DNA of 64,000 nucleotides. Origin: Zetaproteobacteria bacterium CG06_land_8_20_14_3_00_59_53. Its GTDB lineage: Bacteria; Pseudomonadota; Zetaproteobacteria; Mariprofundales; Mariprofundaceae. The translations under genes were made by a program, and so were the position numbers. The notes beneath the pieces are model-generated. The model did no database searches. It was given only the letters and a program-made list of their open reading frames with translations, and was not told the DNA's origin. Position 1 is the first letter of the stretch; the number at the start of each line of letters is the position of its first letter. Positions 1 to 64,000 of the stretch are shown piece after piece. The stretch covers positions 80,578-144,577 of the forward strand of contig PEWE01000013.1 of NCBI GenBank assembly GCA_002779605.1, written 5' to 3'.

Positions 1-22
1 CTCGCTTTTGCTGGGGCGGTCA
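1..22 (-). CDS. 5' end of the gene downstream of aroK (possibly aroB), partial
   Basis: Just below aroK on the minus strand an ATG at 22 is preceded by GGAGG with 9 bases of spacing, and the frame stays open to the window edge (MTAPAKA). A second in-frame-independent ATG at 63 overlaps the aroK stop as ATGA and opens another frame to the edge, so the true start is undecided. In many bacteria aroK is followed by aroB (3-dehydroquinate synthase), but only about 7 codons are visible and the identity is inferred from position alone. Confidence 0.3.
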
Positions 23-59
23 TACAGAGATTCCTCCGCTTCGTCGTGTATGTCTCCGT

Positions 60-602
60 TCATTGTGCCTTGGCCTTCTTCTTCAGGTATTTGATGATCT
101 TGTCGGTGATGTCGTCCTTGTCCATGTTTTCCCTGTCGATCACCAGATCGGCGCACTCCTTGTATAGCGGGTAGCGTTCTTCGGCCAGCGCTGTCAGCCG
201 TGACAGGGCATCCTGATTGGCGATCAGCGGCCGGTTCGCATCGCCCGCGATGCGCGCGGCGATGAATTCGGGTGATGCCTTCAGCCAGATCACCGGCGGA
301 TGTTCCTTGAGTATCTTGCGGTTGAGCTTGCGCAGCACCACACCGCCACCACTGGCCAGAATGACCCGCTGGCCGATATGGTTGGCCAGCGCCACGCTCT
401 CCAGATCGCGGAAGTGCTCTTCGCCGTCGCGTGCAAAGATATCGGGGATGCTCATGCCGGCTTGTTCAACGATCACATCATCAAGATCCACCAGCGGCAT
501 TTTCAGCTTCTTGCTCAATCGCCTGCCGATGCTGCTTTTTCCGCAGCCCATCAGCCCGATAAGCACCGGGTGGGGGAGTTTGCGCAGGGTCTTTTTCTTC
601 AT
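60..602 (-). CDS. aroK: shikimate kinase AroK
   Basis: Cytoplasmic kinase that phosphorylates shikimate at the 3-position with ATP, the fifth step of chorismate synthesis. The start chosen is the ATG at 602 (MKKKTLRKL), because the 25 residues ahead of it do not look like family sequence; this gives 180 residues, the usual length. Seen: P-loop GLMGCGKS near residue 17-24, DLDD for Mg and shikimate contacts, FRDLE, the GGGVVLR substrate loop, and a lid Arg in NRPL. The C-terminus is lysine-rich. The stop is followed at once by another open frame, which suggests an operon running out of the window. Confidence 0.95.
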   Translation of the reverse strand: MKKKTLRKLPHPVLIGLMGCGKSSIGRRLSKKLKMPLVDLDDVIVEQAGMSIPDIFARDGEEHFRDLESVALANHIGQRVILASGGGVVLRKLNRKILKEHPPVIWLKASPEFIAARIAGDANRPLIANQDALSRLTALAEERYPLYKECADLVIDRENMDKDDITDKIIKYLKKKAKAQ

Positions 603-655
603 GGGTGTGAACAATGTCGCAAATGCCGGGACTGTCAATCGGCCCGGCGGAAAAT

Positions 656-1720
656 CTACATTTTCACCTCGAAGCATTTCACCGGGTTCACCCTGTTGCG
701 CACCATGACCGAGCCTCTTGGATTCATGGATATTCTGGATTTGCAGCGCTGGTAGGTTTCCTCGCCGACCACGACACTCTGACCTTCCGCGAATTCCTGC
801 AGCCGGGAGGCGACATTCACGGCATCTCCGATCACGGTGTAATCCATTCTGTTTTTCGATCCGACACTGCCCATCACCACCGCACCTGTATTGATGCCGA
901 TGCCGATCTCGAACGCCGGGTATTTCTTCTTGCGGAACTCGACCATCAGGCTTCGCGTGCGGACCTGCATGGCGATGGCGGCCTTCACCGCATTGACCGG
1001 ACCGTCCTCAGGATTGCCGAGCACGCCGAATGTGGCCATCAGTTCGTCGCCGATGAACTTGTCGAGGATGCCATCGTGGCTGAAGATGATATTGACCATG
1101 GCATCGAAGTAGGCACTGAGAAAATCCAGTACCGCCTCCGGACCCATATGTTCGGAGATGCTTGTGAATGAACGGATATCAGCGAAAAGAATGGTCGCCT
1201 CCTGCCGGATATTCTGCAGCAGAACATCGTCGGGGCAGTTGGCAATCCTGTCGGCGACACTTTTATCCACATAGCGGCTCAAGCGGGTGCGCGATACAGC
1301 CTCGTCCCTGAGTCTTGACTGGTAGCGTTCGATCTCGCGTGTGTAGACCAGCAGCTTGGTGGTGACTTCATTGAAATTGTGATTTGAACGCTTGGACTCC
1401 TCCATCAGAGCGTTGAAATTGCGCAGAATGCCTGCCAGTTCATCGGGGGATTTCTCATTGATCCTGATGGTCTGTTTTTCCTCCGAACCTGCCGCCTTGC
1501 CGGTCAGGTCGTACACATCGGCGAGCTGCTTTCCGAAACGCCGGATCAGGGAGTAGCCGGTCAGATGGGCGCCCAGAGCCAGGGCTCCGGCCACCAGAAT
1601 GGAGGGTGTGGGCGGGATATCCAGCAGCAGAATCAGATAAATCGCCAGCAGATAAGGAATGAAGCCGATCAGGGCGTAGCTGGCCTGCTCGATATCCCGG
1701 AAGCGCATGAGTTTTTTCAT
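656..1720 (-). CDS. membrane-bound class III adenylate cyclase
   Basis: Makes cAMP from ATP. Two hydrophobic segments (about residues 16-34 and 40-57) anchor it, a HAMP-like and coiled linker spans about 60-150, and the class III cyclase domain covers about 172-310. Catalytic signature: metal Asp181 (FADIRSF) and Asp225 (IGDE), the adenine-selecting pair Lys221 and Asp293, and Asn302/Arg306 (VNVASR) for the transition state. The Lys/Asp pair argues for adenylate rather than guanylate cyclase. Its ATG overlaps the TGA of the upstream PilZ gene (ATGA at 1717-1720), so the two are very probably translationally coupled. The cytoplasmic linker may receive an unknown signal. Confidence 0.9.
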   Translation of the reverse strand: MKKLMRFRDIEQASYALIGFIPYLLAIYLILLLDIPPTPSILVAGALALGAHLTGYSLIRRFGKQLADVYDLTGKAAGSEEKQTIRINEKSPDELAGILRNFNALMEESKRSNHNFNEVTTKLLVYTREIERYQSRLRDEAVSRTRLSRYVDKSVADRIANCPDDVLLQNIRQEATILFADIRSFTSISEHMGPEAVLDFLSAYFDAMVNIIFSHDGILDKFIGDELMATFGVLGNPEDGPVNAVKAAIAMQVRTRSLMVEFRKKKYPAFEIGIGINTGAVVMGSVGSKNRMDYTVIGDAVNVASRLQEFAEGQSVVVGEETYQRCKSRISMNPRGSVMVRNRVNPVKCFEVKM

Positions 1721-2106
1721 CGTCGATGTCCGTCACCGGCATCGCCTCCGGGCTTGCGCTCCCGATGTTCGATGCTTCTTTCGCCGATGCACAGGCCGAT
1801 CACGGTCGGTTGTTCTGCCGCGTCTGAGGCATTGTTTGGGTACTCCCATTTGACGATGGCTTTGCACAACATGAAGGACTCAATCCGGTCCGTGGAAGGC
1901 AGCTTGATCCTGAGCGTCAGGTTCTGCCCGATGCTGTAGCGATGCGGTAAGCGGGTGAGCAGTCCGACACCGCCGCCGGAGATGTTCTGCAGCTGCAAAT
2001 GATCGCAAAAGGGCTGGCCATCCTGCAGCCGGCCATGCACCTCAACCTCGAGATCGGTGAGGTAGCGTTCATATTCCCGCCGTTCGGAATCCACCCGCTC
2101 AGGCAT
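1717..2106 (-). CDS. PilZ-domain c-di-GMP receptor
   Basis: Single-domain PilZ protein of about 129 residues. It carries the two c-di-GMP-binding elements: an Arg-rich RxxxR at the N-terminus (RREYER) and NISGGGVG about 30 residues later, matching the (D/N)xSxxG motif. The start is placed at the ATG at 2106; an in-frame GTG at 2124 is possible, and neither has a strong ribosome-binding site. It overlaps the adenylate cyclase by four bases, so a c-di-GMP sensor and a cAMP-making enzyme are probably made together. The short C-terminal tail is rich in Arg, Gly and His. Confidence 0.85.
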   Translation of the reverse strand: MPERVDSERREYERYLTDLEVEVHGRLQDGQPFCDHLQLQNISGGGVGLLTRLPHRYSIGQNLTLRIKLPSTDRIESFMLCKAIVKWEYPNNASDAAEQPTVIGLCIGERSIEHRERKPGGDAGDGHRR

Positions 2107-2243
2107 GGATTTTTCGGTCTGCACACTGCTGTATCACTGCTCTTTGCCTCCATGCAATCAGGGCCGTTGATATTTGTCGGCTAACGTCCGCGGAGCCTTT
2201 ACCGGACTGATACAGCAAAAGGTGCAGCAAGGATAAAGCCAAA

Positions 2244-3230
2244 ATGAACCAGGGCTGTTTTACGGGTGGTTGTTCAACATGCCCGATGGCTGAGCGGGAG
2301 GCTCTCTTGTCTGCTCGGTTTGCTGCGTTACGATGGATGCCCATGCAAGATGATCTGTGCAATGAACTTTCAGCTTTTCTGGACAGTCATGCGCTGCCGC
2401 GGGATCTGTTGCCCATGCTGCAACGCTACTACCTGCCACTGGCAGAGCGCTTAAAGGGCTTGCATCAGGAAAGTGCAAAAAAACCCGTCACGCTGGGTAT
2501 CAACGGTGCTCAGGGTAGCGGTAAATCCACGCTTGCAGCTGTTCTTGCCCTTATATGCAGGCAGCGCTTCGGCTGGCGGGTTGCCGTGCTTTCCATGGAT
2601 GATCTGTATCTGGGTCGGGTGGCTCGTCAGGAACTGGTAGCCCGGGTCCATCCGCTGCTGGCCACGCGCGGCGTGCCGGGCACGCATGATGTGCCGCTGG
2701 GCCTTCAGACCATACAGGCCATGCGCGAGGCACAGGCCGGTGACCGGGTTCTGCTGCCACGCTTCGACAAAGGCAGGGATGAGCCGCGTCCGCGTGAACA
2801 GTGGGAGATGGTTGCGGGGCCGGTGGATCTGCTGATTTTCGAAGGCTGGTGTCTGGGGGCTGCGCCGCAGGCACAGAGCGAGCTTGCCGGACCCTGCAAT
2901 GAGCTGGAGCGGCTTGAGGATGCCGGTGGTATCTGGCGGGATTATGTGAACCGGCAGCTGGCCGATGTTTACCCGCTGTTGTTCGATGCCATCGATTTCA
3001 GGGTGTTCCTGAAGGTGCCGGATTTCGAATCGGTGCTGCGCTGGCGAATCCAGCAGGAAGAGGGATTGCCTACACCCGGGATGGACTCTGCGCAGCTGGC
3101 CCGCTTCGTGCTGTTCTTCGAGCGCTTGACCCGGCATCAGCTGCAAACACAGCCGGCTGATTCGCATGTCGTGTTCGAGCTGGATCGCGAACATCGGGTT
3201 GCGGTTGCTGTTTACCGGCATGACGGCTAG
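2244..3230 (+). CDS. P-loop kinase of the D-glycerate 3-kinase (GLYK/YGR205W) type
   Basis: 328-residue kinase. The P-loop GAQGSGKST lies at residues 88-96, followed by SMDDLYL (substrate Asp pair), LLPRFDKGRDEPRP, and LLIFEGWCLG, all typical of the glycerate kinase and uridine-kinase-like family. The likely reaction is ATP-dependent phosphorylation of D-glycerate to 3-phosphoglycerate, which would suit photorespiratory-type salvage in a Calvin-cycle organism; substrate is inferred. Start: ATG at 2244 with AAGGA 10 bases upstream. That start adds a cysteine cluster (Cys5, Cys10, Cys13) not needed by the kinase fold; an internal start at 2343 would remove it. It is divergent from the PilZ gene. 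Confidence 0.75.
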   Translation: MNQGCFTGGCSTCPMAEREALLSARFAALRWMPMQDDLCNELSAFLDSHALPRDLLPMLQRYYLPLAERLKGLHQESAKKPVTLGINGAQGSGKSTLAAVLALICRQRFGWRVAVLSMDDLYLGRVARQELVARVHPLLATRGVPGTHDVPLGLQTIQAMREAQAGDRVLLPRFDKGRDEPRPREQWEMVAGPVDLLIFEGWCLGAAPQAQSELAGPCNELERLEDAGGIWRDYVNRQLADVYPLLFDAIDFRVFLKVPDFESVLRWRIQQEEGLPTPGMDSAQLARFVLFFERLTRHQLQTQPADSHVVFELDREHRVAVAVYRHDG

Positions 3231-3368
3231 GGTGCGCGTACTGATTTGCGGTGGCATCTGGTCTGCATCGTAAAGGAAGGGGAGCTTTTTAGCCCTGCTT
3301 CCCGGTAAATAATCATGCACTGGACCGGTCCGGGGTTCTCCCGGCAGGCGCATCTGGAATACATAACA

Positions 3369-4685
3369 ATGACATTTGAACAATTCGGCCTTTCGGGGAA
3401 CGTGCTGCGCGCCGTTTCCGAACAGGGCTACACCACCCCTACGCCCGTACAGGCACAGGCGATCCCCTATATTCTGGATGGCCGCGACATCATGGCCGGC
3501 GCCCAGACGGGCACCGGCAAGACCGCCGGTTTCACCCTGCCCATGCTGCAACTGCTGGACAAAGAGGGGGCAGGCCACGGCCAGCGCCCGATCCGCGCAC
3601 TGATCCTGGCTCCGACCCGCGAGCTGGCGGCGCAGATCCATGAAAGCATCCGGACCTACGGCAAATACCTGCCGCTGAAATCCACCGTGGTATTCGGCGG
3701 TGTTGGCATCCAACCGCAGATCGATAAATTGCGTCATGGCGTGGACATCCTGATCGCCACCCCCGGTCGTCTGCTTGATCTGGTCGGTCAGCGTAAGTGC
3801 GACCTCTCCAAGGTCGAGATTCTGGTGCTTGATGAAGCCGATCGCATGCTCGATATGGGCTTTATCCACGATATCCGCAAGGTGCTGGCCCTGTTGCCGG
3901 CCAGACGTCAGAACCTGCTGTTCTCCGCGACCTTTTCCGCGGACATCAAGAAGCTGGCTTCCGGCATCCTGCATAACCCGGCGCTTGTCGAGGTCGCCCC
4001 CAACCGTACTGCAGTAAAGATTTCGCATGTTGTGCATCCGGTCGGTAAAACCAATAAGCGCACACTGCTATCGCATCTGATTCTGGAGCACGACTGGCGG
4101 CAGGTGCTGGTGTTCACGCGCACCAAACATGGCGCCAACCGTCTGGCCGAACAGCTGGGCAAGGATGGTATCCAGTCCTCTGCGATCCACGGCAACAAGA
4201 GCCAGACAGCGCGCACCAATGCGCTGGCGGGTTTCAAGGCGGGTACGGTCCGCGTGCTGGTCGCCACGGATATCGCCGCCCGCGGTCTGGATATCGACCA
4301 GCTGCCGCATGTGGTGAACTACGAGCTGCCCAATGTGCCGGAGGATTATGTGCACCGCATCGGGCGTACCGGGCGTGCCGGGCACAGCGGTGATGCCCTG
4401 TCACTGGTCTGCCGCGAGGAAGAGAAGCTGCTGAGCAGCATCGAGCGCCTGATCGGCAAGAAGATCGACGTGCTGCACGTGCCGGGCTTTACTACCGATT
4501 TTGCCGCACAGCCGAAATCCGAAGCCTCCGACGATGATCGCGGTCCGCGTCATGGCAACGGTGGACAGCGTCATGGGCGTCCGGCACAGGGTCATCCGCG
4601 TGCCGGTGGACCGCGTCGCGGCGAGGCAGGGCGCAGTTCCGGCGCAGGCCGTCGCAGCGGCGGTGGGCGTTCCTCCGGGCGTTAA
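3369..4685 (+). CDS. rhlE: DEAD-box ATP-dependent RNA helicase RhlE
   Basis: Unwinds RNA duplexes in ribosome assembly and RNA turnover. All core motifs are present: Q motif near [18 protein letters not shown] (motif I), [20 protein letters not shown] (motif II), SATFS (motif III), ARGLDI (motif V) and [10 protein letters not shown] (motif VI). After the RecA2 domain a tail of about 60 residues, rich in Gly, Arg and His, should bind RNA non-specifically. Start: ATG at 3369 (MTFEQFGL), the family's normal N-terminus, rather than the upstream ATG at 3315. It ends by overlapping a convergent broken gene by three bases. Confidence 0.93.
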
Positions 4686-4945
4686 GCCAGGCCGATGGTG
4701 AACGGCAGCCAACCTGCCCAGTCGATCGCCAGAAGCAGGGCGATACCGACGGACAGGATGAAAGGGAAGCTGAGCAGCGACATGAACTGACGGAATAGGC
4801 CGATCACAGCCGGAATCATGAACGGGATGAGTTAGTCGATATCCGAGCTGATGGCCATAGTCGCAATGGCTGAGCGTACAAGCGTGATGGCCAGATCGAG
4901 CCAGCGACTGTTGTACAGGAATCCCGTATTGGTTCCGATGGACAT
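4682..4945 (-). pseudogene. small hydrophobic membrane protein gene interrupted by TAA
   Basis: On the minus strand an ATG at 4945 with a good purine-rich ribosome-binding site (AGGGGGG) opens a frame that meets TAA at 4834-4832 after 37 codons. The same frame then runs on for 49 sense codons to TAA at 4684-4682. The first half is amphipathic (MSIGTNTGFLYNSRW), and the second half is strongly hydrophobic with Pro and Gly like a membrane helix pair. The intact product would be about 86 residues. The family is not recognised. The continuous codon frame across a single stop suggests a nonsense mutation or a sequencing error. Confidence 0.5.
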
Positions 4946-5040
4946 AGTCCCCCCTTTCTGCTTTGACATCATTCAACAGGCTGCGGACAGGATAGGCGTG
5001 CCTTTATAACGCGGGGTTTTGTTCTTGGTCTTGGCAACAA

Positions 5041-5070
5041 AAAAAACGGGCTCCGAAGAGCCCGTTTTTA
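5041..5070 (-). terminator. bidirectional rho-independent terminator of the fba operon
   Basis: AACGGGCTC and GAGCCCGTT pair around a CGAA loop, with A-runs on one side and T-runs on the other, just after the fba stop. It can end transcription from the tkt-to-fba run on the minus strand and also from the opposite direction. Confidence 0.9.
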
Positions 5071-5090
5071 TATTGAGTCGCTGAAAATGA

Positions 5091-6128
5091 TCAGCTGTAG
5101 AAGCTGATCATTTCTTCCAGGGACTTCGGTTTGATCTTCGATGCCTGACCGGCAGAGCCGAAGGCCTCGAAACGGGCCTTGCAGATCGCCTTCATGCCCA
5201 TCTTGGCTTCCTTGTAGAACTTGCGCGGATCGAAGTTCGACTTGTTCTGCTCAAGATGACGACGGATCGCACCGGTGGATGCCATCCGCAGATCGGTGTC
5301 GATGTTGACCTTGCGGACACCATGCTTGATGCCTTCAACGATCTCTTCCACAGGCACACCATAGGTTACGCCCATATCACCACCGAAATCATTGATGATC
5401 TTCAGCCAGTCCTGGGGCACGGAAGATGAGCCGTGCATGACCAGATGGGTGTTCGGGATGCGTGCATGGATCTCTTTGACGCGATCGATAGCCAGGATGT
5501 CGCCTGTCGGCGGCTTGGTGAACTTGTAGGCGCCGTGGCTGGTGCCGATGGCGATGGCCAGTGCGTCAACACCGGTCTTGGCTACGAAATCGGCAGCCTC
5601 TTCCGGGTCGGTCAGAAGCTGGGAGTGGTCCAGAACGCCTTCAGCGCCGTGGCCGTCTTCCTCGCCCATCATGCCGGTTTCCAGCGAGCCCAGGCAGCCC
5701 AGTTCGCCTTCCACGGATACGCCGCCTGCATGAGCCATTTCACAGACCTTGCGGGTGGTCTCGACATTGTACTCGTAGGAAGCGGGGGTCTTGCCGTCGG
5801 CCAGCAGGGAGCCGTCCATCATCACCGACGAGAAGCCGGACTGGATGGAGCGCAGGCAGATCGAAGGTTCCGCACCGTGATCCTGATGCATCACGATCGG
5901 GATATGCGGGTACTGCTCGATAGCAGCAAGAATCAGATGGCGCAGGAACGGTTCGCCGGCATAGGAGCGTGCACCGGCCGAGCCCTGCATAATGACCGGC
6001 GAATTGACTTCATTCGCGGCTTCCATGATCGCCTGAACCTGTTCCAGGTTGTTAACGTTGAATGCAGGCATGCCATAGCTGTTTTCAGAAGCATGATCCA
6101 GCAGTTGTCTCAGTGAAATTAGAGCCAT
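5091..6128 (-). CDS. fba: fructose-bisphosphate aldolase, class II (Calvin-cycle type)
   Basis: 345-residue zinc aldolase that condenses glyceraldehyde-3-phosphate with dihydroxyacetone phosphate (and probably erythrose-4-phosphate, giving sedoheptulose bisphosphate). Visible: HQDHG with the proton-transfer Asp83 and Zn ligand His84, Glu142 region (VEGELG), GTSHG with His198, MHGSSS with His232, and the phosphate-binding NIDTDLR. Length and the [13 protein letters not shown] start match the CbbA/Fba class IIB group. It is the last gene of the tkt, gap, pgk, pyk, fba series and is followed by a strong terminator, so it probably serves both gluconeogenic carbon fixation and glycolysis. GAAGGAGGAA precedes the ATG. 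Confidence 0.95.
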
Positions 6129-6199
6129 TTTCTTCCTCCTTGGAATTTGCAGGGATTTCAGTCCCCGTTATGTTGGCCCTTCAGGGCCGGTAAATCAAT

Positions 6200-7660
6200 T
6201 CAGCCTTCAAAAACGTTGGCAGCCTGCACGATTTTCATCGTATTGGTTGCTCCTGCATGACCCATCGGTGTTCCCAGCGTCATGACCACCAGATCATCCT
6301 TCTCCACCAGCTTGTCGTACAGCATGATGGCAAAGGCATCCTGCGTGGCCTTTTGAGCATCGGTCGGGCCGTAGTCGCCGCTGATCGGCTTGGGAATCAC
6401 ATTGCGGAACAGTGTGACACGTCCTGCCGTGGACTGCAGCGGAGTCAGGGCATAGATCGGCACCCGCGAGAGGTGACGCGACATATACAGGGCGGTGTTG
6501 CCGCTCTGAGTGAAGGCCGCAATCGCCTTGATCGGCATGATATGCGAGACCTCCATGGCCTGACGTGCGATGCACTCGTCCACCGACTGCGGTGGATAAC
6601 GCGGATCACGTGTCTGGGCGGATGCCATCACCGGCTGCTTTTCTGTTTCAAGGCAGGTGCGGTGCATGGCTTCCACAGCTTCCACTGGGTATTTACCGGC
6701 AGCGGTTTCACCAGAAAGCATGATGGCATCAGTACCGTCCAGCACGGCATTGGCCACGTCGTTGACCTCGGCACGTGTCGGGATCGGATTGTTGCACATC
6801 GATTCCATCATCTGCGTTGCCACGATCACCGGGCAATTGTATTTCGGAGCCATGCGCAGGATTTTCTTCTGCGCGGGCGGCACGGCAGCATCGCCGATTT
6901 CCACACCCAGATCGCCACGCGCCACCATCACCACATCGGATGATTCCAGGATGGAGATCAGGTTGGCATCCATGACGGCTTCGGCACGTTCCACCTTGGC
7001 CACCAGTCCTGCACGACTGCCTTCGGCTTCGACCAGCGTGCGGGCATAATCCATATCTGCACCGTCACGCGGGAAGGAGATGGCGATGTAGTCCACACCG
7101 ATGGCACAGGCCGTCTTGATGTCTTCCTTGTCCTTGTCGGTGAGCGCTGCTGCGGAAAGTCCGCCACCGGCGCGGTTGATGCCCTTGTTGTTGGACAGCT
7201 CGCCGCCGATGACCACGGTGCAGTGGATCTCCTGCCCGACGATCTTGTCCACGTCCATGACGATCAAACCGTCATTGAGCAGCAGACGTGCGCCCGGTTC
7301 GACGTCACCGATCAGTTCCTTGTAGGTGATACCCACGCGCTCATCGGTACCCGCATCCAGATCCAGCGCACCATCGACGATGAAGTGCTGACCGGGGGTG
7401 AGCATGGTTTTGCCCTTGATGAACTTGCCGCAGCGGATCTTCGGCCCCTGCATGTCGGCAAGGATGCCGATATAGACGCCATGTTTTTTGGCTGCAGCAC
7501 GGACATTTTCGGCCCGCTTGCGGTGTTCTTCAGGTGTGCCATGAGAAAAATTCAGGCGGACGACATTCACGCCGGCGCCGATAAGCCGGTCCAGCACCTC
7601 CGGTGATTCGGAGGCGGGACCAAGCGTTGCTACAATTTTAGTTCTGCGAAAAACTCCCAC
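6200..7660 (-). CDS. pyk: pyruvate kinase
   Basis: Converts phosphoenolpyruvate and ADP to pyruvate and ATP. Visible motifs: KIVATLGPAS at the N-terminus, RLNFSHG, the catalytic block AISFPRDGAD, KVERAEAV, MVARGDLGVE and TQMMESM, and the effector-binding C-domain. It has 486 residues, close to the 470-480 norm. The start is GTG at 7660, which follows the TAA of pgk with no gap (TAAGTG), so translation is likely coupled to pgk. Its place inside the Calvin-cycle gene run is common in chemoautotrophs, where it links triose phosphates to biosynthesis. Confidence 0.95.
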   Translation of the reverse strand: MGVFRRTKIVATLGPASESPEVLDRLIGAGVNVVRLNFSHGTPEEHRKRAENVRAAAKKHGVYIGILADMQGPKIRCGKFIKGKTMLTPGQHFIVDGALDLDAGTDERVGITYKELIGDVEPGARLLLNDGLIVMDVDKIVGQEIHCTVVIGGELSNNKGINRAGGGLSAAALTDKDKEDIKTACAIGVDYIAISFPRDGADMDYARTLVEAEGSRAGLVAKVERAEAVMDANLISILESSDVVMVARGDLGVEIGDAAVPPAQKKILRMAPKYNCPVIVATQMMESMCNNPIPTRAEVNDVANAVLDGTDAIMLSGETAAGKYPVEAVEAMHRTCLETEKQPVMASAQTRDPRYPPQSVDECIARQAMEVSHIMPIKAIAAFTQSGNTALYMSRHLSRVPIYALTPLQSTAGRVTLFRNVIPKPISGDYGPTDAQKATQDAFAIMLYDKLVEKDDLVVMTLGTPMGHAGATNTMKIVQAANVFEG

Positions 7661-8839
7661 TTAGGCGGCTCTCTCCTCAAGCATGGCAACTGCAGGCAAT
7701 TTCTTGCCTTCGAGGAACTCAAGGAATGCACCACCACCGGTGGAGATATAAGAAACCTTGTCTTCGATGCCGTATTTATCCACAGCAGCCAGTGTGTCAC
7801 CGCCGCCTGCAATCGAGAATCCCGGAGAATTGGCGATAGCCATGGAAATGGTCTTGGTGCCTTCGCCGAACTGGTCGAATTCGAACACTCCCACCGGGCC
7901 GTTCCACACGATGGTGCCGGCCTTCATGATGATCTCGGCCAGGGCCTGTGCGGAATCCGGGCCGATATCGAAGATCATGTCGTCATCCAGCACGGCATCT
8001 GCGGCCTTCAGGGTTGCCTCGGCATCAGCAGCGAACTTCTTGGCGCAAACTACATCGGTCGGCACAGGAATGCTGCCGCCGCGGGATTCGGCATCGGCTG
8101 TCAGCTTCTTGCAGGTGTCGATCAGGTCGGCTTCGTACAGCGATTTGCCGACAGGGTAACCGGCAGCAGCAATGAAGGTGTTGGCGATACCGCCACCCAC
8201 AACCAGCTGATCCACGACCTTGGAGAGGGACTCCAGCACGGTCAGCTTGGTGGAAACCTTGGAACCGCCGACGATGGCGATCATCGGACGTGCCGGGTTG
8301 TGCAGGGCCTTGCCCAGCGCTTCCAGTTCGGCAGCCAGCAGCGGGCCTGCGCATGCCACGGGAGCGAACTTGCCGGCACCGTGGGTGGAAGCCTGTGCGC
8401 GGTGCGCAGTACCGAAGGCGTCCATCACGTAGATGTCGCACAGTGCGGCGTATTTCTTCGACAGGGCCTCGTCATCCTTGCCTTCGCCCTTGTTGAAACG
8501 CACGTTGTCCAGCAGCACGACTTCGCCATCGGCAACATCAAAGCCACCGTCGATGTAGTCGCGGATCAGGCGGACAGACTTGCCCAGCAGGGAAGACAGG
8601 TGATCGGCAACCGGCTTCAGGGAGTTCTCCTCGCTGAATTCGCCTTCAGTCGGACGGCCCAGATGGGACATCAGCATCACCTTGGCGCCGGCGTTCATTG
8701 CGTGGGTGATGGTCGCCATGCTGGCGCGGATGCGGGCATCCGAAGTCACCTTGCCGTCTTTGATCGGCACGTTGAGGTCCTCGCGGATCAGTACTCGCTT
8801 ACCTTTCAGGTCAAGATCGGTCATTTTGATTACAGACAT
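7661..8839 (-). CDS. pgk: phosphoglycerate kinase
   Basis: Phosphorylates 3-phosphoglycerate to 1,3-bisphosphoglycerate in the Calvin direction, or the reverse in glycolysis. At 392 residues it has the normal single-chain length. Visible: [11 protein letters not shown], the Arg/His substrate site in [24 protein letters not shown] and the C-terminal nucleotide-binding GGGDTLAAV. It lies downstream of gap with a 171-base gap that holds a hairpin, and directly abuts pyk. An ATG with GGGAGTG upstream is the start. Confidence 0.96.
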
Positions 8840-8976
8840 GTTTCACTCCCTATGAATGAGTCGCTGACAAGCTTGTCACGCAGTGTGGCAGGTTGATGAC
8901 ATGGACTCTGATGTTAAACGCTAACGTTTGTCGCTGCCGGTCCGTCGGTGGACCCTGAGGCGGGCCGGCAATGACA

Positions 8977-9003
8977 AACGTGGGGGCTGAAAGCCCCCAC
9001 GTT
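8977..9003 (-). terminator. hairpin between gap and pgk
   Basis: AACGTGGGGGCT and AGCCCCCACGTT form a 12-bp stem seven bases below the gap stop. The T-run beyond it on the minus strand is weak (TTTGTC), so it may attenuate or stabilise the gap mRNA rather than end transcription fully. Confidence 0.5.
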
Positions 9004-9010
9004 CATGCTC

Positions 9011-10009
<999 letters not shown>

Positions 10010-10038
10010 TTATAACTCCTCTCTGTATGTATATTAAA

Positions 10039-12027
10039 TCAAGCTACTTCGTTGACGGCGGCAACCACAGCATCGGTTGTAATGCCGAACAGTTTGAACA
10101 GTTCGCCGGCAGGTGCCGACTCACCGAAGGTATCCATACCCACGGCTTTACCGTTCAGGCCGATATACTTGGCCCAGAAACCGGTCACACCGGCTTCCAC
10201 TGAAACACGCGCGGTCACCGAAGATGGCAGCACGGACTCTTTGTACGCAGCATCCTGTTTGTCGAATGCATTGGTGGAAGGCATGGACACAACGCGGATC
10301 TTCTTGCCGCTCAGCTTGGCAGCGGCTTCCATGGCCAGCGACACTTCCGAACCGGTGGCGATGATGATGGCGTCCGGGGTTCCGTCGCAATCCTTGAGGA
10401 TGTAGCCGCCGCGCTCGATCAGCTTGATCTGGGCTGCTGTGCGCTTCTGGTGCGGCAGGTTCTGACGCGAGAAGATCAGTGAGCTCGGACCGGTCTGGTT
10501 CTGGATGGCGACCTTCCAGGCCACAGCCGATTCAACGGCATCGCAAGGGCGCCATACATCCATGTTCGGAATCATGCGCAGGGTTGCGGTCTGCTCGACA
10601 GGCTGATGCGTCGGGCCGTCTTCGCCCAGACCGATGGAGTCATGGGTGAATACCTCAATATGACGCACCTTCATCAGGGCAGCCATACGCAGGGCGTTAC
10701 GGGCATACTCGGAGAACATCAGGAAGGTCGCGCCGTAGGGCACAAAACCGCCGTGCAGGGCAACGCCGTTGATCATGGCAGCCATGCCGAACTCGCGCAC
10801 ACCGTAGTTCACATAGTTACCGGCTGCATCCTTGATCACCGGCTTGGCACCGGACCACAGGGTCAGGTTGGAGCCTGCCAGGTCGGCGGAGCCGCCCAGG
10901 AATTCCGGAGTGATCTTGGCCAGGCCTTCGATGGCGTTCTGCGAAGCCTTGCGGGAGGCGATGGTCTCGCCCTTGGCATCGACAGCTGCGATGTAGGCAT
11001 CGGCACCGGCTTCCCAGTCAGCGGACAGCTGACCGTTGATGCGGCGCTTGAACTCGGCAGCTTCGGCAGGGTACTTGGCTGCATAGGCGGCAAAGCGCTT
11101 GTCCCACTCGCTTTCGGCGGCAGCGCCGGCTTCCTTGTTGTCCCAGCCGGCATAGACATCGGCAGGGATCTCGAACGGTGCGGCATCCCAGCCCAGTTCC
11201 TTACGGACCAGTGCGATCTCGTCGTCACCCAGAGCTGCACCGTGGCAGTCGTGTGTGCCGGCCTTGTTCGGGGAACCGAAGCCGATGATGGTCTTGCAGC
11301 AGATCATGGTCGGCTTGTCCTTCTCGGCGCGGGCGGCCTCGATGGCCTTCTTGATCTCGACCGCGTCGTGGCCGTCCACATTGCGGATCACCTGCCAGCC
11401 GTAGGCCTCGAAACGCCCCGGGGTGTCGTCGGTGAACCAGCCCTCGACGTGACCGTCGATGGAGATGCCATTGTCGTCCCAGAAAGCGATCAGCTTGCCA
11501 AGACCCAGAGTGCCGGCCAGCGAGCAGGCTTCATGCGAGATGCCTTCCATCAGGCAGCCGTCGCCGAGGAACACATAGGTGCTGTGGTCGACGATGGTGT
11601 GGCCCGGCTTGTTGAACTGGGCGGCAAGGGTCTTCTCTGCCAGCGCCATGCCGACGCCGTTGGTGATGCCCTGGCCCAGCGGGCCGGTGGTGGTCTCGAC
11701 GCCCGGAGCATAGCCGTATTCCGGGTGGCCCGGGGTGCGCGAATGCAGCTGACGGAACTGCTTGAGCTCGTCCATCGGCAGGTCGTAACCGGTCAGGTGA
11801 AGCAGGGAGTAGATCAGCATGGAGCCGTGGCCGTTGGACAGGATGAAACGGTCGCGATCAGCCCACTGCGGGTTGGCCGGGTTGTGTTTCATGTAATCGT
11901 TCCACAGGACTTCGGCAATATCGGCCATACCCATCGGCGCGCCCGGATGCCCCGAGTTAGCCTTCTGTACTGCGTCCATGGACAGGGCGCGAACAGCGTT
12001 GGCCAGATGTCTGCGATTGTTACTCAT
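10039..12027 (-). CDS. tkt: transketolase
   Basis: Thiamine-diphosphate enzyme that moves two-carbon units between sugar phosphates in the Calvin and pentose phosphate cycles. It has 662 residues. Seen: [17 protein letters not shown] near residue 25-41, [13 protein letters not shown], the ThDP site [14 protein letters not shown] with the downstream [15 protein letters not shown], and [18 protein letters not shown]. It is the first gene of the run; a 150-base A+T-rich stretch separates it from glpX and probably holds its promoter, though no clear -35/-10 pair can be assigned. Confidence 0.96.
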
Positions 12028-12177
12028 GTGCTAATCCCCTTTGGTTCTTGATTGGTGTTAATCACCCGCGCGAACCCTATTTGATTTAAGTATAAAAACT
12101 AATCATCATTTATTATGCGGAGTATAAAATATATTTATATTACACCCCGACAGTGGCCCTCGCGGGTCACGACCGGT
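12028..12177. other. A+T-rich spacer between glpX and tkt
   Basis: This 150-base gap is markedly A+T-rich in a G+C-rich setting (for example around 12075-12145), as expected for a promoter upstream of tkt. A short imperfect hairpin (GTGGCCC with GGGTCAC, about 12152-12169) lies next to the glpX stop but has no T-run. No ORF or RNA gene is apparent. Confidence 0.4.
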
Positions 12178-13131
12178 CTAAACGTGAAGCGTTGTCTGTA
12201 CGTGGCGGATATTACCGATACCGCCGTCCAGCACCACGGTGTCCGTGGTCATGAACTTGCCGAAGGTGTCGTGGCCTGTCTTGACGTGACGCACATAGGC
12301 GCCGGAGGTCAGGCCGGTGGCAATGAACAGGCAGTCGTCGGAGGTGACCAGTTCGTCGCGCGTGATGATGCGCTTGGTGTCGATACCTTCTTTCTTGCAC
12401 AGCTCGATCTCGAAATCCTTCTGTGGGGCCATGCGACCGAACATCTCAGCGCCCATGGCGCGTGCCGCACAGGCGGTGACGATGCCTTCCGGCGTGCCGC
12501 CGATGCCGAACAGGGCATCAGAACCCATGTTCAGAACAGCCTGGATCGCGCCGTTCACATCGCCGTCGGTCGCCAGGCGAACCTTGGCTCCTGCGGCGTA
12601 AACTTCTTTGATGATCTGTTGGTGGCGCGGCTTGTCGAGAATGAAGATCTTCAGCTCGCCGACTTCCTTACCCATGGCAGCTGCAAGCTGCTTCAGGCGA
12701 TCGGCTACCGGTGCTTCGGGGTCGATCTTGCCGCGAGCGGCCTTCGGATACACCTGCTTGTCCATATAGAAGCAGGAACCGGGGCGGAACATGGTGCCTG
12801 CAGGTGCTGCTGCAAGGGTCACGATGGAGCCGGGCATGTCCTTGGCGAAAAGATTGGTACCTTCGATGGGATCGACGGCGATATCCACACCGATGCCTTC
12901 ACCGGTGCCGACGGGTTCATCATCATACAGAGCCGGGGCTTCATCCTTGGCGCCTTCGCCGATAACGATGACGCCTTTCATCTTGACCTCGTTGATGCGC
13001 TTGCGCATGGCATCCACTGCCAGACCGTCGCCTTCATCCTTCTGGCCTGAGCCGACGAACGGCGCGCAGGCGCGGGCTGCGGCCTCGCAGACCTCTACCA
13101 GATCAATTTTAAGGTTGCTTACCCTGCCCAT
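12178..13131 (-). CDS. glpX: fructose-1,6-bisphosphatase class II (GlpX; possible sedoheptulose bisphosphatase)
   Basis: Removes the 1-phosphate of fructose-1,6-bisphosphate; GlpX enzymes in autotrophs often act on sedoheptulose-1,7-bisphosphate too. Seen: IGEGAKDEAP, the metal-binding DPIEGTN, GDVNGAI and GIGGTPEGI, all hallmarks of this Li-sensitive, Mn-dependent family. The 317 residues are typical. It is read in the same direction as tkt and sits just below an inositol-phosphatase-family gene. With a PPi-dependent PFK near by, flux through this step could be run reversibly or irreversibly. Confidence 0.94.
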   Translation of the reverse strand: MGRVSNLKIDLVEVCEAAARACAPFVGSGQKDEGDGLAVDAMRKRINEVKMKGVIVIGEGAKDEAPALYDDEPVGTGEGIGVDIAVDPIEGTNLFAKDMPGSIVTLAAAPAGTMFRPGSCFYMDKQVYPKAARGKIDPEAPVADRLKQLAAAMGKEVGELKIFILDKPRHQQIIKEVYAAGAKVRLATDGDVNGAIQAVLNMGSDALFGIGGTPEGIVTACAARAMGAEMFGRMAPQKDFEIELCKKEGIDTKRIITRDELVTSDDCLFIATGLTSGAYVRHVKTGHDTFGKFMTTDTVVLDGGIGNIRHVQTTLHV

Positions 13132-13235
13132 GAAACCCTCCCAGTCGAACTTCTTCCGCTTTGCGGGAGCCGCATCTTAGCCGATAAAACCTGCCAAGGC
13201 GACCCCAAATATATAGAGGGAAAAGCTATGCTATC

Positions 13236-14027
13236 TCAGTAATTTAGGAGCTGCAGCAGATTTTGGTGCAGTGCATCCGAGGCTGCGGCGGCGATCGAAG
13301 ATACCGGCCGGATGTTGTCGAATAAGGCCTTGCCGTCAAAGTCGCTGATTGTGCAGCCGGCTTCCAGCGCGATCAGTCCGCCGGCGGAGAAATCCCAGAT
13401 CTTTTCTCCGCCATGAATGATGAACTGTCCGCGCCCGGCTGCCAGCCATGCCCATTCGAGGGCGCAACTGCCGATATTGCGCTGGCTGCGGTAATGCCCC
13501 GGCGTGGTCATCTGTAATCTGTGTGTCGCATCCAGTCGCTTGAAATCCACAAAACCCACCGAGCTTTTCATGTCCGTCGCCGGTCTGGCGTGCAGGGCGC
13601 TGCCGTTAAGTTGCGCGCCGTGCCCGGACTGGGCACAGAAGGTTTCGTTGCGTACAGGGTCGACAATGCAGGCCAGCACAGGGCTGCCGTCCTCGATCAG
13701 GGCCAGTGAAAGCGCGAAGCCGGGGAAAGAGGTGACGAAGTTGGTGGTCCCGTCAAGCGGATCAAGGCACCATAAACGTCCGCCCTGTTGCAGGCAGGCG
13801 TGTTGTTCGGCCGCTTCCATCTCTTCGCCGAGAAATGCTATGTCCGGCCATGCGGCGGCCAGCTTCTGCCGGACGTGTTGCTGACATGCCAGATCGGTTT
13901 CGGTGACCACGGAGCCATCGTCCTTATCAGTGCTCGCCTTGTTCTGCTGCAAAAAGGCGGGCATCAGAATTTCTCTGCCGGCGCTTTCAAGGATGCCTGC
14001 GAGGGCGCTGCTGGTCGGCTTGCTCAT
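13236..14027 (-). CDS. inositol monophosphatase-family phosphatase
   Basis: 263-residue Mg-dependent, Li-sensitive phosphatase. Metal ligands are visible at Glu68 (FLGEEM), Asp89 and Asp92 (LDPLDGTTNF), and the C-terminal Asp in KIWDFSAG. The family covers inositol monophosphatase, 3'-phosphoadenosine phosphatase (CysQ), histidinol phosphatase and some FBPases, so substrate cannot be read from sequence. Position next to glpX and opposite pfp hints at a sugar bisphosphate, but this is weak evidence. The gene is divergent from pfp. Confidence 0.85.
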   Translation of the reverse strand: MSKPTSSALAGILESAGREILMPAFLQQNKASTDKDDGSVVTETDLACQQHVRQKLAAAWPDIAFLGEEMEAAEQHACLQQGGRLWCLDPLDGTTNFVTSFPGFALSLALIEDGSPVLACIVDPVRNETFCAQSGHGAQLNGSALHARPATDMKSSVGFVDFKRLDATHRLQMTTPGHYRSQRNIGSCALEWAWLAAGRGQFIIHGGEKIWDFSAGGLIALEAGCTISDFDGKALFDNIRPVSSIAAAASDALHQNLLQLLNY

Positions 14028-14154
14028 GCTTAAGACTCCATCGATTGCGTGGCGGGTTGCTGCGATTGGTGCTTTGTTCCGCGTGCGTGCATGCTATGAT
14101 GCGTATCCCCGTCAGATGTGACAATCATTCGGGGACAATCATACATGGAGGTGC

Positions 14155-15336
14155 ATGGTGCTTAAAGGAAAGATGGTGATCGGACAATCCGGCGGGCCGA
14201 CGGCCGTAATCAACCAGTCTCTGGTCGGGGCTGTGCTTGCAGCACGTCAGGAAAAGGCGATTACCGGTATCCTCGGAGCCCGGCATGGTATTGCCGGCAT
14301 CATGAAAGAGGATTTTGTCGATCTGACCACGCAGTCGGTCGAGCAGCTCGAGGTCGTCGCACAGACACCGGCAGCAGCCCTCGGCTCGGTCCGTCTGAAG
14401 CCGGGACGTGCGGAGTGCGAGCGCGTGTTCGAGGTGTTCAGGAAGAACGATGTGCGTTACTTCTTCTATATCGGCGGTAATGATTCGGCCGAGACCGCAC
14501 ACATCATTTCCGAAATGGCCCGCGAGGCCAATTACGATTTCTGCACCGTGCATATTCCCAAAACCATCGATAACGACCTGCGCGTGACCGATCATTGCCC
14601 GGGCTTTGCCTCGGCTGCACGCTTCGTGGCTCTGGCTTTCATGGGCGACGATCGCGACAGTAACGCGCTCAAGGGCGTGAAAATCAATGTGGTGATGGGC
14701 CGTCACGCAGGCTTTCTGACCGCGGCAGCTGCGTTGGCACGTCAGGCGGAGGGCGATGGCCCGCACCTGATCTATCTGCCCGAACGCGTGTTCGATATCG
14801 AGCAGTTCAAGCAGGATGTGCGCAGCGTGGTGGCAAAGCATGGCCGTTGCGTGGTGGCTGTTTCCGAAGGCATTTCCGATGCGGATGGCAATCCGATCGC
14901 TTCCAGCGGCGAGCGCGATTCGCATGGCAATGTGCAGCTTTCCGGTACCGGCGCGCTGGGCGATTGCCTGTCGGCGCATGTGAAGGAAGCCTTCAAGGGT
15001 GAGGGCGTGCGTGTGCGTGCCGACACCTTCGGATATCTGCAGCGCAGTTTCCCGACCATCGTGTCGCCGGTGGATGCACGCGAGGCACGCGAGGTGGGAA
15101 CATTCGGTGTGAAGCATGCGGCAAGCGGTGCAGGCAATGGCTCGGTGGCCATCCGCAGGCTTTCCAGCGCGCCGTATGCCAGCGAATATTTCATGACCCC
15201 GTTGGCAAGCGTTGCCAGGGAAACAACTGCGGTTGCCGATGCATACATCAATGCCGCAGGTAACGATGTTACCGATGCCTGGCTGGACTACGTCCGCCCT
15301 CTGGTCGGTGATTTGCCGGAGATAGGCCGCCTGTAG
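14155..15336 (+). CDS. pfp: pyrophosphate-dependent 6-phosphofructokinase
   Basis: Reversible conversion of fructose-6-phosphate and fructose-1,6-bisphosphate using PPi instead of ATP. The PPi signature is seen: GGND (107-110) in place of the ATP-type GGDG, and Lys136 in PKTIDND, where ATP enzymes have Gly. The length of 393 residues matches the short bacterial PPi class. The start is uncertain: ATG at 14155 lies only three bases after GGAGG, whereas the adjacent GTG at 14158 has six-base spacing and may be used. Its reversibility lets gluconeogenic Calvin flux regain PPi. Confidence 0.9.
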   Translation: MVLKGKMVIGQSGGPTAVINQSLVGAVLAARQEKAITGILGARHGIAGIMKEDFVDLTTQSVEQLEVVAQTPAAALGSVRLKPGRAECERVFEVFRKNDVRYFFYIGGNDSAETAHIISEMAREANYDFCTVHIPKTIDNDLRVTDHCPGFASAARFVALAFMGDDRDSNALKGVKINVVMGRHAGFLTAAAALARQAEGDGPHLIYLPERVFDIEQFKQDVRSVVAKHGRCVVAVSEGISDADGNPIASSGERDSHGNVQLSGTGALGDCLSAHVKEAFKGEGVRVRADTFGYLQRSFPTIVSPVDAREAREVGTFGVKHAASGAGNGSVAIRRLSSAPYASEYFMTPLASVARETTAVADAYINAAGNDVTDAWLDYVRPLVGDLPEIGRL

Positions 15337-15398
15337 TATTTCGGCATAGCATGACAGCGAGCGGGTAGAATCAGGATATTGGTGAACAGGAGGGGGAA

Positions 15399-15794
15399 AT
15401 GCCTTTAGCATGGAGTGATGATTACACGACCGGGGATGCGGAGATCGATGCGCAGCATAAGCAGCTGTTCCAGTATCTTGCCGATCTGGAAGAGCATATG
15501 AACGGCACGATCGATGATGCCTATGTGAAGCGGTTCCTCGACACGCTCGGCCTGTATACCCGCTCGCATTTCTGCTACGAGGAAATCTGCATGCGTGCAA
15601 AGAAGTGTCCGGTAGCGGACAAGAACAAGGAGCAGCATGCCAAGTTGCTCGATGCCTATACCCAGTTCCGGCATCGTTTTGATGTCGAAGGGGCAAGCAC
15701 GGACCTGATCAGCCGCCTGCATGCCTTTCTGGAGAGCTGGCTTGTGAACCACATCCTGAAGATCGATACGCACCTGAAAAAATGCAATCCGTGA
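15399..15794 (+). CDS. bacteriohemerythrin with one His ligand replaced
   Basis: 131-residue single-domain hemerythrin, a non-heme di-iron O2 carrier common in microaerophiles. Ligands visible: His20 (DAQHKQL), His57 and Glu61 (HFCYEE), His80 (EQHAKLL), His118 and Asp123 (VNHILKID). The residue four before His80, normally the fifth His, is Asn76. The N-terminal LAWSDDYTTGDAEID is typical. GGAGGGGG precedes the ATG. It overlaps the next gene by 13 bases. The missing ligand may open an iron site or alter O2 affinity; the fold assignment itself is secure. Confidence 0.9.
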   Translation: MPLAWSDDYTTGDAEIDAQHKQLFQYLADLEEHMNGTIDDAYVKRFLDTLGLYTRSHFCYEEICMRAKKCPVADKNKEQHAKLLDAYTQFRHRFDVEGASTDLISRLHAFLESWLVNHILKIDTHLKKCNP

Positions 15795-16174
15795 AGGTCG
15801 GTGTTTTCCTGACGACAGCGTTGCTGTTCGCCGGGATGATGCCGCTGGCTGCGCCTGAAGCGGCCGAGTTGCAAGGGGTCCGGCTGGATGACCGGATCGG
15901 GCAGGCCGGGTTCGAGAAGAATCAGGATATCCGGCAGATGCATGCGCTGGAGGCACGTCTGCAACACTTCAACAGCATGTTCGGCGATGCCCGCAAGGGC
16001 GATGTATTGATCTTCGAGTTCCTTCCTGATGGCGGGGGCACGCGTGTGGTTGCCAATGACATTGAAAAAGGCAGAGTGCCGGGAGAAGATTTCCAGCGTG
16101 CCCTGCTTGCTGTGTGGTTGGGGGATCACCCCGCCGACACGTCGCTGAAAAAGGGGATGCTGGGTCTGGATTGA
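15782..16174 (+). CDS. secreted chalcone-isomerase-like protein, shortened
   Basis: 130 residues with a signal peptide (about 1-28, cut after APEAA). The C-terminal half matches the bacterial chalcone-isomerase-like periplasmic family: KGDVLIFEFLPDGGGTRV, then PGEDFQRALLAVWLGDHPAD and SLKKGMLG at the end. Family members are usually near 185 residues; the central strand-rich segment that normally follows the first 20 mature residues is missing here without a frameshift. Function of the family is unknown. It overlaps the hemerythrin gene by 13 bases, so the two are co-expressed. Confidence 0.65.
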   Translation: MQSVKVGVFLTTALLFAGMMPLAAPEAAELQGVRLDDRIGQAGFEKNQDIRQMHALEARLQHFNSMFGDARKGDVLIFEFLPDGGGTRVVANDIEKGRVPGEDFQRALLAVWLGDHPADTSLKKGMLGLD

Positions 16175-16258
16175 GGCGCTGTAAGGGCTCCCGTTCGCGT
16201 TGACTTGGGTGGGTCATTTGGACAGGGTTCGCGCCGTCAAATTTTGCGAGGTACCCAA

Positions 16259-18814
16259 GTGAAGTCCGAAGGAAACACCTTTTTGTTGCGGGTCCGCCCG
16301 ACCATCCCCAAAGCCCTGAAACGTCTTGAAGATATCGCATCCAACCTGTGGTTTGCGTGGAACTCCGATGCCCGTGCGCTGTATCATCAGATGGATCCCG
16401 TGTTGTGGATCGTGTGCGGTCACAACCCGCGCGCTTTCCTGCGCCGCGTCAGCCAGCGTCGACTGGATGAAATGGCTTCAGATCGCGCCTTTCTTTCCCA
16501 GTATCATGGTGTGGTTTCGGGTTTCGATTCCTACCTGAAAGAGGAGCATCAGTGGTACACCAACAAGATCGAGGAGCCGGGCGCACATCAGATCGCCTAT
16601 TTCTCCGCCGAATTCGGTATCCACGAGTCGCTGCCGATCTATTCCGGTGGACTCGGCATCCTTTCCGGCGATCATTGCAAGTCGGCCAGTGATCTGGGCC
16701 TGCCGTTCACGGCTGTCGGCCTGCTGTATCGTCAGGGCTATTTCACGCAGACCATCAATGCCGTCGGCCAGCAGGTCGCCGTGTATCACGACAACCGCTT
16801 CGGCGATCTGTGTATCGAGCCTGCCAAGGACAAGGACGGCAAGGATGTCATCCTGCATCTGGATTTCCCGGAATGTGTTACCGATGTGAAGGTGTGGGTC
16901 GCTCAGGCCGGGCATATCCAGCTGGTACTGCTGGACACCGATCTGCCGCAGAATTGTGATTCCTGCCGTGTTATCACCAACCAGTTGTACGGTGGCGGTA
17001 TCGAGAACCGCATCAAGCAGGAGATCGTGCTCGGTATCGGCGGCGTTCGCGCGCTGCGCCTGCTGGGCATCACCCCGACCGTCTGGCATGCCAATGAAGG
17101 CCATGCCGCATTTATCGTGCTCGAGCGCTCCCGCGAGTTTGTTTCGGAGGCCGGTCTGGATTTCGAGTCCGCTCTGGAAACCGTTCGCGCCAGCACCGTA
17201 TTCACCACCCATACCCCGGTTCCCGCCGGTCACGACATCTTCCCGCTGGAGCTGTTCGATCGTCATATGAGCGGTTTTGCTGAAAAGCTGGGCATATCCC
17301 TGGCGCAGCTGCATCAGCTCGGGCATGGCGATTTCGGGCATGGCGCCCACGGTTTCAACCAGACCGCTCTGGCCATCCACGGCGCAGCCTATGTCAACGG
17401 TGTGGCCAAGCTGCACGGCGAAGTCAGTTCGGTGATCTGCCAGTCGATGTGGCCTGATCTCAAGCCGGAAGAAAACCCGGTGACCTCGGTGACCAACGGC
17501 GTGCATGTGGCCACCTGGCTGGCGCCGGAGTTCGTCAATGCATTCAACCAGCATCTGGGCGGTCAGTGGCGCGGCCATCTGCTCGATCCGGACTACTGGG
17601 AGAACATCCAGGACATTCCGGACTACCTGTACTGGAGTATCCACCAGACCAACAAGCAGCGCATGCTGCAGTATGTCCGCGAGCATCTGGAGCGTCAGGC
17701 CCGCCGTAACGGCGACAGCGCGCATCTGGTGCAGGCCATGACCTCGTTCTTCGATGTGCGCACGCTGGTGGTCGGCTTTGCCCGCCGTTTTGCCACCTAC
17801 AAGCGTGCCACGCTGTTGTTCCAGGATGAAGCGCGCCTGCTCGAGTTACTCAACAACAGCAAGCGTCCGGTTGTCTTCCTGTTCGCGGGCAAGGCTCATC
17901 CGGCCGACAAGCCCGGTCAGGAACTGATCCGCCGTATCCATGAGATTGCCCGCAAGCCCGGCTTTGTCGGTCGCGTTCTGATGCTGGAAGGCTACGACAT
18001 GAGTCTGGGTCGCTACCTGACTGCCGGTGTGGACGTCTGGCTGAACAATCCGATCCGTCCGATGGAAGCATCAGGCACCTCGGGTATGAAGGCTGCGATG
18101 AACGGCGTGCCGAACCTGAGTATTCTCGACGGCTGGTGGCCGGAAGGTTTCCAGGGCGATAACGGCTGGGCCATCGGTGGCGAGCGCGATATCGAGGATG
18201 ACGAGAAGCGCAACGTGGATGATGCGGCTTCACTGTATCACCTGCTGCAGCGTGAAGTGGCTCCGACCTACTATCGTCGTAACGAAAGCGGTTTCTCCGA
18301 TGAGTGGGTGGGTATTTCCAAGCGTGCGATGATCTCCAGTATCCCGCACTTCAATACCGATCGCATGGTCTCCGAATATACCGAGCGCTTCTATGTGCCG
18401 GCCTCGGAGCACGGCAAGCTGCTGGCAGCCAACAACTTCAAGCATGCCCGCGCTCTTGCGGCATGGAAGTCCAAGGTTCGCAAAGCCTGGAGCAAGATCA
18501 GCCTGAGCATGGTGGGCAGCAGTGCCACCGAGTTCGATACGACCTTCGGCAAGGAATTGCAGCTGAATGTCCAGGTCAATCTGGACGGCCTGACTGCCGA
18601 TGACATCAAGGTTGAAGTGATGTTGCTTCGTCCGACTCGCAATGGTGGCTACAAGCCTTATCGCATGGTGACCATGGAGCATGTCAAGGATGGTGCCTAC
18701 AAGGTGAATCTGATGCCGGACGACAGTGGCGATTTTGCCTATCACGTGCGTGCCTACCCGACGCACCCTGATCTGGCTCATCCGCTGACCATGGGTCTGA
18801 TGACCTACCTGTAA
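16259..18814 (+). CDS. glgP: alpha-glucan (glycogen) phosphorylase
   Basis: Releases glucose-1-phosphate from glycogen with Pi and PLP. About 851 residues from the chosen GTG at 16259, which has GAGG seven bases ahead; a start at 16205 would add 18 unlikely residues. It is the GT35 type with an N-terminal DUF3417-like region (LEDIASNLWFAWN). Seen: AYFSAEFGIHESLP, WHANEGHAAFI, FTTHTPVPAGHD, and the PLP site EASGTSGMKAAMNGV. The last 150 residues form an extra beta-rich domain. The gene ends at a terminator and faces glucokinase and glgA, so synthesis and breakdown are encoded back to back. Confidence 0.92.
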   Translation: MKSEGNTFLLRVRPTIPKALKRLEDIASNLWFAWNSDARALYHQMDPVLWIVCGHNPRAFLRRVSQRRLDEMASDRAFLSQYHGVVSGFDSYLKEEHQWYTNKIEEPGAHQIAYFSAEFGIHESLPIYSGGLGILSGDHCKSASDLGLPFTAVGLLYRQGYFTQTINAVGQQVAVYHDNRFGDLCIEPAKDKDGKDVILHLDFPECVTDVKVWVAQAGHIQLVLLDTDLPQNCDSCRVITNQLYGGGIENRIKQEIVLGIGGVRALRLLGITPTVWHANEGHAAFIVLERSREFVSEAGLDFESALETVRASTVFTTHTPVPAGHDIFPLELFDRHMSGFAEKLGISLAQLHQLGHGDFGHGAHGFNQTALAIHGAAYVNGVAKLHGEVSSVICQSMWPDLKPEENPVTSVTNGVHVATWLAPEFVNAFNQHLGGQWRGHLLDPDYWENIQDIPDYLYWSIHQTNKQRMLQYVREHLERQARRNGDSAHLVQAMTSFFDVRTLVVGFARRFATYKRATLLFQDEARLLELLNNSKRPVVFLFAGKAHPADKPGQELIRRIHEIARKPGFVGRVLMLEGYDMSLGRYLTAGVDVWLNNPIRPMEASGTSGMKAAMNGVPNLSILDGWWPEGFQGDNGWAIGGERDIEDDEKRNVDDAASLYHLLQREVAPTYYRRNESGFSDEWVGISKRAMISSIPHFNTDRMVSEYTERFYVPASEHGKLLAANNFKHARALAAWKSKVRKAWSKISLSMVGSSATEFDTTFGKELQLNVQVNLDGLTADDIKVEVMLLRPTRNGGYKPYRMVTMEHVKDGAYKVNLMPDDSGDFAYHVRAYPTHPDLAHPLTMGLMTYL

Positions 18815-18843
18815 GTCTAAGTACCAGCGCAAAAGCAAAAGCG

Positions 18844-18872
18844 GCGTCATCTCAGGATGGCGCAGTTTTTTT
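18844..18872 (+). terminator. rho-independent terminator after glgP
   Basis: GCGTCATC pairs with GATGGCGC around a TCAG loop, followed by an unbroken T-run in the plus direction. It separates glgP from the convergent glucokinase gene. Confidence 0.85.
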
Positions 18873-18901
18873 GTCGCTGAATTCAGTCAGTCAGATCGGT
18901 T

Positions 18902-19828
18902 TTAATCGAACACCATGGCGGCGCCGCCGAGGATGCCGGCATCGTCGGCGAGCGAGGAGCGTAGCACCTCGATTTTGCCGACCAGCGGCGGGATCAGGTG
19001 TGCGTCGAGTTCCTGCTGCAAGGCCGGTGCAAGGTGATTCCATGCGCCGGTCAGGCCGCCGCTGATGCTCACCCGGCGGATATCCAGCAGCTTCACCGCC
19101 TCGGCAATGGCACGGCCGAGTGTGCGGCCTGCATCGTGCAGCACTGTCAGGGCATGCTGGTCACCCTCATCGGCCAGCTGCGTCACATCGCGGGCATCGG
19201 CAGACTTGCCGGAAAGCGCTGCGAATCGTTCTGCCACCGCCGTGGCGCTGGCCCATGTCTCCAGACAGCCGCGCGCTCCGCAGCCGCATATGCGATCATC
19301 CGGGGCCACATGCATATGGCCGATCTCCATCGCCATGCCGCCATCGCCGGTGTACAGCTGATGACCCAGCACCACGCCGCCGCCGACACCGGTGCCGAGC
19401 GTGAGGTGCAGCAGCGAGGGAGCACCCTTACCGGCTCCGAAGCGGAACTCACCGAGGGCTGCCACAGAGGCATCGTTCTGCGCCTGTACAGGGCAGGCAA
19501 GACGCTTGCCCAGCATGGCATCCAGCGGAAAGTCCTGCAGGCCGGGGATGTTGGGGGAGGAGAGCAGCAGACCCTGATGGACATCGAAGAAGCCGGGAAA
19601 GCCGATGCCGATCCCCTGAACAGCGGGGTGCCTGTCGAGCATCGGCCGGATGGCTCTGTCCATCACATCGAGCACCAGTGCCGCCGCCGCATCCGGTTCG
19701 TTGGCATCATGCCGCGAAAGCCTTGCTTCCTGCCGGCTGCGATCAACGACCGTGCCGTTTTCATCAACGACAGCCAGGCGGATATTGGTTCCGCCGATAT
19801 CCACCCCGAGGGCGAGCTTTTCCGGCAT
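18902..19828 (-). CDS. glk: ROK-family glucokinase
   Basis: 308-residue sugar kinase. The ATP motif GVDIGGTNIRLAVVD opens the protein; the sugar site has QNDASVAALGE, and the ROK zinc motif CGCGARGCLE follows EIGHMHV. Glucose is the probable substrate given its partner glgA; other hexoses (fructose, mannose, N-acetylglucosamine) are phosphorylated by relatives. Its ATG lies one base after the glgA stop, so the two are co-translated. It would feed glucose from glycogen debranching back to glucose-6-phosphate. Confidence 0.9.
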   Translation of the reverse strand: MPEKLALGVDIGGTNIRLAVVDENGTVVDRSRQEARLSRHDANEPDAAAALVLDVMDRAIRPMLDRHPAVQGIGIGFPGFFDVHQGLLLSSPNIPGLQDFPLDAMLGKRLACPVQAQNDASVAALGEFRFGAGKGAPSLLHLTLGTGVGGGVVLGHQLYTGDGGMAMEIGHMHVAPDDRICGCGARGCLETWASATAVAERFAALSGKSADARDVTQLADEGDQHALTVLHDAGRTLGRAIAEAVKLLDIRRVSISGGLTGAWNHLAPALQQELDAHLIPPLVGKIEVLRSSLADDAGILGGAAMVFD

Positions 19829-19829
19829 G

Positions 19830-21284
19830 TCAGTCGTTCAGTGAGGCGTATAGCTCGAGATAGCTGTTGGCGGAGGCATCCCATGAGGAATCGCGCTTGA
19901 TGGCATTGCCCATCACATGCTTCCACACTATCGGCTTGCGCCATGTTTCCACGGCTGAGTCAAGTGCTGCGCGGAATGCATCGGGATTGGGCTCGGTGAA
20001 GGCGAAGCCGGTGGCGTTGTTCCTGTCCTGTGCGTAATCGGTGACCGTGTCTTTCAGACCGCCGGTGGCGCGCACCACGGGGATATTGGCATAGCGCATG
20101 GCCATCAATTGCCCCAGACCGCATGGCTCGAAGCGCGATGGCATCAGGAAGATGTCGCCGGCTGCATAGATGCGGCGCGCCAGCCCCTCATCGAATCCGG
20201 CATGGAAATACATTTGCTGCGGACGCTCGGCAGCCAGTCTGTGCAGAGCGGCTTCCCAGGCAGGCTCGCCGGAGCCGAGGATGGCGATCTGGTAGCCCTC
20301 CTGCAGCCAGCCGGGGATGCAATCAAGCAGCAGATCCACGCCTTTCTGCTCGGCCAGTCGCGAGATCATGGTCAGCATCGGTTGCTCGCTGTCGGAGGAA
20401 AGTCCGGTTTCGGCTTGCAGGGCGGCCTTGCATGCGGCCTTGCCGGCCAGTTTGCCGGGGCCGAAAGGGGCGGCGATGGCGCTGTCGCCGGACGGGTCCC
20501 AGTTCTCGATATCCAGGCCGTTGACGATGCCGGAGAGTTTGTTCTTATGATCGCCGAGGAAGCCGTTGAGGGCGCAGCCGTATTCCGGCGTCAGGATTTC
20601 CTCCGCGTAGGTCTTGCTCACCGTGGTGACATGGTCGGCGGCGGCGATACCCGCCTTCATACAGTTGATCTGGCTGTAAAACTCGTAGCAGCCGGTATGG
20701 TAATAATCTGCCGGCAGGCCGAGGCGGTGCAGCCAGAAGGACGGGAAGCAACCCTGATAGGCCAGATTGTGGATGGTGAATACGCTTTTCGCCTTGGCCA
20801 GATGCGTGCGGTGCTGGTACTGGGTTTTCGCCAGCAGCGGGATGAAGCCTGTCTGCCAGTCGTGGCAATGCAGGATATCCACCGGTGCACCGAGCATGCA
20901 GGATGTTTCAAGGGCGGCGCGGCTGAAGAACAGGTAGCGTGGGAAGTTATCCTCCCAGGCACCGCCTGCCGGGCCGTAGATGCCGTCGCGGGCGAAAAGG
21001 TCGTCCTGCTCGACCAGAATGAAATCCACGCCTTCCACCACGGCCTTGTGCAGCGGTGCGGTGCGGTTCACGCCGTCCACCCAGATGGTGACGGCCTTGT
21101 TCATCGCGTTAACCGGCGCGCCGCTGGCACCAATCTGTTTGCGGTAATAAGGGAGAATCACCGTGACTCGGTGTCCGAGGCGGGAAAGCGCCAGCGGCAG
21201 CGAGCCCGCCACATCGGCAAGGCCGCCGGTTTTGGCCAGTGGTGCAGCCTCGGATGCGATAAACACGATATTCATCGGTGCCAT
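19830..21284 (-). CDS. glgA: glycogen synthase (ADP-glucose)
   Basis: GT5 transferase that extends alpha-1,4-glucan from ADP-glucose. The ADP-glucose motif KTGGLADVAG lies near residue 18, DWQTGFIPLL in the middle, and the catalytic C-domain has SRFEPCGLGQLMAMRYA and VRATGGLKDTV. 484 residues are typical. The ATG at 21284 has GGAG with six-base spacing. With glgP and glk it forms a carbon-storage locus beside the central carbon genes. Confidence 0.95.
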   Translation of the reverse strand: MAPMNIVFIASEAAPLAKTGGLADVAGSLPLALSRLGHRVTVILPYYRKQIGASGAPVNAMNKAVTIWVDGVNRTAPLHKAVVEGVDFILVEQDDLFARDGIYGPAGGAWEDNFPRYLFFSRAALETSCMLGAPVDILHCHDWQTGFIPLLAKTQYQHRTHLAKAKSVFTIHNLAYQGCFPSFWLHRLGLPADYYHTGCYEFYSQINCMKAGIAAADHVTTVSKTYAEEILTPEYGCALNGFLGDHKNKLSGIVNGLDIENWDPSGDSAIAAPFGPGKLAGKAACKAALQAETGLSSDSEQPMLTMISRLAEQKGVDLLLDCIPGWLQEGYQIAILGSGEPAWEAALHRLAAERPQQMYFHAGFDEGLARRIYAAGDIFLMPSRFEPCGLGQLMAMRYANIPVVRATGGLKDTVTDYAQDRNNATGFAFTEPNPDAFRAALDSAVETWRKPIVWKHVMGNAIKRDSSWDASANSYLELYASLND

Positions 21285-21389
21285 GTGTACTCCCCTCGAG
21301 TTGGTAAGGCTCCATGTTAGCAGCGCAATGTGTCAGCAACAATTCCCGGACGTGATGGACTTTCAGTGGCATTCCGCGATAGTTCCCCG

Positions 21390-22037
21390 ATGACGCATGA
21401 TCGGATTGGAATGTGGACTTTATTGGCCGTGGCCGTGGTGACAGCAGGGCTGTTTTTCTGGACGACCTCACAACACAAGCAGGGCGGCAGTGTAGCCGAC
21501 ACCTATGTGGATCAGGCCGGGCAGGTGCATGTGCTGGGTGTGACATTGGGCAGTACCACGCTGCGCGAGGCTGAGCGAATCCTGCAGAGCAAGGCCGAGG
21601 TGGCCCTGTATATCTATCCCACTGGGCATTCCTCCGCTGGTTTGAAGATGGAGGCATATTTCCCGTCCATCGCAGACCACACCCGGGTGATCCTGCTGCT
21701 GGATGTGCCGCAATCGAGGCTGCTGGATATCGAGTCACGCGCTTCACAACCCCATCAGGCGCAGAACGGCGTGGTGCGCATGAATCCGGCCGTAGCCGAC
21801 CTGATGAACATGGCCGGGGCCGTGGTTGCCGAACTGACGCTGATCCCGAGTCTGGATGTCAGCGCCGATAACCTGAAAGCCCGTTTCGGGGTGCCCGATT
21901 CCGCCCGTCCCGTCGCGGACGGGACGCTGGTCGAATACCGCTACGCCACTGCCGGTCTACGCGCGATTTTAGGCAAGGACGCGCTGCCGATGTTGCATTT
22001 CGCCAATCCGTCTGCTGCGAAGCAGGCATCGGAGTAA
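21390..22037 (+). CDS. hypothetical membrane-anchored protein
   Basis: 215 residues from the ATG at 21390 (MTHDRIGMW). One N-terminal transmembrane helix (about residues 8-26), then a soluble domain probably in the periplasm; no recognised motif. The domain includes GVTLGSTTLREAERIL, resembling the substrate-sensing or lipid-handling small domains that begin with a metal-free helix, but I cannot name a family. It is convergent with, and overlaps by 97 bases, the TauE-like gene on the other strand. The start lacks a strong ribosome-binding site. Confidence 0.6.
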   Translation: MTHDRIGMWTLLAVAVVTAGLFFWTTSQHKQGGSVADTYVDQAGQVHVLGVTLGSTTLREAERILQSKAEVALYIYPTGHSSAGLKMEAYFPSIADHTRVILLLDVPQSRLLDIESRASQPHQAQNGVVRMNPAVADLMNMAGAVVAELTLIPSLDVSADNLKARFGVPDSARPVADGTLVEYRYATAGLRAILGKDALPMLHFANPSAAKQASE

Positions 22038-22759
22038 ACAGCTTCAGCCGCGTGCATGCCGGAGGCGGTGTGCATATGCATGCGCTGCGGCGGAAACACA
22101 CTGCGATACAGGGTCATCAGGCCAAGTACAAGAATGAGCAGGGCCGCGATGCGCAGCGAGATGCTGCGTTGCGTCGGGGTCATGCCACGCAGGATGGATG
22201 GCACGAACATCATCGCCGGGATCGTTCCGCATCCGAAGGCCAGCATCATCTGCACGGAACTCAAGGCGCTTCCCGATGCCAGCGCCATCGACAGGGCTGC
22301 ATACACCAGCCCGCAGGGCAGCAGGCCGTTGATCAGGCCGAGTGCATACCAGCTGCTGACCCGGGCGCCGCGCGACACGCGCACGGCCAACTGCGCCAGA
22401 CCTGTTTTACGGCTGGCCCATGCACCGAAGTGTTTCAACGGATCCGGCAGCCAGCCGGCAAGGTTCAGCGCGAAAAACATCATCAACAGGGCGGCAAAGA
22501 TGGCGAACACACGCTGCAACTGCTCGCCGCCGAGGGCGCTCAATGCTGCACCGCTGAGGCCGACGATCAGGCCCAAGGCTGCATAGGTGCTGACGCGTCC
22601 GAATTGGTAGGCCAGCAGCCCCGACCACCAGACCTTCTCCCGGCTCATGCTCAGCGCACCGACCAGACCGCCGCACATGCCGATGCAGTGCAGGCTGCCC
22701 ATGAAGCCCATGGAGAGCATTAGCAGTATCGCGGGCAGGCCGGTGAGGGCATGCTCCAT
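21941..22759 (-). CDS. sulfite exporter TauE/SafE- or DsbD-like membrane protein of the cco cluster
   Basis: Six to seven membrane helices, with two family signatures: SLHCIGMCGGLVGALS in the first helices and NGLLPCGLVYAALS near residue 145-158. Such proteins with paired Cys are regularly found next to ccoS and ccoI in cbb3 clusters and are suspected to move copper or reducing power. The ATG overlaps the ccoS stop by one base (TGATG). The tail after residue about 225 has a His/Met-rich patch (HMHTASGMH), a possible copper-binding site, and reads into the overlap with the opposite gene. Confidence 0.8.
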   Translation of the reverse strand: MEHALTGLPAILLMLSMGFMGSLHCIGMCGGLVGALSMSREKVWWSGLLAYQFGRVSTYAALGLIVGLSGAALSALGGEQLQRVFAIFAALLMMFFALNLAGWLPDPLKHFGAWASRKTGLAQLAVRVSRGARVSSWYALGLINGLLPCGLVYAALSMALASGSALSSVQMMLAFGCGTIPAMMFVPSILRGMTPTQRSISLRIAALLILVLGLMTLYRSVFPPQRMHMHTASGMHAAEAVYSDACFAADGLAKCNIGSASLPKIARRPAVA

Positions 22760-22941
22760 CAGGGATGTTTGTCCGTGCCGGAGGCATCGTCTTTCTGCTC
22801 GATATCGTCATCATCGAGGATGCGGTGCGCCGGCCCCTCCATATCGTCGTACTGGCCGTTATTCACCGCCCAGAAGAAGATCAGCACGCTGACCAGCCCC
22901 AATAGGATCATGCCCGGAATCAGGCCGTAGATGACGCTCAT
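22759..22941 (-). CDS. ccoS: cbb3 oxidase assembly protein CcoS
   Basis: 60-residue protein with one N-terminal helix (about 5-25) and an acidic tail including the conserved YDDMEGPAHRIL. In other bacteria CcoS is needed for heme and copper insertion into cbb3 oxidase. It lies between ccoI and the TauE-like gene, overlapping the latter by one base. Confidence 0.92.
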   Translation of the reverse strand: MSVIYGLIPGMILLGLVSVLIFFWAVNNGQYDDMEGPAHRILDDDDIEQKDDASGTDKHP

Positions 22942-22973
22942 ATCAATCTCTCCGTTTGCCGTAGCCGCTCATG

Positions 22974-25457
22974 CTAACCCGGTCGCACGCCATGCATATG
23001 CCTGCGGATCAGGATGGCATTGCCGATCACCAGCAGCGAGCTCAGCGGCATGGCAAGGGCCGCGAACACCGGCGTGACCCATGCGGCCATCGCCGCCGGT
23101 ACCAGCACGGCATTATAGGCCAGCGAAAGCATCAGGTTCTGCCGGATAGTGGCGAGGGTGCGTTGCCCCAGCGCGATGGCCCACGGGATTTTACGCACAT
23201 CACTGCCCATTAGCACGATGTCCGAACATTCCATCGACACATCCGTGCCGCTGCCCATGGCGATGCTGATATCCGCTCTGGCCAGAGCCGGGGCATCGTT
23301 GACGCCGTCGCCGGCCATCAGCACGTGTTCACCGGCTCGCTGCAGGGATTCGATCTCGTTCAACTTATCTTCCGGCAGCACATCGGCAACCACACGGATG
23401 GGCCGGCTTGCATGTGCAGCAAGGGATTGTTGCAGATGTGTCGCAGCGGCGGCGGAATCGCCGGTTAATATGGTGATCCCGATACCGCGACCGGACAGAT
23501 GTTCGACCAGTTCGACGGCCCCGTGACGCAGGCTGTCCTCGATGTGCAACAGGCCGAGAAATTTCCCCCGCGCTGCCACCAGCACAGCCGCGCCCATATC
23601 CGCTTCAATTCGCTGACAACCTGATTCGGTGGCTGCATCGAGCGCGATGCCCTGCCGGTACATCAAGCGGCGATTGCCGACCCATACCTGCTGTTCTCCC
23701 TTTGCTGTCTCTACAATACCTCCGACGCCCAGCCCGGGAAGCAACTGATGGTTCCGGCTGACAGGGAAACAGAGTTCTGCGGCCTCGACTGCCTTGCAGA
23801 TGGCCGCAGCCAGCGGGTGGGAATAATGCCGCTCCACGGCGCCGGCCATTTGCAACAGGTCAGCGGAATCTTCGCTGACGATACCGCTTACCTGCATGCG
23901 GCCTTCGGTCAGTGTGCCGGTCTTGTCCAGCACCACATGCGTGACGGCGGACAGGCCTTCGAGCGCCTCGCCGTTGCGCACCAGTACCCCGTGTTTCGCA
24001 GCCACGCCGGTGCTCACCGCCACCGCCATCGGCGTGGCAAGCCCCAGCGCACAAGGGCAGGTGATAATCAGCACCGCGGTGGCGGCGAGCAGCGCCGTAT
24101 CCATATCCGAGCGCATCCAGAAGAGAAAGGTGAGGGTGGCGAGCAGCAGCGTGGTGGCGACGAACCACGGCACGATTCGATCGGCCAGTTGCTGCACGCG
24201 CGCCTTGCTGCCCTGCGCGGATTCCACCAGATGGATGATGCGGGAGAGCATAGTGTCCGTACCGGTCTGTTCGACCCGCATGCTCAGCGGCGCATCGATA
24301 TTCACCGTGCCACCGGCCAAGCGACAGCCGGTCTGCTTGTGCACCGGCATGGATTCTCCGGTCAGCATGGCCTCGTCGATATGCGAGTCTCCGTCGGTGA
24401 CCACGCCGTCGGCAGGCACCCGGTCGCCGGGCCGGATTCGCAGGATGTCTCCCGGACTCAAGCGGCGCACCGCCACGCGTTCTTCACCTGTATCGGTGAT
24501 GCGCGTGGCCATGCGCGGTTGCAACTCCAGCAGTCGCAGTGTGGCCGAGGAGGCATTGCGACGGGCCAGTGCTTCGAGGTAGCGGCCGATGAGGATCACG
24601 AACAGGAAGCTGACCACGGTGTCGAAATACACGTGTTCGCCCTGCATGGCGGTCTGCGCCAGGGAATAGGCGTAGGTGACAATGGCGCCGATGGCGATGG
24701 GCAGATCCATGCCGAGCAGGCCGCGGCGCAGGCCGCGAAACGCCGAAACAAGGATCGGGCCGCCCGAGTAGAGCAGCACTGGGGTGGCGATGGCACAGCT
24801 GACCCACTGGAAGAAATGCCTGTCCTCGATGCTGATGCCGGAGAAGGAACCGGCATACAGGGCGATGGAGATCCACATGATGTTCATCGCGCCGAAGCCG
24901 GCGAAGCCCATGCGGAACAACAGTTTCCGGTTGTGCTCTTTCAGTTGCCCCTCGGCATTGTCCGGATCGAAGGGGACGGCGGCATAGCCGGTGGCGGCGA
25001 GGCGTTTGAGGATAGCGGAAAGGGGGGTGATCGCCGACTGCCACTGCAACAGCAGGCGGTGGTGCACCAGGTTCACTTCGGCTTTGATGGCGCCCGGCAT
25101 GGAGGCAAGCGCCTTCTCGATCAGCCAGACGCAGGCGGCGCAATGAATACCGTCCACCATCAGATGCGCCTCGCTGGAGCCGTCCGGCAATCGTCGCACG
25201 AACGCCTGCTGCACCTCGGGCAGATCGTATTGATCGATATCCGCAGGTGTTTCTGGCGGCGGAGCGATGGCCGCCTCCCTTTTGTGCAGGCGCTGGTAGA
25301 AGCCATCAAGGCCTGCCTCATGGATCACCCGGCACACCTCAAGGCAGCCGCTGCAACAGAATTGGCGCTGTTCTCCGGCAACCACGCCGCTGCATGCCGC
25401 CGCCCCCGTGGCCGGCAGGCCGCAGTGGAAGCAGCTTATGGTGTCACTTGCCGACAA
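22974..25457 (-). CDS. ccoI: copper-translocating P1B-type ATPase CcoI/FixI
   Basis: 827-residue cation ATPase supplying Cu for the cbb3 active site. In order: N-terminal Cys clusters (SCFHCG and FCCSGC) typical of FixI, a heavy-metal domain with GIHCAAC, eight membrane helices, the TGES actuator loop, the ion-site CPC in TCPCALGLATP, the phosphorylation site DKTGTLTEG and the hinge GDGVNDAPAL. The start overlaps the end of ccoH by 14 bases. It belongs with ccoG, ccoH and ccoS directly downstream of the structural genes. Confidence 0.95.
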   Translation of the reverse strand: MSASDTISCFHCGLPATGAAACSGVVAGEQRQFCCSGCLEVCRVIHEAGLDGFYQRLHKREAAIAPPPETPADIDQYDLPEVQQAFVRRLPDGSSEAHLMVDGIHCAACVWLIEKALASMPGAIKAEVNLVHHRLLLQWQSAITPLSAILKRLAATGYAAVPFDPDNAEGQLKEHNRKLLFRMGFAGFGAMNIMWISIALYAGSFSGISIEDRHFFQWVSCAIATPVLLYSGGPILVSAFRGLRRGLLGMDLPIAIGAIVTYAYSLAQTAMQGEHVYFDTVVSFLFVILIGRYLEALARRNASSATLRLLELQPRMATRITDTGEERVAVRRLSPGDILRIRPGDRVPADGVVTDGDSHIDEAMLTGESMPVHKQTGCRLAGGTVNIDAPLSMRVEQTGTDTMLSRIIHLVESAQGSKARVQQLADRIVPWFVATTLLLATLTFLFWMRSDMDTALLAATAVLIITCPCALGLATPMAVAVSTGVAAKHGVLVRNGEALEGLSAVTHVVLDKTGTLTEGRMQVSGIVSEDSADLLQMAGAVERHYSHPLAAAICKAVEAAELCFPVSRNHQLLPGLGVGGIVETAKGEQQVWVGNRRLMYRQGIALDAATESGCQRIEADMGAAVLVAARGKFLGLLHIEDSLRHGAVELVEHLSGRGIGITILTGDSAAAATHLQQSLAAHASRPIRVVADVLPEDKLNEIESLQRAGEHVLMAGDGVNDAPALARADISIAMGSGTDVSMECSDIVLMGSDVRKIPWAIALGQRTLATIRQNLMLSLAYNAVLVPAAMAAWVTPVFAALAMPLSSLLVIGNAILIRRHMHGVRPG

Positions 25458-25944
25458 AGATGCGCTGGGCGGTATCGAAGCGCTGCCCGTCGGCTTCGAT
25501 GCGGGCGATCAGGTCCCAGTTGCCCGGCAGCGGGAAGCTCAGCGGAGCAGCGAAGGTTCCTGTATCCACCTTCTGCAGGTCCACGCTGAAATCGTAGTTC
25601 GCATCGTTCGGGCGGTAGGCCGAGATGCGCACCGCTCCGGAGTTCACCGGCTGACCCTGATGATCCATCACATACAGCCGGCAGGTGGCCGGCGTATTGG
25701 CCTGCATATCCCCGGGCAGCAGCAGTTGCAGGCGCCATGCAGAAGCTTCGGCCTGCTGACGGATATCCTTGTCGTGGAAGTAGTTCTTGCCGCGTTCGTA
25801 GTAGTTCTTGACCACCAGATTGGGCGGCGAGATAAAGGCCCAGCTGATGAATACGATATTCACCGCCACCACCACGGCCACGATGCCCAGCACACCGCGC
25901 AGCCAGGGACTTTTCAGATCCTCTTTGAGTTGTTCACTCAGCAT
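25444..25944 (-). CDS. ccoH: FixH/CcoH family cbb3 assembly protein
   Basis: 166 residues with a single membrane helix (about 15-38) followed by a periplasmic beta-domain. WAFISPPNLVVKNYYERGKNY is close to the usual YVNPLDYY-type region after the helix, and the tail (LPLPGNWDLIARIE) is typical of FixH. It is required for stable cbb3 assembly in other species. It overlaps ccoI by 14 bases and starts four bases after ccoG. Confidence 0.88.
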   Translation of the reverse strand: MLSEQLKEDLKSPWLRGVLGIVAVVVAVNIVFISWAFISPPNLVVKNYYERGKNYFHDKDIRQQAEASAWRLQLLLPGDMQANTPATCRLYVMDHQGQPVNSGAVRISAYRPNDANYDFSVDLQKVDTGTFAAPLSFPLPGNWDLIARIEADGQRFDTAQRIFVGK

Positions 25945-25947
25945 CAG

Positions 25948-27360
25948 TTACTCCTGTTTCCCGACCGGGCTCATGAACACCGATTTATAGCTCAGGCGGA
26001 CCGCCGGGGTGCCGGTATTCTCAAGTATGAAACGAATCCTGGTTTTCTTTTCCTGCAGGTTTTCCGGTTGTGCTGTCAGGAACACGCTGAACGGCACCAT
26101 CTTGCCCGCCTGCAGCACCACATCCATGGTTCCGCCCACGATTGTCACACCGCTTTCATCGTCTATGGACAGCCGCATGTGCAGATCATCCAGTGTTTTG
26201 TTGACCGCCTTGATGGTGTACTTGTTGTGGATCTCGCCATTGCTCATCCGGATATACAGCGGCTGGCGCTCATGCACGATGGACAGCTCCACCGGCGGTA
26301 TATGCGTCAGGCCATAGACGATACCGGCCACCGAAAGCATGAAGATGCTGCTGTAGGCGATGACGCGCGGCCGCTTGAACAGCGCCGGCAGTTTGATACC
26401 GGTCATTTCCTTTTCCGAGGAGTAGCGGATCAGGCCGCGCGGCCGGTTCACCTTGTCCATGATGCTGTCGCAGGCATCGATACACATGCCGCAGTGGATG
26501 CAGCCCTCCTGCATACCCTCGCGGATATCCACGCCGGTCGGGCAGACGCCGACGCACAGCTGGCAGTCGATGCAATCGCCGCGACTCTCGTTGCCCTTGC
26601 CCTTCACCTTGCCGCGCGGCTCGCCACGCTTCGCATCGTAGGTGGGCAGGATGGTGTCTTTATCGAGCATCACGCTCTGGATGCGGGCATAGGGGCACAG
26701 CCAGAAGCACACCTGCTCGCGCATGAAGCCGGCGAACACGTAGGTGCCGAAGACGAAGGCGGCGAGCACAGCCCATGCCACCAGCGGGGCATCGAGGCTC
26801 AGATAGCGCAGCCACAGATCGAACACGTCGGTGAAATAGGCGGCGAATGTAACACCGGTGACGATGGCGATGAGCATCCACAGGGTGTGTTTGAAGAGCT
26901 TCAGGCGGATCTTGCGGGCGTTCCACGGGGCGGCATCGAGCTTGCGGCGCTGCACCGGATTGCCCTCGATCTTTTCCTCCAGCCAGGTGAACCAGTCGGT
27001 CCACACCGTCTGAAAGCAGAAATAGCCGCACCACACGCGCCCGGCCACGGCGGTGACGCCGAACAGGGTCATGGCCAGCAGGATGAGGACCAGTGAGAGC
27101 ATCCAGATATCCTGTGGCCAGACGGTGAGTGCGAACATATGGAACTGGCGGTGCGGGATATCGAAGAAGATCGCCTGCTGTCCGTCCCAGCGGAAGTAGG
27201 GGCCGATGAAGTACAGCAGCCACAGCGACCCTGCGAACCATTTGTAGTTGCGGAAACGACCCGTGACGCGCTTGGCATGGATGGTTTCGCCACCGGTGTT
27301 CACATGCCAGTGGGCGGCGTCCGCATAGAGCTCCTCGATACTTTGCTTTTCTTCCGACAT
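25948..27360 (-). CDS. ccoG: CcoG/RdxA cupric reductase for cbb3 assembly
   Basis: 470-residue membrane iron-sulfur protein that reduces Cu(II) for the cbb3 centre. Five hydrophobic segments, then two ferredoxin-like 4Fe-4S motifs (CIDCQLCVGVCPTGVD and CIHCGMCIDACD) and a C-terminal immunoglobulin-like periplasmic domain. A further conserved Cys pair (VWCGYFCFQTVWTDWF) sits in the membrane. AGGAG is spaced six bases from the ATG. It is separated from ccoP and the small orf by a terminator, so ccoGHIS may have its own promoter in 27361-27460. Confidence 0.93.
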   Translation of the reverse strand: MSEEKQSIEELYADAAHWHVNTGGETIHAKRVTGRFRNYKWFAGSLWLLYFIGPYFRWDGQQAIFFDIPHRQFHMFALTVWPQDIWMLSLVLILLAMTLFGVTAVAGRVWCGYFCFQTVWTDWFTWLEEKIEGNPVQRRKLDAAPWNARKIRLKLFKHTLWMLIAIVTGVTFAAYFTDVFDLWLRYLSLDAPLVAWAVLAAFVFGTYVFAGFMREQVCFWLCPYARIQSVMLDKDTILPTYDAKRGEPRGKVKGKGNESRGDCIDCQLCVGVCPTGVDIREGMQEGCIHCGMCIDACDSIMDKVNRPRGLIRYSSEKEMTGIKLPALFKRPRVIAYSSIFMLSVAGIVYGLTHIPPVELSIVHERQPLYIRMSNGEIHNKYTIKAVNKTLDDLHMRLSIDDESGVTIVGGTMDVVLQAGKMVPFSVFLTAQPENLQEKKTRIRFILENTGTPAVRLSYKSVFMSPVGKQE

Positions 27361-27460
27361 GACTGCTCCTGATCGGCATGGATGATGTCATGCATCAGCC
27401 TTGCCTGGAATGCTCATTTTCGCGCCAGCGCGGCGCAACGCCCTCTCCACCTAAAGCAAA

Positions 27461-27484
27461 GAAAAAGGGAGGCATACACCTCCC
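27461..27484 (-). terminator. terminator after the ccoNOQP and small-orf run
   Basis: GGGAGG and CCTCCC pair, with a T-run on the minus strand from the A-stretch at 27461-27466. It lies 28 bases below the 37-residue orf and ahead of ccoG, separating structural from assembly genes. Confidence 0.75.
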
Positions 27485-27511
27485 TCTCCCTTCAATTGTC
27501 AGACCCTGCGT

Positions 27512-27625
27512 TTATTCAGAATCACCCTTGCTGCCGATGATCCTGAAAAACCTGTAGGCCAGATAGCCGATGATAACGAGGCATCCGGCGATGGAGATGA
27601 TGACGCTGATAACAACTGCATCCAT
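27512..27625 (-). CDS. 37-residue single-helix membrane peptide in the cbb3 operon
   Basis: ATG at 27625 with GGAGG five bases upstream opens a frame of 37 codons ending in TAA. One strongly hydrophobic helix (about residues 4-23, MDAVVISVIISIAG...) is followed by a basic stretch (YRFFRII) and a polar tail (GSKGDSE). It starts nine bases after the ccoP stop and precedes the operon terminator, so it should be made with ccoNOQP. A similarly sized accessory subunit, CcoM, is known from Pseudomonas stutzeri cbb3 oxidase; sequence homology cannot be judged by eye. Confidence 0.7.
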   Translation of the reverse strand: MDAVVISVIISIAGCLVIIGYLAYRFFRIIGSKGDSE

Positions 27626-27634
27626 GTCAGCCTC

Positions 27635-28504
27635 CTATTTCCCGCCGCCGAATTCATGCACCTTGACGGCCAGCATCTTGATCGCCTCGGGGCTGAGCTT
27701 GCCGCCGAAGGCGGGCATGATAGCGATACGGGTGTTCGGAACATCGGCCGGATCCTGGTTCACACCGTCGCGGATGGTGCGCATGATCTCCTCGCGTGAA
27801 CTGCCGAAACGCCAGATCGCATCGGTCAGGTTGGCTGCGCCCGACCCCAGATCGTTGATCGCGCCGCCCTTGCCGTCCATGCCATGGCAGTTCGAACAGC
27901 CGACATCGTCGAATTGCGTCATCTGCTCCGCTGTCGCTTTACCCTGCGAGAGGGCGACCACGGTGTCGGTCAACTGGTTGAGTTCATCGTTGTTGAGGAA
28001 CTCGCTGTGCGCCGGCATATTGCTTTGACGACCATCGGTGATGCTTTCGATGATGGTGTCGATATCACCGCCGTACAGCCAGTCGTCGTCCGCCAGGTTG
28101 GGGAACAGTCCCTGTGCACCCTCGCCGCCTGCACCATGACAGGCCGCGCAGTAGTCACCGAAGATGGCCTTGGCCGAGGATTCGGCGAAGTTGCGCAGAC
28201 CGTCGTCGGCCAGCAGCGCCTGTCCGTCCATGGCCGCCACCTTCTGCAGGAAAGGAGCTTTGACGGCTTCGTTTTCTTCAACCGCCTGCTTGAACTCCTT
28301 GATCTGCGTCCAGCCCAGGATGCCCTTGGTGGAATCGTTCACCAGCGGGATGGCCGGATACAGGATGAAATACACCACGCACCAGATCCAGCTGGCGTGG
28401 AAGGCGATCATCCACCAGCGCGGCGGCGGGTTGGTCAACTCGCGTATCCCGTCCCACTCATGACCCGTATCCGGGGTGTGTTGCGGCTTATCTTGTTTGG
28501 CCAT
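27635..28504 (-). CDS. ccoP: cbb3 oxidase diheme subunit CcoP
   Basis: Membrane-anchored diheme cytochrome c that takes electrons from soluble cytochromes. One helix at about 34-52, then two c-type sites: Cys119-Ala-Ala-Cys-His and Cys203-Ser-Asn-Cys-His. Start: the ATG at 28504 with GGAGG six bases ahead, rather than an upstream TTG. It has 289 residues, normal for CcoP. It overlaps ccoQ by 17 bases. Confidence 0.95.
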   Translation of the reverse strand: MAKQDKPQHTPDTGHEWDGIRELTNPPPRWWMIAFHASWIWCVVYFILYPAIPLVNDSTKGILGWTQIKEFKQAVEENEAVKAPFLQKVAAMDGQALLADDGLRNFAESSAKAIFGDYCAACHGAGGEGAQGLFPNLADDDWLYGGDIDTIIESITDGRQSNMPAHSEFLNNDELNQLTDTVVALSQGKATAEQMTQFDDVGCSNCHGMDGKGGAINDLGSGAANLTDAIWRFGSSREEIMRTIRDGVNQDPADVPNTRIAIMPAFGGKLSPEAIKMLAVKVHEFGGGK

Positions 28505-28706
28505 GTCCAACCTCCCTGTCCATTTCCTTTTCGTCGTTTACAAAATCACGGTATTGCTCGAATTTGTCGCGGTTGCCGGGTTTGAAGACCCAGATGTACA
28601 GGCCGGCCATCAGTACGGTGAGAATCAGTACGATGACAAGCCCGGTCCAGTCGGCCCGCGTCATGGCGTCCCAATCGGTGCTGAAGTATTCGGCGAGCTT
28701 ATTCAC
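28488..28706 (-). CDS. ccoQ: cbb3 oxidase subunit CcoQ
   Basis: 72 residues from a GTG at 28706 with AGGA eight bases upstream; the GTG lies inside the end of ccoO (GTGAATAA), an eight-base overlap. One helix spans about residues 20-40, then [17 protein letters not shown], the typical CcoQ/FixQ tail. A longer frame starting at 28838 would be antisense-like and is not used. CcoQ stabilises the complex in other species. Confidence 0.88.
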
Positions 28707-29409
28707 GGTAGTCCTTTCCTGCTTCGAACTTGACCATGGTGCCGAGCACCTGCAGATAAGCGACCAGTGCATCCATTTCGGTCTTGCCGTCCACCGCCGC
28801 AGCTGCTCCGGCGAAGTCGGCATCGCTATAAGGCACACCGACCATGGACAGGGCGCGCATCTTCTTCTCGGTCAGGACGCCATCAAGCTTGTAGCCCTCC
28901 AGGAAGGCATAGTCCGGCATCACCGATTCAGGAACCAGCGATCGCGGCGCCCGAAGATGCTGTACCTGCCACTCGTTGGAATATTTTCCACCCACGCGTG
29001 CCAGATCAGGGCCGGTGCGCTTGGAACCCCACTGGAACGGATGGTCGAATTTCGATTCCGCGGCCAGCGAGTAATGCCCGTAGCGTTCCATCTCGTCGCG
29101 GAATGGACGGATCATCTGCGAATGGCACAGGTAGCAGCCCTCGCGGATGTAAACATCGCGTCCTTCCAGCTCCAGCGCCGTGTAAGGGCGGATGGAATCC
29201 TCTTCCCGGCTCAGCTTCTCGATGGTGTTGTCGAGATAGAACAGGGGAACGATTTCCACGATACCACCGATGGAAACCACAATGGCGACCATGACAATAA
29301 AGCCCCAGACGTTCTTCTCCAGCGACTCCTGGAAAGACTTTTTCTCACGTCGTTTCTGCGGGTCGATTGAGCGTCCGAAAAGTGTGCCGATGAATCTTCC
29401 GAGTCCCAT
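28699..29409 (-). CDS. ccoO: cbb3 oxidase monoheme subunit CcoO
   Basis: 236-residue membrane-anchored cytochrome c that passes electrons to CcoN. One N-terminal helix (about 34-56), a single heme c site Cys92-Tyr-Leu-Cys-His, the conserved MIRPFRDE and the axial-Met region SVMPDYAFL. Eight-base overlap with ccoQ, and 10 bases after ccoN. Confidence 0.95.
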
Positions 29410-29419
29410 GATAGCCCCC

Positions 29420-30838
29420 TTATGCCCGTGCTGCGGCAGCGTTCGGCTGGCCGGCAGTCCGGATGGTCATGACGATGTTGTAGAGCATGATGATGGCGCC
29501 CAGCAGTACCAGCAGGCCGCCGACAGAGCGCAGCACATAGTACGGATGCATGGCGACCACGCTTTCTGCAAAGGTGTAGGCCAGATTGCCGTAGTCATCG
29601 GTGGCGCGCCACATCAGGCCCTGCATGATGCCGGATACCCACATCGCGCAGATGTAGATCACCGTGCCGATGGTGTGGATCCAGAAATGCGTGTTCACCA
29701 GTCCGACGGAATAGATCTCCTTGTTCCACAGGCGGGTGACCAGATGATAGATCGCACCTACAGACACCATCACCACCCAACCGAGTGCGCCGGAATGCAC
29801 ATGGCCGATGGTCCAGTCAGTATAGTGGGAAAGTGCGTTCACGGTTTTCAGCGACATCACCGGGCCCTCGAAGGTGGACATCGCATAGAAGGCCAATGAT
29901 ACGACAAGGAAGCGAAGCACGTAGTCGTCACGCAGTTTGTGCCAGGCACCGGAGAGAGTCATCAGGCCGTTCACAGCGCCACCCCAGGATGGAATGATCA
30001 TGGCAATGGATACGGCGGCACCGAGTGAGCCGGCCCAGTCGGGCAGGGCGGTGTATTGCAGATGATGCGCACCGAGCCATACATAACCGAACATCAGCGC
30101 CCAGAAGTGCAGCACGGAGAGGCGGTAGGAGAAGATGGGGAGATCGGCCTGCTTGGGGATAAAGTAATACATGATGCCGAGGAAACCGGCGGTCAGGAAA
30201 AAGCCCACTGCGTTATGGCCCCACCACCACTGGATCATGGCGTCGTGCACGCCGGAGAACAACGAATACGACTTGGTCATGGTCACCGGAATGGCCAGCG
30301 AGTTCACCACATGCAGGTAGGTGATCATGATCATCATGCCGAGGAAGAACCAGTTGGCCACATAGATATGTGAGACCTTGCGGTTGGCGATGGTCATGAT
30401 GAAGTTGAACATATAGGACAGCCAGACCACGGCAATTGCTATGTCTATGGGCCATTCCAGTTCGGCGTATTCCTTGCCGGAGGTCCAGCCCATCGGGAAG
30501 GAGACCACGGCGGAAACGATGATCAGGTTCCAGCCGATGAAGGTGAACCAGGCCAGCTTGCTGCTCCACAGCGGCACTGCGCAGGTGCGCTGCACCACAT
30601 AGAAGGCGGTCGCCATCAGCGTGCAGCCTCCGAATGCGAAAATCACCGCATTGGTATGCAGTGGGCGCAGACGTCCGAAGCTGAGATACTCACTCACATT
30701 GAGTGATGGGAACGATAACTGCCATGCAATCAAATCGCCCACCAGCGCGCCGACGACGAAATAAACCACTGCACAGACGGCAAAAGCTTTGACAATCGCC
30801 ATGTTGTAGTTGGGATTTTCAGAAACATTTCCGACCAC
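29420..30838 (-). CDS. ccoN: cbb3 oxidase catalytic subunit CcoN
   Basis: Heme-copper oxidase subunit reducing O2 with high affinity, the key respiratory enzyme of microaerophiles. About 12 helices; His ligands in [23 protein letters not shown] (with CuB His and the Tyr cross-link region) and [16 protein letters not shown]. The start is placed at GTG 30838, because GGAGG lies eight bases ahead; a GTG at 30847 overlaps that site. It has about 472 residues. No convincing FNR box was found upstream (30839-30912). Confidence 0.95.
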
Positions 30839-31022
30839 GGTTTCCACCTCCTTGGGTAAAGTTGTATCCGGAGTCTATGAAGTAAAAGTTTATTCGTCCA
30901 TAGTTTTTTTACGTGGAAAACCGAGTGTTGCGGAGGGTTATCCTGAAGGTGGTAAAGGGTCGTGAGGTTTGCACAGGCGAAAAAAAAGGAGCCACGATTT
31001 CTCGTGACTCCTTGATCGCTAA

Positions 31023-31098
<76 letters not shown>

Positions 31099-31121
31099 AT
31101 GCGATGTTCTGCGGGAGGCGG

Positions 31122-31149
31122 ATTATGGGAAAATGGTTCGCGGATGCAA
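31122..31149 (-). promoter_or_regulatory. probable sigma-70 promoter of tRNA-Phe
   Basis: On the minus strand TTGCAT, 16 bases, then CATAAT sit about 24 bases above the tRNA 5' end, a near-consensus -35/-10 pair at the right distance. Confidence 0.5.
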
Positions 31150-31208
31150 GTGCGAATTATCGTCGGCACCGGGCAGCCGCTGTGTGATGTGTCGCAGGTA
31201 ACCGGAAA

Positions 31209-31235
31209 CCGGCCCCCGTCGGGACAGGGGGCCGG
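31209..31235 (-). terminator. terminator-like hairpin after the dcd-orn-orf operon
   Basis: CCGGCCCCC and GGGGGCCGG pair around a nine-base loop 18 bases below the small orf stop. The T-run on the minus strand is short (GGTTTCC), so termination may be partial and could run toward the tRNA. Confidence 0.45.
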
Positions 31236-31252
31236 CGGGAACGGCTGCGGAT

Positions 31253-31465
31253 TCAGAATTTGACGCGGTATTGGGTATCCAGCCAGCAACGCGGCAGGGC
31301 TTCATCGGACGGGAAGCACAGGCCCGATTTGTTGACTGTGATCGGATCGCCGACCTCTTCGCCGGCCTGAAAGCGCACCTTCATCTTGGCAGATGCCGGG
31401 TTGAACATCTCTTTGGGGTCAAGAACCTCGACCAGGTCACCTGACTTTTTGTCTTTGAGAAACAT
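31253..31465 (-). CDS. 70-residue conserved protein (often mis-named acetyltransferase)
   Basis: Starts at ATG 31465 with GGAGG six bases upstream, well inside a longer open frame whose extra N-terminus is antisense-like. MFLKDKKSGDLVEVLD opens it and ALPRCWLDTQYRV closes it; similar small proteins occur in pseudomonads and related bacteria under the misleading name acetyltransferase, with no catalytic domain visible. It follows orn by 67 bases. Function unknown. Confidence 0.7.
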   Translation of the reverse strand: MFLKDKKSGDLVEVLDPKEMFNPASAKMKVRFQAGEEVGDPITVNKSGLCFPSDEALPRCWLDTQYRVKF

Positions 31466-31532
31466 ATCCAACCTCCTTGTCCTGATTTGTTGCATCCATT
31501 GTAGACGGAGGGTCGGACAAGTGCCAACACAT

Positions 31533-32090
31533 TCAGTTTGTGGGGATAAACACCTTCTCGCGGTACAAGCGCAGTTCATCGATAGAGTCGCGCACATCAT
31601 CCATGGCGAGATGGTTGCCGCTTTTCTCAGGACTCTTCAGGCCGGGGTACCAGCGGCGGGCGACCTCCTTGATGCTGCTGACATCGATATTGCGATAGTG
31701 CAGCCAGGATTCGAGAGCCGGCATGTAGCGCACCAGAAAGCGCCTGTCCTGATGGATGGAGTTGCCGCACAGCGGGGAAGCGCGCTCGGGGGAGTACCTC
31801 TTGATGAACTCGAGCGTGGCGGCTTCGGCCTCGGCCAGCGTGGTGGTCGATTCAAGCACGCGCTTGGAGAGGCCGGATTCGCCATGCTGGCGGACACACC
31901 ATTCGTTCATCGCATCCAGCGCCTCTTGGGGGTGGTGGATGACCAGCACCGGACCCTCGGCCACGAGGTTCAGCTGGGAGTCGGTGATGATGGTGGCGAT
32001 CTCCAGGATGGTATCGGTTTCCGGATCGAGTCCGGTCATTTCAAGGTCCATCCAGACCAGGTTGTTCTTATCGATCTGTTCAGTTTGCAT
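31533..32090 (-). CDS. orn: oligoribonuclease
   Basis: 3'-to-5' exoribonuclease degrading 2-5 nt RNAs and linear pGpG, so it also ends c-di-GMP turnover. DEDDh residues are seen in [11 protein letters not shown] (first Asp and Glu), then the later His-x4-Asp in the C-terminal [12 protein letters not shown]. It has 185 residues, the usual length. Its place after pdxB in a single minus-strand operon is likely co-transcribed. Confidence 0.95.
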
Positions 32091-32099
32091 GGCTACACC

Positions 32100-33290
32100 T
32101 TATACGATTTTCATGCCCATCGCGCGGGCAAGCTTGGGGGTCATCGGGTCCGGGCGCCGGAAGTTGAGCGCGACCATCTCCCAGCTGCGCCGCGGCGGGT
32201 AATGCCGGCGCAGCGAGGTGAATCGTCTGGCGATGTCCGGGTCATCGGGATCGAGGCCGCCGCGCAGGGCGGCGTCATCGCCTGCGATATCATACATGGC
32301 CGTGGCGGCGGCATGCAGGTTCGCCCAGATGTCCGTGCTGCAAGGCATGCTCACGGGGAACCCGGCGTCCGGCAGTAGGCCATGCATATCCCATCCGTCC
32401 GGCACACCAAGCCAGCGGCACAGGGCCTTGCGTGCATACAGCGTGTTGGCAGCCTTGCCGTCCACCGAGTGTCCGGCGATATGCGGGGTGGCCAGCGCCA
32501 GTTGCGGGTGGGCCAGCAGGGCGGGGGATATACCCGGTTCGCCCTCCCAGCAGTCGAGCACGGCAAAGCGTGATGCATCAGCGTTCAGCCAGTCCAGCAG
32601 GGCAGCATTATCCAGACAGGCGCCGCGTCCTGCATTAATGATGCCGCGTCCCTTGAAGCGCGCCAGTTCGGCGGCTCCGATCAGGTGCATGGTACAATCC
32701 TCTCCCGTGCGGTGCAGCGGCGTATGCAGGCTGAGTACATCGGCTGTTTCCAGTAGTTCATGCAGTGTTGAGAAGCCGTCGTTCCCCTCTTTGCGTGCTC
32801 GCGGCGGGTCATTGCATAGCACGGGGATGTTCAGGCTGTCACATATGCCGGCAAGCCTGCCGCCGATGCGTCCCGCACCGATGATGCCGATACGGGTGGC
32901 CGGCAGATCGATCAGGCCGCGCGCATGCAGCTCCAGCAGGGTGGTCAGCATGTATTCGATGACCGAGCCGGTGGATGAGCCTGCGGCATTGGCGTGCACG
33001 ATGGCCTGTTCATCCAGCCACACTTTGTCGAAGTGGTCGTCGCCGATGGTGGCGGTGGCTGCAAAGCGCACCGGCGTGCCAGCCAATAACTGTGCATTGA
33101 CCTTTGTACCCGATCGGGTGATCAGCGCATCGGCATGCAGCAGTGCATGGCGATTGATCTCGGAGGCTTCCATCACGTGAAGCGAGACATCAATGCCCGG
33201 CAGCGAGGAGAAGGCTGATTCAACGCCCCAGATGTGTGCATCGGCAACGATGTTCAGCCGGTGGGCCGGATGCGCATCGGCAGTCTGCAT
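32100..33290 (-). CDS. pdxB: erythronate-4-phosphate dehydrogenase
   Basis: NAD-dependent oxidation of 4-phosphoerythronate, second step of DXP-dependent pyridoxal phosphate synthesis. The D-2-hydroxyacid dehydrogenase pattern is seen: NAD motif GIIGAGRIGGRLA, the catalytic Arg in INAGRGACLD, and the His in TPHIAGHSVDGK, whose GHS(V/L)-type loop is specific to PdxB. At 396 residues it is slightly longer than the E. coli enzyme, with a C-terminal dimer domain. It begins one base after the metF stop. Confidence 0.92.
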   Translation of the reverse strand: MQTADAHPAHRLNIVADAHIWGVESAFSSLPGIDVSLHVMEASEINRHALLHADALITRSGTKVNAQLLAGTPVRFAATATIGDDHFDKVWLDEQAIVHANAAGSSTGSVIEYMLTTLLELHARGLIDLPATRIGIIGAGRIGGRLAGICDSLNIPVLCNDPPRARKEGNDGFSTLHELLETADVLSLHTPLHRTGEDCTMHLIGAAELARFKGRGIINAGRGACLDNAALLDWLNADASRFAVLDCWEGEPGISPALLAHPQLALATPHIAGHSVDGKAANTLYARKALCRWLGVPDGWDMHGLLPDAGFPVSMPCSTDIWANLHAAATAMYDIAGDDAALRGGLDPDDPDIARRFTSLRRHYPPRRSWEMVALNFRRPDPMTPKLARAMGMKIV

Positions 33291-33291
33291 G

Positions 33292-34155
33292 CTACAGGCT
33301 CTGGACGATAGCGATGGTCGCTTCGGATTTGTTCAGGGTATAGAAATGCAGGCCTTTCACACCGCTGCCCAGCAGGCCGGAGCACTGTTCCAGAGCCATT
33401 TCGATACCGAGCTTCTTCACCGCATCCAGATCGTCGCGCACCGGCACCATCCTGTTGTGAATCCTCTCCGGAATGCTTGCGCCGCACATCGCGGAGAAGC
33501 GCACGATCTGATCGTAATTGGTGATCGGCATGATGCCCGGAATGATCGGAATGGTGATGCCGGCATCGTCGGCGGCATCCTGAAAGCGGAAAAAGGCCTC
33601 GTTATCGAAGAAATATTGCGTGACCGCGCATGCCGCACCCAGATCCTGCTTCATCTTCAGGTAGCGGATATCGTCCATCATGCCGCCCTTCGATTCCGGA
33701 TGCCCTTCGGGATAGGTGGCGCAGGCGATGGAGAAGCCCTGCCGGTCGTGGATGAAGGAGATCAGGTCGGTGGCGTGCGAAAAACCGCCGGCTGTGGCCT
33801 CGAAACGCCCCATGCCTTCCGGCGGGTCGCCCCTGAGGGCCAGGATGTTTTCGATGCCGGCAGCGCGGTAATCGGCCAGCAGGGCGGCGATGTCGTCGGC
33901 TGTGGAGCCCACACAGGTCAGGTGCGCCACAGGCGACAGGCCGGTCTCGGCCTGGATGCGGGTCACGATTCCCTTGGTGCGTTCCTGGGTGGTGCCGCCG
34001 GCCCCGTAGGTCACCGAGATATAGGCCGGGTTGATGACCTTCAGTTCATCCAGACAGGCCCAAAGGTTCTCCTCGCCCTTGTCGGTCTTCGGCGGGAAGA
34101 ACTCGCAGGAGAAAAGCGGGCCATCGGTCTGTTGCAGGATATCGGAAAGTTTCAT
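33292..34155 (-). CDS. metF: 5,10-methylenetetrahydrofolate reductase
   Basis: FAD enzyme making 5-methyl-THF for methionine synthesis. 287 residues with FSCEFFPPKT at the N-terminus (catalytic Glu), SVTYGAGGTTQERT, LALRGDPP, and the SAM-independent short form. Start ATG at 34155, two bases after the dcd stop. The operon order dcd-metF-pdxB-orn ties nucleotide, folate and vitamin B6 supply together without an obvious shared regulator. Confidence 0.95.
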   Translation of the reverse strand: MKLSDILQQTDGPLFSCEFFPPKTDKGEENLWACLDELKVINPAYISVTYGAGGTTQERTKGIVTRIQAETGLSPVAHLTCVGSTADDIAALLADYRAAGIENILALRGDPPEGMGRFEATAGGFSHATDLISFIHDRQGFSIACATYPEGHPESKGGMMDDIRYLKMKQDLGAACAVTQYFFDNEAFFRFQDAADDAGITIPIIPGIMPITNYDQIVRFSAMCGASIPERIHNRMVPVRDDLDAVKKLGIEMALEQCSGLLGSGVKGLHFYTLNKSEATIAIVQSL

Positions 34156-34157
34156 GC

Positions 34158-34727
34158 TTAAAGCCTCGGAACGGTCACGCCGGTCTGACCCTGATACTTG
34201 CCGGCCTTGTCTTTATAGGAGGTCTCGCAGACCTCGTCGGATTCCAGGAACAGGAACTGGGCCACGCCCTCGCCGGCATAGATCTTGGCGGGAAGCGGCG
34301 TGGTGTTGGAGAACTCCAGCGTCACGTGGCCTTCCCATTCCGGCTCCAGCGGCGTGACGTTGACGATGATGCCGCAGCGCGCATAGGTGGACTTGCCCAG
34401 GCAGATGGTCAGCACACTGCGAGGGATGCGCATGTATTCGATGGTGCGGGCCAGCGCGAAGGAGTTCGGCGGAATGATGCATACATCGGCGTTTACATCC
34501 ACGAACGAGGTCGAACAGAAGTTCTTCGGGTCCACCACGGCGGAATTGATATTGGTGAAGATCTTGAATTCGTTGGAGCAGCGCACATCGTAGCCGTAGG
34601 AGGACAGGCCGTAGGAAACGATGCCCGTACCGTCTTCGGCTTTCTTGATCTGACCGTCCACAAACGGCTCGATCATGCCGTGTTCCTGCGCCATGCGGCG
34701 GATCCACTTGTCAGATTTGATGGACAT
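34158..34727 (-). CDS. dcd: dCTP deaminase
   Basis: Deaminates dCTP to dUTP for thymidylate supply. 189 residues. Seen: [13 protein letters not shown], the active-site loop in [31 protein letters not shown] (given in part), and [12 protein letters not shown]. It belongs to the monofunctional trimeric family. A GGAGG-like site (CTGGAGGGACG) lies ahead of the ATG. It is the first gene of the minus-strand run that ends with the 70-residue orf. Confidence 0.95.
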
Positions 34728-34817
34728 CGTCCCTCCAGCTCAACTGTTTGCGATGCGGCAGGCTACCGGCATGCCCACTGTTTCGGAAGCATCAAGCGGC
34801 GGCTTCCGCTCATGGGC

Positions 34818-35726
34818 TCAGGTCGGTCGGGCCATCTCTTCGGAGAGCCATGCGCGGAAGGCGGCCAGCTTGGCGGGTTCCTCGCGCCAGTCCGGCCACA
34901 CGAGATAGTAGGCACTGCTGGTCGGCAGGGTTTGGGAAAACGGCTGGATCAGGCGCCCGTCCTTCAATTCCTCCTGCACCAGCAGCGGATCGATGATGGC
35001 AACGCCCAGCCCCCGGATGGCGCCGGCGATGGCGAAGTTGCGCGTCTCGAACTGTAACTCGTGCGCGGGCTTGAGTTCCGGCAGACCGGCTGCGGCCAGC
35101 CAGACGCGCCAGTCGTCGGGGCGCAACTTGGAGTGCAACAGGGTGTGTCCGGCCAGATCGGCGGGGGAAGCGAGCGGGGTCTCGCCTTCAGGCAGGGCGG
35201 GGCTGCACACCGGCGTGAAGCGCTCGTCGAATAAGCGCAGGGCATGAGTGCCCGCCCATACGCCGCGCCCGGAGCGGATGGCGCAGTCCATGTCCGCACG
35301 TGTGAAATCCACCAGATCGATGGAGGTGGAGATGCGCACCTCGATGTCCGGATGGCGCTGCTGGAAGCGGTACAGGCGCGGAATGAACCAGCGCATGGCG
35401 AAGGTGGACAGCATGCTGACATTCAGCACATTCGATGCGCTGCCCGGACGCAGTTGCGCGATGGTTTCCCCCAGAGTGTCGAAGGCCGCGCTGATGCCCG
35501 GCAGGATCAAATGGCCGGCATCGCTGAGTTCCAGGCCCCGGCGGGTGCGCACGAACAACGCGATGCCGAGCTCGGATTCCAGCGCGCGGATCTGGTGGCT
35601 CAGTGCCGACGGGGTGACATGCAGTTCATCCGCAGCCAGTTTAAGGTTAAGATGGCGGCCGGCCGCAACGAAGGCGCGCAACGCGTTCAGCGACGGAAGG
35701 CGGACCGGACTGCGTCTGTCAGGCAT
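34818..35726 (-). CDS. LysR-family transcriptional regulator (GcvA-like)
   Basis: 302 residues. N-terminal winged helix (RLPSLNALRAFVAAGRHLNL, then TPSALSHQIRALE) typical of GcvA relatives, and a periplasmic-binding-protein-like effector domain. It is divergent from leuCD with about 114 bases between them, so LysR-type control of leuCD, with autoregulation, is a natural guess but not shown; no clear T-N11-A palindrome was fixed. Confidence 0.85.
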   Translation of the reverse strand: MPDRRSPVRLPSLNALRAFVAAGRHLNLKLAADELHVTPSALSHQIRALESELGIALFVRTRRGLELSDAGHLILPGISAAFDTLGETIAQLRPGSASNVLNVSMLSTFAMRWFIPRLYRFQQRHPDIEVRISTSIDLVDFTRADMDCAIRSGRGVWAGTHALRLFDERFTPVCSPALPEGETPLASPADLAGHTLLHSKLRPDDWRVWLAAAGLPELKPAHELQFETRNFAIAGAIRGLGVAIIDPLLVQEELKDGRLIQPFSQTLPTSSAYYLVWPDWREEPAKLAAFRAWLSEEMARPT

Positions 35727-35840
35727 GAGAAAAACTCATCATTTGGACAAGAATATATCGATTTATTTGTTTGTATAGCGGAACTATGGTTCGCCATTGA
35801 TTGAGATTGTTTTGTGAAGTTGTTGGAGAAAGGAGTGTTT

Positions 35841-37244
35841 ATGGGCAGGGCATTGTTCGACAAGGTTTGGGACCAGCACGTCGTCAAGGCGAACGAGGAC
35901 GGCTCGACTCTGCTGTATATCGACCGCCATCTGGTGCATGAGGTGACCAGTCCGCAGGCCTTCGAGGGTCTGCGCCTGACCCATCGCAAGCCGTGGCGCG
36001 CCTCCGCCGCCGTGGCCACTCCGGATCACAATGTGCCCACAACTGACCGGGCCAAGGGCATCACCGATCCGATTTCGCGCATTCAGGTGGAAGCGCTGGA
36101 CGAGAACTGCCGTGAGTTCGGGATCACCGAATTCGGCATGAACGATGTGCGTCAGGGTGTGGTGCATGTGATGGGACCCGAGCAGGGCCTGACCCTGCCT
36201 GGCATGACCGTGGTTTGCGGAGATTCGCATACATCAACGCATGGCGCATTTGCCTGCATTGCCATGGGGATCGGCACCTCCGAGGTGGAACATGTGCTGG
36301 CCACGCAGTGCCTGATCCAGCAGAAACCGCGGCGCATGCGCATCACGGTGGAAGGGGCGCTTCCTGCCGGAATCACCGGCAAGGATGTGGCGCTGTACAT
36401 TATCGGCCTGATCGGTACCGCCGGCGGCACTGGCTATGCCATCGAATTCGCCGGTCCCGCCATCCGCCAGCTGTCCATGGAAGGGCGCATGAGCCTGTGC
36501 AATATGGCCATCGAGGCCGGCGCACGCTGCGGCATGGTGGCCGCCGATGACACCACCATCGATTATGTGAAGGGTCGCCCATACTCACCGACGGGAGAGG
36601 ATTGGGACAAGGCGGTGGCCGCATGGCGCGAGCTGCATTCCGATTCGGATGCGGTATTCGACAAGGAGATGGTGTTGCAGGCCTCCGATATCGCCCCGCA
36701 GGTCAGCTGGGGTACCAGCCCGGAGATGGTGCTACCGGTGAGTGCCTCGGTGCCGCATCTGGCCGAGGCGCGCGATGCCGTGCAGCGCGAGTGCTGGGAA
36801 CGTGCCCTGCTGTACATGGGGCTGAGCGAAGGCGAGGTGATCTCCGAGATTGCCGTGGACAAGGTGTTCATCGGTTCCTGTACCAACGGGCGCATCGAGG
36901 ATTTCCGAGCTGCCGCTTCCGTGGTGAAGGGGAAAAAGCTGGCGGCAAACGTGAAGCTCGCCATGGCCGTGCCCGGTTCCGGTCTGGTCAAGCAGCAGGC
37001 CGAAGCCGAGGGGCTGGATGTGATCTTCCGCGAGGCCGGCTTCGAGTGGCGCGAGCCGGGTTGTTCGATGTGTCTGGCGATGAATGCCGACCGGCTGGAG
37101 CCGGGCGAGCGTTGCGCCTCCACCAGCAACCGCAACTTCGAAGGCCGTCAGGGCATGGGCGGACGCACCCATCTGGTCAGCCCCGCGATGGCCGCCGCCG
37201 CCGCGATCGCTGGCCATTTTGTTGATATCAGGGATTGGAGTTAA
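35841..37244 (+). CDS. leuC: 3-isopropylmalate dehydratase, large subunit
   Basis: With LeuD isomerises 2-isopropylmalate to 3-isopropylmalate in leucine synthesis. Aconitase-type 4Fe-4S ligands are seen in GSCTNGR and in the Cys-Ser-Met-Cys of [20 protein letters not shown] is also present. Start ATG at 35841 ([10 protein letters not shown]) with AGGAG spaced six bases; an upstream GTG frame is not needed. 467 residues, family-typical. leuD follows after two bases. Confidence 0.96.
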
Positions 37245-37246
37245 TC

Positions 37247-37885
37247 ATGCAGGCATTTATCACATTGAGCGGACTGGTGGCCCCGATGGACAGGGCCAAT
37301 GTCGATACCGACGCGATCATCCCCAAGCAGTTCCTGAAAAGTATACGGCGCTCCGGTTACGGCCCGTACCTGTTCGACGAATGGCGCTACGAGGATCGCG
37401 GCGAGCCGGGCATGGATTGCACGCATCGACCGTTGAAGACGGATTTCGTGCTCAACAAGCCGCGCTACAAGGGAGCAAGCATCCTGCTGGCGCGCGAAAA
37501 CTTCGGCTGCGGATCGAGCCGCGAGCATGCGCCGTGGGCGATCCTGGATTACGGCTTCACCTGCGTGATCGCGCCGAGCTTCGCCGACATCTTCTACAAC
37601 AACTGCTTCAAGAACGGCATCCTGCCCATCCGTCTGGATGCGGCGATGGTGGATCGCCTGTTCGCCGCCTGTGCCGCGCAGGAAGGCTATAGCCTGACCG
37701 TGGATCTTGAGGCCCGGTCCATCACCACCCCGGACGGGGAGGTCATCGGATTCGATGTGGACGAGTTCCGCCGCCATTGCCTGCTCAACGGTCTGGACGA
37801 TATCGGTCTGACCCTGCTGGAGGGCGATGCCATCCGCGCCTACGAGGCCAGGCGCAAAGCCGAGGCCCCCTGGCTGGGTCTGTAA
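37247..37885 (+). CDS. leuD: 3-isopropylmalate dehydratase, small subunit
   Basis: Swivel-domain partner of Leu[13 protein letters not shown] near the start binds the substrate; the loop [14 protein letters not shown] is characteristic. 212 residues from ATG 37247, preceded by GGAG; an in-frame TTG at 37235 lies within leuC and is disfavoured. leuA and leuB are not in this window. Confidence 0.95.
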
Positions 37886-38017
37886 GGACATTTCATAGAA
37901 AATACCGGCGCGATTGCTTCATGGTATTTTTACCTTCGCGGCGCAAGGATTACACCGTGACCGCCGGTTATATTGTCATATAATTCGATTTAACGTTTGA
38001 TTTCAGGAGATAGGACC

Positions 38018-38704
38018 ATGCAGAAGATGACGAAGTTTGTAGTGCCACTGGCCTTGTGCGCATCACTGGCCGCATGCGTCACCACGCCGAACGATCCGAA
38101 TGCCAATGCCAAGGAAAAGGCCGCCATGGGTGCCGCCGCCGGTGCCGTGCTGGGTGCCGTGATCGGCTATCAGGGCGACCATTCCGGTGGAGCCCTGCGC
38201 GGTGCGCTGGTCGGTGCTGCCGCAGGCGGCGCGCTGGGTGCCGGCGTGGGCGCCTACATGGATAAGCAGCAGGCCGAGTTCAACCGCCAGCTGGCAGCCG
38301 AACAGCAAGCGCACCAGATCGAGATCGAGCGTTTGCAGAACGAGAATCTGAAGATCACCATGAACAGCGAAGTATCCTTCGATTTCGGTTCCGCGAACGT
38401 GACCCCGTCGTTCGGCCGGACGCTGGATAAGGTTGCCGATGTCCTGCAGCGCTACAACCGCTCGGGCGTGACGATCGTCGGTCATACTGACGATGTGGGT
38501 TCCGCCGAGTTCAATCAGCGTCTGTCCCAGCAGCGTGCCGATGCCGTGGCCTACTATCTGGAAAGCCGGGGTGTGAGCCGTCAGCGCATCCGCACCGAAG
38601 GCCGAGGAGAGTCCGAGCCCCGCGCCAGCAACGCCAGCGAAGCCGGTCGTCAGCTGAACCGTCGTGTGGAAATGATCATCCAGCCGGACCCGAACATCCA
38701 GTAA
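38018..38704 (+). CDS. OmpA-family outer-membrane lipoprotein
   Basis: 228 residues. Signal peptide with lipobox LAAC (Cys20) sends it to the outer membrane; a glycine-zipper segment (GAAAGAVLGAVIGYQG, then GALVGAAAGGALGAGVGAY) follows, then a helical linker and the peptidoglycan-binding OmpA domain (TIVGHTDDVGSAEFNQRLS, NRRVEMII). It resembles YiaD-type proteins. Start ATG 38018 with AGGAG upstream. A terminator follows. Confidence 0.9.
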   Translation: MQKMTKFVVPLALCASLAACVTTPNDPNANAKEKAAMGAAAGAVLGAVIGYQGDHSGGALRGALVGAAAGGALGAGVGAYMDKQQAEFNRQLAAEQQAHQIEIERLQNENLKITMNSEVSFDFGSANVTPSFGRTLDKVADVLQRYNRSGVTIVGHTDDVGSAEFNQRLSQQRADAVAYYLESRGVSRQRIRTEGRGESEPRASNASEAGRQLNRRVEMIIQPDPNIQ

Positions 38705-38724
38705 GCGTCCCGCTCCCCGCAATC

Positions 38725-38760
38725 GACCCGGCCCGATCCCGCATCCCGCCGGGTCTTTTT
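38725..38760 (+). terminator. terminator after the OmpA lipoprotein gene
   Basis: GACCCGGC and GCCGGGTC pair over a 15-base loop and run straight into a T-rich tract in the plus direction, 20 bases after the stop. Confidence 0.85.
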
Positions 38761-38855
38761 TCTTTTGACATCCTTAATCTTGTCAATCTCGGTAGGCGGA
38801 AGGACTTGGTACCAGATCAATCGAGACTTCCCCGATGATTCTCGCAAAGTAACCG

Positions 38856-39086
38856 TCATGCAAGACAAGCCACATTGTACGCCATCCCGGCAGCGACCGG
38901 ATTGCGTACAATGTAGCGACTCATCAGGCAGTAGGCGTGGCAAATCCAACCGAATCGATCGACGACATGGGAAAGTACTGACAGAAACAGCTCTCGATCA
39001 TCATCCGACAAATATATATTTCCTGCTGTATCCGCCCGCTTTCTGAATTTATCGGGTATAAATCCATGCATCGTGCGGGGTGGCAA
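38856..39086 (-). pseudogene. decayed REP-associated (IS200-like) tyrosine transposase
   Basis: A frame on the minus strand preserves two separated pieces of a RAYT/Y1 transposase: an N-terminal part (NIYLSDDDRELFLSVLSHV, then RFGWICHAYCLM) and a C-terminal part (SRYIVRNPVAAGMA). The stretch that should lie between them, with the PNHYH metal-binding His pair and the catalytic Tyr, is absent, so the protein cannot transpose. Perfect 11-bp inverted repeats (ACATTGTACGC and GCGTACAATGT, 38872-38914) cover the C-terminal piece. The 438-base gene-free gap 38705-39142 otherwise holds only the OmpA terminator and unassigned sequence. Confidence 0.7.
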
Positions 39087-39142
39087 ATGCGGCGGGGATT
39101 GCTATGCTAACGTCCCGATTTTACATACCAAGGAGTTTACAA

Positions 39143-39790
39143 ATGAGCGTACTGGTAACCAAACAGGCCCCGGATTTCACCGCAACCGCAGTGATGGGCG
39201 ATAATTCATTCAAGGAAGACTTCTCTCTGTCCGACTACAAGGGCAAGTATGTCGTGCTGTACTTCTACCCACTGGACTTCACCTTTGTCTGCCCGTCCGA
39301 GATCATCGCTTTCGACCATCGCCTCAAGGAGTTCGAGGATCGCGGTGTGCAGGTGATCGGCGTGTCCGTCGATTCCCACTTCACCCATCTGGCATGGAAG
39401 AACACGCCGGTGAACAACGGCGGCATCGGCCAGATCCGTTATCCGCTGGTGGCCGACCTGACCAAGGAAATCGCTGCCGACTACGGCGTGCTCATCAATA
39501 ACACCACCGCTGAAGACGATTGCGGTGACCAGTTCCATCTGCTGGGCGGCTCGGTTGCCCTGCGCGGCTCCTTCCTGATCGACAAGGAAGGCGTGGTGCG
39601 TCATCAGGTGGTCAACGATCTGCCGCTGGGTCGTAACATTGATGAGATGCTGCGCATGGTGGATGCCCTGCAGTTCCACGAGGAACACGGCGAGGTTTGC
39701 CCGGCAGGCTGGGACAAGAGCAAGAAGGGCATGGCTGCCTCGACCGAGGGCGTTGCCGCCTATCTGGCCGCCGAAGCAGAGAAGCTGTAA
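39143..39790 (+). CDS. 2-Cys peroxiredoxin (AhpC/Prx1 type)
   Basis: Thiol peroxidase reducing peroxides; needed beside Fe(II) and O2. Peroxidatic Cys50 in TFVCPSE and resolving Cys186 in GEVCPAGW are seen, plus the YF-lacking robust C-terminus. 215 residues from ATG 39143, with AAGGAG eight bases ahead. An insert of about ten residues after ADYGVLI (residues 119-130) brings a third Cys127, unusual for the family. A terminator follows. Confidence 0.93.
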
Positions 39791-39809
39791 GGATCTGATT
39801 GCAGAATCA

Positions 39810-39838
39810 GGGCGGCCTTTCGGGGCCGCCCTTTTTTT
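39810..39838 (+). terminator. rho-independent terminator after peroxiredoxin
   Basis: GGGCGGCC and GGCCGCCC pair over a six-base loop, followed by seven Ts in the plus direction. Confidence 0.9.
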
Positions 39839-39944
39839 GCAGCGGAATATCCCGTGGATATGGCCGTGTCACTGGCATTTTCCGTCATGTTCGGGACAAT
39901 GCGAATTGATTGAGAAAAAGCCAGCCTGCAAGGAGAGCACGCAC

Positions 39945-42023
39945 GTGGACAGTGAATTATTCGACCTGAAAAGCCCGGACAATTTTGTGAACCGGGATTT
40001 GAGTGTTCTGGCTTTCCACCGGCGTGTTTTCGAGATGGCTGCCGATGATTCGCTCCCCCTGCTTGAGCGCCTGCGCTTTCTGTGCATCTCCTCATCCAAT
40101 CTGGACGAGTTCTTTGAAGTCCGTGTGGCATTGCAGAAGCATCGCATCGTCCTCGGACAGGGGCATCCGGGTGCCGATGGCCTGACCGCCGGTGATCTGC
40201 TGGCGCAGGTGCGTCTGCGGGTGGCCGATATGGTCGAGGCGCAGTACAAGCTGCTCAACGATGAGCTATTGCCCTCGCTGGCAGCCGAGGGCATCCGCTT
40301 CCTGCGCCGCACTGAGTGGAGCGAGCAGCAGGCGGCGTGGATCAAGCGCTTCTTCAATCGGGAACTGCTGCCAGTGCTGACCCCGATTGCACTGGATCCG
40401 GCGCACCCGTTTCCGCGACTGCTGAACAAGATCCTGAATTTTATCGTGGCACTGGAGGGCAAGGATGCCTTCGGTCGCGATCTGAAACATGCCATCGTAC
40501 AGGCCCCGCGCACTCTGCCGCGTGTCATCCGTCTGCCTGCGGAGATCGCCGGTCCGGGTTACAATTATGTGTTCCTTTCCTCGATCATCCATGCGCATGT
40601 CGGTGAGCTGTTTCCCGGCATGGAGGCCAAGGCCTGTCATCAGTTCCGCGTGACGCGCAACAGCCAGTTGCTGGTGCATGAGGACGAAGTTCCCGATCTG
40701 AAGAAGGCGCTGGCCGGCGAGTTGCTCGATCGCGGTTACAGCGAGGCGGTGCGACTCGAGGTCTCCACCAAGTGTCCGGAGGAGCTGTCCGATTTCCTGC
40801 TGCACCAGTTCAATCTGAAGAATACCGATCTGTATCGCGTGGCGGGTCCTGTGAATCCGTACCGTCTGGCCGCGGTATGTGACGATGTGGATCGCCCCGA
40901 TCTGAAATTCGCCCCGTTCACCCCCGGCGTTCCGGCGCAGTTGCAGGTGGAGGGTGCTGATCTGTTTGCCATCCTGCGCGAAGGCGATGTGTTGCTGCAT
41001 CACCCCTTCCAGAGCTTCGCACCGGTGGTGACCCTGCTCAGTCAGGCGGCGGACGACCCGCAGGTGCTGGCCATCAAGCAGACCCTGTATCGCGTGGATG
41101 TGAACTCGCCGATCGTGGATGCGATGGTACGCGCCGCGCGTAACCATAAAGAGGTGGTGGCGGTTATCGAGCTGCGGGCGCGCTTCAACGAAGAGGACAA
41201 TATCGCGCTGGCCGATCGTCTGTCGGCTGCCGGTGTGCAGGTGGTCTATGGCGTGGTGGGCTACAAGACGCACGGCAAGATGATGATGATCGTGCGCCGC
41301 GAAGGACGGATGATGCGCCGCTATGTGCATCTCGGCACCGGCAACTACCACACCATCACCAGTCGCTACTACACCGATCTTGGCCTTTTGAGTTGCAATA
41401 CCGCGCTGGGGGAGGATGTGCACAAGATCTTCCAGCAGCTCACCGGCCTGGGCAAGGCATCGCGTCTGAAGGAGATGCTTTCCGGCCCGTTCACGCTGCA
41501 CAAGGGCCTGATCCAGCGCATCAATCGCGAGGCGGAGAATGCTGCCGCGGGCATGGATGCAAAAATCCTCGCCAAGATGAACGGTCTGGAAGAGCCGGAG
41601 ATCATCCGCGCCCTGTACCGGGCTTCGCAGGTCGGGGTGAAAATCGATCTGATCGTGCGTGGTATCTGCTGTCTGCGTCCCGGCATTCGCGGTCTGTCGG
41701 AAAATATCACCGTGCGTTCCGTGCTCGGTCGCTTTCTGGAGCACTCACGCGTGTTCTGCTTCCACAATGGCGGGGCCGAAGAGGTGTTCTGTGCCAGCGC
41801 GGACTGGATGAGCCGCAATCTTCTGCGGCGCGTGGAAACCTGTTTCCCCGTGCTGGACGACAAGCTGCGCCGTCAGGTGATGGGGGATGCGCTGCGCCCG
41901 TATATGGTGAACAACGCCAGCACCTGGCAGATGCAACCGGATGGCAGCTACAAGCGCGTCGGTGGTCGCGGCAGCACGAAAAGCGCGCAACAGAGTCTGC
42001 TGGAGAAGCTGGCCCGCCTGTAA
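39945..42023 (+). CDS. ppk1: polyphosphate kinase 1
   Basis: Makes inorganic polyphosphate from ATP at the membrane. 692 residues from GTG 39945, chosen because AGGAG lies eight bases ahead and the family N-terminus (NRDLSVLAFHRRV) follows at once. The autophosphorylated His443 (YKTHGKM) and second His600 (LEHSRVF) match E. coli His435 and His592. PLD-like fold motifs with RAR in the middle are present. It is convergent with ppx: synthesis and breakdown genes meet 15 bases apart. Confidence 0.95.
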   Translation: MDSELFDLKSPDNFVNRDLSVLAFHRRVFEMAADDSLPLLERLRFLCISSSNLDEFFEVRVALQKHRIVLGQGHPGADGLTAGDLLAQVRLRVADMVEAQYKLLNDELLPSLAAEGIRFLRRTEWSEQQAAWIKRFFNRELLPVLTPIALDPAHPFPRLLNKILNFIVALEGKDAFGRDLKHAIVQAPRTLPRVIRLPAEIAGPGYNYVFLSSIIHAHVGELFPGMEAKACHQFRVTRNSQLLVHEDEVPDLKKALAGELLDRGYSEAVRLEVSTKCPEELSDFLLHQFNLKNTDLYRVAGPVNPYRLAAVCDDVDRPDLKFAPFTPGVPAQLQVEGADLFAILREGDVLLHHPFQSFAPVVTLLSQAADDPQVLAIKQTLYRVDVNSPIVDAMVRAARNHKEVVAVIELRARFNEEDNIALADRLSAAGVQVVYGVVGYKTHGKMMMIVRREGRMMRRYVHLGTGNYHTITSRYYTDLGLLSCNTALGEDVHKIFQQLTGLGKASRLKEMLSGPFTLHKGLIQRINREAENAAAGMDAKILAKMNGLEEPEIIRALYRASQVGVKIDLIVRGICCLRPGIRGLSENITVRSVLGRFLEHSRVFCFHNGGAEEVFCASADWMSRNLLRRVETCFPVLDDKLRRQVMGDALRPYMVNNASTWQMQPDGSYKRVGGRGSTKSAQQSLLEKLARL

Positions 42024-42038
42024 CAGGGGTGATCGGGA

Positions 42039-43628
42039 TTACGCCGGGACTTCGCTCTTCGCGGCGGGCAGGTTGAGATCGATGATGAGTTTGCGATCCA
42101 GAGCCGCCTTGATGTAATCGGCGACCTGCAGCACAGCCCAGCGTTCCAGCAGCAGATCGCCCCTGCCCTCCAGATGCAGGGTGAGGGACTTGTCGTCGTA
42201 TTCGACAGCGATGCTCTGTACCCGGTCGCGCCGGTCCTTGTTCAGGGCGATGGCCAGACGCAGCAGGGCGCTCATCTTCCATACCTTGTCCTTCGCCCCG
42301 TCACTCAAGGCTGCGAAGCCTTCATGCGAAACCGAGGGGAAAGACTTGCGCTGGTAATGCACTGTTTCGGCCAGCATGGATTTTTCTTCCGTCGAAAGGC
42401 CGAGCAGCGGGGCGGCATTCACCAGATAGGCGGCATGCCGATGATAGCGACCGACGCGCACATACATGCCGATCTCATGCACCCGAGCGGCGATTTCCAA
42501 CAGCAGTCTTTCGTCCTCTCCCAGTCCGTGCAGTCCGGCAGTCTGATCAAACAGGCCGAGGGCCAGCCGGGTGACCGCGATGGCATGACTCTGGTCCACC
42601 TGATACTTCTTTTTCGCACTTCGCGCCCAGCCGAGCAGGCTGATACGGCGCGAGTGTTGCAGATTGCGTTCGGGTGCGACCATGTCGAGCAGGATGCCGT
42701 CGAGCAGGCTGGCTTCAGGGGTGCGCAGCGACGTTGCCTTGCCCACACTCATGATCTCGCGCAGCACCATGGCAGCGGGAAGAATCACGTCGGCGCGGTC
42801 CGGTCGCAGGCCGAATTCAAGGATGCGCTGCTCCACACTCATGCCACCCAGGATCCTGATCATCTTGCGCAGGCCCTTGCGGCTGATCTCGCTATTGCTC
42901 TCGCTCAGGCCCAGTTGCAGGCCGAGTTCTCCGATGGACAGGCAGTTGCCGCCGGTGCCGATGCACAGGTTGGCCCTGCGCTTGCCGATCTGGGCACGCA
43001 GCTTGCGCCGCATGCCGTCGAGATATTCGCTCAGCAGGGCGTTGAAGTCCTCGCCGGAGCCCAGGATCTCAAGCAGGCGGACGGTACCGATGCGGAAGCT
43101 CTGCGAGGCGATGATTTCGGCATCGTCCACCAGTGTGACCTCCACACTGCCGCCGCCGATATCGATCAGCAGGGAGAAGTGATGATCCAGATCGACACGC
43201 GTGGAGATGGACAGATGCACCAATCGCGCTTCTTCCTCACCGCTGATCAGCTCCAGCCTGATGCCGGTTTCCTGCTCGATGCGTTCGATCAGTTCGGCAC
43301 CGTTGCTGGAATCGCGCATCGCACTGGTGGCGGTGGCCCGCAGGCTGCCGACATGATGCCGGTCGAGGATGCGACGGAACTGACGGAAGGCCTCGATGGC
43401 CTCGTTCTGCGTGGCTTCGCTCAGCGTGCCGCTGGTGAAGGCATCGTGACCCAGACGTACAGGCTCGCGATGTCGCAGGATGATATTGGGGATGCCCTTG
43501 TCGTCGCGCAGCGCGATACCCAGACGCATGGCATTGGAGCCGACATCGATGGCGGCGATGTAAACACCGGGAGCAAGCGATGCTTCGGCTTCGCTCTCGT
43601 TTGAAAGTTCGTCTGTGGATCGTTCCAT
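42039..43628 (-). CDS. ppx: exopolyphosphatase / pppGpp phosphohydrolase (Ppx/GppA)
   Basis: Releases terminal Pi from polyphosphate and may hydrolyse pppGpp. Actin-like ATPase motifs are seen: IAAIDVGSNAMRLGI and LIDIGGGSVEVTL, with the catalytic Glu region EEARLVHLS before them; a C-terminal HD-like domain follows (RVHEIGMYV). Start ATG 43628 (MERSTDEL) gives 529 residues; 49 further codons up to 43775 are open but do not look coding. It diverges from ppk2 over 186 bases. Confidence 0.92.
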   Translation of the reverse strand: MERSTDELSNESEAEASLAPGVYIAAIDVGSNAMRLGIALRDDKGIPNIILRHREPVRLGHDAFTSGTLSEATQNEAIEAFRQFRRILDRHHVGSLRATATSAMRDSSNGAELIERIEQETGIRLELISGEEEARLVHLSISTRVDLDHHFSLLIDIGGGSVEVTLVDDAEIIASQSFRIGTVRLLEILGSGEDFNALLSEYLDGMRRKLRAQIGKRRANLCIGTGGNCLSIGELGLQLGLSESNSEISRKGLRKMIRILGGMSVEQRILEFGLRPDRADVILPAAMVLREIMSVGKATSLRTPEASLLDGILLDMVAPERNLQHSRRISLLGWARSAKKKYQVDQSHAIAVTRLALGLFDQTAGLHGLGEDERLLLEIAARVHEIGMYVRVGRYHRHAAYLVNAAPLLGLSTEEKSMLAETVHYQRKSFPSVSHEGFAALSDGAKDKVWKMSALLRLAIALNKDRRDRVQSIAVEYDDKSLTLHLEGRGDLLLERWAVLQVADYIKAALDRKLIIDLNLPAAKSEVPA

Positions 43629-43814
43629 GTGTCCGCCTGTTCCCCGACTCGTCATGCCTTTCAGATCGCTATCATGCCCTGTATGCAGGCGGCAGCCAAG
43701 AACCACCCGGTCGTCCGGATGCAGCTGATACCGGGCATCGGCTTTTGTATTCGGGAGCTTGGGTGTATGCTGCAAGAGCGATGCGGTTTTATTCCCGGTT
43801 CATGAGGAGTCCAC

Positions 43815-44735
43815 GTGGAAGGCACAACAGCAAACATTGAAGGAACATCTCTGCAGGGAGGGGGGGAAGCCGGGGGTGGTTCCCGCTGTTTTGACGCACT
43901 GGCGGAGAAAAACAACCTCAGCGACGAGAAGATCAAAGCGGTGCTCATTAAATATTTGCAGGAGGAGGAGCTCAAGCCTTTCCAGGCCGAGCTGATCCGC
44001 TTGCAGAAGTATCTCGAAGATGCCAACAAACGCATGATCATCCTGTTTGAAGGCCGCGATGCGGCGGGCAAGGGCGGCACCATCCGCAGCGTGACCCGCT
44101 ACATGAACGAGAAGCACTACCGGGTGATCGCCATGGGCAAGCCGACCGACGAGCAGCGCAGCCAGTGGTTCTTCCAGAAATATGTGTCGCAATTCCCCAC
44201 CGGCGGCGAGATCGCGCTGTTCGACCGCAGCTGGTACAACAGGGCCATGGTGGAGCCGGTGTTCGGCTTCTGCACGGATGAGGAATACCGCAACTTCATG
44301 ACCGGCGTGACGGGGTTCGAGAAAGATCTGGTACGCCAGGGGACCATCCTTGTGAAATTGTATTTCAGCGTGACCAAGGAGATGCAGAAAAAGCGTTTCG
44401 ATCGCCGCAAAAACGATCCGCTCAGGCAATGGAAGCTTTCCGAGGTGGATGTGCAGGCACAGGAACGCTGGGACGACTTCGATAAGGTAAAGTACGAGAT
44501 GCTCAGGAACACCCACACCGCTGATGCACCGTGGACGGTGATCCGCTCCACCAACAAGCATCTGGCCCGCCTGAATGCCCTCAGGGTGATTCTCAATGCC
44601 GTGGACTACGGCGACCACAACCCTGAACTCGATTTCGTGCCCGATGAGAATGTCGTGATATCGGGTGCGCGCGAGATCGAACTGATGCACATGGCGCAAC
44701 TGCGCAAGGGCAAGGCCAGGCCTGCAACCGCCTGA
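43815..44735 (+). CDS. ppk2: polyphosphate kinase 2 family
   Basis: Uses polyphosphate to phosphorylate GDP or ADP, or the reverse. Walker A in FEGRDAAGKGG (Lys86), the lid-like region, and DRSWYNRAMVE (137-147) fit class I PPK2 of about 300 residues. Starts at GTG 43815 with GAGGAG upstream. The first 25 residues are Gly-rich and variable. It probably draws on the polymer made by Ppk1 to recharge nucleotides. Confidence 0.93.
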   Translation: MEGTTANIEGTSLQGGGEAGGGSRCFDALAEKNNLSDEKIKAVLIKYLQEEELKPFQAELIRLQKYLEDANKRMIILFEGRDAAGKGGTIRSVTRYMNEKHYRVIAMGKPTDEQRSQWFFQKYVSQFPTGGEIALFDRSWYNRAMVEPVFGFCTDEEYRNFMTGVTGFEKDLVRQGTILVKLYFSVTKEMQKKRFDRRKNDPLRQWKLSEVDVQAQERWDDFDKVKYEMLRNTHTADAPWTVIRSTNKHLARLNALRVILNAVDYGDHNPELDFVPDENVVISGAREIELMHMAQLRKGKARPATA

Positions 44736-44768
44736 CGGGATGAGCATGCCGGTCTCAGGGGGCATGCC

Positions 44769-46580
44769 TTGCTGAAGAACGTCTTCGGCAGGATTATGCT
44801 GCCCTCGGTGTTCATCGTGCTGGCCTATGGCTTCTGGGTCAGTCCGGACTTCAAGATGATCTCCGCCGGTGTGGCCATCTTCCTGTTCGGCATGCTGGCG
44901 CTGGAAGAGGGCTTCAAGGCCTTCACCGGGGGAGCGCTGGAGAAGATACTCAGGCACAGCACGGACCGTCTATGGAAGAGCCTGAGCTTCGGTATCGTGA
45001 CCACCACCATCATGCAGTCCAGTTCGCTGGTCAGTGTGATCACCATCTCCTTCCTCAGCGCGGGCCTGATCGGACTCTCCGAGGGGCTGGGCATCATCTT
45101 CGGTGCGAATCTCGGCACCACCACCGGCGCGTGGTTGATTGCGGGCTTCGGCCTGAAGGTGGATATCGCCGCTTACGCTATGCCGATGCTGGTGTTCGGG
45201 GTGATCCTGCTCTTTCAGTCGGCCAAGTGGCTGAAAGGCTCCGGCTATATCCTTGCCGGTCTGGGTTTTCTGTTTCTCGGTATCCATTTCATGAAGGAGG
45301 GCTTCGAGGCCTTCCGGCAGACCATCCAACTGGCCGAGTATGCGGTGGCCGGTTATCCGGGGTTGTTGCTGTTCGCCCTGATCGGCATCGCCGCCACCGT
45401 GATCATGCAATCCAGCCACGCCACGCTGGTCATCATCATCACGGCACTCGCCGCGCAGCAGATCAGCTATGAGAACGCGCTGGCACTGGCCATCGGCGCC
45501 AATGTCGGCACCACCATCACCGCCATCATCGGTTCGCTGAGTGCCAATGAGCGTGGCCGGCAGCTGGCCGGCGGGCATCTGATGTTCAATCTGGTGACGG
45601 GCCTTGTGACGATCACCTTTATACAGTCATTCATGCACGGCGTGGAGCATATCAGTGACGTCCTGGGGATCGCTGCGGACGATTACACACTGAAACTCGC
45701 CGTCTTCCATACCCTGTTCAACCTGACGGGCATCCTCCTCATGGTGCCGCTGATCGGCCGCATGGTCGGCTTGCTTGAAAGAGTGATACCCGTGCCGCCG
45801 CTGCGCTTCGCCGTGCCGAAGTATCTTAACGACGCAGCGCTGGCCTTTGCCGACACCGCCATCGAGGCTCTGCGCAACGAGACCCTGCGGGTGCTGAAGA
45901 ATGCGCGCGGCATCGTGGCCAAGGGCCTGAGCATCCGACGCGAGGATATGCTCTCCGCAAGGCCCATCGAGGAGGTCATCGCCCGTTCAAGGCAACCCTT
46001 CTCCTTCAATGTTGATGCTGCATACGAAAAAAATATCAAAAGCCTGTACGGGGCGATTATCGAGTTCTGCAGCCGGGTGCCCGGCGATGCGCAGGTATCG
46101 CAGGAGATGACACGCATCCGCAATGCCAACGAGAACATCATCAACGTGCTCAAGGGCATCAAGCATATGCAGAAGAACATGCTGGAATATATCGATTCGG
46201 ATAATGTCTATATCCGTGAAGAATATGATCGCATCCGCTCCCGTATCGTGCGGGTGATCCGCCGGCTGGAGAAGATCAGGGAAGGGGGTGAGCACGATGT
46301 CGCGGTGTTGTCACTCGATGCCCTCAAGCTCACACTGGAAGAGAATGCGGCGATTCTGCACGAGCGCAGTCAGGCCTTGATCCGCGATCACAGAATCACC
46401 ACCGAGATGGGCATATCGCTGATCAACGACAGCAATTATTCCTACGACGTGATCCGAAACCTGATCGCCGCGGCCGGAGATCTGTTCCATGCCGCAGGCA
46501 AGGGGCAGACCGATGTCGAACACAGGATCGCGCTGGACGATCATGAAATCAGGGCACTGCTCAAGGAGGAGGCTCCATGA
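44769..46580 (+). CDS. Na+/phosphate cotransporter with PhoU-like tail
   Basis: 603 residues. Two inverted NptA repeats with the hallmark QSSS/QSSH (MQSSSLVSVITISF and MQSSHATLVIIIT) and GANLGTTTGAW / GANVGTTITAII imports Pi with Na+. The last 200 residues form a PhoU-like helical domain. Start is TTG 44769 after AGGGGG; ATG 44796 is the alternative. Located between ppk2 and phoU, so part of the phosphate island. Such fusions are common in low-affinity Pi uptake or phosphate export. Confidence 0.9.
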   Translation: MLKNVFGRIMLPSVFIVLAYGFWVSPDFKMISAGVAIFLFGMLALEEGFKAFTGGALEKILRHSTDRLWKSLSFGIVTTTIMQSSSLVSVITISFLSAGLIGLSEGLGIIFGANLGTTTGAWLIAGFGLKVDIAAYAMPMLVFGVILLFQSAKWLKGSGYILAGLGFLFLGIHFMKEGFEAFRQTIQLAEYAVAGYPGLLLFALIGIAATVIMQSSHATLVIIITALAAQQISYENALALAIGANVGTTITAIIGSLSANERGRQLAGGHLMFNLVTGLVTITFIQSFMHGVEHISDVLGIAADDYTLKLAVFHTLFNLTGILLMVPLIGRMVGLLERVIPVPPLRFAVPKYLNDAALAFADTAIEALRNETLRVLKNARGIVAKGLSIRREDMLSARPIEEVIARSRQPFSFNVDAAYEKNIKSLYGAIIEFCSRVPGDAQVSQEMTRIRNANENIINVLKGIKHMQKNMLEYIDSDNVYIREEYDRIRSRIVRVIRRLEKIREGGEHDVAVLSLDALKLTLEENAAILHERSQALIRDHRITTEMGISLINDSNYSYDVIRNLIAAAGDLFHAAGKGQTDVEHRIALDDHEIRALLKEEAP

Positions 46581-46614
46581 GGACTGAATTTTCGACGGGT
46601 GAAGGTGCAACAAT

Positions 46615-46887
46615 ATGAAGCTGCAGAAATTGCTGAAGAAACTGGATGGCTATCTTAGCGAAGATAAGAAGAAGGAACGTCAGGAATACGAAGAGCTTGC
46701 CAGCCTGCTGATGAAGCTGAAAAAGAAGGAGATGGAGCTTCACAAGGATATCGCCAAAGAGAAGGTCGAAGAGGAGCGCCGCGTGTTTGAACAGGAATTG
46801 ATGATTGTTCATGGGCAGCGGGAGAAGGGAGTCGCGCTGCTTGCAGAGATGCATGCAAGGAAGGGCGATAAGCCGTCACAGGCCTGA
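46615..46887 (+). CDS. charged coiled-coil protein of unknown function
   Basis: 90 residues, almost all Lys/Glu/Leu heptads (LLKKLDGYLSEDKKKER and on), predicted long helix. No family recognised. It starts 34 bases after the cotransporter stop and ends at a terminator, and lies before phoU on the other strand. It may bind the PhoU-like tail of the transporter; this is only positional inference. Confidence 0.6.
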   Translation: MKLQKLLKKLDGYLSEDKKKERQEYEELASLLMKLKKKEMELHKDIAKEKVEEERRVFEQELMIVHGQREKGVALLAEMHARKGDKPSQA

Positions 46888-46898
46888 GTTGAAACAAC

Positions 46899-46927
46899 AG
46901 GAGCCGGCAACGCCGACTCCTTTCGTT
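46899..46927 (+). terminator. terminator between the coiled-coil orf and phoU
   Basis: AGGAGCCGGC pairs with GCCGACTCCT (one mismatch) over AAC, followed by TTTCGTTT. It ends the plus-strand genes and may also serve the minus-strand phoU end. Confidence 0.75.
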
Positions 46928-46937
46928 TCAGTTGAGC

Positions 46938-47648
46938 TTATTCGTCGTCGGCAAGTGTGCCCTTGATCAAGGCCGCTGCCGTTTCGTGATCCACGTGGCG
47001 GATATCGTGGCCCTTGACCATGTACACCACCATCTCGGAAATATTGGCCGCATGATCGCCGATGCGCTCCAGATAGCGCCCGATATTCATGGTGATGATA
47101 CCGGTGGTGATCTGGCGGGGATCCTCGATCATGTACGACAGAGTCTCGCGCTGTACCGATTTGAACAATTTATTGACCCGCTTATCGGATTCCACGCAGG
47201 CAAGTGCCGCTTCCACATCGCCACGTGCAAAGGCGTCGAGGGATGCGCTGACCTGCAGACAGACGGCATCCGACAGCGAGTTCATCGAATCCAGATGGGT
47301 CAGCGGATGATCCTGGCTTTGCAGCACTGCCTCGGCGATGCCCTCGGCCAGGTCGCCGGCACGTTCAAGATCGGTGACAATCTTGATTGTGCTGATGATG
47401 AAGCGCAAATCGCCAGCTGCCGGTTGGCGCAGGGCCAGCAGGGTACGGGTCATTTCATCGATCTCGACTTCCAGCGCATTGATGGCCTTGTCACGAGAGA
47501 TGACCTTGCGGGCCTTTTCGACATCGAACTGGTTCAGTGCCTTCATGGATCGCCGGATGGCACTTTCCACCAGTCCGCCCATCGACAGCACGCGTTCCTT
47601 GAGTGTGCCCAGTTCTTCGTCGTATCGTTTGTAGGTATGCTGTGCCAT
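46938..47648 (-). CDS. phoU: phosphate signalling protein PhoU
   Basis: Three-helix-bundle repeat protein that links PstSCAB activity to PhoR and limits Pi uptake. Two PhoU signatures with acidic metal sites (RAGDLAEGIAE and LERIGDHAANI). Start ATG 47648 with GGGGA upstream (236 residues); ATG 47672 overlapping the pstB stop is also possible. It is last in the pstSCAB-phoU order typical of proteobacteria. Confidence 0.94.
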   Translation of the reverse strand: MAQHTYKRYDEELGTLKERVLSMGGLVESAIRRSMKALNQFDVEKARKVISRDKAINALEVEIDEMTRTLLALRQPAAGDLRFIISTIKIVTDLERAGDLAEGIAEAVLQSQDHPLTHLDSMNSLSDAVCLQVSASLDAFARGDVEAALACVESDKRVNKLFKSVQRETLSYMIEDPRQITTGIITMNIGRYLERIGDHAANISEMVVYMVKGHDIRHVDHETAAALIKGTLADDE

Positions 47649-47671
47649 AGCTTTTTCCCCTCTGGTGTCCA

Positions 47672-48448
47672 TCAGCCGAAGCGGCCCGTGATATAGTCTT
47701 CAGTCTGCTGTTTACCCGGTGCGGTGAATATTGTATGCGTATCATTCATTTCAATCAAATTACCCAGATAGAAAAAGGCCGTATGATCGGATACGCGCGC
47801 CGCCTGTTGCATGTTGTGCGTCACAATCACGATGGTGAAGGTGCCTTTGAGCTCGTCAATCAGTTCCTCGATCTTGGCCGTGGCCAGCGGATCGAGTGCG
47901 GAACACGGTTCGTCCATCAGAATCACGCCGGGACGCATGGCGATGGCACGTGCAATGCACAGGCGCTGCTGCTGGCCGCCGGACAGCGCGGTGCCTGGTT
48001 GCTGCAGCTTATCCTTCACTTCTTCCCACAGGCCTGCCTTGATCAGCGATTCCTCGACCAGATTGTTCATATCCGCAATATTCTTCACCACGCCGTGGAT
48101 GCGTGGGGCGTAGGCGACGTTCTCGAAAATACTCTTCGGGAACGGGTTGGGCTTCTGGAACACCATGCCGATATTGCTGCGCAGGTGCACCACATCCACC
48201 TTCGGATCATAGATGTCCTTGCCGTCGATCAGGAATTCGCCGGTGATACGGCAGTCATCCACGCGATCGTTCATACGGTTGAAGCAGCGCAAGAGTGTGG
48301 ACTTGCCGCAGCCGGAGGGTCCGATAAAGGCGGTCACGTGATGTTCGCGGATGCCGAGGGAAATGCCCTTCAGAGCCTGGAACTTGTTGTACCACAGTTC
48401 GACGTTTCTGGTTTCGAGCTTGAAGTTTCCGGTTTGCTTGTTGGCCAT
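47672..48448 (-). CDS. pstB: phosphate ABC transporter ATPase PstB
   Basis: Powers high-affinity Pi import. Walker [10 protein letters not shown], the Q-loop, the signature LSGGQQQR and Walker [14 protein letters not shown] are seen, and [14 protein letters not shown] opens it. 258 residues. AGGAG precedes the ATG; 14 bases after pstA. Confidence 0.96.
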
Positions 48449-48462
48449 GAGTGTAAAATCTC

Positions 48463-49635
48463 CTACCAGGTACGGCTAGTGTGTTGTCTGAGCCAGATGG
48501 CGAGGCCATTGAGCATCAGCATAATGGTGAGCAGCACGATCACACCGGCGGCAGTGAGCTCGCCGAAGGCACGAATCGAATCTGAGGACCAGGTGTAAAT
48601 CTGCGCGGGCAGTACGGTGGATGCCTGGTAGATCGATAGTGGTGCCTCGGGAATGAAAGCCATCATGCCGACAATCAGCAGCGGGGCGGTTTCGCCCAGA
48701 GCCTGTGCCAGGCCGATGATGCTGCCGGTGAGGATGCCAGGCAGGGCCAGCGGTAGCACATGGTGCCAGACTACCTGCAGACCGGATGCACCCACTCCGA
48801 ATGCACCCTCGCGGATCGAATTGGGTACCGAGCGGAGTGCTGCACGCGTACTGATAATGATGATCGGCAGGGTCATCAGGGCCAGGGTCATGCCGCCGGC
48901 CAGCGCCGAGGAGCGCGGCACGCCGAAGAAATTGATAAAAATAGCGAGTCCCAGCAGGCCGAACAGAATGGACGGAATGGCCGCAAGGTTGTTGATGTTC
49001 ACCTCGACTGTGCGTGTCAGCATGTTGTCCGGCGAGAACTCTTCGAGATACACGGCGGTGACCACTCCGATCGGTACGGCCAGTATCATGGTGATGAACA
49101 TCACCACCAGCGACCCGACCAGCGAGGCACCCACGCCGGCGATTTCCGGCAGCTTGGAGTCGCCGCGCGTGAAGAAATGCCAGTCGATGGCCTTGCGGAT
49201 GGTGCCCTGCTTGTAGAGTTCATCGGCAAGGGCCTGGTATTTCTGTTCCAGGCCGTGACCTTCATTGCCCTTGATGTACTGGTTTACGCGGAATGCGGCC
49301 GGTACCCATATCGTTTCCTTCGTGCCGATCATCTCAGGATGATTTCTCAGCTGCATTGGCACGGTGCGCATCCAGCCGCGGCTGGCTATGTGCACCAAGT
49401 CTTTTTGAACCACCCGGCGATAGTTGCCATCGGCCACCACCTGTGAGTAATCGACTTCCACCTGCACCTGCACTGTCTGGAAACCCGGAATGCCCTTGGA
49501 GAGCACATCGATGAAAAAAAACAGGATAAATGCCAGTGCAAGACCGATGGCAATAATCCCGTAGGCATGGAAACGCTTTTCAGCGCGGTAGCGCTTCCTG
49601 AGCAGATTTTCGTCGAGTTTGAATGTCTCGTTCAT
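48463..49635 (-). CDS. pstA: phosphate ABC transporter permease PstA
   Basis: 390 residues; six membrane helices with the permease loop GEAPLLIVG-type region ([16 protein letters not shown]). The periplasmic loop after helix 1 is about 110 residues long, larger than in E. coli PstA. The ATG lies one base after the pstC stop. Confidence 0.93.
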
Positions 49636-49636
49636 A

Positions 49637-50890
49637 TCACACCAGCGCGAATTGTTTCTTGAAACGGTAGATCACCAGCGTTGAAATCACATTCAGCGCC
49701 AGGGTGATGAACAGCAGGACCAGGCCGAGCGCGAAGGCCGACAGGGTGAGTAGTGAATCAAACTGCTGGTCACCGGTGAGGGATTCCACGATCTTCACGG
49801 TCACCGTAGTCATGCCTTCCAGCGGGTTGGCTGTCAGGTTCGGGCGCAGGCCGGCGGCCATCACCACGATCATGGTTTCACCGATGGCACGCGACATGCC
49901 CAGCAGGGAGGCGGCAATGATGCCCGGCATGGCTGCCGGCAGCACCACATGGCGGATGGTTTCGGCTTTGCCGATGCCCATGGCCAGTGAGCCGTCACGC
50001 ATGGCCTGCGGCACTGCGTGGATCACATCCTCGGACAGCGAGGAAATGAACGGGATAATCATCACACCCATTACCAGGCCCGGAGCCAGGGCGTTGGTGT
50101 AGTCTGCTTCCAGCCCCACGGCATGTGCAGCCTGAACCACCAGAGGGCTGATAGTGATGGCGGCGAAGAAGCCGTAAACCACGGTGGGGATGCCGGCCAG
50201 CACCTCAAGCATCGGCTTGACGGTGGCGCGTACCTTTTTCGGGGCATATTCGGAAAGATAGATGGCCGAGAACAGGCCGATCGGAATAGCGACCAGCATG
50301 GCGATTGCCGTGATCATGAAGGTGCCCGCGAAAATCGGAACCGCCCCGAAATGCGGTTTGGCAGCACCTTCCTCGCCGCGGCCCGCGCCGGCCAGAAAGG
50401 CCGTGTCGGCTTCCCAGCGGGTGCCGGTGATGAACTCCCACAGGGGTACGCTCTGGAAGAAACGGATGGATTCGAACAGCACTGAAAGCAGGATGCCAAT
50501 GGTGGTCATGATTGAAATGCCAGCCGCGAAGATCATCAGGCCGCGCGCCCATTTTTCCACCAGCAGGCGCGCATTCTTTTCCGGGTTGATCAGGCGCACG
50601 CTGGCAGCCAGACCCAGTGCGGCAGCGGTCAGGATGCCGACGGTGAACATTGGCAGCGGGGTCTGGTAGAGATGCAGCAGGCCGAGGGCTGAGAAGCACA
50701 GGGCTACGAAGATCGCCGGTGCGGCGATATAAATCACCGACAACCAGCCGTAGTAACCGGGGCGGGAGAATACTTCCAGTCCGGCGACCTCGCGGTGGGT
50801 CATGCGGTTGCGGGTGAGAAAGAAGGCGATGGCACAGAGAGGCAGCAAGCCTCCCAGTATCCACAGGATAACATTACCGGAGTTCATCAA
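49637..50890 (-). CDS. pstC: phosphate ABC transporter permease PstC
   Basis: 417 residues with about eight hydrophobic segments; the permease motif near AIGETMIVVMAAG sits toward the C-terminus, and an extended N-terminal pair of helices is present. Partner of PstA. Its 5' region (50891-51120) holds hairpins after pstS that may lower pstCAB expression relative to pstS, and a 10-bp inverted repeat at 50993-51026. Confidence 0.93.
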   Translation of the reverse strand: MMNSGNVILWILGGLLPLCAIAFFLTRNRMTHREVAGLEVFSRPGYYGWLSVIYIAAPAIFVALCFSALGLLHLYQTPLPMFTVGILTAAALGLAASVRLINPEKNARLLVEKWARGLMIFAAGISIMTTIGILLSVLFESIRFFQSVPLWEFITGTRWEADTAFLAGAGRGEEGAAKPHFGAVPIFAGTFMITAIAMLVAIPIGLFSAIYLSEYAPKKVRATVKPMLEVLAGIPTVVYGFFAAITISPLVVQAAHAVGLEADYTNALAPGLVMGVMIIPFISSLSEDVIHAVPQAMRDGSLAMGIGKAETIRHVVLPAAMPGIIAASLLGMSRAIGETMIVVMAAGLRPNLTANPLEGMTTVTVKIVESLTGDQQFDSLLTLSAFALGLVLLFITLALNVISTLVIYRFKKQFALV

Positions 50891-50992
50891 TGTGACTCGT
50901 GGACAGCATTCAGGCTGCAGATGGCGGTGGATGTGCTCATGGGGGTAAGCTCCTCTTGAGTAACGCGCTAAAAACTATCCTCTTTGAACTCG

Positions 50993-51026
50993 GATGGAAA
51001 CAGCGGCCTCGGCGGATGTTTCCATC
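50993..51026. repeat. inverted repeat upstream of pstC
   Basis: GATGGAAACA and TGTTTCCATC are perfect 10-bp arms over a 14-base spacer, 103 bases above the pstC ATG. It lacks a T-run and may be a regulator site or mRNA hairpin. Confidence 0.5.
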
Positions 51027-51073
51027 AGAACCCTTGCGGATTGTGATGTTTATGCTGTGGGGCCTTAAACAGA

Positions 51074-51098
51074 GCGCCGGGCGGCTTTCCGCCCGGCG
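51074..51098 (-). terminator. attenuator-like hairpin between pstS and pstC
   Basis: CGCCGGGCGG and CCGCCCGGCG pair, followed by a weak CTGTTT run in the minus direction, 22 bases after the pstS stop. It probably lets pstS be made in excess over the membrane subunits. Confidence 0.7.
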
Positions 51099-51120
51099 TT
51101 CTGCTTTCAGCGGTGAGGCT

Positions 51121-52179
51121 TTACTTCTTGAGGTCACCCTCGGTCAGCTTGGCCAGCTCTTCAACCTGCTTGCGGTAGCGTGCACGATCGGCTTCCGGCA
51201 GGGCAATCAGGCCGATGTCCAGCAGGGTGCCGTTATTGCCGATCTGTTTCTCGCTCATGAACAGGTTGGCGTATTCCTGAATGCCGTCAACCTTACCCAC
51301 GTGCGAGTGCTTGATGTAGAAGTACAGCGAACGGGACAGCGGATAGTTCCCCGAGGAGATGGTCTCCGGATTCGGGGAGATGCCGTTGATCAGGGCGCCC
51401 GAAACTTTGTCCTTGTTCTCTTCCAGGAAGCTGTATCCAAACACGCCGAAAGCATCCTTGTCCTTGGTCAGCTTCTGCACGATCAGGTTGTCGTTTTCAC
51501 CGGAGGGAACATACACGTCATCCTGGCGGATCTTGTGGAACTTCTTGTAGGCCTTGTTCTTGACCTTGTCAGCGTGGTACAGGTTGGTGTATACGTCCAT
51601 GTGCTTGGTCAGGTGCTTGAGGATCATGTCCTCGAAGGCGTCGCGGGTACCGGAAGACGCCGGCGGTCCGTAGATCACGATTTTGCGCTTCGGCAGGTCG
51701 GGGTTGATCTCGTTCCAGTAGTGGTATGGGTTGGCTACCAGGGACTTGCCGTCCTTGCTCGGGACTTCAGCGGCCACAGCCAGCATGATTTCCTCGCGGG
51801 AAAGGTTGATCGGCGCATTGTCGGCGCTCTGTGCGACAGCGATGCCGTCATAGCCGATCACTGCCTCGGTGATGCCTTTCACACCATTCTCGGCGCACAG
51901 CTCCAGCTCCTTGGCCTTCATGCGACGCGAGGCGTTGCTGATGTCCGGGGTATTCAGGTCGTCGCCGGCGCAGAACAGTTTGAAGCCGCCGCCGGAACCG
52001 GTGGACTCGACAACCGGGGTCTTGAAGCGGGTGGTGGCACCGAATTCTTCAGCATTGGCGCTGGAGAATGGAAACACGGTGGAAGATCCGACGATGCGGA
52101 TTTCACGGGCATCGGCGGTCTGAATGGTTGCGAAGGCTGCAATAGCCACGAAAGCTGCGGTAAAAATGTGCTTGTACAT
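51121..52179 (-). CDS. pstS: phosphate-binding periplasmic protein PstS
   Basis: 352 residues with a 24-residue signal peptide (cut after TADA). GSSTVFPFS near the mature N-terminus, TGSGGGFKLF and SSGTRDAFED are the phosphate contacts of the family. AAGGAG lies ahead of the ATG. It captures Pi for PstCAB. No Pho box was found in the 100 bases above it, and a strong terminator isolates it from the porin gene. Confidence 0.95.
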   Translation of the reverse strand: MYKHIFTAAFVAIAAFATIQTADAREIRIVGSSTVFPFSSANAEEFGATTRFKTPVVESTGSGGGFKLFCAGDDLNTPDISNASRRMKAKELELCAENGVKGITEAVIGYDGIAVAQSADNAPINLSREEIMLAVAAEVPSKDGKSLVANPYHYWNEINPDLPKRKIVIYGPPASSGTRDAFEDMILKHLTKHMDVYTNLYHADKVKNKAYKKFHKIRQDDVYVPSGENDNLIVQKLTKDKDAFGVFGYSFLEENKDKVSGALINGISPNPETISSGNYPLSRSLYFYIKHSHVGKVDGIQEYANLFMSEKQIGNNGTLLDIGLIALPEADRARYRKQVEELAKLTEGDLKK

Positions 52180-52237
52180 TTTTTCAATCTCCTTGTTGGT
52201 TTTAATCGAGTGGTAAATCGGTGCTGCGGTAGCGGAT

Positions 52238-52269
52238 AAAAAACGGGGACGGCATGTGCCGTCCCCGTT
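52238..52269 (-). terminator. strong terminator between the porin and pstS
   Basis: A 13-bp stem (AACGGGGACGGCA with TGCCGTCCCCGTT) closes a tight loop and is followed by a run of Ts in the minus direction. It ends porin transcription before pstS. Confidence 0.9.
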
Positions 52270-52279
52270 GTCGTTACAC

Positions 52280-53503
52280 TTAGAACTTCACCTGCGAGTA
52301 CAGGCCGAAGCGCGTGTCCTTACGCTCGTTGGCAGCAACGCCGCCGCGGGTCTTCAGCTTGGTGTTGTCCAGAGCCAGGGAGAAGTCGATACCCTTGGTC
52401 ACGGTGTATTCAGCACCGATGACATAACGGTTCAGCTTTTCACTCTGATTGCCGGCAACGCCGTTGGTCAGCTTGTTGGTCATGTTCTCGTAACGGGCAA
52501 AGGCGCCGAAGCCGCCGCCGAACTTGCCGGTGGCCCAGACAGCCGTACCGTTGGACTTGACCTGGTCGCCGATGGCTGCGGTTGCATAGCCACTGCTTAC
52601 GTTGCCACCGTGGGTGGTGGAAGCGGTAGCAGAGTTGGCCTTGTCCTTGTTGGAGATGATGTTGAAGCCCAGACGGTAGTCGTCAAAGCTGTAGGTGGCC
52701 ATTGCCTGCATCAGGGTGGACTTGACGCCAGTGGTGGTCACGCCGGCAGCGTTAACCTTGGTGCCGCGGTAGCCATCACGGAACTGGAAGTCCAGGGTCA
52801 GGCCGTCAACCGGGTAGATGCCCAGGCGGGAGTTGAAGTCCAGGCCCTGGTTACCGGTAGGAGCATTGCCTGTGCCGTAGCCCAGACCGTTGGTCTCGGT
52901 GACCCAGTAGCCGATCAGGCCGTCAGCCAGCTTGCCTTTCAGGCCAACACCGACGTCGGAGGAATCATCGAACTTGTACTGGTCGATCATGACCTTGGCC
53001 ACGTAGCGGTGACCCCAGAGGCCCTGCTCGTAGTCGATCCACGGGGTGTGGGACTGGCCCAGACGCAGCACGGCAGCCTTGCCAGCCAGCTTGCCTTCAA
53101 CATAGGCATACTTCAGATAGATGTTCTGCTTCTTGCCCAGAGACGGCTCATTACCCATATCGGTGGTGAAGCGCATCATCCAGTCATCGTTGAAGTTGTA
53201 CTTGGCGGTGAAGTAGGCGCGGTCAACGTTCTGACCGAAGGTCTTGGTGCTGACGGTACCGGCAGCTGTGGTGGTGTCGGCCTTGACGGATGTCGTGTTC
53301 AGATAGAACAGGGCTTCCATCTTGAGCTTGCCGTCGTTGTTCTTGGTAACAGCCTTGGCTTCGGACTTGGTCAGAACGCCCTTGGAAACCAGAATGTCGG
53401 TGAGGCTGGTGTTGTCGATCTGCACGCCACCAGCGAATGCGGACGGGGCCAGGCCCATCATTACAACCGCTGCTGCGACAGAGTTCTTGATATTCAAATT
53501 CAT
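52280..53503 (-). CDS. outer-membrane porin of the OprO/OprP phosphate/anion type
   Basis: 407 residues with a 24-residue signal peptide (cut after AFA), a short helical start (ILVSKGVLTKSEAKAV), then alternating beta strands with aromatic girdles, and a C-terminal Phe for BAM recognition. It lies next to pst genes and behind a Pho-box-like site, so it probably admits phosphate under starvation. General porins of other specificity share the fold. Confidence 0.85.
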   Translation of the reverse strand: MNLNIKNSVAAAVVMMGLAPSAFAGGVQIDNTSLTDILVSKGVLTKSEAKAVTKNNDGKLKMEALFYLNTTSVKADTTTAAGTVSTKTFGQNVDRAYFTAKYNFNDDWMMRFTTDMGNEPSLGKKQNIYLKYAYVEGKLAGKAAVLRLGQSHTPWIDYEQGLWGHRYVAKVMIDQYKFDDSSDVGVGLKGKLADGLIGYWVTETNGLGYGTGNAPTGNQGLDFNSRLGIYPVDGLTLDFQFRDGYRGTKVNAAGVTTTGVKSTLMQAMATYSFDDYRLGFNIISNKDKANSATASTTHGGNVSSGYATAAIGDQVKSNGTAVWATGKFGGGFGAFARYENMTNKLTNGVAGNQSEKLNRYVIGAEYTVTKGIDFSLALDNTKLKTRGGVAANERKDTRFGLYSQVKF

Positions 53504-53550
53504 GTTGTATTCCTCCTAAGGAATGAGATGCGCCGAACATTAGGAATGGA

Positions 53551-53571
53551 ATATGACACCCGTATGACACA
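53551..53571 (-). promoter_or_regulatory. Pho-box-like direct repeat facing the porin
   Basis: On the minus strand TGTCAT occurs twice with an exact 11-base period (TGTCATACGGG TGTCATA), matching the PhoB half-site spacing. It lies 48 bases above the porin ATG. Confidence 0.7.
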
Positions 53572-53577
53572 TTCCTC

Positions 53578-53597
53578 ATGTCACGCACTTGTCATAA
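53578..53597 (+). promoter_or_regulatory. Pho-box-like direct repeat facing the nucleotide-binding gene
   Basis: On the plus strand TGTCAC and TGTCAT are 11 bases apart (TGTCACGCACT TGTCAT). It lies about 40 bases above the ATG at 53636, in the opposite sense to the other box, so one region could serve both genes. Confidence 0.7.
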
Positions 53598-53635
53598 TGC
53601 GATAGCAAAGTGCTCCGCAATAAGAAGAGGGATAT

Positions 53636-54166
53636 ATGAATAAGACAGAAGGGCCGAAAACGGCCCATAGCAATTTAACCGCATTCGTCGCCTCGGTGGC
53701 GGCCAACCCGTTGTTCATGCGTTTCCGTAGCCTGGGTATCGGGAGCGAGCTTTCGGTCAGCGACGCGATGGTGTTGTTCTCCTGTTTCGAGGAAGAGCGA
53801 TTCCGCAAGGGCGAAGAAATTTACAATGCCGGTGCAAATTCAGCGCGCAATGTATATATGATACTCGAAGGCTCGGTTTCAGTGCGTGACGAATCGGGCA
53901 ATTTCTATTCCACCCTGAGGGCTGGCGATGTGTTCGGCCTGTTTTCGTTCCTTGATGAGCGGCCGCATTCGGTTACGGTAACCGCGCAGGAGGAATTGAC
54001 CGTGCTCAGCCTGTCTCGCGCGTATTTCGATGTGATTACGCTGGAAGATCCATTGCTCGGCAATCGCCTGCTGCATTTCATGTTCCGACTGCTGTCGCAT
54101 ATGTCGCTGAAGCTGGAAAGTGAGTATGCCGCACTGCGTGATTACGCACGCAGTTTTCATCTCTGA
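53636..54166 (+). CDS. stand-alone cyclic-nucleotide-binding (CRP-like) domain protein
   Basis: 176 residues. A cNMP-binding beta-roll covers about 45-150 (EEIYNAGANSARNVYMILEG, then LRAGDVFGLFSFLDERPHSVTV); the usual phosphate-binding cassette is altered. The C-terminus is a helix but no DNA-binding helix-turn-helix is present, so it is not a full CRP/FNR. It starts in the Pho-box region and precedes phoBR by 77 bases, which ties it to phosphate sensing by position. Ligand unknown. Confidence 0.8.
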   Translation: MNKTEGPKTAHSNLTAFVASVAANPLFMRFRSLGIGSELSVSDAMVLFSCFEEERFRKGEEIYNAGANSARNVYMILEGSVSVRDESGNFYSTLRAGDVFGLFSFLDERPHSVTVTAQEELTVLSLSRAYFDVITLEDPLLGNRLLHFMFRLLSHMSLKLESEYAALRDYARSFHL

Positions 54167-54243
54167 GTGGAGGGAGTGAGGGTGATTCACCGATATCGGA
54201 TTGATTGGAAGCAAACAGCTTGTCATGCGGACGGGCTGAATCC

Positions 54244-54957
54244 ATGATAGCAACCATGCTGGATGACACACGCCCCGTTCTGGTCGTTGAAGACGATGCG
54301 CCGATTGCGCGCCTGATCCAGTTGCATCTGGAGGCGGCAGGGCTGAATACGAAATGTTGCGCCAATGGTGATGAAGCCATCAGGCTTTTGCAGGAAGGCG
54401 GTTATCGGGCCGTGGTGCTGGATCGCATGCTTCCGGGCTCGGGCGGTATGCGCGTGCTGCGGTTTATTCGCAGAAATCCTGAAGAAATGCTGCCGGTGTT
54501 GATGGTCACCGCACTGGGCCAGACAGCCGACCGGGTGCAGGGTCTGAATGAAGGGGCCGACGATTATCTCGCCAAACCTTTCGAGCCCGAGGAGTTGGTG
54601 GCGCGCCTGATGGCACTACTCAGACGCAGCGTTGCCAAGACCGAGGCGGCACTTACTCATGGTGCCATCTCGCTGGATTCGGATACCTATACGGTGAATG
54701 TGAACGGGCATGTCGCCACACTCAGGCCGCTGGAGTACCGGTTGTTGCAGGCACTGATGAAGAAGCCGGGGAAAACCCGTAGTCGGGACTATCTGCTGGA
54801 TCATGTCTGGGGCCAGGATACTTATGTCGAGCCGCGAACAGTGGATGTGACCGTCAAACGTTTGCGAAAGGCGCTGGAGAAGTGTGGTTCGGGTGATTGC
54901 GTGCAGACCATTCGCGGCATGGGTTACCGTTTCAACGGCGACGAAGCGGTCGGCTGA
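54244..54957 (+). CDS. phoB: phosphate response regulator PhoB
   Basis: OmpR-type regulator: receiver with VVEDDAP, phospho-Asp60 (VVLDRMLPG) and Lys in AKPFEPEEL; winged helix with LRPLEYRLLQALM and GQDTYVEPRTVDVTVKRLRK. It would bind the Pho boxes near by. Start ATG 54244; ATG 54256 is close and possible, both with weak ribosome-binding sites. The stop directly abuts the phoR ATG. Confidence 0.92.
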   Translation: MIATMLDDTRPVLVVEDDAPIARLIQLHLEAAGLNTKCCANGDEAIRLLQEGGYRAVVLDRMLPGSGGMRVLRFIRRNPEEMLPVLMVTALGQTADRVQGLNEGADDYLAKPFEPEELVARLMALLRRSVAKTEAALTHGAISLDSDTYTVNVNGHVATLRPLEYRLLQALMKKPGKTRSRDYLLDHVWGQDTYVEPRTVDVTVKRLRKALEKCGSGDCVQTIRGMGYRFNGDEAVG

Positions 54958-56157
54958 ATGATTTCAGCCTGGTGGCTTGGCGTTGTACCGATACTGTTAC
55001 TGATTTTGCTGCGACAGGGCAAGATCCTCAGGCAGCTCAGACAGGACAACTGGAAGAGTCAGTCGGAGCTGCTCAGCCTGAATGAGCAACTGCAACGACG
55101 TTCCGACCGTCTGGATGCGGTATTCTCCACCGTCAACGAGGCCATTATCCGGCTGGATATGGAAGGTAATGTGCTGATGGTGAACGCGCAGGCCAGAAAA
55201 GTGTTCCGCCTGCCGCGCCAGCTGAGTATGCCGCAACCGATAGCTGTGCTGTATCGCGGGAAAAAATGGAATGATGAACTGCGCAAGGCGCTGAAGCAGA
55301 TGCCGGAGCCGATGGCCGTTCCGGACATGCTGGCCGGGGATCATGTGCTGGCCGTTCGTCTGGCTCCGCTGGGTGAGAGCGAGGCGCTGTTGCTGTGTCT
55401 GGATGTGAGCCGGCAGCGGGATCTGGAAAGGCAGCGTGATCAGCTGGTACGCGATCTGATGCATGACATGAAAACTCCGCTGACCTCGATTCTGGGCTAT
55501 GCACGCAGCATCGAAGTCTTTGGCGACAAGAAAAAGATGCGTGCCGAGGCCGTGCAAACCATCGTGCAGGAGTCCAAACGCCTGAATCAGTTGCTCGATT
55601 CGATGTTGACGCTGGATACGCTGGGCCACAGCAAACCCGCTGTCGGCGCGCATTGCGATGCGCAGGTGGTTGTGCGCGAACTGGAGCAATTGTTCAAGCC
55701 CGTGGCGGACAGGCAGGGCGTCAGCCTTGCGTTTGGCACGCAAGGCGATTGCTCTGTGTTTCCGATGGATGGCGCGGATTTTTACCGGGTGCTGACCAAT
55801 CTCGTCGAGAATGCCGTCCGCTATACCCCGACCGGCCACTGTGTGACACTGGAGATCGAGTGCGGCGAGGCAGAGGCGGCCTTTCGTGTGGCCGATGAAG
55901 GACCGGGCATCAATCCGAAGCATTTGCCGCATGTCACCGAGCGCTTCTATCGCGCCCAGGACGAGCGCGGAAGGCAGCCCGGCCTGCAGGGCAGCGGGCA
56001 CGGCATGGGGCTGGCCATCGTGCAGGAAACCGTCAATCGCTATGACGGGCGACTTCAACTGGCCAATCGGCCGAAGGGTGGACTGGAGGTGCGCGTGCAG
56101 CTTCCGCTCCGGGGAAAGGATGTGAGGCTTGCTGAGAGCCCTGAGGAACCGATGTAA
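54958..56157 (+). CDS. phoR: phosphate sensor histidine kinase PhoR
   Basis: 399 residues: one short N-terminal hydrophobic anchor, a PAS domain (about 55-140, with AVFSTVNEAIIRLDMEGNVL), phospho-His169 in LMHDMKTPLTSI, and the ATPase boxes NLVENAVRYTP, DEGPGI and GHGMGLAIV. It phosphorylates PhoB when Pst signals low Pi. It begins at the base after the phoB stop. Confidence 0.93.
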   Translation: MISAWWLGVVPILLLILLRQGKILRQLRQDNWKSQSELLSLNEQLQRRSDRLDAVFSTVNEAIIRLDMEGNVLMVNAQARKVFRLPRQLSMPQPIAVLYRGKKWNDELRKALKQMPEPMAVPDMLAGDHVLAVRLAPLGESEALLLCLDVSRQRDLERQRDQLVRDLMHDMKTPLTSILGYARSIEVFGDKKKMRAEAVQTIVQESKRLNQLLDSMLTLDTLGHSKPAVGAHCDAQVVVRELEQLFKPVADRQGVSLAFGTQGDCSVFPMDGADFYRVLTNLVENAVRYTPTGHCVTLEIECGEAEAAFRVADEGPGINPKHLPHVTERFYRAQDERGRQPGLQGSGHGMGLAIVQETVNRYDGRLQLANRPKGGLEVRVQLPLRGKDVRLAESPEEPM

Positions 56158-56240
56158 CTTGCCTTTTGCGGATGCGCAAAGCATATTCGCTGCTGCATCT
56201 GAGGGGATGTAGCCAATTTAACCATACAGGGGAAGACACT

Positions 56241-57161
56241 ATGAAACACATTGCAATCGCAATGGCGGCTGCCGCTTTGCTGGCAGCACCGGCTTATGCC
56301 AATGAATACGGTGAAGCTCACTCGACACACGGTTCGACTCATTCCAAGCAAGCGCACGGCGAACACGGTACCAATCATGCGAGCGTGTCCGACAAAGTCG
56401 TTGCCGAACAGCGTGCCGAGTTGGCCAGGAACACCAAGGGCAAGGGTTTCGGCCCTCAGGCTCCGCGCGATATTGGCAGCAAAGCCGGCAAGAATGATAT
56501 TGTTTTCGGCGATGCGCCTGAATACACGCAGATGAACCTGTGCAACATCCATTTTCACAAGAACGCCGAACACAAGGGTGGCCAGTTCACCGAATATGCC
56601 GGTAATGGCAATGGCGAAGGCTATCAGAGCGGATACAAGGCCGTGATCGATCTGAGCGAGAAGGAACTGAAAGCTACGCATGGCAAGATATGCGACAGCT
56701 CGCACAGCACCCTGCGTCCGGGCGACACCATTGAGGTGCACTACGTCCATTCCACCGCCGATATCAACCCGGGCAAGTCTCTGGATTCCTGCCTGGCCAA
56801 GGATGTGGACAACAACCCGCAGCTGCGTGTCGAGGCACAGGTCTATGTGGTTGTGAATGACAAGCACGCACTGGATTTCGGCAAGCTGACCAAGGTCAAA
56901 AAGGTGCACGGCAAGTATCAGGCTGTGAACATGCCGACTGATCTGGGAGCACCTGTGGACTATATCGGTTCCACCACGGGTCCGGGCTACAACGAGAAAG
57001 GTTCTCCGTTCCAGGTGTCCTGGAGCGTGTTCCCCCACGTTGCCAAGGTTGACATCAACTCCGTTGGCAAGTGGTGCGAAGGCAACCAGTTCGAAGAAGA
57101 TCATGCCCATGGCGTACGCAATCTGGTGATGAACAAGGATCTGCTCTCCGAGATCAGGTAA
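56241..57161 (+). CDS. secreted carbonic anhydrase, probably delta class
   Basis: 306 residues with a 20-residue signal peptide (cut after APAYA). A His-rich N-terminal stretch (residues 27-46) follows. Zn-type triad candidates are His104 and His106 in LCNIHFHKNAEH and His167 in IEVHYVH, with Glu110 and His111; Cys101, Cys151 and Cys184 may form disulfides. The pattern fits bacterial delta-class carbonic anhydrases. It would interconvert CO2 and bicarbonate in the periplasm for carbon fixation. Start ATG 56241 with AGGGGA upstream. Alternative: an alpha-like or unknown Zn hydrolase. Confidence 0.75.
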   Translation: MKHIAIAMAAAALLAAPAYANEYGEAHSTHGSTHSKQAHGEHGTNHASVSDKVVAEQRAELARNTKGKGFGPQAPRDIGSKAGKNDIVFGDAPEYTQMNLCNIHFHKNAEHKGGQFTEYAGNGNGEGYQSGYKAVIDLSEKELKATHGKICDSSHSTLRPGDTIEVHYVHSTADINPGKSLDSCLAKDVDNNPQLRVEAQVYVVVNDKHALDFGKLTKVKKVHGKYQAVNMPTDLGAPVDYIGSTTGPGYNEKGSPFQVSWSVFPHVAKVDINSVGKWCEGNQFEEDHAHGVRNLVMNKDLLSEIR

Positions 57162-57191
57162 GCGCTCGCGCTGCATTCCGGTATATTCAAA

Positions 57192-57221
57192 CAAGGCCCG
57201 CCTCGAAAGAGGCGGGCCTTG
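57192..57221 (+). terminator. rho-independent terminator after the carbonic anhydrase gene
   Basis: CAAGGCCCGCCTC and GAGGCGGGCCTTG form a 13-bp stem with a GAAA loop. The T-run is weak, but the stem is perfect; it separates carbonic anhydrase from the CRISPR-linked module. Confidence 0.8.
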
Positions 57222-57296
57222 CTCATTTCGGCGGTGACTTCCCTGCGTGTTGCTATATGCTGGACCGGAGCAGTTGCCTGCTTTCAGGGGAGGGGA

Positions 57297-58271
57297 ATGG
57301 ACAAGCTTGAGCGTGCATATCAGTTGGACAAGCTGCTCAAACAGAGGCGAAAGCCTGTCTCGATGCAGGAGCTGTGCGAGCGTTTCGAGTGTTCGGAATC
57401 CACGGTCAAGCGCACCATCACCGAGATGCGTGATCTTCTCAATGCGCCGATCCTGAACAGGGAAAGGGATGGCTATTTCTACAGTAAGAACTCAACATTT
57501 GAGATGCCCGGTGTCTGGTTCTCTGCCGAAGAGCTGCATGCGCTTTTAGCCATGCAGCAGCTCGCCTCCGGACTTTCCGGTGGCTTTTTGGAGAGTGAGT
57601 TTCACCGTCTGCGTGAAAGAATTGAAACCATTTTAAATAAGAGTGTGCCGGCAGCCGCAGGCCAGATGCACCGCATCCGCATGATTGCGGCGGGCAAGCG
57701 CAGCCGCGAGCTCCCCCTGTTTCCTGTCATTGCCACGGCACTGCTTGAGCGTCAGCCGCTTCATATTGCCTACGAGGGCCGGCAGCGCGGCGAGAAGAGC
57801 GCGCGGGATATTTCGCCGCAGCGGCTGGCCCACTATCGTGGCAACTGGTATCTGGATGCGTGGTGCCATGAGAAAGGCGAACTGCGCACCTTCGCCGTGG
57901 AGAGAATCAGCAGCGCAAAGGCCACGGCAGGCAGCTGCGAGGCGCTGGATGAAGCCGTACTGGAGCGGCAGCTGGCGAGCTCATTTGGCATCTTCTCGGG
58001 CGAGCCGACCGCTACGGCCGTGCTGAGGTTCACGGCGAAATCGGCGGCCTGGGTGGCCGATGAGGCGTGGTTTCCGGATGCAACAGGCGAATGGCTGGAG
58101 GATGGCCGTTTTGAATTATGCATCCCGTATAACAATCCCACCGAGCTGATCATGGAGATATGCCGCCACGGCCCGGAGGTGGAGGTGGTTTCTCCACCGG
58201 AATTGAGGGCGCAGGTGGCAGAGCGATTGCGGCAGGCGGTCGATCAATATGCAGGTGAGATCAATATATGA
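57297..58271 (+). CDS. WYL-domain transcriptional regulator of the CRISPR-Cas module
   Basis: 324 residues. N-terminal winged helix (LDKLLKQRRKPVSMQEL, then CSESTVKRTITEMR), a WYL domain near 150-205 with NWYLDAWCHEKGELRTF, and a C-terminal WCX extension. WYL proteins often control CRISPR-Cas and other defence genes and sense nucleotides or DNA ends. ATG 57297 has a GGGGAGGGG site. Its TGA overlaps an ATG at 58268, starting a chain of overlapping frames up to cas1, so it belongs to the same transcript. Confidence 0.88.
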   Translation: MDKLERAYQLDKLLKQRRKPVSMQELCERFECSESTVKRTITEMRDLLNAPILNRERDGYFYSKNSTFEMPGVWFSAEELHALLAMQQLASGLSGGFLESEFHRLRERIETILNKSVPAAAGQMHRIRMIAAGKRSRELPLFPVIATALLERQPLHIAYEGRQRGEKSARDISPQRLAHYRGNWYLDAWCHEKGELRTFAVERISSAKATAGSCEALDEAVLERQLASSFGIFSGEPTATAVLRFTAKSAAWVADEAWFPDATGEWLEDGRFELCIPYNNPTELIMEICRHGPEVEVVSPPELRAQVAERLRQAVDQYAGEINI

Positions 58272-58321
58272 GCTTGTACCTCTGTACGATGGCGGCGATA
58301 CCGTTTTTTGGAGGTGGTGCC

Positions 58322-58396
58322 ATGCTGAATCGTCGTGGTTTCCTGAGCCTGTTCGCACGCTGGCTGGCGGTCGCGCCGGTGGTATTCGCGAGATGA
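58322..58396 (+). CDS. micro-ORF A with a Tat-signal-like sequence
   Basis: 24 codons from ATG 58322 with a perfect GGAGG seven bases ahead. NRRGFL followed by a hydrophobic run (LAVAPVVFA) resembles a twin-arginine signal peptide. The same frame can start at ATG 58268, overlapping the WYL stop (42 codons). Its TGA overlaps the ATG of micro-ORF B. It may be a true leader peptide or the remnant of a frameshifted Tat-exported protein. Confidence 0.4.
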   Translation: MLNRRGFLSLFARWLAVAPVVFAR

Positions 58397-58464
58397 TGAA
58401 TCCGCCCGAAGGCAAAAAGCGGCCCATTGGTTTTGTGCATGGGAAGAAGGCGACTAAGGAATGA
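58393..58464 (+). CDS. micro-ORF B overlapping cas1
   Basis: 23 codons from ATG 58393 (a second ATG follows at once), basic and Pro-rich (MMNPPEGKKRPIG, then HGKKATKE). Its start overlaps the stop of micro-ORF A, and its TGA overlaps the cas1 ATG at 58461. No ribosome-binding site of its own, consistent with translational coupling. Family unknown; it could be the displaced end of the same gene as micro-ORF A. Confidence 0.4.
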   Translation: MMNPPEGKKRPIGFVHGKKATKE

Positions 58465-59423
58465 AAGATCTTTCTCCCAGCGATCTGAAAACCATCCTGC
58501 ACTCCAAGCGGGCCAATCTTTATCTGTTGGAGCATTGCCGGGTGATGCAGAAGGATGGGCGAGTTCTCTATCTGACCGAGGCAAAGGCGGAGAAGCAGTA
58601 TTTCAATATTCCAATCGCCAATACGACCGTCATTCTGTTGGGCAACGGTACTTCCATCACTCAGGCTGCGATGCGTATGCTGGCGCAGGCTGGTGTATTG
58701 ATCGGCTTTTGCGGCGGGGGCGGTACGCCGCTTTATATGGGTAATGCGATTGAGTGGATGACGCCGCAAAGCGAATATCGGCCTACTGAATATCTGCAAG
58801 GGTGGCTGGGTTTCTGGTTTGATGATGATCAGCGCTTACGCACAGCAAAAGCGATGCAGCAGGCTCGCATTGATTATTTATGCAAAGTCTGGTCGAAAGA
58901 TCGGGAGCTGAAGCTGGCAGGGTTTGATGCCGCAGATGCCGGTCTTTCCGGAGCGCTGGAGGCATGCCGCAGCAGTGTTGTATCGGCAAGCCAGACAAAT
59001 TATCTGCTGGTTACTGAGGCCAAACTGACCAAACAGCTCTATAAATTTGCGGCAAAGGCAACGAAGATGAGCTCATTTGTTCGGGAGCACGAGGCCGCCG
59101 ATAAAGCCAACGCTTTTCTCAATCATGGCAACTATCTGGCTTATGGCCTTGCCGCGACCACGCTCTGGGTGCTGGGTATTCCGCACGGATTTGCGGTAAT
59201 GCATGGGAAAACGCGCAGGGGTGCATTGGTATTTGATGTGGCAGACCTGATCAAGGATGCGCTGGTATTGCCGTGGGCATTTATTTGCGCCAAAGAGAAC
59301 GCTACAGAGCAGGAGTTTCGCCAGCAGTGTTTGCAGGCGTTTACCGATCACAAGGCGCTGGACTTTATGTTTGATCATGTGAAGGAGCAGGCGCTCAGAG
59401 ACAGGAGCGTGGCTTCGATATGA
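58461..59423 (+). CDS. cas1: CRISPR integrase Cas1, subtype I-F
   Basis: 320 residues, the I-F length. Metal-dependent integrase residues Glu186 (VTEAKLT), His248 (VMHGKTRRG), Asp259 and Asp262 (FDVADLIKDAL) are seen. LSPSDLKTILHSKRANLYLLE opens the I-F type protein (given in part as SPSDLKTIL). It would insert spacers with the Cas2 domain of Cas2-3. AAGGA precedes the ATG; the BRO-N/DinD gene begins 46 bases after its stop. Confidence 0.95.
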   Translation: MKDLSPSDLKTILHSKRANLYLLEHCRVMQKDGRVLYLTEAKAEKQYFNIPIANTTVILLGNGTSITQAAMRMLAQAGVLIGFCGGGGTPLYMGNAIEWMTPQSEYRPTEYLQGWLGFWFDDDQRLRTAKAMQQARIDYLCKVWSKDRELKLAGFDAADAGLSGALEACRSSVVSASQTNYLLVTEAKLTKQLYKFAAKATKMSSFVREHEAADKANAFLNHGNYLAYGLAATTLWVLGIPHGFAVMHGKTRRGALVFDVADLIKDALVLPWAFICAKENATEQEFRQQCLQAFTDHKALDFMFDHVKEQALRDRSVASI

Positions 59424-59469
59424 ATCAGTGGGTTGTCAAAACCAGAATCATTATCAAGGAAAGATGCCA

Positions 59470-60324
59470 ATGAAAACGGATATGACCTTATTTGAGGATT
59501 ACAAAATTCGCCGGATTTATGACGAAGAAGCGGAAATCTGGTGGTTTTCGGTGATTGACATCGTACAGGTGCTAACACAACAATCCGACTACCAAACTGC
59601 CCGCAAATATTGGAATAAACTTAAGCAACGGCTAACCAGAGAAGGTAGTGAGTCGGTGACAAATTGTCACCGACTGAAATTGCGTGCTGCCGATGGTAAA
59701 AACTACCTCACCGACGTTGCCACCGCCGAAACTCTGCTGCGTCTGGTGCAATCCGTACCCAGCTCCAAGGCCGAGCCCATCAAACTCTGGCTGGCCAAAG
59801 TAGGCTACGAACGCATGCAGGAAATGGCCGACCCTTCCCGCTCCCTTGATCGCGCCCGCGCAACCTGGCAAAAGCATGGCCGCAGTGAAAAGTGGATTCA
59901 GCGGCGCATGACCGGGCAGGAAACCCGCAACAAACTCACCGATTACTGGTCTGAACACGACATCAAGCAGGGGGAAGAATTCGCCATCCTCACCAACATC
60001 ATCCACCAGGAATGGGCTGAGGTCGGTATCAGGCAACACAAAGACCTGAAAGGCCTCAAAAGTCAGAACCTGCGTGACCACATGAGTGAAGCCGAACTCA
60101 TCTTCACCGCCCTGGCCGAATTATCCACTCGGCAGATCGCTGAAAGCGTCGATGCGACCGGCATGAATGAAAACACCATAGCGGCAAAATCCGGGGGACG
60201 TATCGCTAATAACGCACGCAAGGAACTGGAAACAAAGACCGGAAGAAAAGTCGTGACCTCTGAAAACTATCTGGCACCAGATAAAAAACCGCGCATCAAG
60301 AATGACAAAGGCAACCCCAAATGA
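59470..60324 (+). CDS. BRO-N/DinD-like protein inside the cas adaptation operon
   Basis: 284 residues. The N-terminal part (about 5-110) matches BRO-N/phage antirepressor domains (IWWFSVIDIVQVL, then ARKYWNKLKQRL and NCHRLKL...YLTDVA). The C-terminal part (about 160-284) resembles DNA-damage-inducible protein D (GLKSQNLRDHMSEAEL, then NARKELETKTGRKVV). ATG 59470 has AGGA upstream; ATG 59464 is close. The stop overlaps the cas2-3 ATG (ATGATGG). It lies exactly where cas1 usually meets cas2-3 and is not a standard cas gene. A DNA-binding or antirepressor role is inferred. Confidence 0.85.
   Translation: MKTDMTLFEDYKIRRIYDEEAEIWWFSVIDIVQVLTQQSDYQTARKYWNKLKQRLTREGSESVTNCHRLKLRAADGKNYLTDVATAETLLRLVQSVPSSKAEPIKLWLAKVGYERMQEMADPSRSLDRARATWQKHGRSEKWIQRRMTGQETRNKLTDYWSEHDIKQGEEFAILTNIIHQEWAEVGIRQHKDLKGLKSQNLRDHMSEAELIFTALAELSTRQIAESVDATGMNENTIAAKSGGRIANNARKELETKTGRKVVTSENYLAPDKKPRIKNDKGNPK
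59651..59675. repeat. perfect palindrome inside the BRO-N/DinD gene
   Basis: AGTCGGTGACAA and TTGTCACCGACT are perfect 12-bp arms around a single A, inside codons for SVTNCHR. The length and perfection suggest an intragenic operator or a structured mRNA segment. Confidence 0.6.
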
Positions 60325-63300
60325 TGGTGACGTTTATCTCCCAGTGCGAAAAGAATGCCCTGAAGAAAACCCGGCGGGTGCTCGATGCCTTTGCTGATCG
60401 TATCGGTGATAACACATGGCAGACAGTGATCACCGAGGATGGCCTGAACACAGTGAAAAAGATGCTGCGCCAGACGGCGAGCAAAAGCACTGCCGTCTCC
60501 TGCCACTGGATCAGGAGCCGTTCGCGCAGCGAGTTGATCTGGGTGGTGGGTAATCGAAGCAGATTTAATGAGCAGGGGATTGTGCCGGTGAATTACACGG
60601 AACAGGAGGTTGAACAATTAAAGGATAAGAACCAATGGAAAACACTGGAAGTCATGCAGTTCGCCGCTGCTATTGCAGGCCTGTTTCACGATATTGGCAA
60701 AGCCAATAAACTGTTTCAGAATAAAATCAATCCAGACATGAAAACCGACGCATTTGAACCGTATCGCCATGAATGGGTTTCTTTCCTATTGTTTCAGGCA
60801 TTCGTGGCGGACAAAAATGATCATCAGTGGCTGGAGGCATTAAGCGAAATAAACCAGGATGCTTTCTCATCCTGCTTTAAAGATGGTTTGGATGGCGCGA
60901 ATAGTCCCAAATTATCTGAGTTGCCAGCTTTTGGTCGCTTGGTGGCATGGCTTATCGTGACACACCACAGATTGCCAATTTATCCCGGATGGAAAGAAAA
61001 TTCCCCTCCGAATTTACAATATTTGGATGAATGGGTTGATAAAAATTTCAATGCTTTGTGGAATTCTTACCGCTGTAATGATGCGGATCAAAAAGAACGG
61101 ATAGATGAAAACTGGGTGTTTGCGGCACTGCCTTCACAAAGCATGCAATGGCGCTCCAAAGCTTGTATGTTGGCTTCTGAAGCATTGCCCAGACTGAATA
61201 CTTGGCTGAGTTCAGATGAGGACTGGTTACATGAACAGCTTTATACCAGCCACTTGTCCCGTCTTAGTTTGATTTTGGCTGATCACTATTATTCTTCTCA
61301 GGATGAAGTTACCCAAGAATGGAGAAATCCACATTACAGGGTTTATGCCAACACGCAGTGGGTTGATGGCAAACAACAATACAAACAACAGTTGGATGAA
61401 CATCTGATCGGTGTGGCGCAGCATGCAATGAAAATCACTCGGGCTTTGCCCCGTTTGAATGACAGCCTTGAAACACTTGATCCAAACAGCGCGTTGACCA
61501 AAAACGTACCAAAAGAACTAAAAGAGCATTTTGGTTGGCAGGACAAGGCGAGGAAGCTGGCTGAGAAAGTTGGTAAGGGAACTCTGAGTTACGGCTTTTT
61601 TGGTGTTAATATGGCTTCAACAGGCATGGGGAAAACCCGAGCCAATGCCAAGATTATGACTGCAATAGGACGACAAACCGGACGTGTGCGATTTAGCGTG
61701 GCTTTGGGGCTTCGTGTGCTCACCTTACAAACAGGTAAAGAATTTCAGGACGAACTCAAGCTTTCTGACGAAGAACTCGCAATTGCTGTTGGTGGAACTG
61801 CAATCAAACAGCTTTTTGAAAATCAGCAACTCCATAGAACCCAGGGGAAGGCAGGCGAAAAAACGCCAGTGGAAGATATGGGGAGTGAATCACAGGAGGG
61901 GTTGCTCGATCCGGATTTGTATGTTCACTACAAGGGCGGATTGGAAGAACACAGTCTGAGCTGTTGGACAAAGAAAGAAAATGGTCTGGATAAGATACTG
62001 CTGGCGCCTGTTTTGGTTAGCACGATTGATCACCTGATGCCCGCAACTGAAGGTACAAAAGGCGGAAAACAGATTCCTGCCACCTTACGTTTATTGACCT
62101 CTGACCTGGTATTGGATGAGCCCGATGACTTCGGATTGGATGATTTGCCTGCATTGTGCCGTCTGGTGCATTGGGCGGGTATGCTTGGCAGCCGCGTACT
62201 TCTTTCCACCGCAACCATTCCACCCGCTTTAACTTATGCACTGTTTCAGGCTTATCAGTCTGGATGGTCGCAATATGCAAAAGCGAATATTGAAGGATGG
62301 TCGGGTGAAATTACCTGTGCGTGGTTCGATGAATGGGAGAGCGATAGTAGCTTATGCAACACATTGGATGGATTTAGAAAAACGCACGAAGGATTTGTGC
62401 AAAAACGCATCAAGCATTTACAGATCTTGCCAGCAAAGCGCATGGCTGAGATTATCAGGTTAGGTCGGGAAGATAATAAAACTATCGCGGAAAGCATGGC
62501 GATTAGCATCCGAAATGGAGCGACACGCTTGCATCAGGATCATTGTCTTCACCATGAGGGAATAACGCTCTCCATCGGTTTGCTACGTATGGCCAACATC
62601 AACCCTCTAATTGCAGTTTCAAGAGCACTTTTAAAACTGGATGCGCCAGAAAGAACCTGCATTCACTATTGTATTTACCATAGTCGTTATCCGCTTGCGA
62701 TACGTTCATCTATTGAAAACAAACTGGACAGATTGCTAAATCGAAAACACCCGAGTGCCGTCTGGCAAGAGCCTGAAATCCGGCAAGCCATACAGAAGCA
62801 CCCTGAAATCCAACATCACATTTTTATTGTGTTGGCATCCCCTGTGGCAGAGGTCGGGAGGGATCACGACTACGACTGGGCCATTGTTGAGCCCAGTTCG
62901 ATGCGTTCTGTCATTCAGCTTGCAGGCCGGGTATTAAGGCACAGGAATCAGATCCCCGATAAAGCCAACATCCTGCTATTAAATAAAAATTACAAGGCAC
63001 TTGCGAATAAAATGGTGTGCTTTGAGCGTCCGGGATTTGAATCGACAAACCTAGTGATGAAATCACACGATTTGTTTGATGTTCTGGGTGATGAGCAATA
63101 TAAACAGATTACGGCAATTCAGAGAATCGCTCTACCTGCATCATATCGAACCAATGCAAATGGAGAATATGAGAATCTGATTGAGCTTGAGCATAAGGCA
63201 TTGAAAGAAAAGTTATTCAACAAAGATACGGGAGCAGGGCTGTGGTGGGAAAAACATCCGCATTGGTGCGGTGAAGTGCAACGGCAACAACGCTTCCGTG

Positions 63301-63638
63301 ATTCAAATAAGGATGAAGCCTATTTCCTTTGGCTGGATGATGCGTTTACTACCCCAAAATGGAAATGGAAGAATGAGGAAGTTTCACCGCCAGAGTTTGG
63401 TGATCCTTCGGTCAGTTTTAATGCTGTTGAAATGGATGAATTTGGAGAAGGTGTGAGCTTCTGGTTTGAGCAGGATGCTTTGACGGTTTATCAGCAACTG
63501 GCTGATGATTTTGGAATTGAATTGAAAGAAGTCAGTCGCCGTTTTGGCGAGGTTCGGCTAACGGAGTTTAGCAATGAAGCTCAGGAATACAGTTATCATC
63601 CGAGCTTAGGAATTTATCAGGAGATTGGGAGAGATTAA
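60321..63638 (+). CDS. cas3: Cas2-Cas3 fusion nuclease-helicase, subtype I-F
   Basis: 1105 residues. Cas2 domain about 1-95 (MMVTFISQCEKNALKKTRRV region), then HD nuclease with His123-Asp124 (LFHDIGKANK) and His150, and the superfamily 2 helicase: Walker A TGMGKT with Lys438, a motif II DEPDD near 599-603, STATIPP (motif III), and EVGRDHDYDWAI to QLAGRVLRHR (motifs V-VI). It forms the I-F adaptation complex with Cas1 and degrades target DNA after Csy recruitment. The start overlaps the DinD-like stop. The 3' half is A+T-rich. Confidence 0.94.
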   Translation: MMVTFISQCEKNALKKTRRVLDAFADRIGDNTWQTVITEDGLNTVKKMLRQTASKSTAVSCHWIRSRSRSELIWVVGNRSRFNEQGIVPVNYTEQEVEQLKDKNQWKTLEVMQFAAAIAGLFHDIGKANKLFQNKINPDMKTDAFEPYRHEWVSFLLFQAFVADKNDHQWLEALSEINQDAFSSCFKDGLDGANSPKLSELPAFGRLVAWLIVTHHRLPIYPGWKENSPPNLQYLDEWVDKNFNALWNSYRCNDADQKERIDENWVFAALPSQSMQWRSKACMLASEALPRLNTWLSSDEDWLHEQLYTSHLSRLSLILADHYYSSQDEVTQEWRNPHYRVYANTQWVDGKQQYKQQLDEHLIGVAQHAMKITRALPRLNDSLETLDPNSALTKNVPKELKEHFGWQDKARKLAEKVGKGTLSYGFFGVNMASTGMGKTRANAKIMTAIGRQTGRVRFSVALGLRVLTLQTGKEFQDELKLSDEELAIAVGGTAIKQLFENQQLHRTQGKAGEKTPVEDMGSESQEGLLDPDLYVHYKGGLEEHSLSCWTKKENGLDKILLAPVLVSTIDHLMPATEGTKGGKQIPATLRLLTSDLVLDEPDDFGLDDLPALCRLVHWAGMLGSRVLLSTATIPPALTYALFQAYQSGWSQYAKANIEGWSGEITCAWFDEWESDSSLCNTLDGFRKTHEGFVQKRIKHLQILPAKRMAEIIRLGREDNKTIAESMAISIRNGATRLHQDHCLHHEGITLSIGLLRMANINPLIAVSRALLKLDAPERTCIHYCIYHSRYPLAIRSSIENKLDRLLNRKHPSAVWQEPEIRQAIQKHPEIQHHIFIVLASPVAEVGRDHDYDWAIVEPSSMRSVIQLAGRVLRHRNQIPDKANILLLNKNYKALANKMVCFERPGFESTNLVMKSHDLFDVLGDEQYKQITAIQRIALPASYRTNANGEYENLIELEHKALKEKLFNKDTGAGLWWEKHPHWCGEVQRQQRFRDSNKDEAYFLWLDDAFTTPKWKWKNEEVSPPEFGDPSVSFNAVEMDEFGEGVSFWFEQDALTVYQQLADDFGIELKEVSRRFGEVRLTEFSNEAQEYSYHPSLGIYQEIGRD

Positions 63639-63937
63639 TGAGTGAAGAAACCAAGAAGCTTGAGACATGGAATGAAGTGATTATTCATTTCTTCGAGTAC
63701 AAAGTGGCGACATCTAAGCTCTATAAGGCAAGAGAGTATATCGAAGCAAAAGATAAGGACATAGTATCTGAGAAAGAGGCAAAGAAGATTGAACGCCTAA
63801 TAAAAGCAAAGGAAAAGAAACAGCTGGAGTTAGAGCAATTAAGAAAAGATGCGCCATCTACTGAAATTAGGCAGTGGATTGAGAAAACAGCGGACACAAA
63901 AATCTCCGAAGGAAAGAGCGACGTCACCCCATCTTGA
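63638..63937 (+). CDS. 99-residue coiled-coil protein coupled to cas2-3
   Basis: Starts at ATG 63638, sharing the last A of the cas2-3 TAA (TAATG). Lys/Glu-rich helices dominate (LIKAKEKKQLELEQLRK), with an aromatic N-terminal segment (WNEVIIHFFEYKVATSKLY). No recognised Cas family; the csy1/cas8f expected next in I-F does not look like this. By hand 63661-63720 has 23 G+C of 60. It may be an accessory or anti-defence-linked subunit; function unknown. Confidence 0.7.
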   Translation: MSEETKKLETWNEVIIHFFEYKVATSKLYKAREYIEAKDKDIVSEKEAKKIERLIKAKEKKQLELEQLRKDAPSTEIRQWIEKTADTKISEGKSDVTPS

Positions 63938-64000
63938 GTAGCAGTCCCGTTTAGAGTCCGGACCTCACTGTAGCCGATTTTGCAGCTAATTGCTTTGCAT
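63938..64000. other. gene-free end of window after the cas genes
   Basis: Only 63 bases remain. No ribosome-binding site with start, no CRISPR repeat and no terminator are visible, so what follows the 99-residue gene is unknown. Confidence 0.5.

What the first reader, a model, noticed from the sequence alone, without database searches (positions are those of the whole stretch)
59470..60324. BRO-N/DinD-like gene inserted between cas1 and cas2-3 of a type I-F system
Standard I-F loci have cas1 directly before cas2-3. Here a 284-residue protein with an antirepressor-type N-domain and a DinD-like C-domain sits between them and overlaps cas2-3 by ATGA. Both neighbours are intact by motif, so the insertion looks maintained, not disruptive. 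It could be a regulator, spacer-acquisition factor, or a damage-responsive switch for adaptation.
Basis: partly seen in the sequence, partly recalled or inferred. Interest (0 to 1): 0.82.

Follow-up and report, generated by a model that had tools for sequence, protein, structure and literature searches.

The report
Break-binder-like gene inside CRISPR operon
Between the spacer-capture gene cas1 and the nuclease gene cas2-3 of this bacterial CRISPR operon lies an extra gene, some of whose relatives sit inside other CRISPR and restriction operons; its predicted fold resembles a known DNA-repair protein, so it likely grips the DNA breaks that these defences make.

Summary
A 284-residue gene (59470-60324) lies between full-length cas1 and cas2-3 of a type I-F locus, overlapping cas2-3 by ATGA. 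It is a full-length member of PADLOC's candidate family PDC-S13, with a Bro-N domain and a remotely DinD-like C-terminus. It is not this strain's accident: of 81 close relatives (the window plus the best 80 of 478), 24 lie in CRISPR operons and 23 in type I or III restriction operons. In 22 of the 24 the next recognised cas gene downstream is an adaptation gene (cas2-3, cas4 or cas1). In I-F it is rare (2 of 29 sampled loci). Relatives without a labelled CRISPR or restriction neighbour are as constrained (dN/dS about 0.08) as those with one. The only strong full-length PDB match of the predicted structure is DdrC, a Deinococcus DNA-protecting repair protein; a low-confidence DinD model ranks it first too. 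My reading: a break-binding accessory of DNA-cutting defences, not a dedicated spacer-acquisition factor. The cas1|cas2-3 junction looks like a hot spot: KilA-N, ORF6N and toxin-antitoxin genes occupy it elsewhere, beside relic cas2-3 starts. The mechanism is untested, and no Cas7f or Cas6f was found in this assembly.

The parts
57219..58271 (+). HTH-WYL-WCX regulator upstream of cas1
   Evidence: Pfam WYL 1.3e-21, WCX 1.2e-16; a relative lies upstream of cas1 in L003, L004, L015 and L020 and upstream of the bro gene in L019
58461..59423 (+). cas1 (type I-F)
   Evidence: TIGR03637 469.5 bits; PADLOC's Cas1fv model scores higher still, 587.9 bits
59424..59469 (+). Gap between cas1 and the inserted gene; resembles the 3' end of a KilA-N gene that lies before the bro gene in L003, so possibly a relic of one (or simply leader sequence carried with the bro gene)
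   Evidence: 37 of 43 aligned bases identical, the last six of them in the bro gene; gap alone: 0 of 2000 shuffles reach the score; KilA-N by Pfam 2.1e-9
59470..60324 (+). Bro-N/DinD-like gene, PDC-S13 family, 284 aa
   Evidence: PADLOC PDC-S13 E 9.8e-119, phrog_15286 E 2.9e-88
59506..59799 (+). Bro-N domain (residues 13-110)
   Evidence: Pfam PF02498 30.4 bits; strands and helices in the model
59929..60246 (+). DinD-like all-helical C-terminal region (residues 154-259)
   Evidence: hhalign against the DinD family E 1.4e-5, probability 80%; helices in the model
60321..60324 (+). ATGA overlap of the inserted gene with cas2-3, in place of the usual cas1/cas2-3 overlap
60321..63638 (+). cas2-3 (type I-F)
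   Evidence: TIGR02562 1096.8 bits; Cas2 domain PF21384 at residues 1-79
59719..60618 (.). Tract shared with L003 at 85-96% DNA identity per 100-base bin (C-terminal two thirds of the inserted gene plus the Cas2 domain), beside 54-88% in cas1 and 44-70% in the rest of cas2-3: probable recombination tract
63638..63937 (+). 99-aa ORF starting at the cas2-3 stop; no confident family; the contig ends 63 bases later

Best explanation
The gene between cas1 and cas2-3 is a member of the PDC-S13 family of Bro-N/DinD-like genes that recur inside CRISPR and restriction operons, and its protein would likely act on its own as a DNA-break binder, predicted from its fold, that grips the nicks and ends cut by the nuclease encoded beside it. 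Shown: the family, the place, the ATGA overlap, recurrence in CRISPR I-F and I-C and restriction type I and III operons, strong purifying selection with and without such neighbours, and a predicted fold whose only strong full-length PDB match is DdrC. Inferred: the overlap would couple its translation to cas2-3, so it would be made together with Cas2-3; it would bind, bridge or cap the cut ends of invader DNA, keep them from RecBCD/RecA rescue (or keep self-cuts from spreading), and in CRISPR operons would keep Cas3 products close to Cas1-Cas2. It would not be needed to build the Cas or Hsd complexes.
Confidence: 0.38

Rival explanations
1. It is an independent antiviral effector or toxin-like gene that only rides in the operon: the host system carries it, and it acts when that system is inhibited or fails, as a second line of defence.
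For: Other genes in the same operons look like this: a RhuM-Fic gene (PDC-S23) in the RM locus L074, RhuM-type genes before cas4 in the I-C loci L009, L014, L016 and L029, where only the RhuM part was matched, and Phd/YefM- and ParE-type genes between cas1 and cas2-3 in L101. The family is already listed among PADLOC's candidates. Copies without a labelled CRISPR or RM neighbour are as constrained.
Against: No nuclease, Fic, RelE-like or other toxin domain was found in the protein; no antitoxin-like gene beside it in the window (and the family scans); the fold points to DNA binding.
Confidence: 0.3
2. It is a transcription regulator of its operon, in the way of phage antirepressors.
For: Bro-N occurs in viral repressor and antirepressor proteins, and the named BFVD fold matches are largely KilA-N, BRO and repressor-domain proteins.
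Against: Almost absent from phages. Relatives at 74-84% identity serve RM operons. A WYL regulator already lies upstream. Mid-operon placement is unusual for an operon's own regulator (general knowledge).
Confidence: 0.12
3. It is a dedicated spacer-acquisition factor working with Cas1-Cas2.
For: Before an adaptation gene in 22 of 24 CRISPR loci; CRISPR subfamilies separate from RM ones; it shares a probable recombination tract with the Cas2 domain.
Against: Relatives at 74-84% identity sit in RM operons without adaptation. 25 of 29 I-F loci examined have nothing between cas1 and cas2-3. Copies outside CRISPR are as constrained.
Confidence: 0.11
4. It is cargo that spreads by recombination at overlapping start/stop junctions, with no benefit to the operon.
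For: The junction holds relic copies of the cas2-3 start: 256 of 293 bases in L025, 40 of 43 in L004, 48 of 53 in L101; a likely bro relic plus a KilA-N gene in L003.
Against: dN/dS of 0.03-0.16 in all 296 pairs kept; strong link of subfamily to system class.
Confidence: 0.09

Closest known systems
PADLOC PDC-S13 (candidate anti-phage gene family)
   Same: Full-length profile match, E 9.8e-119
   Different: The library gives no description of it; the CRISPR clade before adaptation genes and the DdrC/DinD link are added here
E. coli DinD
   Same: Bro-N in front, remote C-terminal similarity (E 1.4e-5), much the same order of predicted secondary structure
   Different: Not matched by NCBIfam's DinD model; here inside a defence operon; no enrichment of LexA-like sites in the family
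DdrC of Deinococcus radiodurans
   Same: Only strong full-length PDB fold match of the predicted model
   Different: No sequence similarity found; DdrC is damage-induced and, by that paper, has homologues only in Deinococcaceae (PMC5436757)
Genes embedded in defence operons (Payne et al. 2024 preprint, seen only as cited; TgvAB in a type I RM cluster, PMC11411939 passages)
   Same: A gene of its own sits inside a multi-gene defence operon
   Different: Here the site is the cas1|cas2-3 junction of a type I-F locus and no antiviral activity is known
RhuM-type (PDC-S05/PDC-S23), KilA-N and ORF6N genes in the same operons
   Same: Antirepressor-type N-domains in the same kinds of operon; KilA-N (L003) and ORF6N (L015) at the same junction
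   Different: Different families and C-terminal parts (Fic in L074)

Membership tests
PDC-S13 (PADLOC) | Full-length profile match | tested here: met
   E 9.8e-119, residues 3-275 on profile 5-274 of 286
Bro-N domain proteins (PF02498) | Score above Pfam's curated cut-off | tested here: met
   30.4 against 25.6 bits
DinD (NF008573) | Match to the curated equivalog model (242 bits) | tested here: not met
   No match at E <= 1; K-12 DinD scores 488 bits
DinD superfamily, in the wide sense | Profile similarity of the C-terminal region | tested here: met
   E 1.4e-5, probability 80%, 103 columns; remote
DdrC | Sequence similarity to DdrC | tested here: inconclusive
   Profile A2 finds no PDB sequence at E <= 10; a DdrC family profile could not be built
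DdrC | Same two-domain fold | tested here: met
DdrC | Binds, protects and bridges broken DNA | not testable with these tools
   Needs purified protein
Type I-F CRISPR-Cas | cas1f and cas2-3 present and full length | tested here: met
Type I-F CRISPR-Cas | Cascade genes (cas8f, cas5f, cas7f, cas6f) | tested here: inconclusive
   Contig ends at the window's end. The L003 Cas7f query finds nothing in the assembly but hits 5 of 8 other genomes; the L020 Cas7f query finds 0 of 7 genomes and the Cas6f query 0 of 1, both without a positive control; cas8f and cas5f not searched
Phage antirepressor | Carried by phages | tested here: not met
   4 of 50,697 phage records, best identity 50%, all unannotated contigs of 4.8-7.1 kb from human faeces
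SOS-regulated gene | LexA-type site upstream | tested here: not met
   Window's best score 14.5, below both thresholds (16, 20); family 3 of 81 against control 17 of 778 at 20; home-made score, 200 bases upstream of the gene only, not of the operon

The most novel reading that the evidence does not exclude
A DdrC-like break-binding protein is the third member of a mobile cas1-X-cas2 adaptation cassette: it catches the ends that Cas3 makes and hands them to Cas1-Cas2, while sister subfamilies do the matching job, holding cut ends, for restriction enzymes. It would be a general 'break clamp' shared by DNA-cutting defence systems.
Probability: 0.15. Interest if true: 0.85.

Novelty: new variant of a known kind. 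Interest (0 to 1): 0.58.

Why it matters
What happens to invader DNA after it is cut, and who handles the ends between Cas3 and Cas1-Cas2, is open. A small, strongly conserved gene that lodges in CRISPR types I-F and I-C and in restriction types I and III, and whose model looks like a DNA-protecting repair protein, makes a shared 'after the cut' step directly testable with one purified protein. It also points to the cas1|cas2-3 junction as an insertion hot spot.

Tried and rejected
SOS switch: LexA-like sites not enriched; two relatives without a labelled neighbour, L053 and L066, have a CTG-N10-CAG site 47 bases upstream, seen in passing. Phage or plasmid origin: few copies (4 of 50,697 phage and 13 of 72,556 plasmid records). 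Mobile unit with conserved ends: the 45 bases upstream of the gene, read by eye, are alike within some groups but not across contexts, so no element ends were found. Spacer-acquisition factor as sole role: see rivals. A working hybrid of cas1f with an I-C effector (L004, L012): rejected, since the cas2-3 pieces there are broken. Sequence link to DdrC: none found, and no DdrC on plasmids, so no DdrC profile was built. Literature: the ten searches listed no paper that I could see on this gene between cas1 and cas2-3; the library lacks most subscription journals and holds no bioRxiv collection, so this is not a claim that none exists. Papers: PMC5436757 abstract and Discussion read; PMC12629846, PMC12137116 and PMC11411939 passages only; all others search listings only. 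Recalled, from no call: that DinD antagonises RecA, that baculovirus BRO proteins bind DNA, the meaning of 'PDC', and the content of Payne et al. 2024 beyond its citation and one sentence on it in PMC11411939.

Limits. Only the best 80 of 478 relatives were kept, so contexts are of near relatives (73% identity and up); most are MAG contigs, where binning and assembly errors are possible. Context labels come from HMMs built here on clusters, a representative of most of which was named or 30 (others by their place in the operon); 'other' means no labelled gene within 3.5 kb on the same strand, not proof of no defence gene. Neighbours scanned in the 'other' group came from 22 of its 34 loci; besides the DNA-targeting ones named above, hits were TIR-like (L069), PDC-M11A (L030), GajB-like helicase on the other strand (L013) and PDC-S13 paralogues (L011, L017), and no PADLOC hit or no defence family for the scanned genes of L043, L044, L045, L048, L052, L058, L061, L064, L070, L071, L076 and L078. 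The tree is a quick one with 38 of 78 inner branches open; the 14-row CRISPR clade has SH-aLRT 91, short of the 95 mark. For dN/dS, rows with a stop (L027, L075, L081), pairs under 82% identity by an unaligned letter count, and pairs with dS outside 0.1-1.5 were left out; pairs are not independent.

Full report
What is there. The ORF at 59470-60324 (284 aa) lies between cas1 (58461-59423) and cas2-3 (60321-63638), 46 bases after cas1 and overlapping cas2-3 by ATGA. cas1 and cas2-3 match the I-F models over nearly their whole length. The protein matches PADLOC PDC-S13 over its length (E 9.8e-119) and PHROG 15286; Pfam sees Bro-N at residues 13-110. One copy is found in the genome.

Is it usual in I-F? 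Of the 30 cas1f loci fetched from 398 genomes of the phylum (11 of them and the cut-off L108 also from the 78 of the class), 29 reach the end of cas1. Of these 25 have cas1 next to cas2-3, 21 with a 4-nt overlap as printed; 2 have this gene (the window and L099); 2 (L101, L105) have toxin-antitoxin-like genes after cas1, by Pfam in L101 and by likeness in L105, whose fetched stretch ends before cas2-3. So it is a rare insertion that takes over the overlap with cas2-3. L098, whose Cas1 is 84% identical to the window's, is an empty site. The gene family itself is in 15 of 78 class genomes and 22 of 398 phylum genomes, some of these matches partial.

Where do relatives lie? Of 478 relatives found in species genomes, the best 80 were kept. 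With the window that is 81: 7 I-F, 14 I-C, 3 with a cas1f or cas2-3 piece beside another effector's genes, 21 type I RM, 2 type III RM (between mod and res), 34 other. The third class includes L004 and L012, where the cas2-3 start is broken, and L021, whose downstream Cas3 is best matched by PADLOC's Cas3e. In 22 of 24 CRISPR loci the next recognised cas gene downstream is cas2-3 (9, the window included), cas4 (8) or cas1 (5); in L015 an ORF6N gene, and in L004 and L036 some 700 bases, lie in between; the exceptions are L019 (before cas3) and L024 (after cas6f). Taxonomy puts the 80 in ten named phyla, 55 in Pseudomonadota, 3 without a named phylum.

How does it evolve? On a quick tree of the 81 proteins, CRISPR against RM (47 rows) needs 2 changes, shuffled mean 15.9, none of 200 as low; cas1f-type against I-C needs 5. 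One clade of 14 rows is all CRISPR and mixes I-F and I-C (support 91, below the 95 mark). Near copies and shared hosts may add to this clustering. dN/dS is low and alike for pairs inside CRISPR/RM operons (median 0.076, 102 pairs), pairs of 'other' rows (0.077, 48) and mixed pairs (0.082, 146).

How does it get in? The window and L003 share 85-96% DNA identity per 100-base bin from 59719 to about 60618, covering most of the gene and the Cas2 domain, against 54-88% in cas1 and 44-70% in the rest of cas2-3: probably a recombination tract. L003 holds, between cas1 and the intact gene, what looks like the relic of a bro start (by eye; 32 of 45 bases in one aligned stretch) and a KilA-N gene; the window's 46-base gap resembles that KilA-N gene's end (37 of 43 bases, six of them in the bro gene; 0 of 2000 shuffles for the gap). 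L025, L004 and L101 hold relic copies of the cas2-3 start beside the insert, and L015 has an ORF6N gene as well. The junction thus looks like a hot spot where inserts end at the cas2-3 start.

Against it. In this genome Cas7f and Cas6f were not found (the L003 Cas7f query hits 5 of 8 other genomes, the other two queries have no positive control), and the contig ends at the window's edge, so whether this operon interferes at all is open.

Verdict. The gene is a member of a listed candidate family in a place on which I found no paper; it is not a Cas protein of its own kind. The most interesting parts are the DdrC/DinD link and the placement before adaptation genes.

Noticed in passing
window 63638-63937 and contig end: A 99-aa ORF starts at the cas2-3 stop where cas8f follows in L003; no confident family; the contig ends 63 bases on, and Cas7f and Cas6f were not found in the assembly.
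   Followed up: partly
L101:2466-3583, L105: After cas1: Phd/YefM- and ParE-like genes (Pfam in L101), a relic cas2-3 start fused to a cas1 piece, then a small CopG-like ORF (label by eye, no Pfam match).
   Followed up: partly
L003:7573-8000: Likely relic of a bro start, then a KilA-N gene, between cas1 and the intact bro gene.
   Followed up: partly
L009, L014, L016, L029 (I-C); L008, L047, L074 (RM): RhuM-type genes in the same operons as the bro gene, by clustering or BLAST; PADLOC named those of L009 (PDC-S05) and L074 (PDC-S23, with Fic).
   Followed up: partly
L004, L012: cas1f and bro followed by broken cas2-3 starts and then I-C effector genes: traces of exchange between I-F and I-C loci.
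   Followed up: partly
L011, L017, L028: Tandem bro-family genes; a PADLOC type I specificity model of 717 positions matches those of L011 and L017 over its first 265 or so positions, which suggests bro-HsdS fusions.
   Followed up: no
L053, L066: Relatives without a labelled neighbour that have a LexA-like CTG-N10-CAG site 47 bases upstream.
   Followed up: partly
L145 (E. coli DinD model): E. coli DinD itself may share the DdrC fold (low-confidence model, DdrC ranked first at E 5.7e-3).
   Followed up: partly
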